A stretch of 64,000 nucleotides of DNA from contig NZ_CP008884.1 in NCBI RefSeq assembly GCF_000725385.1, positions 3,782,001-3,846,000 of the forward strand, in the 5' to 3' direction. Numbering within the stretch: position 1 is the first letter of the stretch; every line of letters begins with the position of its first letter. This DNA comes from Dyella japonica A8 (GTDB lineage: Bacteria > Pseudomonadota > Gammaproteobacteria > Xanthomonadales > Rhodanobacteraceae). A program made the translations under genes and the position numbers. Shown here piece by piece: positions 1 through 64,000 of this stretch. The notes beneath the pieces were generated by a model. It was not told the DNA's origin. It made no database searches and worked only from the letters and a program-made list of their open reading frames with translations.

Positions 1-133
1 AGCGGCGGAACGGCGGGTTGGATACGTCGAGGATGCGTTCGGGCGGCGTATGCCAGTGGATGCGTTGCGCCTGCTCGGCCCAGAAGGCTTCCGGCTGCTC
101 TATCGAGCGTTGATAGAACTCCTCGTAGCGCAT
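1..133 (-). CDS. prpE: propionyl-CoA synthetase-type acyl-CoA synthetase, N-terminal fragment
   Basis: The first 44 residues of a protein that runs off the left edge of the window. It opens with MRYEEFYQRSIEQPEAFWAE and continues through a WHTPP and an SNPPF segment, which closely follows the start of PrpE-family propionyl-CoA synthetases (AMP-forming, ANL superfamily) as I remember the E. coli protein. The family joins a short carboxylic acid to CoA using ATP, in the cytoplasm. None of the catalytic region is visible, so the substrate is open; acetate, propionate or another short acid are possible. A 12-bp palindrome (199-210) lies about 66 bp upstream of the start codon. Family call is confident; exact substrate is not. 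Confidence 0.85.
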   Translation of the reverse strand, partial: MRYEEFYQRSIEQPEAFWAEQAQRIHWHTPPERILDVSNPPFRR

Positions 134-198
134 CGCGATCACCCTCGTTTCAACGGCTGATCCAGCTAGCCTAGATCAGCCACGCCAAACGGGCTTTG

Positions 199-210
199 CG
201 ACCTTGGTCG
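199..210. promoter_or_regulatory. 12-bp perfect palindrome upstream of the acyl-CoA synthetase
   Basis: The sequence CGACCTTGGTCG is a perfect palindrome upstream of the start at 133. Its core ACCTTGGT resembles ACCTTCGT in the receptor/permease intergenic region (15748-15755) and ACTTTCGT upstream of the oligomer hydrolase (minus strand of 7893-7900). It could be a site for the LuxR-type regulator at 7984-8640. This is inference from similarity only. Confidence 0.3.
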
Positions 211-260
211 AGTCGCCTGCGAGCGGCATCACCAGTGCGGCGATGCCGCTCGCCGTTACA

Positions 261-599
261 TCACAGGCAGGATACCGCCGCGTCGCGGTAGGCGGGGTTG
301 TAATCCTTCTTGATGTTCTGCGTTTCGTACATCACGGCCTGTGCGCCGGTGCCGTCAGCCGTCACCTCGATCAGCTCATGCGCGCCGGCCTTGTCGCTGC
401 CGGACACCGTGCCCGACTGATCCTTGTGCGAGGCGCTCGCCTCGCCGGTCTCCGCCCACTTCGCGCGCACGCATTCCAGATAGGTCGGAATGTCCTTGTT
501 GGTGCGGCTGCTCATCTTGGGCGTGGTGTCGCGCAGGCCGTAGCTTCCGCAGGCGGCGAGCAGGACGCAGGAGGTGGTGATCGCAAGGAGTTGCTTCAT
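261..599 (-). CDS. small lipoprotein of unknown function
   Basis: A 112-residue protein beginning MKQLLAITTSCVLLAACGSY. It has a short hydrophobic signal with a lipobox (LLAAC), so it is predicted to be lipid-anchored after cleavage before Cys17. The mature part is polar, with two further cysteines (in YLECVRAKW and at the C-terminus, AVSCL) that could form a disulfide. I chose the start at 599 because it places the signal peptide at the N-terminus; a longer reading from 698 would bury it. I do not recognise the family. The same-strand acyl-CoA synthetase lies downstream, 127 bp away, and the MerR gene is divergent. Confidence 0.8.
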   Translation of the reverse strand: MKQLLAITTSCVLLAACGSYGLRDTTPKMSSRTNKDIPTYLECVRAKWAETGEASASHKDQSGTVSGSDKAGAHELIEVTADGTGAQAVMYETQNIKKDYNPAYRDAAVSCL

Positions 600-715
600 G
601 TCCGGATTCCAGTCGAGGATCGGCTGATTTAACCATGAAGCACCGTCTGACGGAGAGGCTTGACCCTCACGTAACGTGAGCCCCCAGAGTCCCTGCACGC
701 AACGAGGACACCCAA

Positions 716-1750
716 ATGGAACTGACGGTTGGCGAACTTGCCCGGCGCAGCGGACTCACCGTCCGCACGCTCCACCACTACGACGCCATCGGCCTGCTGG
801 TGCCTTCGTTGCGCTCCGCTGCCGGCTACCGGCTGTACGACCGGGCCAATATCGAGCGCCTGCATCGTATCCAGGCCCTGCGCCAGCTGGGCCTGTCGCT
901 GGCCGACATCGGAGAAGCCCTGTCCGGGCCGGAGTTGCCGCTGGCCGAACTGATCGACCGCCAGCTGGTGCAGCTCGATCGCGAAATGGCGCGCGCCGAG
1001 CGGCTACGCGGCAAGCTCATCCAGCTGCGTGCGCAGCTGGCGACCGGACAGCCCCCTGATCTGGCCGAATGGCTGGACACCCTGGAGCTGATGACCATGT
1101 ACGAGAACTACTTTTCCGCCGAAGAAATCAAGCAACTGCCGCTGCTGCATGACGCCGACACCCGCGCCGAATGGGGTGCCATGGTCAGCGCCGTGCAAGC
1201 CGCGCTGGATCGTGGCGTTTCGCCGGAGGCACCCGAGGCGCAGATCCTGGCGCTGCGCTGGATGCGCACGCTGTACCGCGACACCGGAGGCAACCCGGAT
1301 TTTCTGGTGCGCCTCAACAACATGCATGACAACGAGCCGGGTTCCTGGGATGCCATGGGTGTCACCCAAGCCGTGCGGGGTTTCGTCGAACAGGCCTTCG
1401 TGGAGGGCCGGCTGGCGATTTACCAGCGTTACCTGAAGCCCGATGAATTCGCTTTCATGCGCCAGCACTACGGCGCGACGTTCAACGCATGGCCGCCCCT
1501 GCTGGTGGCCTTGCGCAAGGCCATGGCCGATGGCGTGCGACCGGACCAACCGCAGGCCCGCGCACTCGGCGAACGCTGGGGCATGCTGTTCCGCAGCTAC
1601 GCGGGCGACGACCCAGGCACGCACGAACGTATCCGCGAGGCGCATGCGAAAGAGCCCGACCTCACCGACAGCTCATGGGCGGATGAGGCCCTGATCGCTT
1701 ACGTCAGGAGCATCCTCGCCGCGTTGCAGGCCACGCCGCGCACGCATTGA
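716..1750 (+). CDS. MerR-family regulator with two TipAS-like domains
   Basis: A 344-residue regulator. Residues 1-70 are a MerR winged-helix DNA-binding domain (LTVGELARRSGLTVRTLHHY, then GYRLYD), followed by a coiled dimerisation helix to about residue 120. The remainder resembles the TipAS drug-recognition domain, and it appears twice: a first copy from about residue 128 (YENYFSAEEI) and a second from about 240 (YQRYLKPDEF), each with a W-x(n)-DGV/RGVSP...-RW-...-EP pattern. TipAS domains of TipA-like regulators bind hydrophobic antibiotics and switch on efflux genes. The ligand here is unknown. It is divergent from the lipoprotein at 599 and convergent with malate dehydrogenase. Confidence 0.85.
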   Translation: MELTVGELARRSGLTVRTLHHYDAIGLLVPSLRSAAGYRLYDRANIERLHRIQALRQLGLSLADIGEALSGPELPLAELIDRQLVQLDREMARAERLRGKLIQLRAQLATGQPPDLAEWLDTLELMTMYENYFSAEEIKQLPLLHDADTRAEWGAMVSAVQAALDRGVSPEAPEAQILALRWMRTLYRDTGGNPDFLVRLNNMHDNEPGSWDAMGVTQAVRGFVEQAFVEGRLAIYQRYLKPDEFAFMRQHYGATFNAWPPLLVALRKAMADGVRPDQPQARALGERWGMLFRSYAGDDPGTHERIREAHAKEPDLTDSSWADEALIAYVRSILAALQATPRTH

Positions 1751-1762
1751 GGGCGCCACACG

Positions 1763-1793
1763 CGACAAGGGCGGCCCATGGCCGCCCTTGTCG
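1763..1793. terminator. bidirectional hairpin between convergent genes
   Basis: A 13-bp perfect stem (CGACAAGGGCGGC paired with its complement) and a 5-nt loop, placed between the convergent MerR gene and mdh. There is no strong T-run on either side, so termination strength is uncertain. Confidence 0.6.
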
Positions 1794-1813
1794 TGGCAAC
1801 GAACGCCGTTCGC

Positions 1814-2800
<987 letters not shown>

Positions 2801-2881
2801 CGGAGAAACTCCTTCAACTTGGCTAGTCGTACAAAACAAACCCCATGCCTGACGTCAAAACCAAAGCGTCCAGCTTTTGCT

Positions 2882-2964
2882 CGTCATTCCCGCGAAAGCG
2901 GGATTCCAGCGACTTTAAAACGCTGAAAGCAAAGGCACTGGATTCCCGCTTTCGCGGGAATGAC
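2882..2964. repeat. inverted pair of the CGTCATTCCCGCG repeat family
   Basis: Two inverted copies of a short element (arms near 2882-2909 and 2938-2964) around a 28-bp spacer. Each arm contains its own small palindrome CCCGCGAAAGCGGG. Related pairs occur at 12241-12324, 17314-17419 and 55572-55684. One arm lacks a base (GGGATTCCAG against GGGAATCCAG). Confidence 0.85.
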
Positions 2965-3003
2965 AAACGTTTGGAAGTTGTCGCGCGGCATGGGAGAGAA
3001 CCA

Positions 3004-4203
3004 TCAGGTCAGTTCAGCAAAGAACGCCTGGATACGTTCCAGCCCGGGCTGCAATTGTGCGGTCGGGCAGGTATAGGAAATGCGCATGGCGCGCGGCTCG
3101 CCGAAGGCCGAGCCCGGCACGCAGGCCACGCCCTTGGCTTCCAGCAGCGCGGCACAGAAATCCACGTCGTTCTCGATGCGCGTGCCGTTGTGGCTCTTGC
3201 CGAAGGCCACGGAGATATCGGGGAACGCATAGAACGCGCCCTGCGGGGTCGGGCAGACCACGCCGGGAATCGCACGCAGCGCGTTGACGACCACGTCACG
3301 CTTGCCGGCAAATTCCTTGCACTTGGCCTGCGGCACGTCCTGCGGACCGGAGAACGCGGCCACGGCGGCGGCCGTCACCACTTCCGGCACGCTGGTGATG
3401 TGGTTGGAGTTGAGCGTGGTGATGGCCTTGGCCACGTTCTCGGGGCCCGCGATGAGGCCCACGCGCCAACCCGGCATGCCATAGGTCTTGGACACCGAGT
3501 CGACGAAGATCAGGCGATCCTTCAGCTCCGGCTTCACGTGCACGAAGTTGTGATAGCCCAGCCCGTCGAACACCATCGAGTTGTAGATGTCGTCGGTGAT
3601 GATCCAGGTGTCCGGATACTTCGCCAGCACGTCGGCCAACGCGGCGATTTCATCGCGCGTATAGACCATGCCCGTGGGGTTGGATGGGTTGTTGAACAGA
3701 AACACCTTGGGCTTGCGCGCCAGCGCCGCATCCAACTGCGCCGGTGTGAGCTTGTAGTTCTGCTCGGGGCCGCAATGCAGGATGTTGGCCTTGGCGCCGA
3801 GGATGTCCGCGATATCGCGGTAGGTGGTCCAGAACGGCGCGGCAAAGGCGATTTCGTCGCCCTCGTTCAGCAGCGCTTCGCCCAGGTTGTACAGCACCTG
3901 CTTGGCGCCGATGCCAATGGAAAGGTTGGTGCGGCCATAACCCTTGAAGCCCAGCTTTTCGATATGCACCAGGAAGGCATCGAGCAGCGCGTCAGCACCG
4001 CGGTTGCTGCCGTACTGGCCGGAATCGTGCTGGAGCGCTTCGCGTGCGGCGGCATACACATGCTCGCCAGGAAAGAAATTGGGGACGCCGATGGAGAAGC
4101 TGATGATGTCGCGACCGGCAGCCTTGAGCTGCTTGGCCTTTTCGGCAATGACCATGATCGCGCTGGGCTTGGCGCGACCGACACGCTGGGCGAGCTGGGG
4201 CAT
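3004..4203 (-). CDS. aspartate-type aminotransferase (class I/II, PLP-dependent)
   Basis: A 399-residue fold-type I aminotransferase, beginning MPQLAQRVGRAKPSAIMVIA. Visible motifs are the substrate/cofactor loop NNPSNPTGMVYTRDE, the aspartate region WIITDDIY that contacts the PLP ring, and the lysine segment SVSKTYGMPGWRVG whose Lys forms the Schiff base. A conserved arginine near the end (MRISYTCP) would bind the substrate carboxylate. It probably transfers amino groups between aspartate and 2-oxoglutarate, but class I-gamma/beta members vary in substrate. The start at 4203 follows a GAGGAAGTC ribosome-binding site; a longer reading from 4266 lacks one. Confidence 0.92.
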   Translation of the reverse strand: MPQLAQRVGRAKPSAIMVIAEKAKQLKAAGRDIISFSIGVPNFFPGEHVYAAAREALQHDSGQYGSNRGADALLDAFLVHIEKLGFKGYGRTNLSIGIGAKQVLYNLGEALLNEGDEIAFAAPFWTTYRDIADILGAKANILHCGPEQNYKLTPAQLDAALARKPKVFLFNNPSNPTGMVYTRDEIAALADVLAKYPDTWIITDDIYNSMVFDGLGYHNFVHVKPELKDRLIFVDSVSKTYGMPGWRVGLIAGPENVAKAITTLNSNHITSVPEVVTAAAVAAFSGPQDVPQAKCKEFAGKRDVVVNALRAIPGVVCPTPQGAFYAFPDISVAFGKSHNGTRIENDVDFCAALLEAKGVACVPGSAFGEPRAMRISYTCPTAQLQPGLERIQAFFAELT

Positions 4204-4458
4204 GACTTCCTCTTGGGTGGGGAAAGACAGCAAACCCGGCGATTTTAGCATGTGGCGGCGCGTCATCCGCCGCCGCGGGGACTATCGGATGGTCGAACAC
4301 AGCATCCTGGGCGTGCGCTGACACCCGGCTGGGGGCATCATGGGCGTGCCAGACTACCCCGCCCCCGGAGGGGGCCGGCGGATGGCAGCGGCCCGCGGGA
4401 TGCAGGCCAGCCGTTTTGAACAGGAGGCCTTTCCAACGCTCACCAAGGACATACGCGT

Positions 4459-4716
4459 ATGCATTGGTTATGGGTAATCATTGTCGGTCTGGTCGTAGGC
4501 ATCATCGCCAAGGCGGTCACCCCGGGCAAAGAAGCCATGGGGTGGATCATCACCGCCATCCTCGGCATTGCCGGTTCGTTCATTTCCACCTTCGTCGGCG
4601 AAAAGCTGGGATGGTGGCCGGAAGCCGGTTTCATGCACTTCATCGGCTCGATCATCGGCGCGGTCGTGCTGCTGGTGATCTATCACGCACTGTTCCGGCG
4701 CGACGCCGCATCCTGA
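4459..4716 (+). CDS. GlsB/YeaQ/YmgE-family small membrane protein
   Basis: An 85-residue integral membrane protein with three hydrophobic, glycine-rich segments (residues about 3-18, 28-45 and 62-78). The order of segments and motifs such as GIIAKAVTPGKE and GSIIGAVVLLVIYHALFRR match the transglycosylase-associated/GlsB family, small inner-membrane proteins linked to stress responses. The molecular role of the family is not established. It is convergent with the YidB-like gene. Confidence 0.9.
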   Translation: MHWLWVIIVGLVVGIIAKAVTPGKEAMGWIITAILGIAGSFISTFVGEKLGWWPEAGFMHFIGSIIGAVVLLVIYHALFRRDAAS

Positions 4717-4725
4717 CGCCCACAT

Positions 4726-4757
4726 CCCGGCGGTGCCTTGCGCACCGCCGGGCTTTT
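4726..4757 (+). terminator. rho-independent terminator
   Basis: An 11-bp stem CCCGGCGGTGC with a 5-nt loop followed by CTTTTG, directly after the GlsB-like gene. Confidence 0.75.
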
Positions 4758-4764
4758 GCCGCCC

Positions 4765-5196
4765 TCAGGCGGCGTTGTTGCCGCCGAGCAGCTTGCCCGC
4801 CAGCGAGGCGAGCGAACCCAGGTCGAACCCGCCCTGCCCCTGCGCCGGCACCTGGCCGTCGGGAGTCAGGTGGTCCACCGCATGCGGCAGCATCTGCGAA
4901 AGCTGGCCGAGCAACTGGCCCTGGTCGACGCCCATCTTGCCAGCGGCTTCCTGCAGCACCGAGCCGAGGCCGCCGTTCTGCAGCGCCTGCCCCAGCTGTT
5001 CGCCGGAAATCTGCTGGTTGGCGCCCGTGCCGACCCACGACTGCACCGCATCGCCCAGCCCATGCTGCTGCAGCATGGACACCAGCCCCTGCACACCACC
5101 TGCCTTGTCGATGAGCTGGCCGGCAATGGCCACCAGATTGGAACCGCCGCCCTGATTGCCCTGCGCGGCGCCGAGTAGATCGTTGAGGAAAGACAT
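4765..5196 (-). CDS. YidB-like DUF937 protein
   Basis: A 143-residue, glutamine- and glycine-rich soluble protein starting MSFLNDLLGAAQGNQ. It has the typical YidB pattern: a leading SFLNDLLG, the central GLGDAVQSWVGTGANQQIS segment, then ALQNGGLGSVLQEAAGKMG, as in DUF937 proteins. No signal peptide or catalytic motif is evident, and no function is established for the family. It faces the GlsB-like gene across a shared terminator. Confidence 0.88.
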   Translation of the reverse strand: MSFLNDLLGAAQGNQGGGSNLVAIAGQLIDKAGGVQGLVSMLQQHGLGDAVQSWVGTGANQQISGEQLGQALQNGGLGSVLQEAAGKMGVDQGQLLGQLSQMLPHAVDHLTPDGQVPAQGQGGFDLGSLASLAGKLLGGNNAA

Positions 5197-5311
5197 GGCC
5201 GTACCTCCATGGAAAGGGAAAAAGCGCGCATCGCGCGATGCGCACCACGCGCCGTGTGGAGCCGCCCGATTCTAGGCCTCCCATAGTCACTTAGCCATGA
5301 CAGAGAAGCCC

Positions 5312-5346
5312 GAAAAAAAAACCGCCGTCATCGCTGACGGCGGCTT
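5312..5346 (-). terminator. strong rho-independent terminator of the cyclophilin gene
   Basis: On the minus strand a 9-bp stem CCGCCGTCA with a GCGA loop is followed by nine T residues. It lies 25 bp after the stop of the peptidyl-prolyl isomerase gene. Confidence 0.93.
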
Positions 5347-5371
5347 CTTCACGCGATGGACACGAATGGCC

Positions 5372-5881
5372 TCAGCCGCGCTCGTCCAGAACGGTGTTCC
5401 ATTCCTTGACGCGGTCGGCCTGGGCGGCCAGCAGCGCATCGACATCGCCTTCCACAACGACCTTCTCGATCACGTCGCCCTGGCGGATGGCGTCGACCAC
5501 GGCCTGGTCTTCCGCGCCCAGCACTTCGCCGAACACGCTGTGCTTGCCGTCGAGCCACGGCGTGGCGCCATGGGTGATGAAGAACTGGCTGCCGTTGGTG
5601 CGCGGGCCGGCATTGGCCATGGAGAGCACGCCCGGCTTGTCATGGCGCAGCGAGGGGTTGAACTCATCCTCGAAGCGGTAGCCCGGGCCGCCACGACCGC
5701 TGCCTTCCGGGCAGCCGCCCTGGATCATGAAGTCGGCGATGACGCGATGGAACGAAAGGCCATCGTAGTAACCGCGACGGGCCAGGTTGACGAAGCTGGC
5801 CACCGTCACCGGGGTCTTGTCGTCGTGCAGGCGCAGATGGATGGGGCCGCGGTTGGTGTTCAGGGTGACGTTGATGGTCAT
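5372..5881 (-). CDS. ppiB: cytoplasmic cyclophilin-type peptidyl-prolyl isomerase
   Basis: A 169-residue cyclophilin with no signal peptide, starting [20 protein letters not shown]. Conserved active-site segments are [16 protein letters not shown] (the catalytic Arg and Phe/Gln), NGSQFFIT and [12 protein letters not shown]. It should catalyse cis-trans isomerisation of X-Pro bonds during folding in the cytoplasm. The start at 5881 has AAGGA seven bases upstream; upstream in-frame sequence does not look like cyclophilin. It is followed by a strong terminator, so it is a single-gene unit. Confidence 0.95.
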
Positions 5882-5987
5882 CGGGAATCCTTGGTTCTCA
5901 AAAGCAGCGCGCAACCACACGCGCCCTGCGGGCCGGCAAGGATACTCCAGCCGGCGTGACAGTCCGATCCCCCTTGCGGGTATCGGC

Positions 5988-7853
5988 TCAGCCCGGGCCT
6001 GGTGTCCAGGCGGCCGGCAGGTCCAGTGCATCCCGCGTCAGGGCTTCCGCCCCCCGTGGCTTCGGTGAAGGTGTCGGCACCAGGGCTGGCCACGGGGCGC
6101 CCTCATATATATGTGCCCACAGCCGATCCAGCGCCGCATAACCATAGGGCAGCAACGGTACGTGCCGGTCACCGAAGCCGGGGATGGCCAGGAAGGCGTC
6201 GAAATGCTGGGCATACGGCACCTTCCAGTACAGCGGGTGGCCGCCGCCGGCCCGCAGCCAGGCCACGTACGGCTCGGACGTGAACGAGGTGGGCAGCAAA
6301 CCGTCGCTGGCGCCATGCACCACCCACAGCGGAAGGCTGGGGCGCGGCATCTTCACCGTGGTTGCCGCCACGCCGTCGCGCAGGGGCTGAGTGCTGGCGT
6401 CGGTGTCCTCCCACAGCGCACGCAGGCAAAGCGCGCCCGGCAGCGTCGGATCGGCCGTGTGATCGCTACCACCGAACAAGCCCACGCCATTACCTGGCGG
6501 AATGCCGGACGCATCGGCCCACCAGCTCGCCCGGGTGGCGGCATCCACCGGCCCCGGCGCGCCATGGGCGCCTAGCCCACCGTAGTGGAAGCCGCAAGGC
6601 ATATCGTCCGGGCCACGGCGCATATAGGCAGAGGCATACCCCGCCGTGACCACGCGCCACACATCCAGTGCCGTGGTGGAGGCCGCCGTGGCCATGGCGT
6701 CGTCCGTCCAGCCGCCAGCCCGCAAGTGCTCATAGGCCTGCGCCGCCTGCCCGGCCACATGCGCGGCACTTACCAGACGGTGCTCGTGCAATTGATGACA
6801 CCGCTGCGCCCATGCGGGTGGCACCTCGCCCTTTGGCGTGCGCGCCATCGGCGTGCCGTCGAACCGCGCATCGGCGAGCGCGCACGGCAGCCAGATCGAT
6901 GCGTCGCTGGCGTAATCGAACAACGCACGCCCTTCTCCCGGCACCCGCACGCTGGGCTCCAGCGCCACCACGCCGGCGAGCAGATGCCCGTCATCCAGCC
7001 CTGCCGCCTGCAGCACCGCCCCACCGCCGTTGGACAGGCCCGTGGCGATGATGCGCGTGTTCTGTGCAGTGAAAGGTGCCTGGTCGGGAAACGCGCGGTC
7101 GAGCATGGCCAGCCCGAACTGCGCCGCCTGCAGCACGTGCCGGCCCCAGTCGGCCTCGGGGTTGTCCCCGGAATGCAGGTGTTTGATGCCGATGCCGCCC
7201 TGGGCGGATGCCTTGGGCGGTTCGAACTCCAGCGTTGCACTGCCGCGCCGGGCGCGCGTGCCATCGAGCGCGACGCCGGTATCGTCTGCCGGGTCGAAGT
7301 AACCGCCGCCCGTGCCCTTGTCCGTATAGGCCACGGCGCAACCGCGTGGCAAACCCCACGCACCCGCCAGTGAGATGGCGCCATAGATGCCGCGCGAACC
7401 CGACGATGCCGTCACTACCAGGCAGCGGCGCGAACGATCGAAGTGGTCCGGCGCCTGCAGCAGCACGCGGTGCGGCGCATGCGCGCCGGGAATCCAGGCA
7501 AATGCCTGGTACTCGCGTCCCGGAACATCCGGCACGGCGCCATACACGCTCCCGTAACCACCCAGCGGCCCAAGGTCGGCGATACCTTTCCAGCTCGCCT
7601 GAATCGCCCGCCGCCGCAATTCAGCGGGCGTCGGTTGCTGTGGATGCGCGATCGGCGACGGCGCGCCCGCCAGGCCCGCCAGCCCCAGCCCTGCGCTGAG
7701 CAGGTCATCACCCTGCTGGTGCTCGGTGACACGCACCTCGCCGCGCACAAAGTCAGGGGTCTGCATGCGGGACTCCTTGGTTGCCCCCGGGGCCACGCAC
7801 GACGCCAGCAGCGGCACGATCAGCAAGGTCCATCGGGAAAGGCGTTTGGTCAT
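5988..7853 (-). CDS. 3-hydroxybutyrate oligomer hydrolase, lipoprotein
   Basis: A 621-residue hydrolase resembling the D-3-hydroxybutyrate oligomer hydrolase family, which splits PHB oligomers into 3-hydroxybutyrate. The start at 7853 gives a lipoprotein signal (hydrophobic stretch then LLASC), so the enzyme is predicted to be anchored in the periplasm or outer membrane. The nucleophile motif [16 protein letters not shown] lies near residue 285, and a C-terminal [12 protein letters not shown] and YAQHFDAF supply candidate Asp and His. Other family-like segments are [12 protein letters not shown] and the paired [14 protein letters not shown]. It is divergent from the response-regulator gene, with a candidate operator (7891-7902) between them. 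Confidence 0.9.
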
Positions 7854-7890
7854 AACCACCACCATAACAAGCAGGTGCGCGTCTGCCATC

Positions 7891-7902
7891 GTACGAAAGT
7901 CC
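7891..7902. promoter_or_regulatory. candidate operator between oligomer hydrolase and response regulator
   Basis: GTACGAAAGTCC matches the minus-strand sequence GTACGAAGGTAC of the receptor/permease intergenic palindrome at 10 of 12 positions. It lies about 40 bp upstream of the hydrolase start and 80 bp upstream of the regulator start. Role is inferred. Confidence 0.35.
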
Positions 7903-7983
7903 AGCACGCCACCAGTCGCCTTGCTGTGACGACATGACTTTCTGATCTCGACGTAGGCGCCCGCCTTGGCTAACGTCAGCGAC

Positions 7984-8640
7984 ATGACCACCCTGCTGAT
8001 CGCCGACGACCACCCGCTGTTCCGCGCTGCATTGCGGCAAGCCGCGCGAGAAAGTGTGGATGGTTGCCACGTGATCGAAGCTGCCGATCTGCATGGGGTG
8101 CTCGATGCCCTCGCCGGCGATCCGGATATCGACCTCGTGCTACTGGACCTGCATATGCCCGGAAGTCAGGGGCTCTCTGGCCTGGCCACGCTGCGCGGCC
8201 AATTTCCCAGCGTCGCGGTGCTCGTGGTGTCGGCGCACGACGAGGCACGCACCGTGCGCCGCGTGCTGGATCACGGCGCATCGGGTTTCATTCCCAAAAG
8301 CGCCAGCCCCACCGAGATTGCCGAAGCCATTCGCAGCGTGCTGGACTGCGGGCGCTGGCTGCCGCCGGCACTCGCCCAGGCCGTGGCGGCGCTACCGGCC
8401 GATCCAGCCGACGTCGACCTCGCCTCGCGCCTCGCCCGCCTCACCGAACAGCAATATCGCGTGCTCGCCTTGCTGGGCGAAGGACTGCTCAACAAGCAGA
8501 TTGCCGACCGGCTGACGATTCAGGAGCGGACGGTGAAAGCGCATGTCACCGCCATCTTCGAGAAGCTGGGCGTGCGCAACCGCACGCAGGCGGGCGTGCT
8601 GCTGCGTTCGCTGGACCTCGCCGATTCGGCGCGGGTCTGA
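7984..8640 (+). CDS. LuxR/NarL-type response regulator (CrbR/ErdR-like)
   Basis: A 218-residue two-domain response regulator. The receiver domain covers residues 1-120 with acidic pair ADDH (D8, D9), phospho-acceptor D55 in VLLDLHMPG, S82 in VVSAHD and K104 in FIPKSA. A LuxR-type helix-turn-helix covers about 148-208 (LTEQQYRVLALLGEGLLNKQ, then TVKAHVTAIFEKLGV). I chose the ATG at 7984; a TTG at 7966 would add six residues. Converging on it at 8883-12185 is an SSS-type hybrid kinase, the usual partner of CrbR/ErdR regulators that control acetate and acyl-CoA synthetase genes. Partnership is inferred from proximity and family. Confidence 0.9.
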   Translation: MTTLLIADDHPLFRAALRQAARESVDGCHVIEAADLHGVLDALAGDPDIDLVLLDLHMPGSQGLSGLATLRGQFPSVAVLVVSAHDEARTVRRVLDHGASGFIPKSASPTEIAEAIRSVLDCGRWLPPALAQAVAALPADPADVDLASRLARLTEQQYRVLALLGEGLLNKQIADRLTIQERTVKAHVTAIFEKLGVRNRTQAGVLLRSLDLADSARV

Positions 8641-8664
8641 ACATGCACTGCCGCACCGCTCCCC

Positions 8665-8863
8665 TGTAGGAGCGCACTTGTGCGCGACCGCGGCGCAACA
8701 GGAGCGCCGTAACCCCCATGTCGCCCACAGGGTGGGCTCCCACAAGAGACTGCGAAGCCCAATGGAGGCAGAGCGCACACGGTGGGAGCGCACCCTGTGC
8801 GCGACAAACTGACGAAGCGGAAACAATATGGCGCTGCGGTCGCGCACAAGTGCGCTCCTACAA
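8665..8863. repeat. cluster of four GGGAGCGCAC...GTGCGCGAC repeats
   Basis: Four copies of the short GTGGGAGCGCACCCTGTGCG-type unit in alternating orientation, at about 8665-8688, 8719-8743, 8781-8805 and 8839-8862. Two copies carry ACTTGTGCG instead of CCCTGTGCG, and one is degenerate (TCGCCCACAGGGTGGGCTCC). They fill the space between the convergent response-regulator and kinase genes and can form long hairpins. Confidence 0.9.
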
Positions 8864-8882
8864 AAGAGCGGCCAACGTTGGG

Positions 8883-11800
8883 CTATCGCCGCGCCACGGC
8901 AACACGCTGCAACACCTGCCGCAATGCCAGCGGCTTGAGCGGCTTGTAAAGCACGCCAATTCCTCGATCGAGCAGGCGTTGCCGCAACTCGCCATCGCGA
9001 TCGGCCGTCAGGATGACGGTAGGCACGTCGCTCGCCTCGCGCCCCAATTCACGCAGGACATCGAGTCCCGTGCGGCCGCCATCCAGGTGATAGTCGAAGA
9101 TATGCAAGTCCGGCGCCCACGGTGCCGCGCGTGCCTGTTCCAGTGTGCGCGCGGCGTGCACCTGCCATCCCCAACTGCCCAGCAACACGCTCAGCGCCGA
9201 GAGCGCAGCCGGCTCGTTGTCGAGCACGAGTGCCCGCCCCGCCAGCAACGATGGGGGCACGACCGCCGACGACGCGGGCTGCGGCGAAGGGTGTGCCGCC
9301 GGCACCGACAGGGCGAACACACTGCCTTGCCCTGGCCATGACCTGAGGCTGATGGGGTGATCGAGCAGCAGCGCCATGCGTTGCGCGATCGATAAGCCCA
9401 ATCCCAGGCCTTGCCCGCCGACGGTGCTGCCACGCCGGAACTCCTCGAAGATCCACTGTTGCTCGCCGGGTTCGACGCCCGGCCCGTTGTCCCACACCTG
9501 CAACAACAGGCGTTCGCCGTGACGGCGCACACCAAGCACGACGCGTCCGCGTTCCGCGTAACGCAACGCGTTCGAGAGGAAGTTCTGGAGCACGCGACGC
9601 AGCAGCTGCGGATCGGAATGAACCCAGCAACGGGTGGGCACCACGTCGAAGCGCACGCCCTTGTCGCCGGCCATGGCGCGAAACTCCGCCGCCAGCGGGT
9701 CGAACACGTCGGCCAGCGCGAAGTCGCGCATCTGGGGCTGCAACCGCCCTGCCTCCAGTCGCGCCATGTCCAGCAGGCCGGCAAGCAAACCCTCGGTGGA
9801 CGACAACGCGCCGTGCAGATGACGCACCGTCGCCATGTCGGTGCCGCGCTCCGCCAAAGCATGCGCAAACAGTTGCGCGGCGTGCAGTGGCTGCATCAGG
9901 TCATGGCTGACCGCCGCGAGGAATCGGCTCTTCGCCTCGTTGGCGCGCTGCGCTTCGTCCGTGGCATCGGCCAGCGCGCGCGTGCGTTCGTCGACACGCT
10001 GCTCCAGCGTTTCATTCGATGCCTTGAGCGCGCGCTCCGCCTGGCGGAAGGCCGTGACGTCGGTGAAGGTCGCGACGAAACCGCCACCCGGCATCGGGTT
10101 GCCACGGATCTCCACGATGGTGCCGTCCGGGAAGCGACGCTCGGAAAGATGGCGCGTGCCTGCGCGCATGTGCGTCAGGCGACGCTGCACGTCGTCTTCC
10201 GTCGCCATGACGCCGATCATCCCTCGTTCGATGTTGTAACGCGTCAGATCCGCGACCGGCCGCCCGACCCGCAGAAGCTCTGGGGGATAACCGAACAGAC
10301 TGGCGTATCGCCGGTTCCATGCGACCAGGCGTAGCTCCGCATCCACCACGCAGATGCCCTGGCTCATGTTTTCCAACGCCGCTTCGAGCACGCGCTGGTT
10401 GAAACGCAAGTCCTGGGCTGCTTCGCCGACGATGGCGGCAACGGTATCCAGTTCCTCCCGGCGCTGTTGCCGTACGACTTCGAGCAGCAGGCGCGCGGAT
10501 GCCGCACCGATCACCGCCGCCAATTCGTGCTCCACGGCCGCGACACGCGCATGGCCCGCAATGCCCTGTGGCAACGCATCGCCGAACAGATGCCCGACGC
10601 GCTCGGCTGGCAGAAAGCGCGAAGCCAGCGCGCGGAGTTCCGCCAGGCCGATGTCGCCAACATGAGCGCTACGCGGCGCATGGCCAAAGCGCGACCCGGC
10701 CACGAGGGACATCACGACCACGTTGGCGATCAACCCAACCACCACGGCACGCGCCAGACGGCTCCAGTCGTCTAGCCCGAGCAACCCGTCGGGTGCGAGC
10801 CAGGCGATGCCGAGCGGCCCCGTGTGCCACCACGCCGGCCCATGCGGCTGCATGGTCGGCAACAAAGCGTAGAGCCACACCAGCGTGCCCACCCCAAGCC
10901 CCGCTGTCACCGCACGCGGCCCCAGCTGCGGCCGGTACACCGCCGCAAGCAGGGCCGGCGCGAGTCCGGCCAGCGCGGAGAAGGAGATGGCACCGATATC
11001 CGCCAGTGCGTCGTTGCGCGCCAGGATGCGGCTGTAACCCCAGGCGAGCAGGATCACCGCCAGGATGGCGGCGCGCCGCTGGTTGATCACTTCGCCACGC
11101 AGGTCGCCCCGCTCATCGCGTCCCCACCCTGCGCGCACGCGCAGCGGGGCAATGAAGTGATTGACGATCATCAGGCTCAGCGCCAGCGTCGCGACCACCA
11201 CCATGCTGGTCGCCGCGCTGAGGCCACCAAGAAAGGCCAGCAACGCAAGCCCATGCTGGCCGCGTGCCAGCGGCAGCGCCAGCACGTAGAGATCCGACGG
11301 TACGCCCCCCGGCCCCAGCCACGCATCGCCCAACCGCGCCAACGGCAACAGCGGCAGTGCGATCAGCAGCATGTACAGCGGAAACAGCCAGCGTGCCGTA
11401 CGCAGATGCGAACTGTCGCGGCACTCCACCACGCCCGCGTGGAACTGGTGCGGCAAGGTGAACATGGCCAGCGCGCCCAGAAGGATCAGCGCAGGAAAGC
11501 CATGGCTGTCGTGCTGCGTGGTGGCGCTGGCCATCAACTGGCGACTGGTCGGCGACAGCAGCAGTGTACCCAGCGCCAGCATGGCGCCGAGCTTGAACAG
11601 CGATTCAAAAGCCATGGCGAGCACGAGCCCGCGATTGTGCGCCATGGCCGACGCCCGCCGCGTGCCGAACAGCATCGCGAACAAGGCCATCAACAAGGCC
11701 ACGTAGAGGGCACTGTCCTGCCATGGATCAGCCTCGTCGAGTTGGCCGCGACTGAGCATGCCGTAGCTCATCGCCACGGCCTTCAGCTGCAGCGCGATAT

Positions 11801-12185
11801 AGGGAACGATGCCAATCAGCACCACGACCGTCACCAGTGCCGCCAGCCCGGCATGGCGCCCCAACCGCACGGCGATCAGGTCGGCGATCGAGCCTGCGTT
11901 GTAGTCACGCGCCAGCTCCACCAGCCGTCGCAACACAGCAATGGCGAAGACGTACATGAGGATCGCACCCACGAAGGTGGGTGGCAGCCACCAGCCCGAA
12001 CGACTGGCCTGCGTGACCGTGCCGTAGAACGTCCACGAGGTGCAGTGGATGGCTAGCGACAATGCATAGACGATAGCCCAGCGGCGCTCGAACAAACGTG
12101 GCCGGCGTTCGCCGAGCACGGCCACGCCGAACAGCAGGCCCAGCCAGACGAGTGCGGCGGCGGTGATGGTGCCGGCGGTCAGCAT
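8883..12185 (-). CDS. SSS-domain hybrid sensor histidine kinase (CrbS/MxtR-like)
   Basis: A 1100-residue membrane kinase. Residues 1 to about 500 form a sodium:solute-symporter-like domain with some 12-13 hydrophobic helices (for example CTSWTFYGTVTQASRSGWW near residue 48). A STAC-like linker follows at about 510-570 (LRALASRFLPAERVGHLFGD), then a PAS domain from about 605 (ENMSQGICVVDAELRLVAWN). The phospho-accepting H-box is AVSHDLMQPLHAAQLF near residue 757. ATP-binding boxes are LQNFLSNALRYA, VWDNGPGV and GLGLGLSIAQRM (about 870-930). A C-terminal receiver has its aspartate in IFDYHLDGG near 1028. Known CrbS/MxtR kinases have this architecture and pair with a LuxR-type regulator; the convergent gene at 7984 is the obvious candidate. 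Confidence 0.92.
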   Translation of the reverse strand: MLTAGTITAAALVWLGLLFGVAVLGERRPRLFERRWAIVYALSLAIHCTSWTFYGTVTQASRSGWWLPPTFVGAILMYVFAIAVLRRLVELARDYNAGSIADLIAVRLGRHAGLAALVTVVVLIGIVPYIALQLKAVAMSYGMLSRGQLDEADPWQDSALYVALLMALFAMLFGTRRASAMAHNRGLVLAMAFESLFKLGAMLALGTLLLSPTSRQLMASATTQHDSHGFPALILLGALAMFTLPHQFHAGVVECRDSSHLRTARWLFPLYMLLIALPLLPLARLGDAWLGPGGVPSDLYVLALPLARGQHGLALLAFLGGLSAATSMVVVATLALSLMIVNHFIAPLRVRAGWGRDERGDLRGEVINQRRAAILAVILLAWGYSRILARNDALADIGAISFSALAGLAPALLAAVYRPQLGPRAVTAGLGVGTLVWLYALLPTMQPHGPAWWHTGPLGIAWLAPDGLLGLDDWSRLARAVVVGLIANVVVMSLVAGSRFGHAPRSAHVGDIGLAELRALASRFLPAERVGHLFGDALPQGIAGHARVAAVEHELAAVIGAASARLLLEVVRQQRREELDTVAAIVGEAAQDLRFNQRVLEAALENMSQGICVVDAELRLVAWNRRYASLFGYPPELLRVGRPVADLTRYNIERGMIGVMATEDDVQRRLTHMRAGTRHLSERRFPDGTIVEIRGNPMPGGGFVATFTDVTAFRQAERALKASNETLEQRVDERTRALADATDEAQRANEAKSRFLAAVSHDLMQPLHAAQLFAHALAERGTDMATVRHLHGALSSTEGLLAGLLDMARLEAGRLQPQMRDFALADVFDPLAAEFRAMAGDKGVRFDVVPTRCWVHSDPQLLRRVLQNFLSNALRYAERGRVVLGVRRHGERLLLQVWDNGPGVEPGEQQWIFEEFRRGSTVGGQGLGLGLSIAQRMALLLDHPISLRSWPGQGSVFALSVPAAHPSPQPASSAVVPPSLLAGRALVLDNEPAALSALSVLLGSWGWQVHAARTLEQARAAPWAPDLHIFDYHLDGGRTGLDVLRELGREASDVPTVILTADRDGELRQRLLDRGIGVLYKPLKPLALRQVLQRVAVARR

Positions 12186-12240
12186 GGCTGCTTTCCCGCT
12201 GATCGCGGCTGCGCCCCATCACCGCCGCACGCTCCACGCT

Positions 12241-12325
12241 CGTCATCCCGGCGAAGGCCGGGATCCAGCGACGTTGCTCCGCTACGCCCCAAAGGCAATG
12301 GATCCCGGCTTTCGCCGGGATGACG
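12241..12325. repeat. inverted pair of CGTCATCCCGGCGAAGGCCGGGATCC repeat
   Basis: Arms at about 12241-12270 and 12298-12324. This is a variant of the family at 2882, with GGCGAAGGCC in place of CGCGAAAGCG. It separates the sensor kinase gene from the upstream PHB depolymerase gene on the same strand. Confidence 0.85.
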
Positions 12326-12396
12326 GAGAGGACGCATGCAGGCGACCGGTTGAAACAACTCACCACCCTTTTTAACTCGCCGCAAGCGAGCAGCCG

Positions 12397-13416
12397 TCAG
12401 TGCGGCAACCCCAACGCCCGCACAGCCCCCACCACCCAGCGCACCTGCACGCCCTGGCGGCTGTCGTAGTCGTTCCCCGAATACCCCCACCAGTCCCAGC
12501 ATGCCTGCGGATTCATGGGCGCGGTGCTCGCGCGGGTCTGAGGATACAGGACGACCACGTCGTAGGCGTCGGCCCAGCGGTTGAACCCGCCATCGGTGAC
12601 GAAGGCATCGCCCACCGCATCGGCGTTCTGCTTGCAGCCGTGGAACGCGACCAGCAGGCCGCAGCGCTTGCCGGCGACGCAGTCCGGCGGAAGATAGACA
12701 TAGCCCGCGGAAGCGAGGAAGGCGTCCGCACCATCGGGGCGATACGCATCTTGGCTGAAGCGGCGCAGCTCGCCCTTCGGTGCGGAGGCATCGCGCGGGG
12801 GCTTGCCGAACATCTGGTGGAAGATCTCCCCCGCTGCATCGAACCCGCAATGCCCGAGGTACGGCGAGACTGACTTGTCGCAGTCATCGCCAGTCGCGAC
12901 GATCGGCAGGTTGTGCGCAAACACGCGTCCACCATCGTCGGTAACCTTCAAGCCCTTCAACGCGGGCGCCGTGTCGCGCAGTTGCTCATAGAAGCGTGCA
13001 GCCGACTCGGCCACCGGGGGCGCCACCACGGCGTCGTCCTTGCCATGCAGCAGGTAGACCTGCCCGTGCGCGAGGTCCTTCAACGCGCCGATCTCGCCGG
13101 AGGCCGCCCGCTGCTTTGCCTTTGCCGCGAGCGCCACCGCATCGGGCGCAGGCACGCCCTTCATGCAGGTACTGAGCGCCTGATCCAGCCGCCCCGCCGC
13201 GCAACCGAACGGTCCGCCGGCCACCAGTGCCGCCGACGGGAAGAGTTCCGGGTACGCCATCTGCACCTGCGTGGCCATGTACGCACCGGACGACAGACCA
13301 GCGACCGCCACCCTCGTCGGATCGAGCTTCAGCTTGGGCAATGGCGGCGCATCATCCGCGCAGGCGACGCCGGACAGCAGAAACAAACTACACATCAGGC
13401 CGGTCAGGCGTCGCAT
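12397..13416 (-). CDS. secreted poly(3-hydroxybutyrate) depolymerase-type esterase
   Basis: A 339-residue exported alpha/beta hydrolase. Residues 1-21 are a signal peptide (GLMCSLFLLSGVACA). The nucleophile motif GLSSGAYMATQVQMAYPELF lies near residue 40, unusually close to the N-terminus, as in extracellular PHB depolymerases with a circularly permuted order. LLVAFHGCKQNAD, late in the chain, holds the oxyanion-type histidine. Several cysteines (GCAAGR, STCMKG, DDCDKS, GHCGFD, DCVAGKRC) suggest disulfides suited to an exported enzyme. It should hydrolyse PHB to oligomers outside the cell; other polyester substrates are possible. Ribosome-binding site AAGGAG precedes the start. It is 21 bp downstream of the TonB receptor gene and likely co-transcribed with it. 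Confidence 0.88.
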   Translation of the reverse strand: MRRLTGLMCSLFLLSGVACADDAPPLPKLKLDPTRVAVAGLSSGAYMATQVQMAYPELFPSAALVAGGPFGCAAGRLDQALSTCMKGVPAPDAVALAAKAKQRAASGEIGALKDLAHGQVYLLHGKDDAVVAPPVAESAARFYEQLRDTAPALKGLKVTDDGGRVFAHNLPIVATGDDCDKSVSPYLGHCGFDAAGEIFHQMFGKPPRDASAPKGELRRFSQDAYRPDGADAFLASAGYVYLPPDCVAGKRCGLLVAFHGCKQNADAVGDAFVTDGGFNRWADAYDVVVLYPQTRASTAPMNPQACWDWWGYSGNDYDSRQGVQVRWVVGAVRALGLPH

Positions 13417-13437
13417 GCGCGTCTCCTTGGCAGTGGA

Positions 13438-15654
13438 TCAGAACGTGTACTTGGCGGTGAGCGTGACCATGCGCGGCGCACCATAGAAACCCGTGACGAT
13501 ACCGAGTGCGGCGATGTTATAGCCGGTGGTGCGATAGGACTTGTTGGCCAGGTTGGTGCCTTGCAGACTGAGTGTCCACGGCTGGTCGATGCGCCACACG
13601 ATGCCCGCATTCCACAGCCCGTACGACGGCTGCATGATCAGCGGCGACAGCGTCGTCTCCGGGTATACGCTGGTCTGGTAGGTGTAGTTGATGCGACCGC
13701 TGACGCTGCCGCCGTTGTCCAGCGGAATGGTGTGCTCCAGGTTCAGGCCGCCCGACCACTTCGGGGCGTTGGTGAAGCGCTGCTTGTCGGCAATGTTGAC
13801 GCCGCCGCTTTCGTAGTCGGTGTACTTGGTATGCAGGTAGGCCCAGTTGCCGCTGAAGGTCCAGTTCTCCACCGGCGTCCAGGCGAACTCCTCTTCCCAA
13901 CCGTCGATATGCCCCTTGCCCGCATTGGTGAAGTCACCGAAGAAGCCCTGCGCGCCGTTGGGCAAGGTGTACGAGCTGAACACGGACAGCTGGATGTCCG
14001 AGTAGATGTTGTGGAACAGCGCGGTGTTCATCATCAGCGTGTCGTCGAAGAACGACATCTTGCTGCCAATCTCGTAAGACGACACCTTCTCGTCCGCGAT
14101 CGGCCGGCACGACTGCGGAATCGCCGAGCAGTTCGCGCGGATGTTGTAGCCGCCCGAGTGGAAGCCCTGGCTGTAGCTGGCGTACAGCTTCACCTGATCG
14201 GTGACGGCATAGTCCAGCGACACCTTGGGTGACACGTTGTGCGAGGTATGCGACCCGCTGAAGTCGGCCAGCGTCGCGATCGGCGTGGTGAAGGTCTGGT
14301 CCGAGTAGCTGTAGTTCTGGATGACGGCCGACTTCTTCTCGCTGGTATAGCGCAGGCCGACATCCAGGCTCCATTGCGGGCTGATGTCCCAGGTGAAGTC
14401 GCCGTAGCCGGCGTAGCTCTTGGTGCCGATGTTGCCGCCCGTGCTGCCGTACTGGGAGAAGCGCGGGTAGAACGGCGGCGAGCCAAGGAAGATGTTGTGG
14501 ATCTCGCCCTTGGCCGTGCCATCGAAGTAGAACAAGCCGAACACGCCGTGGATGGCGCCGCCGTTGTCGTAGTTGGCCTGCAGTTCCTGGGTGAACTGAT
14601 GGTCCTTGTAGACCGCGTTGACGTCGGCGATCTTCTCCGGGAGCGTGTCGAAATCGATATTGCTGTCGGTGGACGAGCCGCGATACGCGGTGATGGATTT
14701 CAGCGTCCACTCCTGGCTGACGATCCAGTTCAGCGTCAGCGCCGTGCCCCACAGCGTGGTGTGGTTGAGCTGTTCCATGCCACTGCGCGTATTGAAGTCG
14801 CTAGCCAGCGGCGCATAAGTGGGATCGAACTTGTTGACGGTAAGCATCTTTGCGCCGCGCGGATTGGAGTTGTCGCGCAGGCCATCCACCGACAGCTGGG
14901 CATTGAAGTCGGAGGTGGGAAAGAAGCCCAGCGACGCGCGCGCCGCATTGCTGTTCTTGTTCCCATTGCGGCTGTCGCTGAGCAGGTCCTTGCCGAAGCC
15001 ATCGTTGTGCTCACTGGCATAGGCGATGCGGCCACGCCACACGCCGTCGGACGTGGCGCTGCCCACACTGCCCTTGATGTCCTTCTCGCCGTGCGTGCCC
15101 ACGGTGCCCTCGACCGAGCCCTCCGTCTTGGTGGGCAGCGGGTTGGATACGTACTTGATGGCGCCGCCGATGGTGTTCTTGCCGTACAGACTGCCCTGCG
15201 GACCACGCAGTACTTCGATGCGGTTGGTGTCGAACACGTCGAGCACCGTGCCCTGCGGGCGCGCCATGTAGACGTCGTCGAGATAGATGCCCACGGCCGG
15301 GTCGAAGCCCCAGGTGGGGTCAGCCTGGCCGACGCCGCGGATATAGGCGGTCAGTGTCGTATTGGAGCCGCGCGCCGCATAGATCTGCAACGAAGGCACC
15401 TTGCCCTGCAGGTCGGCCAGGTTCTGCACGTTCTGGTTGAACAGCGTCTGCGCGGTGAACGCGCTGACGGCGATGGGCACGTCTTGCAGGGTTTCCTCGC
15501 GCTTGCGCGCGGTCACCTTGATGCCTTCGAGCTGTTTGGCGTCGGATGGCTTGGCCGTGGTGGACGTTCCCTGGGGCGCGTCATCGGCATGCACCGCCAG
15601 ACAGCACATGCCCACCGCCAGACCAATCGCCAGACTCAGATGCTTGCGTTTCAT
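13438..15654 (-). CDS. TonB-dependent outer-membrane receptor
   Basis: A 738-residue receptor starting MKRKHLSLAIGLAVGMCCLA, a signal peptide cleaved near AVHA. A possible TonB box is LEGIKVTARKR. The plug domain spans roughly 55-170, with RKREETLQDVPIAVSAF, GVGQADPTWGFDPAVGIYLD and the signature NRIEVLRGPQGSLYGKNTIG. The barrel ends with the expected terminal phenylalanine (TLTAKYTF). It would import a bulky substrate using TonB energy. Because the PHB depolymerase gene follows 21 bp downstream and a candidate 3-hydroxybutyrate permease is divergent, the substrate may be PHB oligomers; this is inference. The family is large and also imports siderophores and glycans. Confidence 0.93.
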   Translation of the reverse strand: MKRKHLSLAIGLAVGMCCLAVHADDAPQGTSTTAKPSDAKQLEGIKVTARKREETLQDVPIAVSAFTAQTLFNQNVQNLADLQGKVPSLQIYAARGSNTTLTAYIRGVGQADPTWGFDPAVGIYLDDVYMARPQGTVLDVFDTNRIEVLRGPQGSLYGKNTIGGAIKYVSNPLPTKTEGSVEGTVGTHGEKDIKGSVGSATSDGVWRGRIAYASEHNDGFGKDLLSDSRNGNKNSNAARASLGFFPTSDFNAQLSVDGLRDNSNPRGAKMLTVNKFDPTYAPLASDFNTRSGMEQLNHTTLWGTALTLNWIVSQEWTLKSITAYRGSSTDSNIDFDTLPEKIADVNAVYKDHQFTQELQANYDNGGAIHGVFGLFYFDGTAKGEIHNIFLGSPPFYPRFSQYGSTGGNIGTKSYAGYGDFTWDISPQWSLDVGLRYTSEKKSAVIQNYSYSDQTFTTPIATLADFSGSHTSHNVSPKVSLDYAVTDQVKLYASYSQGFHSGGYNIRANCSAIPQSCRPIADEKVSSYEIGSKMSFFDDTLMMNTALFHNIYSDIQLSVFSSYTLPNGAQGFFGDFTNAGKGHIDGWEEEFAWTPVENWTFSGNWAYLHTKYTDYESGGVNIADKQRFTNAPKWSGGLNLEHTIPLDNGGSVSGRINYTYQTSVYPETTLSPLIMQPSYGLWNAGIVWRIDQPWTLSLQGTNLANKSYRTTGYNIAALGIVTGFYGAPRMVTLTAKYTF

Positions 15655-15742
15655 AGCTCCCCAGCTCCCCTCGCTTTGACGCATCCCGTGGACACAGGAC
15701 GCCGAATGCCACGGAGCTTAGGCAGCGCCCTCGCGCACCACA

Positions 15743-15760
15743 CTTGTACCTTCGTACAGT
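15743..15760. promoter_or_regulatory. palindromic candidate operator between receptor and permease
   Basis: TGTAC-CTTC-GTACA (15745-15758) is a near-symmetric inverted repeat in the 174-bp divergent promoter region. It lies about 90 bp upstream of the receptor start and 70 bp upstream of the permease start. Its core is shared with sites at 199-210 and 7891-7902. A dimeric LuxR-type regulator could bind it; no experiment is implied. Confidence 0.45.
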
Positions 15761-15828
15761 GCCGCGCGCCGGCACGCCTCTGGATACTCGCCGCACGACG
15801 ATACCCACGGCGGGTGTCCGGGGAACCG

Positions 15829-17229
15829 ATGATGGCGTTTCTGATCGTGCTGGCCGCGCTGTGCTTCCTGATGTTCGCGGCCTATCGCGGCTACAGCGTG
15901 ATCCTGTTTGCGCCGGTGGCCGCACTGGGCGCGGTGCTGTTGACCGATCCCTCGCTGGTGGCGCCGATGTTCACCGGCCTGTTCATGGACAAGATGGTCG
16001 GCTTCCTCAAGCTGTACTTCCCGGTGTTCATGCTCGGCGCGATCTTCGGCAAGGTGATCGAGCTGTCGGGTTTCTCCAAGTCCATCGTGGCGGCCACCAT
16101 CGGCCTGCTGGGGCGCAGCCGCGCGATGTTGTCCATCGTGATCGTGTGCGCCCTGCTCACCTACGGCGGCGTGTCGCTGTTCGTGGTGGTGTTCGCGGTG
16201 TATCCCTTCGCGGCGGAGCTGTTCCGCCAGTCCGACATTCCCAAGCGGCTCATTCCCGGCACCATCGCGCTGGGCGCGTTCACCTTCACCATGGATTCGC
16301 TGCCGGGCACGCCGCAGATCCAGAACATCATCCCCACCTCATTCTTCGGTACGAATGCCTGGGCCGCGCCATGGCTGGGCACGTTGGGCGCGGTGTTCAT
16401 CCTGGTCGCGGGGTTGCTCTATCTGGAGTCGCGCCGGCGCAAGGCCGCGGCCATGGGGGAAGGCTATGGCACCGAACTGGTGAACGAACCCGTCGCCTTC
16501 GAAGGCGGCAACCTCGCCCATCCGCTGGTCGCCCTGCTGCCGCTGGTGCTGGTGGGGGTGCTTAACAAGCTGCTGGGCGATGCCATTCCCCGCCTGTACG
16601 GCGCCAGCCATTCGTTCATGCCGGCCGTGATCGGCGAGACCAAGCCGGTGGTGCAGGAAATCTCCAAGATCGCCGCTATCTGGGCGGTCGAAGGCGCCCT
16701 GCTGGTCGGCATCCTCTGCGTGCTTGCCTTTGCCTGGCGCCCGGTGACCCGTCGCTTCGCCGAAGGCAGCAAGGCGGCGGTGGGCGGTGCGCTGCTGGCG
16801 TCCATGAATACGGCGTCCGAGTACGGCTTTGGGGCGGTCATCGCCGCCCTGCCGGGTTTCCGGCTGATCGCCAACGCCCTGCACGCCATCCTCCATCCGT
16901 TGGTGAACGAGGCCGTGACCGTCACCGCGCTGGCCGGTGTCACCGGCTCCGCCTCGGGTGGCATGGGCATCGCGCTGGGGGCCATGGCCGACACCTTCAT
17001 TCATAACGCCCAGGCGGCCGGCATCCCGATGGACGTGCTGCACCGGGTGGCCGCCATGGCTTCCGGCGGCATGGATACCCTGCCCCACAACGGTGCGGTG
17101 ATCACCCTGCTGGCCGTCACGGGGCTGACCCATCGCCAGTCCTACCGGGACATTTTTGCCATCACGGTCATCAAGACCCTGGCCGTGTTCGTGGTGATCC
17201 TGGCGTATGGGCTGACCGGGCTGGTCTGA
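15829..17229 (+). CDS. GntP-family permease, candidate 3-hydroxybutyrate transporter
   Basis: A 466-residue inner-membrane permease with about 12 hydrophobic segments. It starts MMAFLIVLAALCFLMFAAYR. Family segments include LKLYFPVFMLGAIFGKVIEL, LTYGGVSLFVVVFAVYPFA and the C-terminal MASGGMDTLPHNGAVITLL. GntP/CitM-type transporters carry gluconate and related acids, and a branch annotated as D-beta-hydroxybutyrate permease belongs here. Start 15829 (or 15832) follows GGGGA; an open frame continues far upstream but lies antisense to the receptor gene and looks like a shadow. The neighbouring PHB enzymes favour a 3-hydroxybutyrate substrate; gluconate remains possible. Confidence 0.9.
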   Translation: MMAFLIVLAALCFLMFAAYRGYSVILFAPVAALGAVLLTDPSLVAPMFTGLFMDKMVGFLKLYFPVFMLGAIFGKVIELSGFSKSIVAATIGLLGRSRAMLSIVIVCALLTYGGVSLFVVVFAVYPFAAELFRQSDIPKRLIPGTIALGAFTFTMDSLPGTPQIQNIIPTSFFGTNAWAAPWLGTLGAVFILVAGLLYLESRRRKAAAMGEGYGTELVNEPVAFEGGNLAHPLVALLPLVLVGVLNKLLGDAIPRLYGASHSFMPAVIGETKPVVQEISKIAAIWAVEGALLVGILCVLAFAWRPVTRRFAEGSKAAVGGALLASMNTASEYGFGAVIAALPGFRLIANALHAILHPLVNEAVTVTALAGVTGSASGGMGIALGAMADTFIHNAQAAGIPMDVLHRVAAMASGGMDTLPHNGAVITLLAVTGLTHRQSYRDIFAITVIKTLAVFVVILAYGLTGLV

Positions 17230-17258
17230 ACCGGCCCACCCCACGGTTTCTCCCCTTC

Positions 17259-17286
17259 GGCCCGCCTCCTGGCGGGCCGCTTTTTG
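17259..17286 (+). terminator. rho-independent terminator of the permease gene
   Basis: Stem GGCCCGCC with a TCCT loop, then GC and five T residues, 29 bp after the permease stop codon. Confidence 0.9.
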
Positions 17287-17313
17287 TGCGGGTCCTCGGT
17301 TCGCACCGAATAG

Positions 17314-17420
17314 AGGCGCTGGATTCCCGCTTTCGCGGGAATGACGGTGAGGTTTTTAACGGGCGTGGCCGCAAATAGTGCGACCCCGTCATTCCCGCGA
17401 AAGCGGGAATCCAGCGCCTT
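17314..17420. repeat. perfect inverted pair of CGTCATTCCCGCG repeat
   Basis: Two 33-bp arms (17314-17346 and 17387-17419) are exact reverse complements around a 40-bp spacer. This is the best-preserved pair of the family in the window. It lies between the permease terminator and the typA promoter. The rest of this 336-bp gap holds only those elements. Confidence 0.92.
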
Positions 17421-17500
17421 TAGGCCCCCAGCCAACCACGCTCCCGCCCACCCTGAACGAATTTGTTAAGACCTTTCAAGCAAGCTGTCACATAACCCCG

Positions 17501-17506
17501 TATAAT
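17501..17506 (+). promoter_or_regulatory. consensus -10 box upstream of typA
   Basis: A perfect TATAAT lies 59 bp upstream of the typA start. No good -35 hexamer is visible at 16-18 bp spacing; the region around TTTCAA is slightly too far upstream. The local AT content is higher than in surrounding sequence, supporting a promoter. Confidence 0.6.
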
Positions 17507-17565
17507 TGTCAGGTTACCCCTATTGAAACCTCACGCGACGGCCCCGTGCCGCCCGAGCCGACTCC

Positions 17566-19416
<1,851 letters not shown>

Positions 19417-19437
19417 TCGCCTTGCACGATGTATCGA

Positions 19438-19468
19438 AAGCCAGGCCCGAAAGGGCCTGGCTTTTTTT
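19438..19468 (+). terminator. strong rho-independent terminator of typA
   Basis: Stem AGCCAGGCCC with a GAAA tetraloop, followed by seven T residues, 22 bp after the typA stop. Confidence 0.95.
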
Positions 19469-19640
19469 GTGCCCATGGAAAACCGGGGGCAGCCGGCCCC
19501 CGCACGGCGCCACGCAAAAAGGCTGCAACCCGCGTATCCCGTCGCCGACTTCGGATCCCTCGCACGACTTCTACGATGACCCGCTACGCCTCCCGGCCAC
19601 TGCCGGCAGCGAAAGCTTCTACCCATCATCAGGAGTCGTC

Positions 19641-20084
19641 ATGAAAGCACGCAGCCTTGCCACCCTTGCCGCCACGGCCCTGCTGGGCGCATGCGCCACC
19701 GCACCGGGCGCCTCGCCATCGGGCGCCACAGAGATCCGTGCCGGCGTGGTCGAACAGGTCAGCAACGTGCAGATCGAAACCAACCACCACACCGGTGTGG
19801 GTGCCGTGGTGGGCGGTGCCGTCGGCTTGGGCGTGGGCAGCCTGATCGGCGCAGGCACCGGCCGCGACGTGGCCATGGTGCTGGGCACCGTGGGCGGCGC
19901 CGTCGCCGGCAACGAAGTGCAGAAACACTACGACAAGCCCGTGGCCGGCCAGCAGATCATCGTGCGCTTGAAGAACGGCGTGCTGGTGTCCGTCACCCAG
20001 CCGGCCTCCACCACGTTCCGCACGGGTGAAAAGGTATACGTCGAGGGCAACGGCGAGAATGCCCGCGTCGTGGCGCAGCCATAA
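19641..20084 (+). CDS. glycine-zipper outer-membrane lipoprotein (SlyB/PcP-like)
   Basis: A 147-residue lipoprotein starting MKARSLATLAATALLGACAT, with lipobox LGAC. The mature region has TGVGAVVGGAVGLGVGSLIG followed by TGRDVAMVLGTVGGAVAGNE, a glycine-zipper two-helix motif typical of the SlyB/17-kDa antigen family. The C-terminal part (VRLKNGVLVSVTQ ... FRTGEKVYVEG) forms a small beta domain seen in this family. It likely sits in the outer membrane and supports envelope integrity. The start at 19641 is preceded by AGGAG. Flanked by terminators on both sides, it is a single-gene unit. Confidence 0.9.
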   Translation: MKARSLATLAATALLGACATAPGASPSGATEIRAGVVEQVSNVQIETNHHTGVGAVVGGAVGLGVGSLIGAGTGRDVAMVLGTVGGAVAGNEVQKHYDKPVAGQQIIVRLKNGVLVSVTQPASTTFRTGEKVYVEGNGENARVVAQP

Positions 20085-20120
20085 CCACCCTCGGCGCACG
20101 CCGTTCACCCGCATCGACAA

Positions 20121-20146
20121 AAGGTCGCCGCAAGGCGGCCTTTTTA
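20121..20146 (+). terminator. rho-independent terminator
   Basis: Stem AAGGTCGCC/GGCGGCCTT with one G-T pair and a GCAA loop, followed by a T-run, after the glycine-zipper lipoprotein gene. Confidence 0.85.
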
Positions 20147-20213
20147 CATTGGGCGGACCGTAGTGTGGCGCCGGTGAGGCGTCGCATCGCCCCCTGCCCC
20201 CATGTGCTGACCG

Positions 20214-21539
20214 ATGCGATTCCGACTCGCCACCATCCCCGCATGCCTGTTGTCCGTGTGCGGCGTGCTGCACGCCGACGAACCCGGCCTCTTCGTGCCC
20301 CAGTGGCTGGGCGCGCAATACACCTTCGTCGACCAGCACCAGGATTCGCTGCACTCACCCTATGCCGGCCCGCTTAGCCTCCGTGCGAACGGGGACACTG
20401 AACGCTCGCACACGTTCGGCGCGTATGTCGGCGCGGCCCTGCCAGCCCACCTGCAGCTCTATCTCGACGTGGAAATGTTCAAGGGTGAAGGAGTCTCCGG
20501 CGCCACCGGCCTGGGCGGCCTCACCAATGGCGACGTCATCCGTGCCGGTGCCAACAACCTGCCCAAGACAGCCTACGTGGCACGTGCCTTCCTGCGTTGG
20601 ACGCATGCCCTTGGCGACGACACGACCCACGTTGGACGGGCGCAGGACCAGTTGCCCGCCGATGAGGCCGTAGAGCGCATCGAGGTGAAGCTGGGAAAGA
20701 TGTCGGTGACCGACGATTTCGACAAGAACCGTTACGCCGGCAGCACCCGCACCCAGTTCATGAACTGGTCGCTGTTCAACAACACCGCATGGGACTTCGC
20801 CGCCGACACGCGCGGCTACACCGATGGCGTCGTGTTGGCGCTGGTACGCAAGACCTGGAGCTTGCGGTATGGCATCTACCTCATGCCCTACGAAGCCAAT
20901 GGACAACGACTGGTCAACGCGCTGGCGCAATCCCAGAACCAGCAAGTCGAGCTGACCGTGCAGCCGCAGCAGGATGGCTGGGCCTTGCGCTTCCTCGCCT
21001 ATCGCAATACCGCCCGCATGGGCATCTATCGCGATGCGCTGGCCATCGCGCGGGAATCCGGGCAGGCACCGGACATCCACGCCGACGATGCGCCCGGTCG
21101 CCACAAATACGGTGTTGGCATCAACGGCGAATGGCCGCTGGCCGATAACGGCGACACCGGCGTCTTCATGCGCGCCGGCTGGAACGATGGCCGCACCGAG
21201 TCGTTCGTATTCACCGAAGTGGATCGCACGCTGAGCACTGGCGTGCAGCTCTCCGGCAGCCACTGGGCCCGTCCCACCGACCACTTCTCGGTGGCCATCG
21301 TGGTGAACGGCCTTTCACACGACCACCGCGACTATCTTGCTGCTGGTGGCGATGGCTTCGTGCTGGGCGATGGCGCGCTGAACTATGGTCGCGAGCAGAT
21401 CCTCGAGGCGTACTACAGCTTCACGCCCATCGAACACGTCACGCTCAGCCCGGATATCCAGCTGATCCACAACCCCGGCTACAACCGTGATCGCGGCCCC
21501 GCACGCTTTGTGGGACTGCGCGCACACCTCGAACTATAG
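20214..21539 (+). CDS. OprB-type carbohydrate porin
   Basis: A 441-residue outer-membrane porin. The first 21 residues form a signal peptide (ATIPACLLSVCGVLHA). The mature chain has the OprB pattern: QYTFVDQHQDSLHSPYAG near the N-terminus, KLGKMSVTDDFDKNRYA with FMNWSLFNNTAWDFAADTRG in the middle, and a terminal EYY-like strand set ending in LRAHLEL. OprB family porins let sugars pass the outer membrane. No sugar genes are adjacent, so the substrate is unknown. The C-terminal residue is Leu rather than the usual Phe. It follows a terminator and stands alone. Confidence 0.82.
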   Translation: MRFRLATIPACLLSVCGVLHADEPGLFVPQWLGAQYTFVDQHQDSLHSPYAGPLSLRANGDTERSHTFGAYVGAALPAHLQLYLDVEMFKGEGVSGATGLGGLTNGDVIRAGANNLPKTAYVARAFLRWTHALGDDTTHVGRAQDQLPADEAVERIEVKLGKMSVTDDFDKNRYAGSTRTQFMNWSLFNNTAWDFAADTRGYTDGVVLALVRKTWSLRYGIYLMPYEANGQRLVNALAQSQNQQVELTVQPQQDGWALRFLAYRNTARMGIYRDALAIARESGQAPDIHADDAPGRHKYGVGINGEWPLADNGDTGVFMRAGWNDGRTESFVFTEVDRTLSTGVQLSGSHWARPTDHFSVAIVVNGLSHDHRDYLAAGGDGFVLGDGALNYGREQILEAYYSFTPIEHVTLSPDIQLIHNPGYNRDRGPARFVGLRAHLEL

Positions 21540-21638
21540 AAAGGGCCGACGAAGGCCCGCGAATACTTTCGGCACATGCGCCTATGCCATGCCATGGCAC
21601 CATGACGCCAAGGACACAGCACAGCACCCGAGGAAAGG

Positions 21639-22457
21639 ATGACCTCTGCCGCACGCGCGCGCCGCATCGACGGGTATGACGCATTCCTGGCGTTGTTCGA
21701 GCCCCACGGTGGCACCCCCACCGACTACCTGGACGATCACTACCCGCGATTCAGGGCGACGCTCGAGGAGTTCAAGGCAACCTGGACCAAGCCCGGCAAG
21801 CGCGTGCTCGACGTGGGAGCGCACTGGCTGCATCAGTCCGTCATGTGGCGACAGAGCGGCTTTGAGGTCATCGCCATGGATCTACCCGGCACCCTGCAGC
21901 ACCCGAGCGTGCGCAGCCTCGCCGGGCAGATGGATATCGAATTGCTGCCCTGCCCGGACATGGAGCACGCCCACGAACTGTCCGCGTTGCCGGACGACTC
22001 GGTGGATGTCGTGCTCTTCACGGAAATCCTCGAACACATCACGTTCAATCCGGTCGGATTCTGGCGCCAGGTCCATCGGGTGCTCAAACCGGGTGGCCGC
22101 ATCCTGGTCACCACCCCCAACTACTACTCATGGAAGGGGCGTGCCTGGCAGCCGCTTCGCTTCGCCCGCGGCCTTGGCGGCGGTATTTCCGTGGACGAGG
22201 TTCTGGGCAAGCACACCTATGCCCATCACTGGCGGGAATACAGCGCCCGCGAAGTGGCGCGCTATTTCCAGCTGCTTTCGCCGGATTTCAGCACCGCCAA
22301 GCTGCGCCTGATGCACACTTACCGCCTCTCGGATGTGCCATGGAAGCGTTCGGTGCAGCGACTGCTGGACCTGTGTCCGCTGCTGCGGCCCAACATCCAC
22401 GCCGAGATCGAACTGACAGAGAAGCGCTCCGGCATCGTGGCGACGCCTTCCTGGTAA
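21639..22457 (+). CDS. SAM-dependent methyltransferase (class I)
   Basis: A 272-residue class I methyltransferase. Motif I is modified (RVLDVGAHWLHQSVMW near residue 54), then a motif II acidic residue in VIAMDLPG. VDVVLFTEILEHITFNP and the post-motif VLKPGGRILVTTPNYYSWKG follow, as in methyltransferase type 11/12 proteins that act on small molecules or glycan precursors. The substrate is unknown. AGGAAAGG precedes the start. It converges on a second, distinct methyltransferase with only 10 bp between the stop codons. Confidence 0.85.
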   Translation: MTSAARARRIDGYDAFLALFEPHGGTPTDYLDDHYPRFRATLEEFKATWTKPGKRVLDVGAHWLHQSVMWRQSGFEVIAMDLPGTLQHPSVRSLAGQMDIELLPCPDMEHAHELSALPDDSVDVVLFTEILEHITFNPVGFWRQVHRVLKPGGRILVTTPNYYSWKGRAWQPLRFARGLGGGISVDEVLGKHTYAHHWREYSAREVARYFQLLSPDFSTAKLRLMHTYRLSDVPWKRSVQRLLDLCPLLRPNIHAEIELTEKRSGIVATPSW

Positions 22458-22467
22458 ATGGTCGGCG

Positions 22468-23067
22468 CTATGGCAGCCTTTCCAGCGCTGCCACGCGGCG
22501 TTCCAGCCGCGGCCCGAGGTAGCAGTGCGAGCCGCAGGGCATCAGGCCCACCTCGTTGAATGCCTTCAGGTACCAGGACGGCGCACGCGCATGGAAGCCC
22601 TCCATGTCGCCGTCCACGCCATCCTTGCCGGTGAACACTTCGAGGAAGGCCACGCCTTCGAGCATGTCGCTGATGCCGGTGAGCCCGGCGCGGATCTCCG
22701 CCGGCTTCAGGTAATGCAGCACGTCGGTGCATACGATCACGTCGAAGCGGTGGTCAAACCGCAGGTATTCCAGCTGCCCGAAGCGGGCCAGGCCGATATT
22801 GCGGCTGCGCCCGAAGCGGGACACCGCGTATTCGCTCGCATCGAGCCCCTGATAGTGGATGCCCGGGCGCAACTTCAGCAGCGGCGCACGCCATACGCCT
22901 TCGCCGCAGCCCACGTCGAGCACGGAACGCACCGGGCGCCCGAGGTAATACTCCGCCTGCGCCAACACCATGGAAATCTTGCGGCGAAGTTCCGCCGGCG
23001 ATGCCACGGAGTGGTCCGGGTGCCGGTACCACTTGTCGAAATAGGCGCGATCGTAAACCTTGGACAC
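22468..23067 (-). CDS. SAM-dependent methyltransferase (class I), GTG start
   Basis: A 199-residue methyltransferase. Motif I is SVLDVGCGEGVWRAPLLKL near residue 47, motif II has GLDASEYAV, and motif IV is FDVIVCTDVLHYLKP. The most likely start is the GTG at 23067, which gives V/M-S-K-V-Y-D-R and follows a CGGAG ribosome-binding site; no nearby ATG fits. The substrate is unknown. It is divergent from the small conserved protein at 23173. Although it faces another methyltransferase, the two are not obviously paralogous beyond the shared fold. Confidence 0.85.
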   Translation of the reverse strand: MSKVYDRAYFDKWYRHPDHSVASPAELRRKISMVLAQAEYYLGRPVRSVLDVGCGEGVWRAPLLKLRPGIHYQGLDASEYAVSRFGRSRNIGLARFGQLEYLRFDHRFDVIVCTDVLHYLKPAEIRAGLTGISDMLEGVAFLEVFTGKDGVDGDMEGFHARAPSWYLKAFNEVGLMPCGSHCYLGPRLERRVAALERLP

Positions 23068-23172
23068 GGGCAATCTCCGGCGAATGCTGAATAGTAACCC
23101 AGCGGCGGCGATCACCTGCCCTGAACATGATTTGCCGCAGCATAGGATTGCTGGAACCTGGGAGCCGCCCCC

Positions 23173-23460
23173 ATGCCCACGATCCACATCCGCATGACCG
23201 GCACACGCGACGATGCCGACACCCTGCTCACGATCCTTCACGGCATCGATGGCATCGAGCACGTCGAGGAAATCGACGACCCGTCGCTGGACATGCGGGA
23301 TGATTCCAGCTCGTCCGAACTCATCGACGACAACAGCGCCGAACTGTTCTTCATCGAGGTGACCGCACGCGATGCGCTGCACGCGGAAGCCGTGCGCGCC
23401 GTCGCCGAAGTGGAGGCATCCGTGCTGGGTGCGCTGGTGGAATTCGCCGACGATTCCTGA
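23173..23460 (+). CDS. small acidic protein of unknown function
   Basis: A 95-residue acidic protein starting MPTIHIRMTGTRDDADTLLT. The pattern of beta strand, helix with a GIDGIEHVEEIDD loop, and a later strand ELFFIEVTARDAL suggests a ferredoxin-like alpha/beta fold with a DSSSSELIDD insert. No signal peptide, no metal motif. I do not recognise a named family. It is divergent from a methyltransferase and upstream of the lipase, but a separate promoter and hairpin lie before the lipase. Confidence 0.7.
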   Translation: MPTIHIRMTGTRDDADTLLTILHGIDGIEHVEEIDDPSLDMRDDSSSSELIDDNSAELFFIEVTARDALHAEAVRAVAEVEASVLGALVEFADDS

Positions 23461-23493
23461 CACGAATCAACAAGAGATCAACGGCACCGGAAA

Positions 23494-23524
23494 CTGACAG
23501 TCATCGTGGGATCCCCCTGATAAT
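23494..23524 (+). promoter_or_regulatory. possible lipase promoter
   Basis: CTGACA (23494-23499) and GATAAT (23519-23524) could act as -35 and -10 boxes, but the 19-bp spacer is long. This would give a leader of about 60 nt that carries the hairpin at 23547-23574. Confidence 0.35.
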
Positions 23525-23546
23525 AATGCGCCTGGCCTCGGCCTAT

Positions 23547-23574
23547 GGTTTTCGTGCGCGTGTGCGCGAAAACC
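23547..23574 (+). other. hairpin in the lipase leader
   Basis: GGTTTTCG pairs with CGAAAACC around a GC-rich inner part (8-bp outer stem, possibly two more inner pairs). It ends 10 bp before the AGGAG of the lipase gene. There is no T-run, so it is more likely an mRNA leader structure than a terminator. Confidence 0.5.
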
Positions 23575-23593
23575 TGTTCAACGAGGAGAGGCC

Positions 23594-24922
23594 ATGACCA
23601 ACAGTGACTTTCGCAATCGGTATCCCATCATCCTGGTTCACGGATTTACCGGTTGGGGCCGCGACGAGGTTCTGGGTTTCAAATACTGGGGCGGCAAAGT
23701 CGATATCGAGGCGCGCCTCAACGACCTTCATTTCCACACACGCACAGCAACAGTGGGCCCATTCTCCAGCAGTTGGGAGCGCGCGGTGGAGCTCTACTAC
23801 TACCTCGTCGGCGGCCAGGTCGACTACGGGGCAGCCCATGCCAGGAAGTACGGCGTCAAACGGTTCGGGCACACCTTTGCCGGCATCTACCCGCAAATCA
23901 GCAACACCCACAAGATCCATCTGGTTGGCCACAGCATGGGGGGACAAACCATCTGCGACTTCGAGGCCTTCCTTCGCCATGGTTCGCAGGAAGAGCGCGA
24001 CTACCACGCGGCCCATCCGGAAGAAGGGCACATCTCCGACCTGTTCCTGGGTGGCAAGCATTGGGTGCACAGCATCACCGGCCTGGCCCCGGGCTTGAAT
24101 GGCACGACGTTCCTGGATACCCACGACGGCCTGCTCAATTTCATGAGCCTCAACAAGCAGATGACCGTCTCGTTGGCCTCCCTGGTCGGGGGCGACACCC
24201 ATGACTTCGTCTATGACTACAAGCTGGACCAGTGGGGACTCAAGCGCGAAAAAGACGAGCCCTTCGTCCAGTACATGGAGCGCGTCTTCGAGAGCGAGAT
24301 CTGGAAGTCCAAAAATACGGGATATTTCGATCTCACCTCACCAGGCGCCGCGATGATCGCCCGCGACAGGCTGCGCCTGTTCCCGGAGACCTATTACTTC
24401 ACGTTCTCCGGCAATGCCACCTTCAAAGACACCAGGACCGGATGTGCACTGCCGATTCCGACGATCAATCCGGCCCTGTATCTGCCCGCCCTGATTATCG
24501 GCCGCAACCAGGGCAACCCCGAATACCCGGGTGACGAAGGCGAATGGCACGAGAGCGATGGTTGCATCTCCTGCGCCGGTACCCGTTATGTACTCGGCCA
24601 GAAACATCGGGACGCCGATCCGCACGACCTGTCGTTTCCGGCGGGCATCTGGAACGCATTCCCGACCATGAACGGCTGGGATCATGGCGACTTCATCGGC
24701 TTCAACATCGCCTACTGGCTGGGACGCAAGGACATCATGCCGTTCTACATCGACCTCGCCCGCATGCTGGCGTCGATCGAGCCGAGCGAAAACGAGGCCA
24801 CCGCCCACGCCCTCGCCGGGGTGACCACCAGCGAACCCTCCGGCCACGTCACCCACTCGAAGGCAAGCGGGATCCACGCCAAGGGATCGGCCGCCTCGAA
24901 GCACCCCAAAGGAAAGCACTGA
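23594..24922 (+). CDS. triacylglycerol lipase of the Geobacillus-type family I.5
   Basis: A 442-residue lipase that follows the thermophilic Geobacillus/Bacillus family I.5 enzymes along most of its length: IILVHGFTGWGRDEVLGFKY, GGQVDYGAAHARKYG, YDYKLDQWGLKRE. The nucleophile is in GHSMGGQT (family members usually have AHSQGG), the acid is likely Asp in ESDGCISC and the base His in WDHGDFIG. By my alignment the family zinc site (Asp61, His81, His87, Asp238 in Geobacillus numbering) is altered here to Glu, His, Val, Asp. No signal peptide is present, unlike the secreted relatives. The last 60 residues are a Lys/His/Ser-rich tail. It hydrolyses acylglycerol esters; location is uncertain. Confidence 0.88.
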   Translation: MTNSDFRNRYPIILVHGFTGWGRDEVLGFKYWGGKVDIEARLNDLHFHTRTATVGPFSSSWERAVELYYYLVGGQVDYGAAHARKYGVKRFGHTFAGIYPQISNTHKIHLVGHSMGGQTICDFEAFLRHGSQEERDYHAAHPEEGHISDLFLGGKHWVHSITGLAPGLNGTTFLDTHDGLLNFMSLNKQMTVSLASLVGGDTHDFVYDYKLDQWGLKREKDEPFVQYMERVFESEIWKSKNTGYFDLTSPGAAMIARDRLRLFPETYYFTFSGNATFKDTRTGCALPIPTINPALYLPALIIGRNQGNPEYPGDEGEWHESDGCISCAGTRYVLGQKHRDADPHDLSFPAGIWNAFPTMNGWDHGDFIGFNIAYWLGRKDIMPFYIDLARMLASIEPSENEATAHALAGVTTSEPSGHVTHSKASGIHAKGSAASKHPKGKH

Positions 24923-24930
24923 AGCCACCA

Positions 24931-24956
24931 GGATGGCGCGCCCCGACGCGCCATCC
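24931..24956 (+). terminator. hairpin after the lipase gene
   Basis: A 10-bp perfect stem GGATGGCGCG with a 6-nt loop, 9 bp after the stop codon. It lacks a T-run. Confidence 0.55.
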
Positions 24957-25098
24957 CTGCGCCAGGCTGTCGCGGCGCATGAATATCCGCCGAACCCTTT
25001 TGCGCTCCCGGACGCCGGACCGGTAAGCCGGACGTCACCTGCCACGTTGACACTCCCGAGCCACGCCGCCGTTCAACCGCTGCCAGGAGCCCGGACGC

Positions 25099-26649
25099 AT
25101 GCAGGACAGCCCGAACCATCCCACCCTTGGTGCACGTTTGCGGTTAGCTGCCGTGAGCGCCCTGCTCATACTTGGCGCCGGCTCTGCGGCGGCCCGCGAT
25201 GCCCGCCCCCTCTCCCAGGACGACGTCGACTGGCTGCGCCGGGACAGCTTCGAGCTGGATAGCGCCACCGTCGCCATGTACCGCGACCTTGGGCGCTCCC
25301 GCCTGTTCGACCGGCAGCTCGACGGTCGCATCAGCGACGACCTGCCCGCGCCGATCACCACGCTGATCAACTCCTACGAAGCGGCGAACACGCCCACCGA
25401 GCAGCTCCTGACCAACCTGCGCGACGAGCAGGACAAGATCAAGAACATGCCCGAAGGCGACGACAAGGCCGCTGCCAGAAAGGCCCAGCAGCAGCATGCC
25501 AACGACCTGCTCCAGCAGGCGCAGGAAATCGAAATGCTGCACGCCATCTACGGGCCGAACCAGCTCAAGGAGCAGATGGTGTGGTTCTGGCTCAACCACT
25601 TCAGCGTGTACGGCGCCAAGGGGCGCGTACGCTGGGTGGCCGCCGATTACGTGCAGAACACGATCCGTCCTCACGCGCTGGGCAAGTTCCGCGACCTGGT
25701 GATGGCCACGCTGGAAAGCCCGGCGATGATGGAGTTCCTGGACAACGCGCAGAACGCCAAGGGCCACGTCAACGAGAACTACGCCCGCGAGCTGATGGAG
25801 CTGCACACGCTGGGCGTCGGGTCCGGCTACACCCAGCAGGACGTGCAGCAGCTGGCGCTGATCCTCACCGGCGCAGGCGTTGCGCCGTTGCGCGATCCCG
25901 CCGCCATGCGTCCGCGCGTGGCCGAGATGGTGGTGCGTAACGGCATGTTCGAGTTCAACCCCAGGCGCCATGATTTCAGCGACAAGGTGCTGCTCGGCCA
26001 CAAGATCAAGGGCAGCGGCTTCGACGAGATCACCGAGGCCGTGGACATCATCACCAAGCAGCCGGCCTGCGCGCAGTTCGTCTCCAAAAAGCTGGCCGAG
26101 TACTTCGTGTCCGACAATCCGCCGCCCGAACTGGTGGCGAAGATGGCCCGCACCTTCCAGCGCACCGACGGCGACATCGCCGAGGTGCTGCAGACCATGT
26201 TCGACTCCAAGGAGCTGGCCGCCAGCTATGGCAAGAAGTTCAAGGACCCGATGCAGTTCGTGGTGTCCTCGGTGCGCATGGCCTACGACGGCAAGCCCAT
26301 CGCCAACGCCAAGCCCCTGCTCAACTGGCTCAACCAGCTGGGCGAACCGGTGTTCGGCCGCCTGACGCCGGACGGCTGGCCGCTGGACAGCACCGGCTGG
26401 TCCAGCTCCGGGCAGATGGCCAAGCGCTTCGAGATCGCCGGCGCCATCGGCACCGGCAACAACCGCCTGCTGACCCCGGAAGGCCAGCCCAAGATGGGTG
26501 GCGACTTCCCGATGCTGACCACGCGGCTGTACTACGACACCTTCGACGCCAAGCTCAGCGCGCCCACGCGCGATGCGCTCGCCAAGGCCACCACGCAGCA
26601 GGAATGGAATACGTTCCTGCTCTCTTCGCCCGACTTCAATTACCGCTGA
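25099..26649 (+). CDS. DUF1800 family exported protein
   Basis: A 516-residue protein with a signal peptide-like start (residues 12-32, RLAAVSALLILGAGSAAA). It carries the DUF1800 signature: MVWFWLNHFSV, ENYARELMELHTLGVGSGYT, and a C-terminal region with WPLDSTGWSSSGQMAKR. Residues about 110-150 include a charged coiled segment. The family is always paired with a DUF1501 protein, as here, 9 bp downstream. The biochemical role is not established; proposals link the pair to cell-surface or sulfatase-like processes. The start at 25099 precedes the signal; other starts are possible. Confidence 0.88.
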   Translation: MQDSPNHPTLGARLRLAAVSALLILGAGSAAARDARPLSQDDVDWLRRDSFELDSATVAMYRDLGRSRLFDRQLDGRISDDLPAPITTLINSYEAANTPTEQLLTNLRDEQDKIKNMPEGDDKAAARKAQQQHANDLLQQAQEIEMLHAIYGPNQLKEQMVWFWLNHFSVYGAKGRVRWVAADYVQNTIRPHALGKFRDLVMATLESPAMMEFLDNAQNAKGHVNENYARELMELHTLGVGSGYTQQDVQQLALILTGAGVAPLRDPAAMRPRVAEMVVRNGMFEFNPRRHDFSDKVLLGHKIKGSGFDEITEAVDIITKQPACAQFVSKKLAEYFVSDNPPPELVAKMARTFQRTDGDIAEVLQTMFDSKELAASYGKKFKDPMQFVVSSVRMAYDGKPIANAKPLLNWLNQLGEPVFGRLTPDGWPLDSTGWSSSGQMAKRFEIAGAIGTGNNRLLTPEGQPKMGGDFPMLTTRLYYDTFDAKLSAPTRDALAKATTQQEWNTFLLSSPDFNYR

Positions 26650-26658
26650 GGACCAGCC

Positions 26659-27861
26659 ATGAAACGCCGCGAATTCCTGCTCGCCGCCGCCACCGCTGCC
26701 GTGGCCGCTCCCGCGCTGTCGTTCTCAGGCAAGCTGTTCGCCGCACCGGCCAACACCCCCCGCTTCCTGCTGGTGTTCCTGCGCGGCGGCTACGACTGCA
26801 ACAACCTGCTGGTGCCCTACGGCAGCGACTTTTACTACGAGTCGCGCCCCACGCTGGCCATCGCCAAACCCGATCCGTACAACGCCAACAGCGCCATCGG
26901 GCTCGACAACAACTGGGGTCTCAACCCGGTACTGCGCGATTCCATCTACCCGCTGTGGCAGAAGCGCCAGGTGGCGTTCATTCCATTTGCCGGCACCGAC
27001 GACATGTCGCGCAGCCATTTCGAGACGCAGGACAACATCGAGTCCGGCGAATCGACCGACCAGCGCAGCAACTACCGTTCCGGTTTCATGGCGCGCCTGT
27101 CGGGCCAGATGAGCGCGGTGCCATCCATCGCCTTCACCGATGCGCTGCCGCTTTCCTTCCAGGGCAGCGGCCACGACATTCCCAACATCTCGTTGCGCGG
27201 CAATCCCAAGCCGGTATACGACGAACGTCAGGCCAGCATCCTCGCCGGCATGTACCGCGATACTTCGCTCGCCTCGGCCGCGGCCGACGGCCTGGAACTG
27301 CGCCAGACGGTGTCGAAGGAGCTGCAGGAAGAAATGATGAAGGCGAATCGCGGCGCGCCGAATGCCAAGAACTTCGCCGACGAAACGCAGCGCATCGCCA
27401 CCATGATGCGCGACCAGTATCGCCTCGGCTTCGTCGATGTCGGCGGCTGGGATACGCACGTCAACCAGGGCAGCACCACCGGTCAGCTCGCCAACAACCT
27501 GAGCAACCTCGGCAAGGGCCTGGCCGCCTACGCGGATGCCCTGGGCGACGAGTGGAACAACACCGTGGTGGTCGTGGTGTCCGAGTTCGGCCGCACCTTC
27601 CGCGAGAACGGCAACAAGGGCACCGACCACGGTCACGGCACGGTGTACTGGGTACTGGGTGGCAAAGTGAACGGCGGACGCATCGCCGGCCAGCAGGTGG
27701 CGGTCAATGCACAGAGCCTGCTGCAGAACCGCGACTACCCGGTGCTCAACAACTACCGCGACGTGCTGGGTGGCTTGCTGGGCCGCATGTGGGGGCTGTC
27801 GGGCAGCCAGCTGCAGTCGGTGTTCCCGGGTGCACACCCGAGGGATCTGCAGCTCGTGTAA
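26659..27861 (+). CDS. DUF1501 family exported protein (Tat-type signal)
   Basis: A 400-residue protein starting MKRREFLLAAATAAVAAPAL, a twin-arginine-like signal. The DUF1501 fold belongs to the alkaline-phosphatase/sulfatase superfamily. Conserved parts are FLLVFLRGGYDCNNLLVP, MSRSHFETQDNIESG, the metal-type motif VDVGGWDTHVNQG, and VVVVVSEFGRT followed by GTDHGHGTVYWVLGG. Metal-binding Asp and His residues therefore appear intact. It forms an operon with the DUF1800 gene (9-bp gap). Substrate and role are unknown. Confidence 0.9.
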   Translation: MKRREFLLAAATAAVAAPALSFSGKLFAAPANTPRFLLVFLRGGYDCNNLLVPYGSDFYYESRPTLAIAKPDPYNANSAIGLDNNWGLNPVLRDSIYPLWQKRQVAFIPFAGTDDMSRSHFETQDNIESGESTDQRSNYRSGFMARLSGQMSAVPSIAFTDALPLSFQGSGHDIPNISLRGNPKPVYDERQASILAGMYRDTSLASAAADGLELRQTVSKELQEEMMKANRGAPNAKNFADETQRIATMMRDQYRLGFVDVGGWDTHVNQGSTTGQLANNLSNLGKGLAAYADALGDEWNNTVVVVVSEFGRTFRENGNKGTDHGHGTVYWVLGGKVNGGRIAGQQVAVNAQSLLQNRDYPVLNNYRDVLGGLLGRMWGLSGSQLQSVFPGAHPRDLQLV

Positions 27862-27869
27862 GCAGGAGC

Positions 27870-27930
27870 GTCGCGCACAGGGTGCGCTCCCACAACGAAA
27901 GCATCCTGTGGGAGCGCACCCTGTGCGCGA
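27870..27930. repeat. inverted pair of GTGGGAGCGCACCCTGTGCGCG repeat
   Basis: Two copies in opposite orientation (27870-27893 and 27907-27930) with a 13-bp spacer, able to form one long hairpin. They sit between the convergent DUF1501 and DUF1579-like genes, where they could serve as the shared transcription stop. Confidence 0.92.
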
Positions 27931-27943
27931 TGCTCTCCGCCAC

Positions 27944-28396
27944 TTAAGCGAGGCGCCGATAGGTGCCCGTCATCACCGGCTCCCAGCTCACCCCGCCGTC
28001 AAACGAACTCTCCAGCTTCAACGTATACGCGCCATCGCCTTCGAACACATAGGCGTGACGCGTCTGGCCTCGCGGCGAGCTGCGCACGAACGTCAGTCGC
28101 TCGCCGTTCCACAGGCCCGGCGCTGGCGTACCGGGCACGAAGCCATAGCTGTCGAACCAGTACAGGCTGTACTGGTCATGCTCGGGTTCGCCCACGAACA
28201 CCGCATGCGCCTGCAACGAGGTCTTGCCGTCACGCTCTTCCCGGTAATCCTGCACCAGGATGCGCCCGTTGAGCTGCAAGGATGCCGTCACACGGCTGGT
28301 GGCCGGGCCACCCTGTCCCCAGCGCGTCGTCGCGATGGTTTCCTCGCCCTGCCATTCGCCCGCCAAGCGGGCCAGCATGTTCGAGGACACGGTCAA
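27944..28396 (-). CDS. DUF1579-like small protein
   Basis: A 150-residue soluble protein starting MTVSSNMLARLAGEWQGEET. The opening LAGEWQGEE and the strand-rich body (NGRILVQDYREERDGKTSLQ; YSLYWFDSYG; LTFVRSSPRGQTRHAYVFEG) resemble DUF1579 proteins, thought to form a lipocalin-like beta-barrel. No ligand is known. The start overlaps the stop of the membrane protein gene by 4 bp (ATGA), so it is the last gene of the padR operon. Confidence 0.82.
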   Translation of the reverse strand: MTVSSNMLARLAGEWQGEETIATTRWGQGGPATSRVTASLQLNGRILVQDYREERDGKTSLQAHAVFVGEPEHDQYSLYWFDSYGFVPGTPAPGLWNGERLTFVRSSPRGQTRHAYVFEGDGAYTLKLESSFDGGVSWEPVMTGTYRRLA

Positions 28397-29310
28397 TTCC
28401 CTTCGCCCACGATGCGCACCAGCAGGCCCTTGGCGATGCTGCCGTGCAGCCTGCCCAGACCGCGCACCATATGCAGCGTGGCAAACAGCAGGAGCACGCC
28501 GCCGATGCAGGTCAGTATGGCCAGCGGCCAGTAGTTGTCATCGCACAGCCACTGCGGAATGCCGCATTGCAGGTTGATCACCTCCGCCACGCTCAGCGCC
28601 TTCAGGACCGGCGTGGCAATGAAGCCCAGCGAGATGCTCAGCAAGGTGATGGTCACGGTGAAATAGAGGATGCCCAGCGGCAGCATCAGCATCATGTAGA
28701 ACAACGTGGTCCAGGTGCGCGCATCCGTGAAGATCGCGCCCACGCGCTGACCGAACGACTTGCCCGCATTCGATGGATACGGTGGGCGCCGCGGCATGCG
28801 CACGCCCAGCATGCTCTCCACGATGCGACCTTCCAGCAGCGACAGCGCGCGCACCGTGCCCAGGAACAGGATGGTGAACGGTATGCCGATGATTAGCACC
28901 GACAAGCCCACGGACAACGACACGCCCGTCACTGCCCAGGTGAAGTAGAAAATGCCCGTCGCCAGCGACAGCAGCATGTAGAACAGGGCACCCCACGTAT
29001 GCGAGTCCGCCGCCACGCTGAAGAACCGGCCCAGCGCGGAACGCTGCTTTGGCACCGGTGGTGGACGCAGCGCGCGCTGGATCTTGATCTCCTGGTCGCG
29101 ATAGATGTCGGCGACTTCCTCAGGTGCGCCGTAGGTGCCCACCACATGCGCCAGCATGTCCGCCTCGCTGCGCTGCGGGTTGTCGGCCAGTTCGGCGCGA
29201 AGGTGTTCCTCCGCGTCGTACAGCGCATCCTGGATCAACGCCGGATCCGCACCCTTCAGTGCAGCGCGGAGCTGCTTGAGGTATTCGGCGATCGTGCGTG
29301 GTGCGTTCAT
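28393..29310 (-). CDS. DUF1700/HAAS-type membrane protein
   Basis: A 305-residue membrane protein. Residues 1-75 are a helical soluble domain (IAEYLKQLRAALKGADPALI ... AEEHLRAELADN ... APEEVADIYRDQE) like the HAAS/DUF1700 domain that is found next to PadR regulators. About six hydrophobic segments follow, in two repeated blocks (SLATGIFYFTWAVTGVSLSV and MLPLGILYFTVTITLLSIS), as in putative sensor domains. It probably senses or responds to membrane conditions with the upstream PadR. Its start overlaps the padR stop by one base (TAATG) and its stop overlaps the next gene by four. Confidence 0.82.
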   Translation of the reverse strand: MNAPRTIAEYLKQLRAALKGADPALIQDALYDAEEHLRAELADNPQRSEADMLAHVVGTYGAPEEVADIYRDQEIKIQRALRPPPVPKQRSALGRFFSVAADSHTWGALFYMLLSLATGIFYFTWAVTGVSLSVGLSVLIIGIPFTILFLGTVRALSLLEGRIVESMLGVRMPRRPPYPSNAGKSFGQRVGAIFTDARTWTTLFYMMLMLPLGILYFTVTITLLSISLGFIATPVLKALSVAEVINLQCGIPQWLCDDNYWPLAILTCIGGVLLLFATLHMVRGLGRLHGSIAKGLLVRIVGEGN

Positions 29311-29672
29311 TACACCCCTCCTTGCAAAACGGCATCGACGGAATCGCGCGTGTCGTTCCAGGCTTGCACCCAGTCACGCAACACCTCGCGCCCCAGCTTC
29401 GTGATGCGGTAATAACGTCGTGGCGGCCCGCTGATGGAAGGTTCCACCTCGCTGGCCAACAGCCCCGCCCCCTCGAGATTGCGCAGTACGGGATACAGCG
29501 CGCTCTGCTTGCCCGCGAGCACGCCCTCGCCCACTTCCTCCAGGCGCTTGGCGATCTGGTAGCCGTACATCGGCTGCCGCGACTGGCCCAGCACCGCCAG
29601 CAGCACCAGCGACACCGTGCCCGCCGACAGTTCCTTCTGGAATTTCTTCAGATGGCTGCTGCTGTCTTCCAT
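29310..29672 (-). CDS. PadR-family transcriptional regulator
   Basis: A 120-residue winged-helix regulator starting MEDSSSHLKKFQKELSAGTV. Family features are LVLLAVLGQSRQPMYGYQIA, the wing region KQSALYPVLRNLEGAGLLAS and RRYYRITKLGREVLRDW. PadR proteins usually repress adjacent genes and release on ligand binding. It heads an operon with a HAAS-type membrane protein and a DUF1579-like protein, a common arrangement, and probably controls that operon. The start could also be the ATG at 29693, seven residues earlier. Confidence 0.88.
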   Translation of the reverse strand: MEDSSSHLKKFQKELSAGTVSLVLLAVLGQSRQPMYGYQIAKRLEEVGEGVLAGKQSALYPVLRNLEGAGLLASEVEPSISGPPRRYYRITKLGREVLRDWVQAWNDTRDSVDAVLQGGV

Positions 29673-29899
29673 GCCCCACCCGCACTGCGTCATACCTTGG
29701 AGTGCACCATAGTGTGAAGTTAACAGTAGTAGCGTGGGCCTGAAGTCATACCCCTGCCAGAAGGCATGGTGTGCGCGGAACGGCTCCAATGACAGTCGCG
29801 GCAAAGCCCGCCCATGCGCGCAGCTCGCCGCGCGGGCAGCCAATTGCAGGCGGGCGCCGCGCGACTAGAATTGCCCTTGCAACAACGATCCGGCCGACC

Positions 29900-31063
29900 A
29901 TGCCTGAGCCAGAAAACATCGATCCAGGCACGGGCCCGCGCGGCGCCCGGCGAATGCTGGCCGACCTGAGGTCGCTCATGCGCGGGTTGTGGCGTGACCT
30001 GGCGACGCTGCTGAAGCCCGGGCCGCGCCTGGTCGATCAGGCGGAGGCCGTGGCCTCGGTGCTGCTGGCCATTGGGCTTGCCCAGCTCGTGGGCACAAGG
30101 AATGTCGGCTGGGCTGCCTTCAGCGGCTTCATGGTCATACGCTCGCACCTGCTGGCCAGCACACGGCGCGCGGTGCTGCGCGTGCTTGGCACCGTGGCGG
30201 GCGCCCTGGCCGGTTACCTGGTGGCGATACGCATCACCGGGCATCCGTTCTGGGCCTGTCTCTCGCTGGGCATCGTGGTCACGGCCACCATGTACATGGT
30301 GCTGGTCGGCCGCCGCACGTATGCGTGGCTGTTCACCGGGCTCACCTTCCTGATGGTGGTGGTCGAAAGCGTCGTGCCGCAGGCGGCCTCGCCCGCATCG
30401 TTTGCGCAGGCACGCGTGGTGGAGATCCTGATCGGCACGAGCGCGAGTCTTCTTGTGAGCTATCTCTCCTCCCGATCGCTGCGACGCTGGGTGCCCGGCC
30501 AACCGCCTGGCCCAACCGTCTCCCACTTCGGCTGGCATCCCGCTGCCGCCGTGCATGCCCTTCAGGCGGGCGTCGCCGCGTCGCTCATTCCCTGCTTCGC
30601 GCGCTGGGTCGCCACGCCCACCTTGATCCAGGCCGGGATCACCGTGATGGCGGTCATGGCTGTCCCACTGGCCAGTCTCGACACGGACCGCAAGGCAGTC
30701 TCCACGCGCATGGTCTACCGCTTCATCGGCTGCAGCCTCGGCGCCCTGCTTGCCATCGCCATCCTGCTGGTCTCCCATCACAGCGTGGTGCTCATCACGC
30801 TGGGCGTATGCCTCGGGGTGTCGGTGGGTCGCCATATCGAGAACGGCCCGCACCGCTATGGCTACATCGGCGTCCAGTTCGCCCTGGCGTTCCTCGTCGT
30901 GCTGGTGCCGGACCGCTACGCCACCGCCGGCATGGCGCCGGGCGTAGAGCGCCTGCTCGGCATTCTTGCCGGTTTCGCGATGCTGCTGCTGGTACAACAG
31001 GCATTCAAGCTGCTGCGGCAGTTGCCCTCTCGCTTCACATGGCGCCTCTCCAGAAGAGGATGA
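29900..31063 (+). CDS. FUSC-family inner-membrane protein
   Basis: A 387-residue membrane protein. After a cytoplasmic N-terminus there are two blocks of hydrophobic helices (about 55-190 and 245-370), each with the FUSC/YccS look: WAAFSGFMVIRSHLLASTRR then VLGTVAGALAGYLVAIRITG, and later AGITVMAVMAVPLASLDTDR with VYRFIGCSLGALLAIAILL. Related proteins export aromatic acids (AaeB) or fusaric acid. I chose the start at 29900 (MPEPENIDPG); an ATG at 29789 would add 37 non-hydrophobic residues. The stop overlaps the start of a broken acetyltransferase gene (ATGA). Confidence 0.82.
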   Translation: MPEPENIDPGTGPRGARRMLADLRSLMRGLWRDLATLLKPGPRLVDQAEAVASVLLAIGLAQLVGTRNVGWAAFSGFMVIRSHLLASTRRAVLRVLGTVAGALAGYLVAIRITGHPFWACLSLGIVVTATMYMVLVGRRTYAWLFTGLTFLMVVVESVVPQAASPASFAQARVVEILIGTSASLLVSYLSSRSLRRWVPGQPPGPTVSHFGWHPAAAVHALQAGVAASLIPCFARWVATPTLIQAGITVMAVMAVPLASLDTDRKAVSTRMVYRFIGCSLGALLAIAILLVSHHSVVLITLGVCLGVSVGRHIENGPHRYGYIGVQFALAFLVVLVPDRYATAGMAPGVERLLGILAGFAMLLLVQQAFKLLRQLPSRFTWRLSRRG

Positions 31064-31312
31064 TCACCCTCCGCACATCGACACCCAGCGACGGTGCGCA
31101 CGTCATGCCGATCTGACGCAGCGCGGTCGACGCCACACATCACTTCCTGTCGCGCGAAAACAGGCAGGCCATCGAGGACGAGGTCGCGACCTTCCAGCCC
31201 GCCGCACCGTTCTGGCTCGCCGTGGACGAGCCAGCGCACCGGCCGCTCTGAAGCAGAGGGTCAGGGATGTCCTTATCCGCTGATCCATCTGCGCTACGGC
31301 ACCGCCGCCTGA
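31060..31312 (+). pseudogene. broken YjaB-like GNAT acetyltransferase
   Basis: Remains of an N-acetyltransferase. The first frame reads MITLRTSTPSDGAHVMPI, then a TGA (31114-31116) sits where relatives have Trp, then RSAVDATHHFLSRENRQAIE continues in the same frame to VDEPAHRPL and a stop at 31249. A +1 frame then gives GRSEAEGQGCPYPLIHLRYG to a stop at 31310-31312. In E. coli YjaB the equivalent pieces are the N-terminal 60 residues and the last 20, so about 70 codons containing the acetyl-CoA site are missing. The ATG overlaps the FUSC stop, showing that the gene was once translationally coupled to it. Confidence 0.85.
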
Positions 31313-31372
31313 CCCGCTTCAGTGCGGCGGAAATGACGGGAGCCTATCGTCCTTGCAAAGCCCCTGCACGGC

Positions 31373-32314
31373 TCAGTGATGCTGTTCGGCCGCCCACGTC
31401 GGCGTGGCAATGAAGCCATGCGCCTGCCGTTTGGCATCGAGGTAATACCCCGAGACCACGCCGAAGTTGTTGATGGTGGTCACCGCCGTTCCCGTCGAAC
31501 CCGGGAAGTCCAGCGTCACGAACTTGCCATCCGCTTCGACGAAAGAATGCATCGGCCCGGTGGTGCCCCAGTAGTAGCCGGCGATCTGGCCCACATCATT
31601 GATCGCGAACGCCACGGTGGCGTAAGCACCGGGCACGTCCAGCTGGGTGATGTTGCCGTTCGCATCGCGAAAGAAGCCGTGTGGCGCGGGCGCCTTCGGA
31701 TTGGTGTCCCAATAGCCCACCGACTGGTTGAGGTCGTTGAGGCCCAGCGGATAGGTTTCCGCGGCCCCTGCCACGTCGAACTTCGTATCCCAGTTCTTGC
31801 CGCGACGCAGGATGCCGTGGAAGGCGCCGTCGGCATCCCAGTACACCCCGAGGATGGTGCCGAACTCGTTGTAGCCATCCACGTTCGAGTTGAGATGGCC
31901 GGGGAAATCCACCGTTTCAAAATGATGACCGTGCAGCACGAAGCCATGCTGCGTCCCCGTGGCATCGGCATAGGCGCCGTAGGTGGCGCCCAGGTCGTTG
32001 GGCCCACCCGCCGCGCTGAAATACGTGCCCAGCATGGCCGGATCGAGCAGTTCGAACTGGCCGTGCCGATACACCATGGCATGGGGTGTGGTGTGGTTGA
32101 GGTCGAACTGCCCGGCCATCTCGCCGAAATCGTTGATGCCCCAGAAGATCGTCTGCGTCGAGCCGGGATAGTCGAGCGTCTGGTAACTGTAGCTGGCCGC
32201 TTGAGACGTGCTGCTTCCATCGGCCATGGCCACGCCTGCAAGGCTGGCGAAGGCAAGTGCGACAAGACCCGCGGCCCTTGTGAGCCGACCATTCGTAGCG
32301 CGATGATTCGACAT
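31373..32314 (-). CDS. secreted HAF-repeat-type protein
   Basis: A 313-residue exported protein with a signal peptide (residues about 12-32, LVALAFASLAGVAMA). The mature part is built of about six repeats of 40-45 residues, each with a version of (I/L)ND-G-(I/M)-G-Y-(D/W) and a nearby D-(F/Y/V)-PG: GINDFGEMAGQFD, GPNDLGATYGAYAD, GYNEFGTILGVYWD, GLNDLNQSVGYWD, AINDVGQIAGYYW, TINNFGVVSGYYLD. This pattern is typical of HAF-repeat extracellular proteins and predicts a beta-propeller-like fold. Function unknown. It is divergent from the ECF sigma factor and kinase genes (132-bp gap), so it may belong to their regulon. Confidence 0.85.
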   Translation of the reverse strand: MSNHRATNGRLTRAAGLVALAFASLAGVAMADGSSTSQAASYSYQTLDYPGSTQTIFWGINDFGEMAGQFDLNHTTPHAMVYRHGQFELLDPAMLGTYFSAAGGPNDLGATYGAYADATGTQHGFVLHGHHFETVDFPGHLNSNVDGYNEFGTILGVYWDADGAFHGILRRGKNWDTKFDVAGAAETYPLGLNDLNQSVGYWDTNPKAPAPHGFFRDANGNITQLDVPGAYATVAFAINDVGQIAGYYWGTTGPMHSFVEADGKFVTLDFPGSTGTAVTTINNFGVVSGYYLDAKRQAHGFIATPTWAAEQHH

Positions 32315-32446
32315 GACTTCTATCCTCTCGTGGATGTGACGGGCGATGGCAATCCCTGGGTCTGTGGCTGTTCCTGACTGCGCCATCTCCTCCTACAGCG
32401 CAAAAGGGATGTCGGTACCGACACGATCGGGCGGACGTCCGCGCCC

Positions 32447-33016
32447 ATGAGCGCAGAACCGCAGATCACCGAGGTGCTTTCGCGGGCCGCCGGCGGCGAT
32501 GCCGCGGCGTTCGACGCCTTGATTCCACGCATCTACAGCACCCTGCACCGGCTCGCACGCCGCCAGCGCGCGCAGGAAGCCGCGCATACGCTGGAAACCA
32601 CCGCGCTGGTGCACGAGGCCTATCTGAAGCTGGTGGCCAGCGACGCGCTCGCCTTCACCGACCGCGCCCACCTGTATGCCTACATGAGTCAGGTGATGCG
32701 CCACCTGTTGATCGACCATGCGCGCAGGAAGAAGGCGCAGAAGCGCCAGGCACCCGAACTGACGGCAGCGCATGACGCATCGGACATCATCGACGTGCTG
32801 GCCATCGACGAAGCGCTGAGCCAGCTCGCGGCCACTGACGAACGCCTTGCCCGCGTGGCCGAGCTGCGCCTGTTCGCCGACTTGTCCAGCCCGGAGATCG
32901 CCCAGGCGCTGGGCGTCACCGCCCGCACGGTGGAGCGCGACTGGCTTAAGGCACGCACCTTTCTTTCCGCCTGCCTGATGCCCGATACCCAGGCCATGTC
33001 GGATCGGGCCGGCTGA
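32447..33016 (+). CDS. ECF-type sigma factor (Sig-70_X6/ECF43-like)
   Basis: A 189-residue sigma factor. Region 2 is RAAGGDAAAFDALIPRIYST with LVHEAYLKLV and YAYMSQVMRHLLIDHARRKK; region 4 is RVAELRLFADLSSPEIAQAL with VTARTVERDWLKARTFL. The double-HARRKK segment and the TLETTALVHEAYLKL stretch match the group that is regularly encoded next to Ser/Thr kinases rather than an anti-sigma factor. It probably directs RNA polymerase to a small set of promoters under control of the kinase downstream (42-bp gap). No anti-sigma gene is visible. Confidence 0.92.
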   Translation: MSAEPQITEVLSRAAGGDAAAFDALIPRIYSTLHRLARRQRAQEAAHTLETTALVHEAYLKLVASDALAFTDRAHLYAYMSQVMRHLLIDHARRKKAQKRQAPELTAAHDASDIIDVLAIDEALSQLAATDERLARVAELRLFADLSSPEIAQALGVTARTVERDWLKARTFLSACLMPDTQAMSDRAG

Positions 33017-33058
33017 ATACGCTATAGGGGCATCACCGCCAGGGAGCACACACCGTCG

Positions 33059-35869
33059 ATGATCTCCGCCTTCGCCCAACGCTGGCACGAAATCGAACCC
33101 CTGATCGACCAGTTGTTCGAGGTGCCTGTCGCCGAGCGGGAGGCATGGCTGCGCTTGCACTGCCATGACCTCACCCTGCGCGCGCTGGTGGCACAGGCGC
33201 TGGACAACGCCCCCGGCGTAGAGGCACTGGAACGTGGCATGGAGCAGTGGTTGCCGGGGTTCGCCGGTGACGCGGCCGACACCTTGCCGACCATCGCCGG
33301 CTATCGCGTGCTCCGCTTCGTTGGCGCAGGCGGCATGGCCAGCGTGTTCGAAGCCGAGCGCGACCTTCCCGGCGGCCCGCAGACGGTGGCTCTCAAGCTG
33401 TTGCGCATCGATGTGCACGATGCCGACGAGCGGCGGCGCTTCCTGCGCGAACAACGCATCCTGGCGCGCCTGCAGCATCCCCACATCGCGCAGCTGCTCG
33501 ACGCGGGATTTTCCCCCACCGGAACGCCCTTCCTCGCGCTCGAATTCGTCGCGGGCGACGACCTGATGTCGCACTGCGCGCTGCGCGGCCTGTCCGTGCG
33601 CGAGCGGCTCGCCCTGTTCATGGATGTCTGCGCGGCGGTGGACCATGCGCACCGCAGCCTGATCGTGCACCGCGACCTGAAGCCCAACAACGTGCTGGTC
33701 GGCAAGGACGGTGGCGTCAAGCTGGTGGATTTCGGCATCGCCAAGCTGCTCACTGGCGACGGCGAACGCACACGCACCGAGGCACGCCGCCTGACGCGCT
33801 CGTATGCCGCCCCCGAACAGCTGGCGGGCGATGCGGCAACGACGGCCATCGATGTCTATGCGCTGGGCGTTCTGCTGGCCGAGTTGCTGGGCGAACAACC
33901 GCCGCATCGCGCGGACGGACAGGTCGACGCGAAGGCCTCCGTGTTTGACGACGAGTCCTTGCGCAAGAAGCTTGGCGTCGATCTACACGCGATCGTGCAG
34001 GAGGCCACCCATGCCGATCCTGCGCGCCGCTACGCCAGCGCGGCGGCCCTCAGCGCCGACATCCAGCGCTACCTCGAGGGCAAGCCCTTGCAGGCCCGGA
34101 CGGACACGCTGGCGTATCGCGCGGTCACCTTTGCACGGCGGCACGCCATGGCCGTATCCATCGCTGTCGTCATCGCGGCTGTACTGGCCGCCACCACCGT
34201 GGCCGGCCTGCACGAGGCGCGGCTTGCGCGCCAGTCGGCCCGGGACGCACGAGCACAGGCCCTCGCCGCCGCCAGCGAGGCGCATCGCGCCGGCGCACTC
34301 AAGACCTTCCTCGAGGGCCTGTTCGACAGTTCCGCGCACGGCACCGAAGCCAACGAAACCGCCGAGGAACTGCTGGCCCGCGGACGGGAGCGTGCCGACC
34401 ACGACTTCGCCACGCAACCTGCGCTGCGCGCCGAGATCCTTGCCCTGGTCGGTGATCTTGAGCGCCGCAGCGGCCACCCGGAACGCGCGTGGCAACCGCT
34501 GGAGGAAGCCGCCGCGCTGGCACGGGCGCAGTTCGGCGCCACCGACCGCCGCACCCTGCATATCGAATACCTGCTTGCCAAGGAAGCCGATGAACTGGGT
34601 CGCGTGCGTGAGGCCACCGCGCGGCTGCAGAGCGCCGTGGATGCGTTCGAAGCAGGCCCCAACCGCGGCGTTCCCGAGGAAGTGCAGGCGCTTGCATGGC
34701 TTGCCGGCCTCGACGAACGCCTCGGCGATTCGGCCAGGGCGATAGCCATGGGCGAACAGGATGTGGCGCTGGCCCGCCGCATTCTTCCGAAAGACAGCGA
34801 GGCGCTGACCGAAGCGGCCCTCAACCTCGGCTGGATCTATATGGATGCCGGCCGCCCGGAACGTGCCGTACCGCTGCTGCGCGAAGCGCTGGCGCGCAAA
34901 CAGGTTCACCTTGGCGCCCGGCATGCCGACGTCGCCGACGCCATGGCCATCCTCACCTCGGCACTGACCCGCCTGGGCCGCTACGGAGAAGGCGAACAGC
35001 TGATGCGTGACGCCGTGGCCATCGACGCCAGCGCATACACCCACCCCAACGCTCATACGGCATGGCATCTCAACGACCTTGGCGGCGTGTTCTTCCTGGA
35101 GGGTCGCTACGATGAGGCCGCCGCGTTCTACACCAAATCCATCGCCATCGACCAGGCGCTGGCGCCTTCCTCCGGCCTCAACGAAGCGACGAGCATCGGC
35201 AACATCGGCAAGCTCCGCTTTCGGCAAGGCGCCTATGCCGAGGCGGAAGCCCGCTTGCGCGACTCGATCGAGCGCAGGCAACGCTTGCTGGGTGTGGACT
35301 ATGCAGACAATGGCCGCGCCTACGACCACGCATGCCTGGCCGAGGTGCTCATCGCGCGCGGTGACTTCACCGGCGCACGGGCGGCCCTGGACGACGCACT
35401 GGCCGAAAGCCGGCAACGGCATCGCGACGCGCATCCGGATACCGCCTTCGCGCTCGCCGTCGACGCCGAACTGATGGCGACTGCTGGCGACGACGAGCGC
35501 GCCGCCACCCTCGCCGGCCAAGCCGTGGACATGTACGCCACGCTGGGCGACCGGCAGTCGGAGAAAGCCATCCGCGCCCGCCTCGTATACGGCGACATTC
35601 TGCAGGTGCTCGGGCGCCAGGCAGAGGCCGCATCCCAGCTCGACGCGGCGCTCGCCGCCGCCAACGCGGCAGAGCCGGCCCCGCCAGCGCTGGTGGCCCG
35701 CATCGCCGCCGACCTTGCGCATGTCGATGCATCACTCGGCGATCGCACAGCCACCGAGCGCCTTCGCGAACAGGCCCGTGCGTCGCTGGCCAACGCCGAG
35801 GCGGGGCCCAATACCGATCGCGACGCGGCCGTGCACCTGCTGGCAGGCACGAAGCTGGTCGCGCGCTGA
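33059..35869 (+). CDS. membrane Ser/Thr protein kinase with TPR domain
   Basis: A 936-residue kinase. Residues 80-345 are a Hanks-type kinase domain: glycine loop FVGAGGMASVFEAE, lysine in TVALKLLRID, catalytic HRDLKPNNVLVG, DFGIAKL and APEQ. One membrane span lies near 360-385 (AVSIAVVIAAVLAATTVAGL). The rest, to about 900, is a series of TPR-like helical repeats (for example LNLGWIYMDAGRPERAVPLL; HLNDLGGVFFLEGRYDEAAA) placed outside the cytoplasm if the topology is N-in. It probably phosphorylates the sigma factor encoded 42 bp upstream. Length and layout match kinases paired with this ECF group. Confidence 0.93.
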   Translation: MISAFAQRWHEIEPLIDQLFEVPVAEREAWLRLHCHDLTLRALVAQALDNAPGVEALERGMEQWLPGFAGDAADTLPTIAGYRVLRFVGAGGMASVFEAERDLPGGPQTVALKLLRIDVHDADERRRFLREQRILARLQHPHIAQLLDAGFSPTGTPFLALEFVAGDDLMSHCALRGLSVRERLALFMDVCAAVDHAHRSLIVHRDLKPNNVLVGKDGGVKLVDFGIAKLLTGDGERTRTEARRLTRSYAAPEQLAGDAATTAIDVYALGVLLAELLGEQPPHRADGQVDAKASVFDDESLRKKLGVDLHAIVQEATHADPARRYASAAALSADIQRYLEGKPLQARTDTLAYRAVTFARRHAMAVSIAVVIAAVLAATTVAGLHEARLARQSARDARAQALAAASEAHRAGALKTFLEGLFDSSAHGTEANETAEELLARGRERADHDFATQPALRAEILALVGDLERRSGHPERAWQPLEEAAALARAQFGATDRRTLHIEYLLAKEADELGRVREATARLQSAVDAFEAGPNRGVPEEVQALAWLAGLDERLGDSARAIAMGEQDVALARRILPKDSEALTEAALNLGWIYMDAGRPERAVPLLREALARKQVHLGARHADVADAMAILTSALTRLGRYGEGEQLMRDAVAIDASAYTHPNAHTAWHLNDLGGVFFLEGRYDEAAAFYTKSIAIDQALAPSSGLNEATSIGNIGKLRFRQGAYAEAEARLRDSIERRQRLLGVDYADNGRAYDHACLAEVLIARGDFTGARAALDDALAESRQRHRDAHPDTAFALAVDAELMATAGDDERAATLAGQAVDMYATLGDRQSEKAIRARLVYGDILQVLGRQAEAASQLDAALAAANAAEPAPPALVARIAADLAHVDASLGDRTATERLREQARASLANAEAGPNTDRDAAVHLLAGTKLVAR

Positions 35870-35885
35870 TTTCTCCATCGTTTGG

Positions 35886-35908
35886 CGGAAGTCCGACGCG
35901 GACTTCCG
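35886..35908 (+). terminator. hairpin after the kinase gene
   Basis: A perfect 10-bp stem CGGAAGTCCG with a 3-nt loop, 16 bp after the stop. No T-run follows, so efficiency is uncertain. Confidence 0.6.
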
Positions 35909-36064
35909 TCATCGAAACGCTGGTGGGCCACTGCATGCCGTTCCACGTGCGGCAGGCGACTTTAGGACTCGTCTTATGGGGCGACACCCAAGGCTCAGGC
36001 AACCTGTCTGCACCTGGCCGCGGAGCTTCCCAAGCGCACACGGCCCGCCTGACGGAGACCGACC

Positions 36065-36436
36065 ATGCTTGCCCCGCGCTTCGTACCGCACAACGAATTC
36101 CATGTGTTTCGTGGCACCGAATGGCTGTTCAGCGTCGCCGAGTTGCGACTGCGCCACATGAGCCTGATGCAACCCCAGTCACTGGCTCACCAATACTGCC
36201 TGCGGGCACCGGGTTTCGATCAGGTGGCCTTCGACACCCGCGACATCAAGCGGATGGATCGTGAGGCAGCGTGGGATCCATTTCTCCGCGTCGGCAAGCT
36301 CACCCACCAGTTGAACAAGTCCTTCGATAACGTGAAGGACATCATCGACGCCATCGCTCCCTTCATGTGTCCGCTGGATGCCTCGGTGCGGTTTGAAACG
36401 ACGCCGCGGACCGCCGACGTCACCATGCCGCTGTAG
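36065..36436 (+). CDS. protein of unknown function
   Basis: A 123-residue protein starting MLAPRFVPHNEFHVFRGTEW, with GGAG seven bases before the ATG. Codon use is GC-rich in third positions like its neighbours, which supports coding. It has no signal peptide, no long hydrophobic segment and three Cys/His scattered without a motif. I do not recognise a family. It is 78 bp upstream of the hydrolase gene on the same strand; whether they share a transcript is unclear. Confidence 0.62.
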   Translation: MLAPRFVPHNEFHVFRGTEWLFSVAELRLRHMSLMQPQSLAHQYCLRAPGFDQVAFDTRDIKRMDREAAWDPFLRVGKLTHQLNKSFDNVKDIIDAIAPFMCPLDASVRFETTPRTADVTMPL

Positions 36437-36514
36437 CGGGACCGAACACACGCACGCGCCACGCGATGGCTCGGCTGCCATAATCGGCCCTCCCTCGCCG
36501 AACGCGCCGACCCG

Positions 36515-37333
36515 ATGAATGACTGTTCCATCCAAGAGCACTGGATTGAGTCCGGCAACGGCCGGCTTTACGCGCGGCTCTGGCAGCCGGCAGTCGGCAG
36601 GAACGGCGACGACGCGCCCGTGGTGCTGTTCCACGACTCGCTGGGCTCCGTGGCCTTGTGGCGGGACTTTCCGGCGCAACTGGCGGCAGCCACCGGACGC
36701 ACCGTGATCGCCTATGACCGTCTGGGCTTCGGCCAGTCCGATCCGCATCCCGGCAAACTGCGCAACACCTTCATCCACGACGAAGCCAGCGGCGACTTCC
36801 GTGCGCTGCGCGATGCGCTGGGCATCCGTGCGTTCGTGGCCTTCGGGCACAGCGTGGGTGGCGGCATGGCCGTGGCTTGCGCGGCAACCTATCCCGATGA
36901 TTGCATCGCCTTGATCACCGAGTCCGCGCAGGCTTTCGTGGAGGATCGCACCCTGCAGGGCATCACCGAGGCCCGCGAAGCGTTTCGCCAGCCCGGCCAG
37001 CTCGACCGGCTGACGAAGTATCACGGCGACAAGGCCGAATGGGTGTTGCACGCCTGGATCGACACGTGGCTGGCCGATGACTTCGCCGGCTGGAATCTCG
37101 ACGATGACCTGACGCGGATAGCGTCCCCTGCGCTCGCCATCCATGGCGACCTGGATGAATACGGCTCGGTGCTGCATCCGCAGCGTATTGCCCGTCTCGC
37201 CGATGGCACCACCGCCATCCTCAAGCAGATCGGACATGTGCCGCACCGCGAGCAGCCGGACGTCGTGATCAACCTGGCCAGTCACTGGCTGAGCCAGCTT
37301 CCGCCATCGACCGTGGGCTGGTCCACCGACTGA
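36515..37333 (+). CDS. alpha/beta-fold hydrolase
   Basis: A 272-residue alpha/beta hydrolase. The oxyanion region is VVLFHDSLGSVALWRDFP, where the usual HG is HD. The nucleophile elbow is FGHSVGGGMAVACAA (Ser near residue 111), the acid is probably Asp in HGDLDEYG, and the base His is in IGHVPHREQP near the C-terminus. The cap holds AWIDTWLADDFAGWNL. It probably cleaves an ester or similar small substrate in the cytoplasm; no specific substrate can be named. Confidence 0.88.
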   Translation: MNDCSIQEHWIESGNGRLYARLWQPAVGRNGDDAPVVLFHDSLGSVALWRDFPAQLAAATGRTVIAYDRLGFGQSDPHPGKLRNTFIHDEASGDFRALRDALGIRAFVAFGHSVGGGMAVACAATYPDDCIALITESAQAFVEDRTLQGITEAREAFRQPGQLDRLTKYHGDKAEWVLHAWIDTWLADDFAGWNLDDDLTRIASPALAIHGDLDEYGSVLHPQRIARLADGTTAILKQIGHVPHREQPDVVINLASHWLSQLPPSTVGWSTD

Positions 37334-37375
37334 GTCTGTGCCGCGCGGGCGGCGCAACTAGCCACAACTTGCACG

Positions 37376-37397
37376 AAGGCGCCCCTGCGGGCGCCTT
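37376..37397. terminator. hairpin between convergent hydrolase and tautomerase genes
   Basis: Stem AAGGCGCC with a 6-nt loop and its exact complement. It lies 43 bp after the hydrolase stop and 11 bp from the tautomerase stop, so it may serve both. Confidence 0.6.
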
Positions 37398-37407
37398 GTC
37401 CATGGCC

Positions 37408-37644
37408 TCACCGGCTCCCGCCCGCCTGCTGCCTTCGCAGCGCGGAAACGGACTGCCCACCCCAGCCCCAGTTCTCCAGTTCCACCTCCTCGATCACCAC
37501 GAAGGTGGCATCCAGCGGCTTCTTCAGCACGTCCAGCAAGACTTGGCTGACACCCTTGATGACGGCGGCTTTCTCTTCCGCGGTGGCTGCATGGCGACCG
37601 GGCCCTGTGCCCTCGCGGGTGATCTGTATGTTGACTATCGGCAT
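37408..37644 (-). CDS. 4-oxalocrotonate tautomerase family protein
   Basis: A 78-residue protein starting MPIVNIQITREGTGPGRHAA. Processing of Met exposes Pro1, the catalytic base of this family. The middle (TAEEKAAVIKGVSQVLLDVL) and VVIEEVELENWGWGG match tautomerase subunits of about 60-75 residues. It should act as an oligomer in keto-enol tautomerisation of small acids. The SDR gene lies 54 bp upstream on the same strand, so they are probably co-transcribed. Confidence 0.9.
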   Translation of the reverse strand: MPIVNIQITREGTGPGRHAATAEEKAAVIKGVSQVLLDVLKKPLDATFVVIEEVELENWGWGGQSVSALRRQQAGGSR

Positions 37645-37698
37645 GATGCTTTCCTCGGCGGTTTCGGGGCGGACACCGCGTCCACCCCGTTGTGGTTC

Positions 37699-38409
37699 TC
37701 AGTGGCCGGCACTCTGGCCGCCGTCGACGCGCAGGATTTCACCCGTTACGAAGCCGGCGTTGTCGAGATAGAGCACCGCATCCACCACATCGGCGATCTC
37801 GCCGATGCGGCCGACGGGATGCAGCCCGGCCAGCGCGCCCAGGCTTTCCGGTGCATGCATCGGTGTCCTGACCACGCCGGGCGCCACAGCATTCACACGC
37901 ACGCCGCGCTTGGCGTATTCGATGGCCAGTGACCGGGTCGCGGCGTTGAGGCCACCCTTGGTTATCGCCGCCAGCACGGAGGGCACGCCATCGATGGCAT
38001 GATCGACGAGGCTGGTGGTGATGCTGACCACATGACCGCTGCGCTGCTTTTCCATTTCGGCGATGGCGAGCTGGGTGATATGGAAAAAGCCGGTGAGGTT
38101 CACCGAAATGTTGTCGGCGTAGTCCTGCGCGGTGAATGCCGTGAACGGCTTGGCGCTGAAGATGCCTGCGTTGTTGACCAGGGTGTCGATGCGGCCGAAG
38201 CGCGACAGCGCTTCCTGCACGATGCGCTCCGCCACGCCGCGGTCGGCGATGTCTCCGGCCACCGTGATCACGTCGGGATCACTGGACGGCTGGATCGAGC
38301 GCGAATTGGCGACGACGCGGTAGTTGCGGTCACGGAAGCCCTTGACGAGCCCCGCGCCGATGCCTTGCGATGCACCTGTGATGATGGCGACTTTCTGCTG
38401 CTTGTTCAT
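37699..38409 (-). CDS. short-chain dehydrogenase/reductase with altered catalytic Tyr
   Basis: A 236-residue SDR starting MNKQQKVAIITGASQGIGAG. The cofactor motif TGASQGIG and the NNAG motif are intact. Catalytic Ser may be in VVSITTSLV, and the lysine lies in AAITKGGLNA. In a standard SDR, Tyr stands four residues before this Lys; here it is Ala (AAITK), so the classic YxxxK is lost. The end (GFVTGEILRVDGGQSAGH) is typical. It may use another residue or have lost normal activity. It is in a row with a tautomerase gene and downstream of a LysR gene. Confidence 0.88.
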   Translation of the reverse strand: MNKQQKVAIITGASQGIGAGLVKGFRDRNYRVVANSRSIQPSSDPDVITVAGDIADRGVAERIVQEALSRFGRIDTLVNNAGIFSAKPFTAFTAQDYADNISVNLTGFFHITQLAIAEMEKQRSGHVVSITTSLVDHAIDGVPSVLAAITKGGLNAATRSLAIEYAKRGVRVNAVAPGVVRTPMHAPESLGALAGLHPVGRIGEIADVVDAVLYLDNAGFVTGEILRVDGGQSAGH

Positions 38410-38510
38410 GGTCTGACTCTCGCTTAGATGAAGGATTTCAGCGTGCGCTGACCGGCGCTTGCCGCCGATGACTTCAATCTAGGAGCGTGCGGGGGAGAAG
38501 CGAATCCCCG

Positions 38511-39482
38511 CTATCCGGCAGACACTCTTCCGCGCGGCGGTTTAATCGGCGTCCCTCCGGTGTACCCGGCATCCTTCGCCAGGCTTGCAAAACGCGTACG
38601 CAGGCGCGGCAGCGCGAAGTCGACGAAGGCGCGCACCTTGGGCACGGACAGGCGGCCATACGGCGACACGATGTTCACCGGTACCGGCGCGGGCTCATCG
38701 CCCGCGAGCAACACCTTCAGCTTGCCCTGCCTGATCTCCGGCGCGACGTGGTATGAAAACAGGCGTACCACCCCGTGACCTTCCACCGCCGATTCGACGG
38801 CGGCCCGGATGTTGTTGACCGCCAGCCGCGGCGTAAACGACACCGAGCGCGACACGGACGAACCTTCCAGCGGTGGAAAGCTCCACGAATCCATGCCCAT
38901 GTGCGCCATGGCAATGATCTGCTGCTTGCCCAGATCGGCCGGCTCCGCGATCTGCGGATGCGTGGCGAGATAGCGTGGCGACGCCACCACCACGCGCCGC
39001 ACCTCGCCGACGCGATGGGCGACCAGCGTGGAGTCGGCCAGATGCGTGATGCGCAGCGCCAGGTCCATGCCTTCTTCCACCAGGTTCACCGGCCGCTCCA
39101 GCAGATGCAGCCGCACGTTCACCGTCGGGTACTCGTCCATGAAGGCATCGACGAGGGGACGCAGGATTTCCACGCCCGAAAATACGGTGGCGGAGATGGT
39201 GAGCGTGCCTCTCGGCACGGAGCGTTCGCCCGCCGCCTGCCGGTCCGCTTCATCCAGCTCAGCCAACACCTTGCGACATGCCGCGGCATAGCGTTCGCCG
39301 GCTTCGCTCAGCTTGATCGAGCGCGTGGTCCGGTGCAGCAGGGGCACGCCGACGTGTGCTTCCAGGAAGGCAATGGCCCGGCTCACCGCGGCGGCCGAGC
39401 GCCCGGTACGGCGACTGGCGCCCGCGAGGCTGCCCTCGTCAAGGGCAGCCACGAATACCTTCATGGCATCGATGCGATCCAT
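38511..39482 (-). CDS. LysR-family transcriptional regulator
   Basis: A 323-residue LysR regulator. The helix-turn-helix is in residues 1-60: MKVFVAALDEGSLAGASRRT then AAAVSRAIAFLEAHVGVPLL. The effector domain follows from about residue 90 (RGTLTISATVFSGVEILRPL). I chose the ATG at 39482 (MDRIDAMKVF), the usual position relative to the HTH; 39506 would add eight residues. It is 101 bp upstream of the SDR-tautomerase genes on the same strand and probably controls them. Confidence 0.9.
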   Translation of the reverse strand: MDRIDAMKVFVAALDEGSLAGASRRTGRSAAAVSRAIAFLEAHVGVPLLHRTTRSIKLSEAGERYAAACRKVLAELDEADRQAAGERSVPRGTLTISATVFSGVEILRPLVDAFMDEYPTVNVRLHLLERPVNLVEEGMDLALRITHLADSTLVAHRVGEVRRVVVASPRYLATHPQIAEPADLGKQQIIAMAHMGMDSWSFPPLEGSSVSRSVSFTPRLAVNNIRAAVESAVEGHGVVRLFSYHVAPEIRQGKLKVLLAGDEPAPVPVNIVSPYGRLSVPKVRAFVDFALPRLRTRFASLAKDAGYTGGTPIKPPRGRVSAG

Positions 39483-39594
39483 AGGACATGCCTCGCGTGA
39501 CGGCATGCAAGCCGCGGTCGCGAAAGTGTCCTACAACTGTTCGGCTCACGGCTAGGCGCGGGCCCATCGCGTTGGCTGGCCTTCGCTGGACAAC

Positions 39595-40668
39595 TCAGGT
39601 AGCCAGTCGCCATTCGTTGATCAGGGTGCGCATCAATGCCTGCGTGGACATCGGCCGCGCCAGCGGTGCGCCCTGCCCGGCCCAGTGCGCGCCATAGCCG
39701 GACTCGCCGGCCGCGCGTCCTGCGGCGTTCAATGCCTTGCCCGCGTCGTAGGCGATGGGGTAGTCCGGGATGTCCGCCGCGCGCACCGATGCACCGAGCC
39801 GCGTAAACAGGCTCGCCAGGCTTCGTGCAGGTCGACCGGACACCGCGCGCGTCATCACGGTGGCGTGCGCCGCATCACTTGCCATGGCCTTGCGATAGCC
39901 GGCATCCGCCAAGGACTCGTCCGTTACCACGAACGCCGTACCGAGCTGCGCGGCAGCCGCACCCAGATCAAGCACGGCGGCAACGCCTGCGCCATCCATG
40001 ATGCCGCCCGCGGCAATCACGGGAACATTCACGTTGGCCACGAGCACACGCGTCAAGGCGATAGTGCCGAGTGCGCTGTCATCGGCCTCCGGATCGAACA
40101 CGCCGCGATGCCCGCCCGCCTCGTACCCCTGCGCGACAATGGCATCCATGCCAGCGGCTTCGAGTACCTGGGCTTCGCGCAGGTTGGTCGCGCTTCCCAT
40201 GAGGTACACACCCGCGTCGTGCAAGGCCTCGACCTGGTCGGGTCGCGGCACGCCGAAGTGAAAGCTCACCACCCGGGGACGTTCGGCGACGAGCATGGCG
40301 AGCATGGCGTCGTCGACGAGGAAGGAGGTGTAGATCTCCCTGAGCGAGGATGGCGGCGCCGCGCCAAAGCGTTTGAACTCCGGCGCCAGCCGCGCCAGCC
40401 ACGCGGACTGCTTCGCTTCGTCGGCATGTGCTGGCTGGTGAACGAACACGTTGACGTTCAACGGGCCGTCGCTCAGCTGGCGGAACGCATGCATAGCTTC
40501 GCGCGCTTTGTCTGCCGTCATGGCTCCCACCCCCAGCGAACCCAGCCCGCCGCTGTTGCTCACGGCCGCAGCCATGGCCGGCGAGGACACGCCGGCCATC
40601 GGCGACTGGATGATGGGGACGCTGATGCCAATGGCGCTGAGCAGTGAAGAAGACGCATGGCTCAACAT
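39595..40668 (-). CDS. nitronate monooxygenase (2-nitropropane dioxygenase family)
   Basis: A 357-residue FMN enzyme. Family features are the start VPIIQSPMAGVSSPAMAAAV, GGLGSLGVGAMT, the AQGYEAGGHRG segment with the catalytic-type His, VPVIAAGGIMDGAGVAAVLD and AAQLGTAFVVTDES. It should oxidise alkyl nitronates (or propionate 3-nitronate) to carbonyl compounds and nitrite, protecting the cell. The start at 40668 is preceded by AGGAGCG. It stands between a LysR gene and a thiolase gene on the same strand, but with gaps above 110 bp. Confidence 0.9.
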   Translation of the reverse strand: MLSHASSSLLSAIGISVPIIQSPMAGVSSPAMAAAVSNSGGLGSLGVGAMTADKAREAMHAFRQLSDGPLNVNVFVHQPAHADEAKQSAWLARLAPEFKRFGAAPPSSLREIYTSFLVDDAMLAMLVAERPRVVSFHFGVPRPDQVEALHDAGVYLMGSATNLREAQVLEAAGMDAIVAQGYEAGGHRGVFDPEADDSALGTIALTRVLVANVNVPVIAAGGIMDGAGVAAVLDLGAAAAQLGTAFVVTDESLADAGYRKAMASDAAHATVMTRAVSGRPARSLASLFTRLGASVRAADIPDYPIAYDAGKALNAAGRAAGESGYGAHWAGQGAPLARPMSTQALMRTLINEWRLAT

Positions 40669-40847
40669 GACTGATCGCTCCTGCGACGTGGGGACGCCAG
40701 CCACTTTACGCCCGCACGAGGGCCAATTTAAGGCTTGAAATCCGGCGATCAGTCTTTCATGCCATGCACGCATCGCGCGCTCACGAACGCGTCACGCCCT
40801 ATCGGATAGCAGGCCTGCAACGCGCACGTGTCGGGCGCGCCGCCGGC

Positions 40848-42050
40848 TCAGGCCGTCGCCTCCTCAGGCAGCTCCAGCGCCACGGCCGTCGCTTCGCCGC
40901 CGCCGATGCACAGCGATGCCACGCCACGTTTCGTTCCTGTGTGACGCATGGCGTGCACCAGCGTCACGATCAGACGCGCGCCAGTGGCGCCAATGGGGTG
41001 GCCCAGCGCGCAGGCGCCGCCGTGGATGTTGATCCGCTCGCGCGGAATGCCCAGTTCCTTCGCGGCGATCATCGGCACCACGGCGAACGCTTCGTTGATC
41101 TCGAACAGGCCCACGCTGTCGAGCGACCAGTCCAGTCGGCCCAGCAATCTGCGGATCGCCGGTGCGGGTGCCGTGGTGTACCAGGCCGGTTCCTGCGAAT
41201 GCGTGGCGTGGCCCCTGATCACCGCGAGTATCGGCCAGCCTTCGCGCTGCGCGGTCGACTGGCGGGTCAGCACCAGCGCCGCTGCGCCATCCGCATTGGC
41301 CGATGCGCTGGCCGCCGTGATGGTGCCGTCACTACGGAACGCGGGTTTCAGCGTGGGGATTTTTTCCGGGGACACGCGCTGCGGATGTTCGTCGCGATCG
41401 ACCAGCACCGTTCCCGCGCGCTCACGCACCTCGACGGGCACGATCTCGTCGACGAAGTCGCCGTTGCCTATGGCCCGCTGCGCGCGCTGCAGCGTGTCGA
41501 CGGCCCAGGCATCCTGCGCGTCCCGTCCAAAGCCATAGCGTTCCGCGGCCATTTCCCCGAAGTCGCCCATGGGGCGGCCTTTCTCGTAGGCGTCTTCCAG
41601 GCCATCGAGCATCATGTGGTCGAAGATCTGTTCGTGGCCCACGCGATAGCCGCCGCGTGCCTTGGTCAGCAGATACGGGGCGCCGGACATGGACTCCATG
41701 CCGCCAGCCACGATCACCTCGGCGCTGCCCGCACGCAGCAGATCGTGCGCCAGCATGGTGGCCTTCATGCCGGAACCGCAGACCTTGTTGACGGTGGTGG
41801 CGCCCACCGAGGTCGGAATGCCCGCGCCGATGGCAGCCTGGCGCGCCGGTGCCTGTCCCTGCCCCGCGGGCAGCACGCACCCCATCAACACTTCGTCCAC
41901 GGCGTCTGGCGCCACGCCGGCACGCTCGATGGCTGCGCGTATCGCCGCGGTTCCCAGCGCATGCCCGGGCAAGGAAGACAGCGCACCCTGGAAACGCCCG
42001 AGCGGCGTGCGCACAGCGGAAACGATGACGATGGGGTCGATGGCGGACAT
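40848..42050 (-). CDS. acetyl-CoA C-acyltransferase (thiolase)
   Basis: A 400-residue thiolase. The nucleophilic cysteine is in NKVCGSGMKATMLAHDLL (near residue 90). The second catalytic set is in INEAFAVVPM, GGACALGHPIGATGARL, and the C-terminal CIGGGEATAVALEL with its Cys. It condenses or cleaves acyl-CoA and acetyl-CoA. The short form and sequence point to the biosynthetic acetoacetyl-CoA thiolase type. It could serve PHB or 3-hydroxybutyrate metabolism, but the PHB block is more than 20 kb away and no reductase gene is adjacent. Confidence 0.93.
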   Translation of the reverse strand: MSAIDPIVIVSAVRTPLGRFQGALSSLPGHALGTAAIRAAIERAGVAPDAVDEVLMGCVLPAGQGQAPARQAAIGAGIPTSVGATTVNKVCGSGMKATMLAHDLLRAGSAEVIVAGGMESMSGAPYLLTKARGGYRVGHEQIFDHMMLDGLEDAYEKGRPMGDFGEMAAERYGFGRDAQDAWAVDTLQRAQRAIGNGDFVDEIVPVEVRERAGTVLVDRDEHPQRVSPEKIPTLKPAFRSDGTITAASASANADGAAALVLTRQSTAQREGWPILAVIRGHATHSQEPAWYTTAPAPAIRRLLGRLDWSLDSVGLFEINEAFAVVPMIAAKELGIPRERINIHGGACALGHPIGATGARLIVTLVHAMRHTGTKRGVASLCIGGGEATAVALELPEEATA

Positions 42051-42164
42051 GGCGGTTCACAGGCGCGCGGCATGCGCGGTTCGCCGGGAAACATAATATG
42101 ATGACTGTAATTTCATGTTAAGCAAGACCCAGCCGGGCCTCCGCTTCATCTCCTTCCCGGGCTG

Positions 42165-43082
42165 TCAGCCCTTGGCGTGCAAACGCCCATAGGCACCCGG
42201 ACTGCTGCCATAGCGAGCCTTGAAAGCGCGGGCGAACGCAGCTTCCGACGCATAGCCGGCGAGTTCTGCCGCCCGGCCCGCCGACAGTTTTCCTGCGCGC
42301 AGGGACTGCGCGGCCACGGCCAGGCGCACGCCGTTGACCCATTCCATCGGCGTTACGCCAGCGATCTCGCTGAAGTGCCGCGCAAAACTCGCGCGTGACG
42401 TATGCGCGACGTCGGCAAGACTCTGCAGGGTCCACGCATGCGCCGGGTTCTTGAGCACGGCGTCGACCACGCCGGCCAGGCGCGGATGGGCGAGCAGGCC
42501 GAGAATGCCGAGCTGCCAACGCCCGTCGCTGGCCATGCCGCGCAGGATCAGGGCAAACATGGCGCCCGTGATCATGCGCACGACCGCTTCGCCACCCGCT
42601 TGCGGCTGCGAGGTTTCATCGCGCAGCAGGCGGACAAGGCTGAGCAGGGCATCGCCGTTCGCGGTGCGCAGATGCAGCAGCTTGGGCAAGCCCGTCCATA
42701 GCGCATCCGTGGCCCCGGACAGCGCGAACTCCCCGCACAACATGTCCAGCGCCTCACCCTCGCCGGCGCGCTCGACCAGCGTGACCTGTCCGTTGAAACG
42801 CCGCGTTTCCGGGCCGGATGGCAGCCGGCGCTCGCCTGCTGAAGCCACGCTGCGCATGATGTGCGCATCGCCGTACGGAAACAGCAGGACATCGCCCTTG
42901 CGCAACGCGATGATCTGGTCGTCGACCTCCAGTTCGGCGGCGCCCTCCAGTATCACGTGGTACGGCAGATGGTTCGGTGCCGAGCGCGGATGCTCGAGCA
43001 CCCACTCGCCGGCAAACCGGCACTGCAGCTCCGCATTGCCGGTCGGCGCCATGGCGTTCACCAGTCGATCGAGGCCATCCAT
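42165..43082 (-). CDS. AraC-family regulator with cupin_6-type sensor
   Basis: A 305-residue regulator starting MDGLDRLVNAMAPTGNAELQ. Residues 1-190 are a cupin_6-type domain (YHVILEGAAELEVDDQIIAL; GDVLLFPYGDAHIM). The C-terminal AraC double helix-turn-helix covers about 195-300: WTLQSLADVAHTSRASFARH and AELAGYASEAAFARAFKARY. It is divergent from the AhpD-like gene (132-bp gap), an arrangement common for this regulator type, and probably controls it. The start at 43082 is favoured over 43103. Confidence 0.9.
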   Translation of the reverse strand: MDGLDRLVNAMAPTGNAELQCRFAGEWVLEHPRSAPNHLPYHVILEGAAELEVDDQIIALRKGDVLLFPYGDAHIMRSVASAGERRLPSGPETRRFNGQVTLVERAGEGEALDMLCGEFALSGATDALWTGLPKLLHLRTANGDALLSLVRLLRDETSQPQAGGEAVVRMITGAMFALILRGMASDGRWQLGILGLLAHPRLAGVVDAVLKNPAHAWTLQSLADVAHTSRASFARHFSEIAGVTPMEWVNGVRLAVAAQSLRAGKLSAGRAAELAGYASEAAFARAFKARYGSSPGAYGRLHAKG

Positions 43083-43214
43083 CGGTCTGAGACTCCCGGG
43101 CAAAAGAATGAGACGCGTGTGTGCGGAGGGAACCAGGGCGCCTTCCTACCATGTTCACACGGTCGGGCCCCGCCCGACACCGTGCTGAAACCAACCCATC
43201 GAGGAGTCCACGCC

Positions 43215-43751
43215 ATGAGTCGTCTCAACACCATCCACGTTGCCGATGCCCCGGAAGAATCCGCGCTCCTGTTCGCCCAAATCAAGAAGACAGCAGGCAA
43301 AGTACCCAACGCCTACGTCGCGATCGGCAGCCACGCGCCCCAGGTGCTCGCCCACATGCTCCAGACCCAGGCGCTACTGAAGCAGGGCCAGCTTTCCGCG
43401 CTGGAGCTGGAAGCGATCAACCTGGCCGTGAGCGAGGCGTCGCAATGTGATTACTGTCTGGCCGCGCATTCCATGACGGGCAGGATGGCGGGCTACAGCG
43501 CCGCGCAGATCCAGCAGATCCGCAAGGGTGGCCTGGACGGCCACGCGAAGATCGACGCGCTGGTGAAATTCGCCCTCACCCTGGTGACCACGCGCGGTAC
43601 GCTGGCTCCCGAAGCCGTGAGCAGCCTGAAGGCCGCCGGCTACAGTGATCGACAGATCGTGGAAGCCATCCTCGCGGTCAGTGCGATCCTCTTCACCAAC
43701 ATGTTCAATCGCGTCAACGATACGGTGCTCGATTTCCCGAAAGCCGCATGA
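43215..43751 (+). CDS. carboxymuconolactone decarboxylase/AhpD-like protein
   Basis: A 178-residue all-helical protein starting MSRLNTIHVADAPEESALLF, preceded by GAGGAG. The AhpD-type redox motif is SEASQCDYCLAAHSMTGRM, with CxxC and a His three residues later. AhpD-like proteins act as alkylhydroperoxidases or, in some cases, in other redox chemistry; they usually form trimers. The upstream divergent AraC regulator probably senses the relevant compound. Peroxidase activity is likely but untested. Confidence 0.9.
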   Translation: MSRLNTIHVADAPEESALLFAQIKKTAGKVPNAYVAIGSHAPQVLAHMLQTQALLKQGQLSALELEAINLAVSEASQCDYCLAAHSMTGRMAGYSAAQIQQIRKGGLDGHAKIDALVKFALTLVTTRGTLAPEAVSSLKAAGYSDRQIVEAILAVSAILFTNMFNRVNDTVLDFPKAA

Positions 43752-43763
43752 CGCGTGTTCACC

Positions 43764-43787
43764 GGGCCGCGACGGCCGTCGCGGCCC
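43764..43787. terminator. bidirectional hairpin between AhpD-like and metallothionein genes
   Basis: A 10-bp perfect stem GGGCCGCGAC with loop GGCC. It is 13 bp after the AhpD-like stop and 7 bp from the stop of the small metal-binding gene. Confidence 0.65.
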
Positions 43788-43793
43788 ATGACG

Positions 43794-43976
43794 TCAGCCG
43801 GCTGAGCCGTCCTGATCCTCCTCGGATCGGCCCGTGCATGCGGGATGTCCGCATCGGCACTGCTGTTCCAGATTGCCCGAAGCCTGTGCGCGCCGGCAAT
43901 GAACGCTGCAGAACTCGCCCGGTTTGTCGACGTAGCACTGGCACGGCGGATAGGCGCACTGGAAACCGGTGGGCAT
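43794..43976 (-). CDS. bacterial metallothionein-like protein
   Basis: A 60-residue Cys-rich protein starting MPTGFQCAYPPCQCYVDKPG. It has eight cysteines (7, 12, 14, 23, 27, 40, 42, 47) and two histidines (26, 44). The spacing C-x4-C-x-C-x2-D ... FCSxHC ... CxCGHxxC follows cyanobacterial SmtA and Pseudomonas BmtA metallothioneins, which bind zinc or cadmium in a Cys4 plus Cys/His cluster. Compared with SmtA one cysteine is missing. ACGGAG precedes the ATG. It is convergent with the AhpD-like gene and probably has its own promoter. Metal specificity is unknown. Confidence 0.82.
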   Translation of the reverse strand: MPTGFQCAYPPCQCYVDKPGEFCSVHCRRAQASGNLEQQCRCGHPACTGRSEEDQDGSAG

Positions 43977-44325
43977 GACGGAACTCCGTGTGAGCGGCGT
44001 ACAAGCCTAATGGCGCGGTGGTTTGCATGGGTCACAACAACGTTAGCATCGCGCTACCATTTTGATACGTTCACGACCGCAAAGAGCGATGTCTGCGAGC
44101 CGCGATGGTTCGACGCCGCCACGCACAGCGACGAACCGGACGTGAAAGCCTTCGCCAGTTGGACTTTGACGACCTTGCGAGACCAGATGGAAATGGCGGG
44201 TGCCCTCACCCCTCACCAGCCGCTTGGGGCACCGTGACTCCTGCCGTCAGGCCCGCATCAAACGCATGAGCGACCCCACCGCCCCCGGCAACCCGGGATG
44301 GCGGGGCCGCGGCGTGGCGATGGCT
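43977..44325. other. intergenic region with a weak 75-codon open frame
   Basis: This 349-bp gap should contain the metallothionein promoter (reading left). A plus-strand frame 44010-44237 (starting MARWFAWVTTTL) has GC-rich third positions in its second half but no ribosome-binding site and no recognised family. I see no repeat or RNA structure. Confidence 0.35.
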
Positions 44326-44553
44326 TCAGTGCGTCGTAGCAGCCGGAGCCGGCGAGCTCTGCGGATAGGCCGGTGACGGCTTGGCGGCGCTACCTCCCGT
44401 CGCCGGCGTGGCGGGCGACGGAGCAGCCGAGCTCGTTGGCGCAGGCGCCGGGGCACCGGCATTTTCGTCGCCTTGCTTGCCGCAGCCGGCAAGCGTCAGC
44501 GTTGCCATGGCGAGCACCAGCGGCACGCAGACTTTCAACGTCGAAGAAACCAT
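44326..44553 (-). CDS. small Pro/Ala-rich lipoprotein
   Basis: A 75-residue lipoprotein starting MVSSTLKVCVPLVLAMATLT, with lipobox LAGC (Cys24). The mature part (GKQGDENAG then a Pro/Ala/Ser/Thr tail) has low complexity and is probably unstructured. A strong ribosome-binding site AAGGAGG precedes the start. Function unknown; such tails may span the periplasm. The gene is isolated, with more than 600 bp of non-coding sequence upstream. Confidence 0.85.
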   Translation of the reverse strand: MVSSTLKVCVPLVLAMATLTLAGCGKQGDENAGAPAPAPTSSAAPSPATPATGGSAAKPSPAYPQSSPAPAATTH

Positions 44554-45212
44554 GGTGTGACCTCCTTGGGCGTGGAAACCATCAGAGGCAGCTGCTGACG
44601 TGCGCGCCTGGCGGATACATGCCGCCCATTTCCCTGCCGCGGAGTGGGCCGCTGGCAGCTGACTCGCGCGTTTTTGCCTCGGGCATGACTGGGGCGCCCG
44701 TTCTGCCTCGCCTAACGTCTAAGCCTACGCATGTGCAGTACGCGTCATGCTTTTGCACAAAGCGAAGAATGCGTTCAGTGGGGACTCATGCTCCCGATGG
44801 CCCCAGTCACGGCGTAACCCCGTCCAACGAACGCGCAAGGTCGGCAACCCGGCCGCGCGGGTGCTCGATGTTCGCAGCCGCAACGGACGGCGCTGATCTG
44901 TCCCGATGATGAGCCGGACTCGCCAGTCATGGGCGGAAGTCACACCTGGCAAGCCGCTCCCCTCCCGTCCCGGACGCCCCATCGCAACGCCGGTAGAGAC
45001 AGTCGGCCACCAGGGCGCCGCCTACTTAGGCGGAACTACCTACGGTCCGTCCCGTAGATGTTCGCTAGTCCGATGGACGTCCAAACGGGTGAAATACCCC
45101 TGCCCGGCCCCTGTCCCGCATTGAGGGTTGGCCGGCATACCACGGGACGCCTCCTGCCAGTCGCCCCGGTTCCCCCAAAGGACTGGCGACACTGACTTAT
45201 CCGGAGCAGACC
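44554..45212. other. 659-bp non-coding divergent region
   Basis: No convincing gene in either strand. It must hold the promoters for the small lipoprotein (leftward) and the membrane protein at 45213 (rightward). The only clear structure is the semi-palindromic element at 45022-45044. The length is unusual for this compact window, so a small RNA or a lost gene is possible. Confidence 0.5.
45022..45044. promoter_or_regulatory. candidate FixJ-type response-regulator site
   Basis: On the minus strand the sequence reads GTAGGTAGTTCCGCCTAAGT followed by AG. This resembles sites bound by FixJ-family regulators as I remember them (TAxxTAGTTxxCCTAAGTA). It lies about 170 bp upstream of the gene at 45213 and 470 bp upstream of the lipoprotein gene. 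No FixJ-type gene is in the window. Confidence 0.35.
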
Positions 45213-45746
45213 ATGGGCTCGGCCACCGCCAAGATCAAAGAAGAATTCCTGAAGATGCTCCCGCCGACCATCTTCTTCTTCGTCGCACTCAATCTCGTGC
45301 TGCTGATCCGCGCCCTGATGACGCGCGGCACCGGCCTGTCACTACCCACCTTCGCCACCGTGGTGATCTCCGCCCTGATCCTGGGCAAGGCCGTGCTGCT
45401 GGCCAACATGCTGCCCTTCATCAATCGCTTTCCCGAAAAACCGCTGATGTGGAATGCCGCCTGGAAAACGGTGATCTATACCATCGTCGCCACCTTCATC
45501 CACTATCTCGAACGGCTGCACGAGTACTGGAAAGAGACGCACGACATCGGCACCGCCAACCACCAGTTGCTGACGGAGACAAACTGGGCCCACTTCCTGG
45601 CCATCCAGATCCTGTTGCTGGTGTTGATCTTCAATTACTGCGTGTTTGCGGAACTTGCCCGCGTGATTGGCCCGCAGAAGCTCAAGGCGATGTTCCTGGG
45701 GCCCATGTCGGCGGCTGCCAGCGCGGCGAGCGAAGCGGCCCGTTGA
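45213..45746 (+). CDS. four-helix inner-membrane protein of unknown function
   Basis: A 177-residue membrane protein. Hydrophobic segments lie at about 18-36 (PPTIFFFVALNLVLLIRALM), 45-65, 85-97 and 125-150 (FLAIQILLLVLIFNYCVFAE). A conserved-looking NRFPEKPLMWNAAWKTVIYT loop lies between helices. The start follows GGAG. I recognise it only as a conserved hypothetical membrane protein. The dodecin gene follows 150 bp downstream on the same strand. Confidence 0.8.
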   Translation: MGSATAKIKEEFLKMLPPTIFFFVALNLVLLIRALMTRGTGLSLPTFATVVISALILGKAVLLANMLPFINRFPEKPLMWNAAWKTVIYTIVATFIHYLERLHEYWKETHDIGTANHQLLTETNWAHFLAIQILLLVLIFNYCVFAELARVIGPQKLKAMFLGPMSAAASAASEAAR

Positions 45747-45896
45747 GCCCCCGCCCCGGCGGGCAGCGGGGTGCGTTGCACGCAAGGGCGCCGGCCGGGC
45801 CGGCAAGCCCACAGCCTTCACACCTCGTTGGCGAGCCTGGGTATGGACTGCGCGCACGCCCTGCGATCCGGCATGGCGCTAATGGAGACCACGCGC

Positions 45897-46103
45897 ATGT
45901 CCGAACACGTCTACAAGACCATCGAACTCACCGGTTCCTCGAAGACCAGCTGCGACGACGCCATCCGCACGGCCATCGAGCATGCGTCCAAAACCGTGCG
46001 CAATATCCGCTGGTTCCATGTCATCGAAACCCGTGGTCATGTCGATGAAGGCAAGGTGGCGTACTGGCAGGTGACGCTGAAGGTGGGCTTCACGCTGGAG
46101 TAG
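45897..46103 (+). CDS. dodecin-family flavin-binding protein
   Basis: A 68-residue protein starting MSEHVYKTIELTGSSKTSCD. The pattern VYKTIELTGSS ... AIRTAIEHASKTVRNIRWFH ... VAYWQVTLKVGFTLE is that of dodecin, a dodecameric flavin storage protein. The flavin-stacking tryptophan is present in IRWFHV, and Gln in YWQVTL would contact the ring. The start at 45897 matches the family length; longer upstream readings lack similarity. Confidence 0.93.
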   Translation: MSEHVYKTIELTGSSKTSCDDAIRTAIEHASKTVRNIRWFHVIETRGHVDEGKVAYWQVTLKVGFTLE

Positions 46104-46108
46104 CCCCG

Positions 46109-47338
46109 TCAGGCTACCGACAGCAACCACGCCGCGCAGCGATCGACGTCGCCCGCGCCATGCCAGCCATGGAAGGCGATGCGCAGATACCCCTCGCGCG
46201 TGCTCGCGCTGATGCCTTGCGCGTCGGCCGCCTGCAAGAGCCGGGCGCACCGGTCCGCCGGCAGGGCGAAGGACAGCGTGGCCCCCACCCTGCCCGCCTT
46301 CACCAGGGCGCGCAGTCGTTCCGCCTCCGCCGACCATCGCGCATCCTTCCGCAACGCGGCCAGCAAGGCGCGTTGCAGGCTGGCCACATGCGCCTGGATC
46401 GCCGCCAGGCCACCGGCTTCCACCAGCAGACGGATCGACGACGCCAGCGCCGCACATGACAGGATCGAAGGACTACCCGCTTCCAGGCGCCGCCCGTCCA
46501 CCGCCCACGCTTCATCGTTGGGCTTCTGCGTGCCGCTCTGTGAAAAATCATCCGGCGCGGACAACCATGTGCCCACCGGCATCAGCCGCTGGCGAAACGC
46601 CCGCTCCGTCCACAACAACCCTTGCCCCTGCAAGCCGAGCAGGCCCTTGTGTCCGCCGGTCGAGAACGCGCTCACGCCTTCAAACGACGCGACCATGGTG
46701 CCGGCGCCCTGAATACCGTCGACGACAAGATGCACGCCACGCTCGCGGCAACCGCGACCGAGCTTCTGCAAGTCCAGCCGGATACCGTCCTGATAGCGCA
46801 CCCACGACACCGCCATGACGCGCGTGCGCGGCGTGATCGCATCCAGCAGGCGCTGCTCTGGCTCCATGCCCGCATCGGGAGGGATGAAAGGCTGCGCCAT
46901 CTGCCCATCCCACAGGGCGACTTCCGTGCAGGTCACGGCGCGGCGCGCCAGGGCCAGCCACGGCAGGCGGTTGCTGGGAAATTCGCCCGCGGGAATGAGC
47001 ACCTCATCGCCGTCCTGCCACGGATAGCCGAGCGCCACCACTTCCAGCCCGCTCGACGTGCAGGTCACCAGGCTCATGTCCTGCACGGCAACACCAAACA
47101 GGCTGGCGCCGATGTGGCGCAGGGAGCGCAGCACGTCGAGGAAATCTTCGTTCCAGCGCAAGTCCCAGGGGCGCAGCTCGGTATCCATCAGCGCGCGTAC
47201 CGCGGCGGCGGAAACGCGAGGCAGCGGACCATCCTTGCAGTGCGAGAGCCAGAGCACGTCGGGCGGCATGTCGAACAATTCGCGGGGCAACAGCGCAGAT
47301 GCAACGTGCGGCACGGGATGTGTTCCTTGATCCGGCAT
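46109..47338 (-). CDS. class V PLP-dependent aminotransferase-like protein
   Basis: A 409-residue fold-type I enzyme of the class V (NifS/isopenicillin epimerase-like) group. TSSGLEVVALGYPWQDGDEV contacts the phosphate, the aspartate is in HLVVDGIQGAGTM, and the PLP lysine is in STGGHKGLLGLQGQGLLWT. The start at 47338 (MPDQGTHPVPHVAS) is favoured; 47377 is less likely. The reaction could be desulfuration, transamination or epimerisation; no partner genes help decide. Its stop is 5 bp from the dodecin stop, convergent. Confidence 0.85.
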   Translation of the reverse strand: MPDQGTHPVPHVASALLPRELFDMPPDVLWLSHCKDGPLPRVSAAAVRALMDTELRPWDLRWNEDFLDVLRSLRHIGASLFGVAVQDMSLVTCTSSGLEVVALGYPWQDGDEVLIPAGEFPSNRLPWLALARRAVTCTEVALWDGQMAQPFIPPDAGMEPEQRLLDAITPRTRVMAVSWVRYQDGIRLDLQKLGRGCRERGVHLVVDGIQGAGTMVASFEGVSAFSTGGHKGLLGLQGQGLLWTERAFRQRLMPVGTWLSAPDDFSQSGTQKPNDEAWAVDGRRLEAGSPSILSCAALASSIRLLVEAGGLAAIQAHVASLQRALLAALRKDARWSAEAERLRALVKAGRVGATLSFALPADRCARLLQAADAQGISASTREGYLRIAFHGWHGAGDVDRCAAWLLSVA

Positions 47339-47613
47339 GACGTAAGCCCGGCAACCTAGCACAGCCCCCGCCGGCACGTGACCGGGTTACGCCACCGCTT
47401 CGCGTCGCATGCACGGGCGCAGCGGCGATGGGCAGGCGATGTGTCCGACGTCCGTACTGCCTTGTCCGGACAGCGTCCGCGGACACTCGCAACGACACGG
47501 AAGGCATTGACGAAATGGCTTGGTGGCGCGGTTTACGGGCCACATCGTGGCTTGGCACGGCCCTTGCCATCTATCCAGTGAAAGCCATCCAACCCTGTTC
47601 AAGGAGAACGACC

Positions 47614-47769
47614 ATGAAATTCGAGAACCTGATGCTGCATAGCCTGTTCGCCGCTTGCCTGCTGGTGTGCGTGCTGACCCTGGGTGCGATGATCAGTGCA
47701 CCGGCGACCTATGCTGCCGCATCGGTGGCCAACGCCGCCCCTGCCGTCGCGGCACAACCCGCTGGCTGA
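47614..47769 (+). CDS. 51-residue exported or membrane peptide
   Basis: A small protein starting MKFENLMLHSLFAACLLVCV, with AAGGAG before the ATG. Residues 8-30 are hydrophobic and could be a signal peptide cleaved near ATYA, leaving an alanine-rich tail of about 16 residues. No family recognised. The good ribosome-binding site supports translation. Confidence 0.65.
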   Translation: MKFENLMLHSLFAACLLVCVLTLGAMISAPATYAAASVANAAPAVAAQPAG

Positions 47770-47830
47770 GCAAGCCCACCGTGTATAGCGCACAACGCTT
47801 TGCCCTTCCGCCGGTCCGGATGCTGGACGA

Positions 47831-47858
47831 AAAATAGCCCCGGGAATCTCCCGGGGCT
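47831..47858 (-). terminator. rho-independent terminator
   Basis: On the minus strand the stem AGCCCCGGGA with a 3-nt loop is followed by ATTTTT. It ends the transcript of the gene at 47931-48170. A plus-strand role for the small gene at 47614 is also possible. Confidence 0.8.
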
Positions 47859-47930
47859 CGATGAGCGCAAGGGCATGCGCGGGAAGACGATGATGGTTTG
47901 GCGGCGGTCCGCTGCCCTGGCGTGACGCAG

Positions 47931-48170
47931 TCAGCGCCCAGAGGATGCCCGGCGGCTCAGCTCGGTAAGACCGTGGCGTTCCATCGCGGCGTAGACCTGT
48001 TCCCACCACCAACGGCGATCGTCGTGATCAATGGATGCGGTGGGAACGTGGACCAGATGCTCGAAGGCCGCCCACAGATCCTCTTCAGGCGCGTCCTCGG
48101 CGGCCAGCCGGAGCAGCTCCGCGTCCAGCGCCGCAAACCTCTCAGCAAGTTGCTCTCTGGAGTAACGCAT
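47931..48170 (-). CDS. small protein of unknown function
   Basis: A 79-residue acidic helical protein starting MRYSREQLAERFAALDAELL. It has Trp-rich stretches (DDRRWWWEQVYAAMERHG) and no signal peptide. I do not recognise the family. A terminator lies 70 bp downstream. The start at 48170 is preferred over 48179 because it gives the usual Met-Arg-Tyr start; a clear ribosome-binding site (CCAGAG) is weak. Confidence 0.65.
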   Translation of the reverse strand: MRYSREQLAERFAALDAELLRLAAEDAPEEDLWAAFEHLVHVPTASIDHDDRRWWWEQVYAAMERHGLTELSRRASSGR

Positions 48171-48516
48171 AGGCAGCACGCCATCTCAGGATCAACGGAC
48201 CGTTGCACCGCTGCCTTTCTACCTCGTTTCGCGGTCACGCAATGCACGAATCTGGCAGGACCGCCGGGACAGGTACCCGGCGTCCCGGTGATGCCATGGA
48301 CCGCGCGGCCGTTCAGCCCGTGCCGGCGCCTTCGCAGCACGTTCGGCGCCAATCCCTGCCCGCTCGCCGCAGGTGATGCACGGGCTTCGCGGAAACATGA
48401 ATGACGCGGGCAGAACAGGCCGCTCCGGCGCCGCCTTTCATCACCCGCGTCTTGCCGCCGATCCTCGCTGGCCGTCAGCGGCCATTCATGGCGAGAGCCT
48501 CGGCCGCGCATCCATT
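48171..48516. other. 346-bp intergenic region
   Basis: No gene or repeat that I can support. It should include the promoter of the small gene at 48170 (reading left) and the 3' end region of the ParB-like gene. No strong hairpin with a T-run was seen. Confidence 0.4.
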
Positions 48517-49362
48517 TCACTCGTGGGCGGATCGTTCCCAGCGTGCCAGCTGCTCGCGCAGCGCGTCGTTGTCGGCCTTGAGCTCGGCCACTTCCGCCGT
48601 CAGCTCGGCGACGCGCCGACGCAAGGTGGGCAGGTCTTCATCGCCACCCGCTTCCGGCTCCTTCTTCGGCTTGCGCTTAGCCTCGCGCACGCGCTTGGCC
48701 GCCTGCTTGAGTTCGTCATCGCCGGCAATGGCGGCAGCACGCTGTTCGTCCTCCGGCAGGCTGGCAACGGCAGCGGCGGCATTGATCGACAGCACGCCGG
48801 ACTTCACCGCGGCCACCACTTCGGGCGCAGCCTGTTTCTGGATCTTCTCGATCATCACCACCTGGTTGTTGCTCAGGCGCGCCTCGCGGGCGAGCTCCTG
48901 CCGGCTGGGCAAGGACCCGGCCTTCGCCGGAGCGGCGGCTGGCGCCTCCGCCGATACCGGCACGCCATCATCGAATGGCGGCGCTTCGGCGGCGGGTGCG
49001 AGGGCCGCTTCATCTTCAACCGGTTTGGCGCGGTTACGGCGCTCGGCGATGATCTCGCGCTTGCGCAGCGCCAGCACGCCACGCTGGAAATCAGACACGC
49101 TGCGGCGGCCCAGGTGCTGCTCGATCATCCACAGGTGCACGTCATCCATCGACTGGAAACGCGTGTTCTGCACCGTGTTGAACGGCAGGTCGTGTTTGCG
49201 GCAGATGCCATAGCGGTTGTGGCCATCCACCAGGATATTGCCCCACAGCACCAGCGAGTCGCGACAGCCCTCGGCGAGCAGGCTGCGCTCCAGCGCCTCG
49301 TACTCGTCGGGAGTCAGCGGATCGATGTAGGCCTTGAGTTCTTCGTTGACGACGATGTCCAT
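48517..49362 (-). CDS. ParB-like nuclease-domain protein
   Basis: A 281-residue protein starting MDIVVNEELKAYIDPLTPDE. Residues 1-90 resemble the ParB N-terminal (ParB/Srx) domain: LVLWGNILVDGHNRYGICRK with the DGHNR box. A helix-turn-helix-like middle follows (RQELAREARLSNNQVVMIEK), then a C-terminal coiled coil (LRRRVAELTAEVAELKADND). No parA gene is adjacent, so a role in chromosome partition is unlikely; plasmid- and phage-related ParB-like proteins of this type regulate transcription or bind DNA. The start at 49362 is favoured over 49452. Confidence 0.85.
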   Translation of the reverse strand: MDIVVNEELKAYIDPLTPDEYEALERSLLAEGCRDSLVLWGNILVDGHNRYGICRKHDLPFNTVQNTRFQSMDDVHLWMIEQHLGRRSVSDFQRGVLALRKREIIAERRNRAKPVEDEAALAPAAEAPPFDDGVPVSAEAPAAAPAKAGSLPSRQELAREARLSNNQVVMIEKIQKQAAPEVVAAVKSGVLSINAAAAVASLPEDEQRAAAIAGDDELKQAAKRVREAKRKPKKEPEAGGDEDLPTLRRRVAELTAEVAELKADNDALREQLARWERSAHE

Positions 49363-49532
49363 GGATGCGGGCTGATACGGCAAAGGGGCGGCATTGTAGA
49401 GAACCTCGGCCGGCGTTTCGCGGCTTGCAATGGATGGCCGAACGTGCACCACGCGCCCGGGCCATGCCCCACAGGTGAAGCGGCCTGCGCCCCGCTCTGC
49501 TACCTTGCTGACTTTTCAACCGGGGGAGTTCC

Positions 49533-50471
49533 ATGTTGCTGCGCCACTGCCTTGCCCTTGCACTCGCCGCCACGCTGTCGGCCACCGTCGCCGCAGACGA
49601 AGCCAAGCCCGCCCATACGCCCTCGCCGAAGGACCTGCTCGCCAAGTCGCAGCCGCAGGAATGGCGCGTGCCCGACCCGCGGAACGTGCTGGTGATGCAG
49701 CTGCCGCAGGGGCGCGTGCTGATCGAGCTGGCACCGGACTTCACCCCGCTGCATGTCGCCAACATCCGCACCATGGCGCACGAGCACTATTACGACGGGC
49801 TTGTCATTGAGCGCGTGCAGGACAATTTCGTCACGCAGTGGGGCGATGCGGCCAACGAGGATGAGAGCGGCGACAAGAGCAAGCTCAAGCCGCTGGGTTC
49901 GGCCAAGGACCGCCTGCCACCGGAATACACGCGCCCCTACGACGCCAAACTGCCCTTCACCGCGTTGAAAGATGGCGATTTCTACGCACCCGAAGTGGGA
50001 TTCTCCGAAGGCTTCCCTGCCGCGCGCGACAAGGCGCATCAGCAACAGTGGCTGACGCACTGCTACGGCATGGTCGGCGTGGGTCGTGACATCGATCCGG
50101 AAACCGGAAGCGGCAGTGAGCTCTATGCCGTGATCGGCCAGGCGCCGCGCGCGCTGGATCGCAACATTGCCCTCGTCGGCCGCGTACTGCAGGGGATGGA
50201 ATACCTGTCGGGCCTGCCGCGCGGAACCGGCCCGATGGGCTTTTATGAGAAACCCGAACAACGCATCGCCATCCGCTCCGTGCGACTGGCCTCGGACCTG
50301 CCTGCCGAAGAACGGCCGAACGTCGAAGTACTGCGCACCGACAGCGTGACCTTCGCGGCACTGGTCGACGCCAAGCGCAATCGATTCGACGATTTCTATC
50401 GCCTGCCGGCCGGTAAAGTCGATGTGTGCAGCGTGAACATTCCCGTGCGCGACGCCAAGACATCGCACTGA
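49533..50471 (+). CDS. periplasmic cyclophilin-type peptidyl-prolyl isomerase
   Basis: A 312-residue exported cyclophilin. Residues 1-21 form a signal peptide (CLALALAATLSATVAA). The isomerase domain runs from about 50 to 250: VLIELAPDFTPLHVANIRTM, YYDGLVIERVQDNFVTQWGD (the Arg is conserved in ERVQDNF), CYGMVGVGRD and ELYAVIGQAPRALDRNIALV. The C-terminal 60 residues are an extension. It probably assists folding of exported proteins. The domain is divergent from standard cyclophilins, so activity is likely but not certain. Confidence 0.88.
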   Translation: MLLRHCLALALAATLSATVAADEAKPAHTPSPKDLLAKSQPQEWRVPDPRNVLVMQLPQGRVLIELAPDFTPLHVANIRTMAHEHYYDGLVIERVQDNFVTQWGDAANEDESGDKSKLKPLGSAKDRLPPEYTRPYDAKLPFTALKDGDFYAPEVGFSEGFPAARDKAHQQQWLTHCYGMVGVGRDIDPETGSGSELYAVIGQAPRALDRNIALVGRVLQGMEYLSGLPRGTGPMGFYEKPEQRIAIRSVRLASDLPAEERPNVEVLRTDSVTFAALVDAKRNRFDDFYRLPAGKVDVCSVNIPVRDAKTSH

Positions 50472-50594
50472 CTGCAAACATGAGTCCATCTCATGCGCAG
50501 TGAGTGAACCTTGCCTTAGCGCTGCGCCCAAAGACCACGCGATCTTCACCCCTCGGGTCGGCAGGATGCCCTCGTGGTCTCTTGGGAGCGAGGC

Positions 50595-52754
50595 ATGCGG
50601 CTGGCCAGGAAAATCGTCTTGTGGATCATCGGCGTCTGGCTGGCGCTGGTCGTGGTGCTGCTGATCGTCGTCGCGACGTTCGACTGGAATCGCCTCAAGC
50701 CCACCATCAATGCCCAGGTCAGTGACACCATCGGACGGCCCTTTGCGATCAATGGAGACCTCAGCGTGCACTGGCAGCGCGAACGCGGTGCCAGTGGCAT
50801 GGAGAGCTGGGTGCCATGGCCGGCATTCGTCGCGCAGGATATCCGCGTAGGCAACCCCGACTGGGCCAGCCAGCCGATCTTTGCGCATCTGGAGGCGGTG
50901 CATTTTCGCGTCGCGCCGCTGCCGCTGCTCGCGCACCGGGTGGAAATCCCGGTGCTGTATCTGACCCAGCCCACCATCGACCTGGAACGCGATGCGCAGA
51001 ACCGCACCAACTGGGATGTCGCGCTGGCCGGCAGCGGCTCGCCATCCACCTGGCAACTGGACCTGCGTGCGATCGGCTTCGACCGTGGGCATGTCTCGCT
51101 CAACGATGCGGTAAGCAAGACCAGCCTGCAGGTCACCATGGAAACCCTGCAGCACGCCATTCCCTACGACCAGATCGTGGCGCAGCAATCCAGCGACGCA
51201 CGCGAGCAGGCGACGAAGACGGTAGGCGCCAGCGCCAGAACGGCCTTGGCCAGGGAGTCCGGCAAGGAAGGCAATGAGCCGGGCAAGACCGGTGCCGCCT
51301 ATCAATTCGTGTGGCAGGCCGTGGGCAAGTACCAGGGCCTCACCGTCGACGGCAACGGCAAGACGGGTGGCGTGCTTGCGCTGCAACAGGCCGACCAGGC
51401 CTTCCCGCTACAGGCGGATGTACACGTCGGCGACTCGCACATCGCCCTCGTCGGCACGCTTACCGATCCGCTGCATCTGGCTGCGCTCGATATCCGCCTG
51501 TGGTTCTCCGGCACCAGCATGGCGAAGCTGTATCCGCTGACGGGGGTGACCCTGCCGGACACCCCGCCCTACGCGACCGAGGGCCACCTGCGTGCCAACC
51601 TCAAGCGCGGCGCCAGCCACTTTTCCTACGACCACTTCCGTGGCCGCGTGGGCGGCAGCGACCTGGCGGGCAGCCTCACCTTCGATACCGGCGGCGCGCG
51701 CCCGAAGCTTGCCGGCACACTCAGTTCCCAGCTGCTGCGCTTCGCCGACCTGGCGCCGCTGATCGGCGCGGACAGCAATGCACAGAAGCAGCAACGCGGC
51801 GATGCCACGCCGCAGCCCGCCGACAAGGTGCTGCCGGTGGAGCCGTTCCGTACCGACCGCTGGCGGGCCATGGATGCCGACGTCGGCTTCAACGCGAACC
51901 GGATCGTGCGCGAGGCCCAGCTACCCATCGACGGCTTGTCCACGCACGTCGCCATGGACAACGGCGTGCTCACGCTCGATCCGCTGAACTTCGCTCTCGC
52001 CGGCGGTACGGTGGCGAGCAACCTGCACATCGATGGCAGCATCACGCCCATGAAGGGCGCCATCCGGATGAAGGCGCGCCACCTGAAGTTGAAGGAACTG
52101 TTCCCCACCTTCGAGCCGATGCGCACCAGTTTCGGCGAGATCAACGGCGATGCGGCGCTGGATGCGCGCGGCAATTCTGTCAGCGAGCTGATGGGTACCT
52201 CCACCGGCGAACTGAAGCTGCTGATGAACGACGGCGCCATCAGCAAGACCCTGCTGGAAACGGCCGGCCTCAACGTGGCCAATGTGGTCATTGCCAAGCT
52301 GTTCGGCGACAAGACGGTGAAGATCAACTGCGCCGCCTCCGACATGGCGGCGACCAACGGCCTCTACGAGACGCGGCTATTCGTGTTCGATACCGAGGAC
52401 GCCACCGTCCGCGTGAACGGCACGATCAATTTTGCCAACGAAAAGCTGGATCTGGACGTACGGCCGGCATCGAAGGGCCTGCGCATCCTGTCGCTGCGCT
52501 CGCCGCTGTACGTGAAGGGCACCCTCAAGAACCCGGACGTGGGCGTGCAACCCGGGCCGCTCATCCTGCGCGGCGGCGGCGCACTCGCACTGGGCGTGTT
52601 CGCCGCCCCCGTCGCCGCCCTGCTGCCACTGGTCGCGGCAAGCCGGGGGGCGCCGGACAACACCTGCGCCACGGTGCTGGAGCAGATGCGCGGATCGTCC
52701 AAGGCGCGGCCGGCGCCACTCCCGGCCAAGGCAAAAGCGCCTGCGACACGCTGA
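50595..52754 (+). CDS. AsmA-family protein
   Basis: A 719-residue protein. A single N-terminal membrane helix (residues 5-27, IVLWIIGVWLALVVVLLIVV) anchors a long periplasmic part. AsmA features are FDWNRLKPTINAQVSDTIGR with PFAINGDLSVHW at the start, and the C-terminal AsmA domain (MRTSFGEINGDAALDARGNS; SELMGTSTGELKLLMNDGAI; LDLDVRPASKGLRILSLRSP). AsmA-like proteins move phospholipids or affect outer-membrane assembly. The end is Pro/Ala/Lys-rich. The start at 50595 follows GGGAG; a GTG at 50574 is an alternative. Confidence 0.92.
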   Translation: MRLARKIVLWIIGVWLALVVVLLIVVATFDWNRLKPTINAQVSDTIGRPFAINGDLSVHWQRERGASGMESWVPWPAFVAQDIRVGNPDWASQPIFAHLEAVHFRVAPLPLLAHRVEIPVLYLTQPTIDLERDAQNRTNWDVALAGSGSPSTWQLDLRAIGFDRGHVSLNDAVSKTSLQVTMETLQHAIPYDQIVAQQSSDAREQATKTVGASARTALARESGKEGNEPGKTGAAYQFVWQAVGKYQGLTVDGNGKTGGVLALQQADQAFPLQADVHVGDSHIALVGTLTDPLHLAALDIRLWFSGTSMAKLYPLTGVTLPDTPPYATEGHLRANLKRGASHFSYDHFRGRVGGSDLAGSLTFDTGGARPKLAGTLSSQLLRFADLAPLIGADSNAQKQQRGDATPQPADKVLPVEPFRTDRWRAMDADVGFNANRIVREAQLPIDGLSTHVAMDNGVLTLDPLNFALAGGTVASNLHIDGSITPMKGAIRMKARHLKLKELFPTFEPMRTSFGEINGDAALDARGNSVSELMGTSTGELKLLMNDGAISKTLLETAGLNVANVVIAKLFGDKTVKINCAASDMAATNGLYETRLFVFDTEDATVRVNGTINFANEKLDLDVRPASKGLRILSLRSPLYVKGTLKNPDVGVQPGPLILRGGGALALGVFAAPVAALLPLVAASRGAPDNTCATVLEQMRGSSKARPAPLPAKAKAPATR

Positions 52755-52806
52755 AGCGTCGGGGCAAGGCTAGAATACCGGGCTCTCCTTCTCCCGACGT
52801 TCGTGC

Positions 52807-53730
52807 ATGCAACCGGCAATCAAGGCCCGCTGGCAGATCCATTTCTGCGTCCTGCTCTGGGGCTTCACCGCCATCCTGGGCAAGTTGATCACCCTGCCGG
52901 CCCTGCAGCTGGTGTGGTGGCGCACGCTGCTGGTGGCGGGCTCGCTGCTGCTGATTCCCAAGGTCAGGCGTGGCCTCAGGGCTATGCCGGCAAAACTGCG
53001 CTGGGGTTATGCGGGCATTGGCGTGCTGGTGTCGCTGCACTGGCTCACTTTCTATGCCGCCATCAAGCTGGCCAATGCCTCGGTGGGCGCCACCTGCATT
53101 GCCCTGGGGCCGGTGTTCCTGTCGCTGGTGGAGCCGTGGATCGCGGGGCGCAAGTTCGATCCGCGCGAGCTGCTGATCGGCGTGGCCGTGGTGCCCGGCG
53201 TGGCGATGGTGGTGGGCGGCGTGCCGCTGGAGATGCGCATGGGCATCGTCGTGGGTGCGGTGTCGGCCTTGCTGGTGGCGCTGTTCGGCGCGTTCAACAA
53301 GCGGCTGGTGGAACATGGCGACCCGTTGACCGTGACCTGCATTGAACTGGGCACCGGCACGCTGTTCCTGACCCTGCTGGCGCCCTTGCTGCCCGGCCCT
53401 GCCTTCGTGCTGCCCAGCCTGCATGACGGCATCCTGCTGCTGGTGCTGTCGTTTGGCTGCACGTTGCTGCCGTTTGCGCTGGCCCTGGTGGCGCTGCGCC
53501 ATATGACTGCCTTCGGCACGCAGATGGTGACCAATCTGGAGCCGGTCTACGCGATCGTGCTGGCCACGCTTCTGCTTGGCGAGCAGCGCCAGCTCGATGG
53601 CTGGTTCTATGCCGGCGTGGCGGTGATCCTTGCCGCCGTCTTCATCCATCCGTTGCTGACACGCAAGCAGACGCCGCCATCGCAACCGGAGCTGCTTGGC
53701 ACCGCCGAAAGCCACAACGTCGTGGAATAA
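52807..53730 (+). CDS. EamA/DMT-family transporter
   Basis: A 307-residue membrane protein with ten predicted helices in two EamA repeats: FCVLLWGFTAILGKLITLPA and the paired LHWLTFYAAIKLANASVGAT, then LVALFGAFNKRLVEHGDPLT and MTAFGTQMVTNLEPVYAIVL. Family members export amino acids or other metabolites. The substrate is unknown. It is 52 bp downstream of the AsmA gene and convergent with a LysR gene. Confidence 0.9.
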   Translation: MQPAIKARWQIHFCVLLWGFTAILGKLITLPALQLVWWRTLLVAGSLLLIPKVRRGLRAMPAKLRWGYAGIGVLVSLHWLTFYAAIKLANASVGATCIALGPVFLSLVEPWIAGRKFDPRELLIGVAVVPGVAMVVGGVPLEMRMGIVVGAVSALLVALFGAFNKRLVEHGDPLTVTCIELGTGTLFLTLLAPLLPGPAFVLPSLHDGILLLVLSFGCTLLPFALALVALRHMTAFGTQMVTNLEPVYAIVLATLLLGEQRQLDGWFYAGVAVILAAVFIHPLLTRKQTPPSQPELLGTAESHNVVE

Positions 53731-53745
53731 GGCCGTCCCGGAAAG

Positions 53746-54642
53746 TCAGGCGGGCGTGGCCACCGTCGCGCGCATATGGTCGATGAAGGCGCGCACCTTG
53801 GCTGGCGGCTGACGCCCCGGGTACACCGCATAGATGCCGCAGTCCGGCAGGCTGTATTGCGCCATCAGCACGACGAGGCGGCCGTCGCGGATGTCATCGG
53901 TCACCAGGTAATCCGGCAGCACGCTGACGCCGCCGCCATGGAGCACCAGCGCATGCGTCGCGGTGACGTTGTTGGCCTGCGCCACGGGCCGCATGCGCAC
54001 CGTGCGGCGTGAACCGTCCGGTGCCGTGAAGGTCCAGCGCAGCGGCGTCGCCAGCAGTGCCAGCGCCACCCAGTCGTGCGAGGCGAGATCCGTGATCACC
54101 CGTGGCGTGCCACGCCGTGCAAGGTAGGCGGGCGATGCCACCATCAACTGCCGGAAACTGCCCAGCCGCGCGGAGCGCAGGTTGGAATCGCGCAGCCAGC
54201 CCATGCGGATGGCCATGTCGAAGCGCTCGGCAATCAGGTCGCTCATGTGGTCGTCGAGCACCAGGTCAGCCTGTATCTCCGGATGCAGGTGCAGGAAATC
54301 CGCCAGCGCCGGAGCGACCACGGCGGTGCCGTAGTCACCGGTGGCAGTGAGGCGCAGTGTGCCACTGGGCTTTTCCTGGCCACGGCCCACCTGCGCGATG
54401 GCCGCCTCCGCCTCGGCGAGGATGCGCAGGCAGGCGGCGTGGAAGGTCGATCCGGCTTCGGTCAGCGTCATGCGACGCGTGCTGCGCGAGAGCAGCGTCA
54501 CCCCGAGTTCGGCCTCCAGCCGCGCGATGTGCTGGCTCACCATCGCCTTGGTCATGCCCAGCACCTCGGCAGCGGCGGTGAACGAGCCTGCGCGAACCAG
54601 GGCCACGAAGACGGACAAGCGGTTGAGATTGACCTCGGCCAT
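53746..54642 (-). CDS. LysR-family transcriptional regulator
   Basis: A 298-residue LysR regulator starting MAEVNLNRLSVFVALVRAGS. The helix-turn-helix is FTAAAEVLGMTKAMVSQHIA. The effector domain from about 90 (SGTLRLTATGDYGTAVVAPA) is of the substrate-binding type. It is divergent from the NAD(P)-binding protein gene, a classic LysR arrangement, so it probably controls that gene. A candidate operator is at 54656-54678. The start at 54642 is favoured over 54663. Confidence 0.9.
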   Translation of the reverse strand: MAEVNLNRLSVFVALVRAGSFTAAAEVLGMTKAMVSQHIARLEAELGVTLLSRSTRRMTLTEAGSTFHAACLRILAEAEAAIAQVGRGQEKPSGTLRLTATGDYGTAVVAPALADFLHLHPEIQADLVLDDHMSDLIAERFDMAIRMGWLRDSNLRSARLGSFRQLMVASPAYLARRGTPRVITDLASHDWVALALLATPLRWTFTAPDGSRRTVRMRPVAQANNVTATHALVLHGGGVSVLPDYLVTDDIRDGRLVVLMAQYSLPDCGIYAVYPGRQPPAKVRAFIDHMRATVATPA

Positions 54643-54655
54643 GCCGGCCCTCCTT

Positions 54656-54678
54656 ACTGTCAATCCAAACTTTACAGT
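54656..54678. promoter_or_regulatory. inverted repeat in LysR/reductase intergenic region
   Basis: ACTGT (54656-54660) and ACAGT (54674-54678) form an inverted repeat with 13-bp spacing, with partly matching flanks. This T-N11-A-like layout fits a LysR-binding site. It lies just upstream of the LysR start, consistent with autoregulation and control of the divergent gene. Confidence 0.4.
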
Positions 54679-54814
54679 GAATTACCTTTTGATGCGTTTA
54701 TCCGTACCAGCCGGTAGCGCATCATGGCGGACGTCACAGGTGCAGCCGGTTCGTTCACGCCAACCGCGTCATCGTCCGCAGCACTCCCCTTATCCCCGCT
54801 GGAGAGCACCATCC

Positions 54815-55456
54815 ATGAAGATCGCCCTGTTCGGCGCGACTGGCCATGTCGGCCACGCCATCCTCGACGAAGCCCTGTCACGCGGTGACGACGTCACCGC
54901 CATCGTGCGCGACCCGGCGCGCCTGGCCCACCCCGACCCGCGCGTGACGGTGGTGACCGGCGACATCGCCACGCCAGCGACCTGGCTGGATGCGGTCCGC
55001 GGCGCCGATGCCGTGGTGGTGAGCATCTCGGCCCGTCGCGACGGCTCCAACGATGCGTTTCCGACGATCGCCAGCACCGTGCTGGACAACCTGCCCAAGG
55101 CAGGCGTGAAGCGCCTGGTGTGGGTAGGCGGCGCCGGCTCGCTGGAAACCGCGCCGGGCGTGCGCGTGGTCGACGACCCGAAGTTCCCCGAGGCATGGAA
55201 GGGGGAAGCGTTGGGACAGTCCAAGGCACTGGACGTGTTCCGCCAGTACAAGGGTGACGTTGAATGGACGTTTATCAGTCCGGCCGCGCTGCTCGAGGAC
55301 GGCCCGCGCACCGGCAAGTATCGCGTCGGCGGCGACCAGCTGCTGGTGGACGCCCATGGCAAGAGCCACATCAGCGTGCCGGACTATGCCGCCGCCCTGC
55401 TTGACCGCGTTGAAAAGAACGATGCGCGCAAGCAGCGCATCACGGTGGCTTACTGA
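54815..55456 (+). CDS. NAD(P)-binding oxidoreductase (NmrA/SDR a-type)
   Basis: A 213-residue atypical SDR starting MKIALFGATGHVGHAILDEA, with the GATGHVG nucleotide motif at residues 7-13. AIVRDPARL, VTGDIATPATW and RLVWVGGAGSLETAPG follow the YwnB/NAD(P)H-binding group. These lack the classic YxxxK and are reductases or sensors. The substrate is unknown. The divergent LysR probably regulates it. The start at 54815 is preceded by GGAGAG. A terminator follows. Confidence 0.88.
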   Translation: MKIALFGATGHVGHAILDEALSRGDDVTAIVRDPARLAHPDPRVTVVTGDIATPATWLDAVRGADAVVVSISARRDGSNDAFPTIASTVLDNLPKAGVKRLVWVGGAGSLETAPGVRVVDDPKFPEAWKGEALGQSKALDVFRQYKGDVEWTFISPAALLEDGPRTGKYRVGGDQLLVDAHGKSHISVPDYAAALLDRVEKNDARKQRITVAY

Positions 55457-55463
55457 TGGTACG

Positions 55464-55494
55464 TGGCGGATGGCTTTACGCCATCCGCCATTTT
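55464..55494 (+). terminator. rho-independent terminator
   Basis: A 10-bp stem TGGCGGATGG with a 7-nt loop, followed by TTTT, directly after the oxidoreductase gene. Confidence 0.85.
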
Positions 55495-55571
55495 GGCTGC
55501 GCGAATCTTTGTGCGTTTCTTGGAGCCGGCTCACTACTCACGATCGCCTCAATACTCCAAAGTTTTCTCAC

Positions 55572-55684
55572 CGTCATTCCCGCGTAGGCGGGAATCCAGT
55601 GACTTTTTCACATCACGTTCAAGTCTTTCCCGCCTCGGTTAAAAAGCCCAAAGTCACTGGATTCCCGCTTTCGCGGGAATGACG
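55572..55684. repeat. inverted pair of CGTCATTCCCGCG repeat
   Basis: Arms of 35 bp at 55572-55606 and 55650-55684 with two mismatches (GTAGGC against GAAAGC) and a 43-bp spacer. It sits between the convergent oxidoreductase and cytochrome c genes. Confidence 0.9.
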
Positions 55685-55727
55685 GAGAGGGGAAACAGAA
55701 TGCTCGGGCAAGATCAGGGGCACGTTC

Positions 55728-56339
55728 TTAGTGCATGTGCTCATGATCATACTCGCCCTCATGGTCCTGATGATCTGGCCCATCCTGGGCGTCCTCGTCA
55801 TGATGCACATGCTCATGCCCACCATGGCCATCGTCCGCCGCCCTCCCCGCCATCGCTTCGAACTGCGCCTGGTCCAGGTTCGGCAATTGCCGGACAAAGG
55901 CCACCATGTCCCAGATGGCCGCATCGTCATGGCTGCGCCCCCAGGCCGGCATGGCCGTGAGTTTCACGCCATGCTTGATGACCCAGAACGCTTCGGCCGG
56001 ATCATGCACGCCGTGCTTCGACAGGTCCGGCGGCTGCGGATAGAGACCCTTGCGCAGCTCCGTTTGCTGCAAGCCAGGCGCGAGATGGCAGGACGTGCAC
56101 ATCTCGGCGTAGTGCTCCGCACCGCGCCGGATGCGTTGCGGATCACCCAGGTCAGGTACCGTGATGCCATCGGCATGGCGTTCGATGGCGCGGTCACGCA
56201 GCGTACCGATCACACGTTCCGTCAGCGCCCCATGGGGCCGGTCCGCGCCGATATCGTAGCTACCGGACACTACGAAGGCGGCCACTGCGGCAGCAACCAG
56301 CACAAGCACAAGCAACACCATTGCCATGATCTTTTTCAT
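55728..56339 (-). CDS. c-type cytochrome with His-rich tail
   Basis: A 203-residue membrane-anchored cytochrome c. Residues 5-28 are a hydrophobic anchor (MVLLVLVLVAAAVAAFVVSG). The haem motif is CTSCH within AEMCTSCHLAPGLQQTEL, and Met in LTAMPAWGRSHDD is the likely second ligand. The last 30 residues are rich in His and Asp (GHGGHEHVHHDEDAQDGPDH), suggesting metal binding. It is 11 bp downstream of copB and so the last gene of the copper operon. It may receive electrons or bind copper in the periplasm; its role is inferred. Confidence 0.9.
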   Translation of the reverse strand: MKKIMAMVLLVLVLVAAAVAAFVVSGSYDIGADRPHGALTERVIGTLRDRAIERHADGITVPDLGDPQRIRRGAEHYAEMCTSCHLAPGLQQTELRKGLYPQPPDLSKHGVHDPAEAFWVIKHGVKLTAMPAWGRSHDDAAIWDMVAFVRQLPNLDQAQFEAMAGRAADDGHGGHEHVHHDEDAQDGPDHQDHEGEYDHEHMH

Positions 56340-56350
56340 CGCATTCCCCG

Positions 56351-57328
56351 TCACAGCCAGATCCGCACGCCAGCCACCCAGGTGGTTTCCCGCGCGTGCG
56401 CTTCAGGCACCCCGGGCTCGTTGTTGAAACTGCCGAAGCGCCGCGTCCAGTTCACACCGACATAAGGCGCGAACTTGCGGCTGATCTCGTAACGCAGTCG
56501 AAGCCCGGCCTCCACGTTGGACAAGCCGGAGGAGATGCCGCGCTGCGGATCGTCCTTGCCGTAGAAGTTCAGCTCGACCTGAGGCGTCAGGATCAGGCGC
56601 TGCGTAAAGCGCATGTCGTAACTGGTTTCCAGCCGCAAGGCGGTGCGGCCTTCCTCACCGACATAAAACGTCGCCTGCGTTTCGAACCAGTACGGCGCCA
56701 GGCCTTCCACGCCAGCCGCAAGCCACTGGCGATCCGGCCCCCGACCAAAGTCGTGCCGCACACCCAGCTGCCAGTCCCAGAAGCTCGCAAAGGCATGGCC
56801 CCACAACGCTTCGACGCGCGCATCCTGCGTGCCGCTGCGGTCGTGCTCGCCTTCGGTCTTCAGCCAAAGCCGGTTGATCGCGTTGCCGTACCAGCCTTCG
56901 GCCTCCCAGCTTGTCGCATAGTCACCAGAGGTACTGCGGCTGCGTTCGAAGCGATCGAGCAGGAACATGCCGACCGGCGCGTTGTCGTCCATCTGCATCA
57001 CGGCGTTCATCTGCGCCGGCGTCATGCCGTGCGGCACGGATTGCGGCGGTGGCGGCGGCACGTGGTCGTTCGGCGGCAAGGCCTTCTGTCCCGTGCCCGA
57101 CATATCGTGCCCGGGCATATCGTGCATGCCCGCGATGTCGTGGCCGGCGTGTTCCATGGACGCGGGCTGCGCATCGTCTTTTGACGCTGCGGCCTGGGTG
57201 TTGTCGAGCGTTGGTGCGTGACTGTCATGGGACGCCGGCATGTCGTGCATATCCATGCTCTGCGCAGCAGCCACCATGGGCAGCACGCCCAGGCACGCGG
57301 CGATCCCTAACGAAAGCATCGTCCTCAT
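56351..57328 (-). CDS. copB: copper resistance outer-membrane protein CopB
   Basis: A 325-residue exported protein. The signal peptide is residues 1-22 (MLSLGIAACLGVLPMVAAA). A Met/His-rich segment follows (SMDMHDMPASHD; MHDMPGHDMSGTG), then the CopB barrel from about 110: MGMFLLDRFE-like, WYGNAINRLWLKTEGE and VEALWGHAFASFWDWQLGVR, ending WVAGVRIWL. It binds or moves copper at the outer membrane. The start at 57328 overlaps the copA stop by 4 bp (ATGA), which fixes it. It is the third gene of copL-copA-copB-cytochrome. Confidence 0.95.
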   Translation of the reverse strand: MRTMLSLGIAACLGVLPMVAAAQSMDMHDMPASHDSHAPTLDNTQAAASKDDAQPASMEHAGHDIAGMHDMPGHDMSGTGQKALPPNDHVPPPPPQSVPHGMTPAQMNAVMQMDDNAPVGMFLLDRFERSRSTSGDYATSWEAEGWYGNAINRLWLKTEGEHDRSGTQDARVEALWGHAFASFWDWQLGVRHDFGRGPDRQWLAAGVEGLAPYWFETQATFYVGEEGRTALRLETSYDMRFTQRLILTPQVELNFYGKDDPQRGISSGLSNVEAGLRLRYEISRKFAPYVGVNWTRRFGSFNNEPGVPEAHARETTWVAGVRIWL

Positions 57329-59052
57329 GCCACTACCACCTCGCGGAACATGCCCGCCTCCATGTGGTAAAGCAGATGGCAGTGATAGGCCCAGCGGCCC
57401 AACGCATCCGCGCTGACGCGATAAGCGATGCGCTGCGCGGGCTGCACCATCACCGTGTGCTTGCGCGCCTGGAAGCTGCCATCCGGCGCTTCGAGTTCGC
57501 TCCACATGCCATGCAGATGGATGGGGTGCGTCATCATCGTGTCGTTCACCAGCACGATGCGCACGTGTTCGCCGTGGCGCAGGCGCAGCGGCTCGGCGCC
57601 CGAGTAGCGCTTGCCGTCGAACGACCACAGGTAGCGCTCCATGTTGCCGGTGAGGCGCAAGGTCAGTTCGCGATCCACGTTCGGCGAGATCGGCGCATCC
57701 ACGGCATGCAGGTCGGCATACGTGAGCACGCGACGGCCGTTGTCGCGCAGGCCAGCGCCAGGGTCGTCCAGGTTGGTGCGTGGTGTGGGCACGCGCATGT
57801 CCACTTCGGGCCCCGTCTTCAACGGCTCAGTCGGCATGCTGGCGTGCGACATCGCCATGCCGGGCATCGCCATCATGTCCATGCCGGACATGTCGTGCCC
57901 CATGCTTGCGTGGTCCATCTGGCCCATCGTGTCGCCCATGCTGAGCAGGGGCCGGCGATCCAGCGGAGGCACCTCCGCCACCATGCCGGCGCGTGGCGCC
58001 AGCGTGGCGCGCGCGTAGCCGGTGCGATCCATGCTCTGCGCGAAGATGGTCCACGCGCGATCCGCCGAAGGCTGCACGATCACGTCGTAAGTCTCGGCCG
58101 TACCGATGCGGAATTCGTCCACGCTCACCGGTTCGACCGCCTGGCCGTCGGCGGCGACCACGGTCATCTTGAGGCCGGGAATGCGCACGTCGAAGAATGT
58201 CATCGACGAGCCATTGATGAAGCGCAGGCGGACTTTCTCGCCTGCGCTGAACAGACCCGTCCAGTTCCCTGCGGGGGTATGCCCATTCACCAGATGGGTG
58301 TAGGCCACGGAAGACACGTCGGCCAGGTCGGTGGGATCCATGCGCATCTGGTTCCACATGCGCCGGTCGGCCAGGGCCTTGGCCATGCCCTCGCGTTCCG
58401 CGTCGTGCATGAAATCGCCGACGGTGCGCTTACCGTAGTTGTAGTAGCCACCCTGCTTCTTCAGGTTGGCATAGATGGTTTCCGGATCAAGGTCCGTCCA
58501 GTCGTTGAGCATCACCACGTAGTCGCGATCCGCCGGATAACGCTCGCCGTCGCGCGGCTCGACAATGATCGGACCGTATAGGCCGGTCTGCTCCTGGAAG
58601 CGCGAGTGACTGTGGTACCAGTAGGTGCCCGACTGGTTCACAGTGAACCGGTAGGTGTACTCGCCCCCCGCCGGAATGCCGTCGAAGCTCAGGCCGGGCA
58701 CGCCGTCCATGTCCGCCGGCAGCACAATGCCGTGCCAGTGGATGGAGCTGGCCACGTTGAGCCGGTTGCGCACGCGCAGCGTCACCGTCTCGCCCTGCCG
58801 CCAGCGCAACAACGGCGCCGGAAGCTGGCCATTCACCACGGTGGCGACGCGCTTGCGCCCGGTGAAGTCGACCGGCAGTTCGCCAATCTCCAGCTCGAAA
58901 TGATTGCCACGCAGTTCAGCGCGCGGCGCCGCAACCTGCGCCAGCGCGTTGCCGCGCCACAAGCCCAGCCCGGCGGCGACACCGCCAAGCACCAATCCCT
59001 GTACGAAACGCCGACGCGGCAGCTGAAAGCCGCGCGGTTCCTGCTTGTTCAT
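57325..59052 (-). CDS. copA: multicopper oxidase CopA
   Basis: A 575-residue periplasmic multicopper oxidase. It starts MNKQEPRGFQLPRRRFVQGL, with a twin-arginine signal (RRRFVQG). Copper-binding motifs are SIHWHGIVLPADMDG, YWYHSHSRFQEQTG, THPIHLHGMWSEL and WAYHCHLLYHMEAGM. A Met-rich loop (MGDTMGQMDHASMGHDMSGM) near residue 365 is typical of CopA. It oxidises Cu(I) to the less toxic Cu(II). The stop overlaps the copB start. The start at 59052 gives the Tat signal at the N-terminus. Confidence 0.96.
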   Translation of the reverse strand: MNKQEPRGFQLPRRRFVQGLVLGGVAAGLGLWRGNALAQVAAPRAELRGNHFELEIGELPVDFTGRKRVATVVNGQLPAPLLRWRQGETVTLRVRNRLNVASSIHWHGIVLPADMDGVPGLSFDGIPAGGEYTYRFTVNQSGTYWYHSHSRFQEQTGLYGPIIVEPRDGERYPADRDYVVMLNDWTDLDPETIYANLKKQGGYYNYGKRTVGDFMHDAEREGMAKALADRRMWNQMRMDPTDLADVSSVAYTHLVNGHTPAGNWTGLFSAGEKVRLRFINGSSMTFFDVRIPGLKMTVVAADGQAVEPVSVDEFRIGTAETYDVIVQPSADRAWTIFAQSMDRTGYARATLAPRAGMVAEVPPLDRRPLLSMGDTMGQMDHASMGHDMSGMDMMAMPGMAMSHASMPTEPLKTGPEVDMRVPTPRTNLDDPGAGLRDNGRRVLTYADLHAVDAPISPNVDRELTLRLTGNMERYLWSFDGKRYSGAEPLRLRHGEHVRIVLVNDTMMTHPIHLHGMWSELEAPDGSFQARKHTVMVQPAQRIAYRVSADALGRWAYHCHLLYHMEAGMFREVVVA

Positions 59053-59135
59053 TGTCCTGACTCCGCTATGCGCGCCCGCAGCGCAGGCGCATCGAATCGA
59101 CCGGCGCGCGCCGGCCTGTTGCCATCAACGGAGAA

Positions 59136-59504
59136 TCAGGCGACCGGTGGCCGCAGCGGTGGATCGTAAACAGGTTGCGGCGCGGCTTGGCGACGCGCCT
59201 GCGAATGGGAGCCATCGGCCTGCACGTGCAGCACATGCGGCACCATCGATGCCGGCACGCTGGCAGGTGCGTGGGTGCAGCAACTGTCCGGGGCCAACGT
59301 CGACGCATGGGACGCGTCATGGTCCGGCACGGCGTGCTGCGTCGCCAACATGCCCATGGAAGCCGTCGGAGGACAGCAAGCGTCATGCCGCGGCATGGCC
59401 CACGCCACGCTGGACAGCGCCATCCACGCGCACAGGGCCAGCACCAGCAAGGTGCGGCAACGGCGCAGATGGCGAAACAGGTGACGGGGCATGGGCCGGA
59501 GCAT
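59136..59504 (-). CDS. copL: CopL-like metal-binding regulatory protein
   Basis: A 122-residue exported protein with a signal-like segment (TLLVLALCAWMALSSVAWA, about residues 20-38). The mature part is Cys/His/Met-rich: HDACCPPTASMGMLATQH, DHDASHAST, DSCCTHAP. It ends PQPVYDPPLRPPVA, as CopL/DUF2946-type proteins do. In Xanthomonas, CopL is encoded upstream of copA-copB and is needed for copper-induced expression; the same order is seen here, 83 bp upstream of copA. The start could be 59504 or 59492; no ribosome-binding site clearly decides. Confidence 0.75.
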   Translation of the reverse strand: MLRPMPRHLFRHLRRCRTLLVLALCAWMALSSVAWAMPRHDACCPPTASMGMLATQHAVPDHDASHASTLAPDSCCTHAPASVPASMVPHVLHVQADGSHSQARRQAAPQPVYDPPLRPPVA

Positions 59505-59572
59505 AGTGGCGCGGTGGCGGTGCCTCAACTCTGGAGCAGGCTCCAAGCGGCTTCGGGCCTCGATCCCCTCAC

Positions 59573-59656
59573 GGTGGGAGCGCACCCTGTGCGCGACAGC
59601 CTGACGGAGCGGTATCGGCATGGCGCCACGGTCGCGCACAGGGTGCGCTCCCACCG
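59573..59656. repeat. inverted pair of GTGGGAGCGCACCCTGTGCGCG repeat
   Basis: Copies at 59573-59597 and 59631-59656 around a 33-bp spacer. Unlike the other pairs, it lies between divergent genes (copL and rlmJ), so it is in a promoter region rather than a shared 3' end. Confidence 0.92.
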
Positions 59657-59718
59657 TGTGGGGATTCACGCCTCGCCGCTCGCCTATAATGACCCACCAT
59701 CCGGCGCGCCTCCCTGCC

Positions 59719-60600
59719 ATGAACTATCGCCACGCCTACCACGCCGGCAACTTTGCCGATGTCCTCAAGCACGCCGTGCTGCTCGCGTTGATCGAGGCGC
59801 TGCAGGCCAAGCCCACGCCGTTCGCCTTCATCGACACGCATGCCGGCAGCGGCTGCTATGCCCTGGACAGCACCGAGGCGGGCAAGACCGGCGAATACAA
59901 GGACGGCATCGCCCGCCTGCTGTTCCCCGACCTGCACCAGGACAACCACAAGGCACATGCCCTGCCCCCGCTGCTGCGGCGCTGGCTGGACGCCATCCTG
60001 CGCCTGCCAGGCAACGAGCACGGCCTGAAGCTTTATCCCGGCTCGCCGTTGCAGGTGGCGAACGCCATGCGCGAGACCGACAGTGCGCAGCTGTGCGAAC
60101 TGCATCCGGAAGAAGCCGCGCGCCTGAAGGAACTGTTTCACCACGACCATCGCGTGCACGTGCACCAGCGCAACGGCTACGAAGCATTGAAGGCGCTGCT
60201 GCCGCCGAAGGAGAAGCGCGGGCTGGTACTGATCGATCCGCCCTACGAAGCGCAGGAATCCGAGTACCGTGTGATCGAGCAGGCGCTGAAAGTCGCCCTG
60301 GAGCGCTGGCCCACGGGCGTCTATGCCGTGTGGTATCCGATCAAGCTGCGCAGCCAGGTCCAGCCGTTCCACCGCTGGCTGCAGCGTTGCGGCGCGCGCC
60401 GTGTGTTGCGCGCCGAACTGCTGGTGCATCCGGACGACTCGCCGCTGCGCCTCAACGGGTCGGGCATGGTGATCCTCAATGCGCCATGGAAGCTGGATGA
60501 CGCCCTGCGGGATTCGCTGCGTGCGATGGCGCCCCTGCTGTCGCAGGAACACCCGGCGAAATGGCGGCTCGACTGGCTGGTGGAAGAAAGCGCCAGCTGA
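59719..60600 (+). CDS. rlmJ: 23S rRNA (adenine-2030-N6)-methyltransferase
   Basis: A 293-residue methyltransferase starting MNYRHAYHAGNFADVLKHAV, the RlmJ signature. FIDTHAGSGCYALDS is the SAM-binding motif, and GLVLIDPPYEAQESEY holds the DPPY motif of N6-adenine methylation. It modifies A2030 of 23S rRNA. Length agrees with E. coli RlmJ (about 280). The start at 59719 fits the family; the repeat pair lies just upstream. Confidence 0.96.
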   Translation: MNYRHAYHAGNFADVLKHAVLLALIEALQAKPTPFAFIDTHAGSGCYALDSTEAGKTGEYKDGIARLLFPDLHQDNHKAHALPPLLRRWLDAILRLPGNEHGLKLYPGSPLQVANAMRETDSAQLCELHPEEAARLKELFHHDHRVHVHQRNGYEALKALLPPKEKRGLVLIDPPYEAQESEYRVIEQALKVALERWPTGVYAVWYPIKLRSQVQPFHRWLQRCGARRVLRAELLVHPDDSPLRLNGSGMVILNAPWKLDDALRDSLRAMAPLLSQEHPAKWRLDWLVEESAS

Positions 60601-60683
60601 ATGCTCCGGCCGGCATCCACCCGCTGTATACCTTCTGGCGGGCGAGCCCGTTAAGCTCGAACCGACACTCGGGGATACCGGCC

Positions 60684-61202
60684 ATGAACCAGCACATCAC
60701 CCACACGCTCCTGCGCAGCGCCGTCGCCACCGGCCTGCTGGCCCTGGCCGCCTGCGCGCCCGCGCCGATCTACAAGCCCTCGCCCAGCACCGTGGCTACG
60801 GCGCCGAACATCGTGGCGCAATCGCCGGACCGGTTTGCCGACGCCGATGTGATCTGGGGTGGCCAGGTGGTCGAGGTGCGCAACCTGGCCGACCATAGCG
60901 AAGTGGAGATCGTCGGCTATCCGCTCGATAGCTCGCAGCGTCCCAAGCTGGCCAACAACGGCGGCTGGGGCCGCTTCATCGCCGTGATGCCGGGCTACGT
61001 GGAATCGTTCGACTACCCCACCGGCTCGCTGATCACGCTGACGGGCCATCTCTCCGGCGCGCGCAACGGCAAGGTGGGCGAGGCCGACTACGTCTTTCCC
61101 CTCGTCAGCGTGGCCCAATCGCATCGCTGGACGGCCGACGAGATGAACGCCGGCAAGTCGAACGTGAGCTTCGGCATCGGTGTGGGCGGCGTCATACGCT
61201 AA
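60684..61202 (+). CDS. Slp-family outer-membrane lipoprotein
   Basis: A 172-residue lipoprotein starting MNQHITHTLLRSAVATGLLA, with lipobox LAAC. The mature part contains VIWGGQVVEVRNLADHSEVE, YPLDSSQRPKLANNGGWGRF and GEADYVFPLVSVAQSHRW, as in the Slp (starvation/stationary lipoprotein) family. Slp proteins sit in the outer membrane and may aid survival in starvation or acid. The start at 60684 places the signal correctly. Confidence 0.93.
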   Translation: MNQHITHTLLRSAVATGLLALAACAPAPIYKPSPSTVATAPNIVAQSPDRFADADVIWGGQVVEVRNLADHSEVEIVGYPLDSSQRPKLANNGGWGRFIAVMPGYVESFDYPTGSLITLTGHLSGARNGKVGEADYVFPLVSVAQSHRWTADEMNAGKSNVSFGIGVGGVIR

Positions 61203-61249
61203 GGCCACATGGCCGGCTAAACTGCGTCATTCGTCCAAAGGATGGCACG

Positions 61250-62158
61250 ATGTCCGGTCACGCCAATTCACTGAGGGCCATCCTGCTGGCCCTCGGCGCC
61301 AATGTCGCCATTTTCCTGAGCAAGCTCGTCGCCGCGCTCATCACCGGTTCCGGCGCCATGCTCGCCGAGGCGGTGCATTCGCTGGCCGATTGCGGCAACC
61401 AGGGCTTGCTGCTGTTCGGCATGCGGCAGGCCGAGCGCCCGCCCACCGATGACCACCCACTGGGCTGGGGCCGGGCGCTGTATTTCTGGTCGTTCCTCGT
61501 CGCCATGCTGCTTTTCAGCGTGGGCGGGATGTTTTCCATTTATGAAGGCATCCACAAGCTCAGCCACCCCGAACCGCTGAAATGGCCCTGGCTGGCGATC
61601 GGCGTGCTTGGCTTCGGCGTGGTGGCCGAATCCATTTCCATGCACGGCTGCCTGAAGGAAGTGAACAAGGCGCGGGAAGGCCGCAGCCTGTGGCGCTGGT
61701 TCCATGAAACGCGCTCCAGCGAGTTGCTGGTGATCTTCGGCGAAGACCTCGCCGCATTGATCGGCCTCGCCGTGGCGCTGGTTGCCGTACTGGCGACCAT
61801 GATCACCGGCAACCTGCTCTACGATGCCGCCGGCACCATCGTCATCGGCGTGCTGCTGGTGGTCGTGGCCATCGCCGTGGCCAGCGAGGTGAAGGACCTG
61901 CTGATCGGCCAGGGCGTGGAGCCCAGGCGCCGCGAGGAGCTGATTGCCTTCATCAACGCCCGCCCCGAGGTGGACGTGGTGCTCAACGTCATCACCCTGC
62001 AGATGGGCCCGGACGTGATGGTGGCGGTGAAGGCGCGCATGTCGCCGGCGCCCGACCAGACCGCGCTGGTGCAGGCGATCAACAGCGTCGAACGGGCGAT
62101 GAAGGCGCAGTTCCCGGATATCCGCTGGAGTTTCTTCGAGCCGGATATCACCGACTGA
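61250..62158 (+). CDS. cation diffusion facilitator metal transporter
   Basis: A 302-residue CDF transporter with six helices. The first metal motif is AEAVHSLADCGNQGLLLFGM (HxxxD), and the second region ELLVIFGEDLAALIGLAVAL has ExxxD rather than the HxxxD of classic Zn-CDFs. A cytoplasmic C-terminal domain follows from about 205 (RREELIAFINARPEVDVVLN). It probably exports Zn, Fe or Mn. The changed second motif leaves the metal open. It is 47 bp downstream of the slp-like gene. Confidence 0.9.
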   Translation: MSGHANSLRAILLALGANVAIFLSKLVAALITGSGAMLAEAVHSLADCGNQGLLLFGMRQAERPPTDDHPLGWGRALYFWSFLVAMLLFSVGGMFSIYEGIHKLSHPEPLKWPWLAIGVLGFGVVAESISMHGCLKEVNKAREGRSLWRWFHETRSSELLVIFGEDLAALIGLAVALVAVLATMITGNLLYDAAGTIVIGVLLVVVAIAVASEVKDLLIGQGVEPRRREELIAFINARPEVDVVLNVITLQMGPDVMVAVKARMSPAPDQTALVQAINSVERAMKAQFPDIRWSFFEPDITD

Positions 62159-62174
62159 GCGAACCGCGTTTCCC

Positions 62175-62259
62175 CTGTGGGAGCGCACCCTGTGCGCGAC
62201 GACCCAACGGAGCCGTGATCTGCAAGCGGCCTGTCGCGCACAGGGTGCGCTCCCACAGA
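62175..62259. repeat. inverted pair of GTGGGAGCGCACCCTGTGCGCG repeat
   Basis: Copies at 62175-62200 and 62232-62259 between the convergent CDF transporter and VOC protein genes. Both are full-length and very close to the consensus. Confidence 0.93.
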
Positions 62260-62271
62260 TGATGCGTGTCG

Positions 62272-62664
62272 CTAGCCCTTCACCTGCAACAAATCCCACT
62301 TGTTGCCATACAGATCCTGGAACACCACCACCGTGCCGTAAGCCTCTTCGCGCGGCGCTTCGCAGAACGTCGCGCCCGCGGCCTCCATGCGGCGGTAGTC
62401 GCGCCAGAAGTCGTCGGTGTGCAGCAGCAGGAAGACGCGGCCGCCGGTCTGGTCACCGATGCGCGCGGACTGCTCCGGGGTGGTGGCCTTGGCCAGCAGC
62501 ACGCGCGTTTCGCCCGAACCCGGCGGCGCCACGACGACCCAACGCTTGCCGCCGCCCATGTCGGTGTCCTCGACCAGGGTGAATCCGAGCACGCGGGTGT
62601 ACCAGGCAATGGCGTCGTCGTAATCGGCCACGACGAGGGCGATGCTGCCGATGTATTGCTTCAC
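62272..62664 (-). CDS. VOC-family (glyoxalase-like) protein
   Basis: A 130-residue VOC protein starting MKQYIGSIALVVADYDDAIA. Two beta-alpha-beta-beta-beta units are seen: SIALVVADYDDAIAWYTRVL and VFLLLHTDDFWRDYRRMEAA, ending VVVFQDLYGNKWDLLQ with the metal-type Asp/Asn region. Members are metal enzymes such as glyoxalase or fosfomycin resistance proteins, but the first His ligand is not evident here. The start overlaps the stop of the upstream MmcQ-like gene by 4 bp. Confidence 0.9.
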   Translation of the reverse strand: MKQYIGSIALVVADYDDAIAWYTRVLGFTLVEDTDMGGGKRWVVVAPPGSGETRVLLAKATTPEQSARIGDQTGGRVFLLLHTDDFWRDYRRMEAAGATFCEAPREEAYGTVVVFQDLYGNKWDLLQVKG

Positions 62665-63050
62665 TTGCGCTTTTCCTCAGGGAGCGGCCATTCACCAAGC
62701 TCCCGTTGCAGTTTCTTGGTGAGCCTGGCGCGAACCAGCCCATAGGCCGTGTGGATGTGCTCGTGCAGCTCCCGCGTGGCGAAGCGTTGCGGCTCCACCA
62801 CCGAGACCCAGCGGGCACGGGCGAGATAGGGGGCGGCGATGATACCCGGCTGGTCGCTCAGTTCCAGGAAGCGCTCATCCGGCACCTTGAAGGCGAGCCG
62901 GCCGCCTTCCATCGGCATGACCAGGAACATCTTTCCGCCCACGCTGAAGACCAGCTCGTGTCCCCATTTGACATCCATGGTGACGCCCGGCCAGCCGGCG
63001 CAAAGCAGTTCGGCCTGCCGGGGAGTCATACCTTTTGTCGCAGCAGCCAT
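62661..63050 (-). CDS. MmcQ/YjbR-family protein
   Basis: A 129-residue protein of the MmcQ/YjbR (CyaY-like fold) group, with GMTPRQAELLCAGWPGVTMD, WGHELVFSVGGKMFLVMP and GGRLAFKVPDERFLEL. These are DNA-binding-like small proteins of unknown function. The ATG at 63050 is best, because AAGGAGG lies nine bases upstream; a GTG at 63059 is an alternative. It overlaps and probably is co-translated with the VOC gene. Confidence 0.9.
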   Translation of the reverse strand: MAAATKGMTPRQAELLCAGWPGVTMDVKWGHELVFSVGGKMFLVMPMEGGRLAFKVPDERFLELSDQPGIIAAPYLARARWVSVVEPQRFATRELHEHIHTAYGLVRARLTKKLQRELGEWPLPEEKRK

Positions 63051-63225
63051 GGATTTCACCCTCCTTCAACGCCCATCCGGCCGGATTGGCGCATTCTGCC
63101 CCGGGAATGCCCCAGCCTTCCCCAGGCCCTGGATCAAGCGGCCATGCGGTGCGACATAGCGCCGCAAAATTCCTTACGGCATAAAGCATTTCGTTCATGT
63201 TGCGGTGCACACAATACGTTAAAGT

Positions 63226-63843
63226 ATGGACATGACTCCCGCCATCGATTACTCCAACAGCCGCCACGCGCTCGTTCCCGCGCGCAGCACCGAGCGCTTC
63301 GCCCGCCCTCGCCTGGTGGAAGTGTCCAAGGCGCCGCAGGGCGAGCTGGTGCATACCCACGACGGTCGCGCGCTGTACCTGCGTGGCATCGAACCGGGCG
63401 ACCTGGCCGCGCTCAAGCGCCAGTTCACCCGCCTGTCGCCGGAGGACATCCGTCGCCGCTTCCTGCATTGCATGGGCGAATTGCCCGATTCGATGGCGCA
63501 GCGACTGGTCAACATCGACCCCGCGCGGGAAACCGCCTTCGTGCTGATGGACGAAACCGTCAAGCCGGCCGAGATGCGCGGCGTGGGCCGGATCTTCGTC
63601 GATGAGGCTGCCAACAGCGCCGAGTTCTCCGTGCTGGTGGAACACGACTGGGCCCGCCAGGGTCTGGGCGCCTTGCTGATGCAGCGCCTGGTCGACGACT
63701 GCCGCCGCCGCGGCCTGAGCGAGATCTGGGGCTACGTGCTGCTGGAGAACCGCCCCATGCTGCACCTGTGCAAGGATCTGGGCTTCGTGCGCCGCCTGTC
63801 GCCGGAAGAACCCGGCACCACGCAGATCTCGCTGCAGCTCTGA
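63226..63843 (+). CDS. GNAT-family N-acetyltransferase
   Basis: A 205-residue acetyltransferase. Residues 40-200 show the GNAT fold: LRGIEPGDLAALKRQFTRLS, RRRFLHCMGELPDSMAQRLV, then FSVLVEHDWARQGLGALLMQ with the acetyl-CoA loop (R/Q-x-x-G-x-G/A) and NRPMLHLCKDLGFVRR. Similar domains occur at the C-terminus of protein lysine acetyltransferases (PatZ-like) and alone. The N-terminal 40 residues are polar and unassigned. The substrate is unknown. The start is 63226 or 63232. Confidence 0.88.
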   Translation: MDMTPAIDYSNSRHALVPARSTERFARPRLVEVSKAPQGELVHTHDGRALYLRGIEPGDLAALKRQFTRLSPEDIRRRFLHCMGELPDSMAQRLVNIDPARETAFVLMDETVKPAEMRGVGRIFVDEAANSAEFSVLVEHDWARQGLGALLMQRLVDDCRRRGLSEIWGYVLLENRPMLHLCKDLGFVRRLSPEEPGTTQISLQL

Positions 63844-63856
63844 CCCGCCGCCGCCC

Positions 63857-63942
63857 CTGTGGGAGCGCACCCTGTGCGCGACTGCAAGCGGCGATGCCGT
63901 CTCAGTCCAGCGGGGTTGTCGCGCACAAGGTGCGCTCCCACA
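63857..63942. repeat. inverted pair of GTGGGAGCGCACCCTGTGCGCG repeat
   Basis: Copies at 63857-63882 and 63917-63942 downstream of the acetyltransferase gene; the second has CACAAGGTGCG. As with the other pairs it follows a gene end. Confidence 0.92.
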
Positions 63943-63956
63943 TGTAAAGCCATGAC

Positions 63957-63981
63957 ACCGCCCCGGTCCGCCCGGGGCGGT
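63957..63981. terminator. GC-rich hairpin near the right edge
   Basis: Stem ACCGCCCC with its complement GGGGCGGT and a 9-nt loop. No T-run within the window. It may end the acetyltransferase transcript or a gene entering from the right. Confidence 0.5.
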
Positions 63982-64000
63982 CGCGTTACACTTGCCCGCT

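What the first reader, a model, noticed from the sequence alone, without database searches (positions are those of the whole stretch)
5988..17229. A self-contained PHB-utilisation locus: depolymerase, TonB receptor, oligomer hydrolase, permease and its own two-component system
In 11 kb there are a lipoprotein 3-hydroxybutyrate-oligomer hydrolase, a secreted PHB depolymerase, a TonB-dependent receptor, a GntP-type permease and a kinase/regulator pair, with no unrelated gene between. The order resembles a polysaccharide-utilisation locus but for a bacterial storage polyester. Family assignments are established knowledge; that they form one pathway is inference. A 3-hydroxybutyrate dehydrogenase is not in the window.
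Basis: partly seen in the sequence, partly recalled or inferred. Interest (0 to 1): 0.85.

Follow-up and report, generated by a model that had tools for sequence, protein, structure and literature searches.

The report
PHB-eating gene cluster with own switch
A soil bacterium carries a compact set of genes that appears to dismantle and import a bacterial storage plastic (PHB), wired to its own private sensor-regulator pair, a duplicate of the one bacteria use to sense acetate; the same wiring recurs in many related bacteria.

Summary
Window 5988-17229 (nearest relatives: Dyella) encodes a 3HB-oligomer hydrolase, NarL-type regulator, CrbS-type hybrid kinase, secreted type-2 PHB depolymerase, TonB receptor and permease, with nothing between. 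(2) A palindrome, GTACSAARGTMC, like the CrbR operator but with other outer bases, occurs exactly twice in 4.83 Mb, once in each divergent promoter here. In relatives it goes with the regulator: upstream of the hydrolase in 44 of 58 loci with the regulator, 0 of 20 without it alongside; where the hydrolase lies apart from the kinase, 14 of 19 genomes, against 1 of 20 lacking the kinase. (3) The module recurs across the order and in 1 of 8 kinase-matching genomes outside it, often with 3HB dehydrogenase included; 7 genomes have another depolymerase type near the kinase. So it is a real, locally wired regulon for external PHB or 3HB oligomers. The sensed signal, receptor cargo and growth on PHB are inferred, not shown. 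39 of 102 kinase-bearing genomes had no recognised depolymerase, so oligomers may be the core substrate.

The parts
5988..7853 (-). 3HB-oligomer hydrolase, predicted lipoprotein (ORF listed as 5988-7991; likely start ~7853)
   Evidence: PF10605 417 bits; lipobox LLASC by eye; S320, H596 and D598 conserved in at least 98% of 107 relatives
7891..7902 (+). operator GTACGAAAGTCC in the hydrolase/regulator divergent promoter
   Evidence: one of only two exact sites in the genome; goes with the regulator in relatives
7984..8640 (+). CrbR-like (ErdR-like) NarL-type response regulator, here called CrbR2 (ORF from 7966)
   Evidence: 51% identical to the acs-linked CrbR of the same genome
8883..12185 (-). 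CrbS-like hybrid histidine kinase with long N-terminal membrane region, PAS_7, HisKA, HATPase, REC; here called CrbS2
   Evidence: 43-45% identical full length to the acs-linked CrbS; tree
12397..13416 (-). secreted type-2 short-chain PHA (PHB) depolymerase, single domain, signal peptide by eye, no room for a substrate-binding domain
   Evidence: NF050059 over cut-off; 2d80; S42, D128 and H168 conserved in at least 98% of 51 relatives
13438..15684 (-). TonB-dependent outer-membrane receptor (signal-peptide start probably ~15654), ends 21 bp before the depolymerase start
   Evidence: PF00593 and PF07715; N-terminus
15746..15757 (-). operator GTACGAAGGTAC in the receptor/permease divergent promoter
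   Evidence: second of two genomic sites; GTAC-N4-GTMC in 29 of 29 and the strict pattern in 28 of 29 relative intergenic regions
15829..17229 (+). inner-membrane permease, probable 3-hydroxybutyrate/hydroxyacid permease ('GntP family' in annotation of relatives)
   Evidence: relatives beside 3HB dehydrogenase

Best explanation
The locus is a dedicated regulon for eating extracellular PHB and its oligomers. The depolymerase is secreted and cuts polymer to 3HB oligomers; the TonB receptor imports oligomers through the outer membrane; the lipoprotein hydrolase cuts them to 3HB; the permease takes 3HB into the cell, where a 3HB dehydrogenase (encoded elsewhere here, inside the locus in many relatives) oxidises it to acetoacetate. 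Both divergent promoters (hydrolase/regulator and receptor-depolymerase/permease) carry one palindromic operator bound by the adjacent regulator, driven by the adjacent CrbS-type (SLC5-type) kinase. The pair arose by duplication of the acetate switch CrbS/CrbR and shifted its operator. Shown here: gene families, conservation, paralogy, operator distribution and its joint occurrence with the regulator. Inferred: each biochemical step, direct binding, activation rather than repression, the direction of the duplication, and that the ligand is 3HB or a close relative.
For: Families. The genome keeps acs-crbR-crbS at 788.5-794.9 kb, so the window pair is a second copy; kinase tree: 66 locus-type and 18 acs-type rows split by one branch, SH-aLRT 99. 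Own acs promoter carries an ACTU-like site CGACCAAAGTCG; 7 of 9 acs promoters examined hold GAC-N4-GTC; published ACTU sequences in PMC5715377 (passages). The locus operator occurs 2 times in 4.83 Mb, reversed-pattern control 3. 29 of 29 selected kinase-bearing genomes have a site within 12 kb of the kinase, 49 sites near and 29 elsewhere; 6 sites in 11 selected kinase-free genomes. Hydrolase promoter: 44 of 58 loci with regulator, 0 of 20 without it alongside; 12 independent tree pairs, operator follows in a mean 9.2 and opposes in 0, median p 0.004. Hydrolase apart from the kinase: 14 of 19 against 1 of 20 (one of its 20 dropped); in 14 of the 20 stretches a bdhA-like gene stands upstream of the hydrolase. 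Recognition region: R at 188 in 88 of 92 locus-type regulators, A in 12 of 15 acs-type. 10 of 10 scanned locus dehydrogenases exceed a 3HB dehydrogenase cut-off. Type-1 depolymerase 3.9-7.6 kb from the kinase in 7 genomes. Permease relatives beside 3HB dehydrogenase in 3 of 5 neighbourhoods read.
Against: 39 of 102 kinase-bearing genomes have neither a type-2 match nor a type-1 depolymerase over the cut-off, so PHB itself cannot be the universal substrate, or other depolymerases are missed. 14 of 58 regulator-bearing loci lack the strict operator; in the separated-hydrolase test the two stretches that do encode the regulator (G146, G022) have no site at all. The TonB receptor is replaced by a 32-36% identical one in nine named loci, so its cargo is unsure. 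The permease structure model was poor. 14 of 60 type-2 depolymerase genomes lack the kinase. 29 of 78 operator-like sites in kinase-bearing genomes lie elsewhere. No binding, expression or growth data. The genome also encodes class III PHA synthase PhaC and a PhaE match, so self-made PHB could be involved.
Confidence: 0.82

Rival explanations
1. The core of the locus is a scavenging system for short 3HB oligomers or other small hydroxyacid esters released by other microbes; the depolymerase is a lineage-specific add-on.
For: 39 of 102 kinase-bearing genomes have no recognised depolymerase, while 96 of 102 have the hydrolase; several loci hold receptor, permease, kinase, regulator and hydrolase without a depolymerase.
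Against: In 44 of the 46 genomes with kinase and type-2 depolymerase, the window's included, the depolymerase is within 4 kb of the kinase, and in 7 others a different depolymerase type is near it.
Confidence: 0.4
2. The kinase/regulator pair is a duplicate acetate switch that still controls acetate genes (acs, actP) and lies here by chance.
For: 43-51% identity to the acs-linked pair; known CrbS/R role (PMC5436829, start of abstract and passages; PMC5715377 passages).
Against: A separate acs-linked pair exists; the window pair's candidate operator has no exact match in the rest of the genome and the acs promoter carries the other motif; conservation of the module across the order.
Confidence: 0.05
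3. The receptor takes up an unrelated nutrient such as iron-siderophore and the clustering is incidental.
For: The best NCBIfam hit is the broad siderophore-receptor subfamily, below cut-off.
Against: Shares a promoter region and operator with the permease; immediately precedes the depolymerase; the position is kept in relatives even where the receptor itself is exchanged.
Confidence: 0.05
4. The palindrome is bound by another regulator, or is an RNA or DNA structure rather than the window regulator's operator.
For: No binding data; a palindrome alone names no protein; some regulator-bearing loci lack it.
Against: Goes with the regulator in independent pairs; present at separated hydrolases almost only where the kinase is in the genome; similarity to the published ACTU core.
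Confidence: 0.1

Closest known systems
CrbS/CrbR (MxtR/ErdR) acetate switch, an SLC5/STAC hybrid-kinase system
   Same: Domain order, convergent regulator/kinase arrangement, NarL-type regulator, inverted-repeat operator with AC-N4-GT core
   Different: Other side of the tree's dividing branch, beside PHB genes rather than acs, operator outer bases GTAC in place of CGAC, conserved recognition-region change A to R
TonB-dependent polymer-utilisation loci (Bacteroidetes PULs, recalled; Xanthomonas carbohydrate loci, PMC1790865, start of abstract seen)
   Same: Secreted depolymerase, TonB receptor, further hydrolase, inner-membrane permease and local regulator in one cluster
   Different: Substrate is a polyester; no SusD-like protein found; CrbS-type kinase in place of the regulators usual in PULs (recalled)
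Extracellular PHB degradation in Ralstonia and similar bacteria (PhaZ depolymerase, PhaY/3HBOH, BdhA; recalled)
   Same: Same enzyme steps
   Different: There, as recalled, the genes are not joined with a TonB receptor and private two-component system; type-2 rather than type-1 depolymerase here
RpuS/R pyruvate system (PMC9100948, abstract start and passages)
   Same: Another SLC5/STAC kinase specialised for a small carboxylic acid
   Different: Rhizobial, controls the pyruvate symporter MctP; sequence relation to the window kinase not tested

Membership tests
CrbS/CrbR acetate system | Long N-terminal SLC5-like region plus PAS, HisKA, HATPase, REC | tested here: inconclusive
   PAS_7, HisKA, HATPase and REC met; the N-terminus matches no Pfam transporter model, nor does that of the acs-linked CrbS, but the two align full length at 43-45%
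CrbS/CrbR acetate system | Belongs to the acs-linked CrbS clade | tested here: not met
   One branch, SH-aLRT 99, parts 66 locus-type from 18 acs-type kinases (quick tree, midpoint root)
CrbS/CrbR acetate system | ACTU operator and linkage to acs | tested here: not met
   Operator differs; ACTU-like site is at own acs beside a separate pair; control of acs itself not testable
Type-2 extracellular short-chain PHA depolymerase | NCBIfam NF050059 over cut-off, early lipase box, catalytic triad, signal peptide | tested here: met
   316.9 over 280; S42, D128, H168 in at least 98% of 51; triad assignment from the 2d80 alignment and recall; signal peptide by eye
Type-2 extracellular short-chain PHA depolymerase | Hydrolyses PHB | not testable with these tools
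   needs an assay
3HB-oligomer hydrolase (PF10605) | Family score over the curated cut-off and conserved Ser/His/Asp | tested here: met
   which residues are catalytic is inferred
GntP permease family | Pfam or NCBIfam GntP match | tested here: not met
   No match for the window protein in Pfam or NCBIfam; of 19 family members scanned against Pfam, two weak non-GntP matches only; hhalign to E. coli GntP 0.6% probability; annotation of relatives says GntP family. Weak test: the membrane parts of both CrbS-type kinases also fail to match
Polysaccharide utilisation locus (SusC/SusD type) | SusC-like receptor paired with a SusD-like lipoprotein | tested here: not met
   The six proteins of the locus hold no SusD match; the only lipoprotein is the hydrolase
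Polymer-utilisation locus in the wide sense | Co-conserved receptor, degradative enzymes, permease and local regulator | tested here: met
   29 of 79 assessed loci hold all five partners beside the hydrolase; further partial loci

The most novel reading that the evidence does not exclude
Lysobacterales and some neighbours carry a previously undescribed class of TonB-based polyester-utilisation locus, controlled by a duplicated CrbS-type sensor that changed its ligand from acetate to 3-hydroxybutyrate and, by a symmetrical outer-base change and a matching recognition-helix change, acquired a private operator that insulates it from the acetate switch in the same cell.
Probability: 0.6. Interest if true: 0.78.

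Novelty: new variant of a known kind. Interest (0 to 1): 0.7.

Why it matters
It gives a concrete, testable model for how Gram-negative soil bacteria sense and consume external PHB, a bioplastic and a storage polymer set free when bacteria lyse. It offers a natural paralog pair (acetate and, by inference, 3HB) for working out how SLC5-type kinases choose a ligand and how a NarL-type regulator changes its operator. The operator is a marker for finding PHB or oligomer users in genomes.

Tried and rejected
Rejected: the window pair as the cell's only acetate switch (a separate acs-linked pair exists). Rejected: 3HB dehydrogenase missing from the pathway (one over cut-off elsewhere in the genome; inside the locus in relatives). 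Rejected: the operator as a common genomic repeat (2 exact sites). Class I PHA synthase not found over cut-off but class III PhaC is, so the organism may itself make PHB.

A palindrome scan of the bdhA region showed no site of the locus type. Rfam and tRNA scans of the window gave nothing.

Literature: 8 searches of the held library, of which I saw listings with the start of abstracts, at most 20 papers each. None of the listed papers is presented as describing this locus or as linking a CrbS-type pair with a PHB depolymerase; subscription papers are mostly not held. Passages only were seen in PMC5715377, PMC5436829, PMC9100948, PMC7830162 and PMC13390443.

Genomes outside the order with a kinase match are 8, not 9.
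Full report
WHAT IS THERE. From low to high coordinate: 3HB-oligomer hydrolase (-), NarL-type regulator (+), hybrid kinase (-), type-2 PHB depolymerase (-), TonB receptor (-), permease (+). The flanks are peptidyl-prolyl isomerase, a YidB-like gene and TypA, which stand beside the locus in many relatives too. The depolymerase has the early lipase box and, by eye, a signal peptide, and the protein ends with the catalytic domain. The hydrolase begins as a lipoprotein. The permease matches no Pfam or NCBIfam model, nor do 18 relatives match a transporter family in Pfam; this is weak evidence because the membrane part of CrbS-type kinases also fails to match. Relatives 70-75% identical on plasmids are annotated GntP family where annotated at all; in 3 of 5 neighbourhoods that I read they stand beside 3HB dehydrogenase, two of these (both Azospirillum) with both 3-oxoacid CoA-transferase subunits. 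Of the other two, one has CoA-transferase subunits but no annotated 3HB dehydrogenase and one has neither. In all, 103 records matched.

PARALOGY OF THE SENSOR. In the window's own genome the window kinase has one other full-length relative, 45% identical, at 791.4-794.9 kb. It stands with a regulator 51% identical to the window's and with acetyl-CoA synthetase, in the same convergent regulator/kinase arrangement. A quick maximum-likelihood tree of 84 kinases, taken from the order and class searches and from named loci, parts 66 locus-type from 18 acs-type kinases by one branch (SH-aLRT 99; labels set by the better-matching query; midpoint root; several long branches; one locus-type row, L158, attaches close to the dividing branch). 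Of 199 genomes of the order, 102 have a locus-type kinase at or above 925 bits, a threshold that I chose from the gap in scores between 930 and 845.

A PRIVATE OPERATOR. The CrbR operator (ACTU) is published as an imperfect inverted repeat, with sequences such as TACTACCATCGTCGAAT (PMC5715377, passages). The own acs promoter carries CGACCAAAGTCG, and 7 of 9 acs promoters examined have a GAC-N4-GTC site. In the window the two divergent promoters carry GTACGAAAGTCC and GTACGAAGGTAC. Between receptor and permease, GTAC-N4-GTMC is present in 29 of 29 relative intergenic regions and the strict pattern GTACSAARGTMC in 28. The strict pattern has 2 exact matches in the 4.83-Mb genome, both these sites; the reversed control pattern has 3. 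In 40 genomes that I selected there are 84 sites: all 29 kinase-bearing ones have at least one within 12 kb of the kinase (20 have two), 49 sites in all, with 29 sites elsewhere in them; the 11 kinase-free genomes have 6 sites. Two of the 29 outlying sites stand at the separated hydrolase genes of G076 and G163.

THE OPERATOR GOES WITH THE REGULATOR. Of 80 relative loci, 79 could be assessed (L046 dropped because the hydrolase begins at a contig end). The strict operator stands upstream of the hydrolase in 44 of 58 with the regulator and 0 of 20 without it alongside; one further locus (L077) keeps the kinase but shows no regulator and was left out of both counts. In 11 of the 20, TypA lies 134-651 bases from the hydrolase, so the whole block is missing there. 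On the hydrolase tree the presence of the regulator changes at least 12 times on starred branches (gains and losses not told apart); in 12 independent pairs the operator goes with the regulator in a mean of 9.2 and against it in none (median p 0.004).

A second test takes hydrolase genes that lie on another contig than the kinase or over 100 kb from it. I fetched 20 such genomes; 15 have the strict and 18 the looser site upstream of the hydrolase. G178 must be dropped, because its hydrolase contig is L045, with regulator and part of the kinase on it, which leaves 14 and 17 of 19. At least five of these 20 are genomes of the named loci used in the first test, so the two control sets overlap. 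Shuffled sequence gives 0.025% strict and 3.3% loose. In 14 of the 20 test stretches a bdhA-like gene (38-43% identical fragments, family not scanned) lies upstream of the hydrolase, against 1 of 20 controls; only two test stretches encode the regulator, G146 and G022, and those two have no site. Many of the positives come from one family, so they are not independent. The regulator's recognition region differs between paralogs: R at position 188 in 88 of 92 locus-type, A in 12 of 15 acs-type.

CONTENT OF THE MODULE IN RELATIVES. In distant families the same module recurs, often with an SDR gene between regulator and hydrolase; 10 of 10 that I scanned exceed the NF009093 3HB dehydrogenase cut-off and 5 of these also that of TIGR01963. 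In the class search of 232 genomes, 12 matched, 8 of them outside the order; one of these 8 has a locus-type kinase, and its locus has hydrolase, dehydrogenase-like gene, regulator, kinase, receptor, permease and operator-like sites. The hydrolase is present in 96 of 102 kinase-bearing and 33 of 97 kinase-free genomes. Type-2 depolymerase: 46 of 102 against 14 of 97; 44 of the 46 lie within 4 kb of the kinase and the other two on other contigs. Type-1 depolymerase over cut-off: 30 of 199 genomes; in 7 it stands 3.9-7.6 kb from a locus-type kinase. Thirty-nine of 102 have neither. These counts are not corrected for kinship.

HOW IT MOST LIKELY WORKS. Secreted depolymerase, oligomer import by the TonB receptor, hydrolysis to 3HB by the lipoprotein hydrolase, entry by the permease, oxidation by a 3HB dehydrogenase, all switched on by a sensor derived from the acetate switch. 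Families, conservation and operator distribution are shown; transport, sensing and activation are inferred.

AGAINST AND OPEN. Fourteen of 58 regulator-bearing loci lack the strict operator. The receptor is exchanged for a 32-36% identical one in nine named loci. The organism has class III PhaC and a PhaE match and may make PHB itself. The permease model failed. The signal is unknown. In the held library I found no description of this locus (8 searches, listings only).

VERDICT.

Noticed in passing
window start, complement up to ~142 (L107:6238-8142): Propionate-CoA ligase PrpE straddles the window start (TIGR02316 1132 bits).
   Followed up: partly
own genome ~2597.0-2599.2 kb (L200:304-2487): Class III PHA synthase subunit PhaC over cut-off with an adjacent PhaE match, so this probable PHB-eating genome may also make PHB.
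   Followed up: partly
window ~8660-8870, ~12230-12330, ~17300-17420: REP-like inverted repeats between regulator and kinase, kinase and depolymerase, and permease and TypA (seen by eye).
   Followed up: no
L191:6332 onward (G154): A second depolymerase-like gene, 32% identical to the window's, lies between regulator and kinase.
   Followed up: no
L055 (Dyella lipolytica): Keeps regulator, a 70% identical permease and the operator but shows no kinase, receptor or depolymerase match; two other ORFs fill the gap.
   Followed up: no
L152, L178, L188, L189, L190: A divergent second type of the locus with an AMP-ligase-like gene and a type-1 depolymerase; a palindrome there reads GTACCTAGGTAC in four of the five (not L190).
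   Followed up: partly
L205-L209, L211-L219: In 14 genomes with the hydrolase away from the kinase, a bdhA-like gene lies upstream of it, mostly with the operator between: a split-off part of the same regulon.
   Followed up: partly
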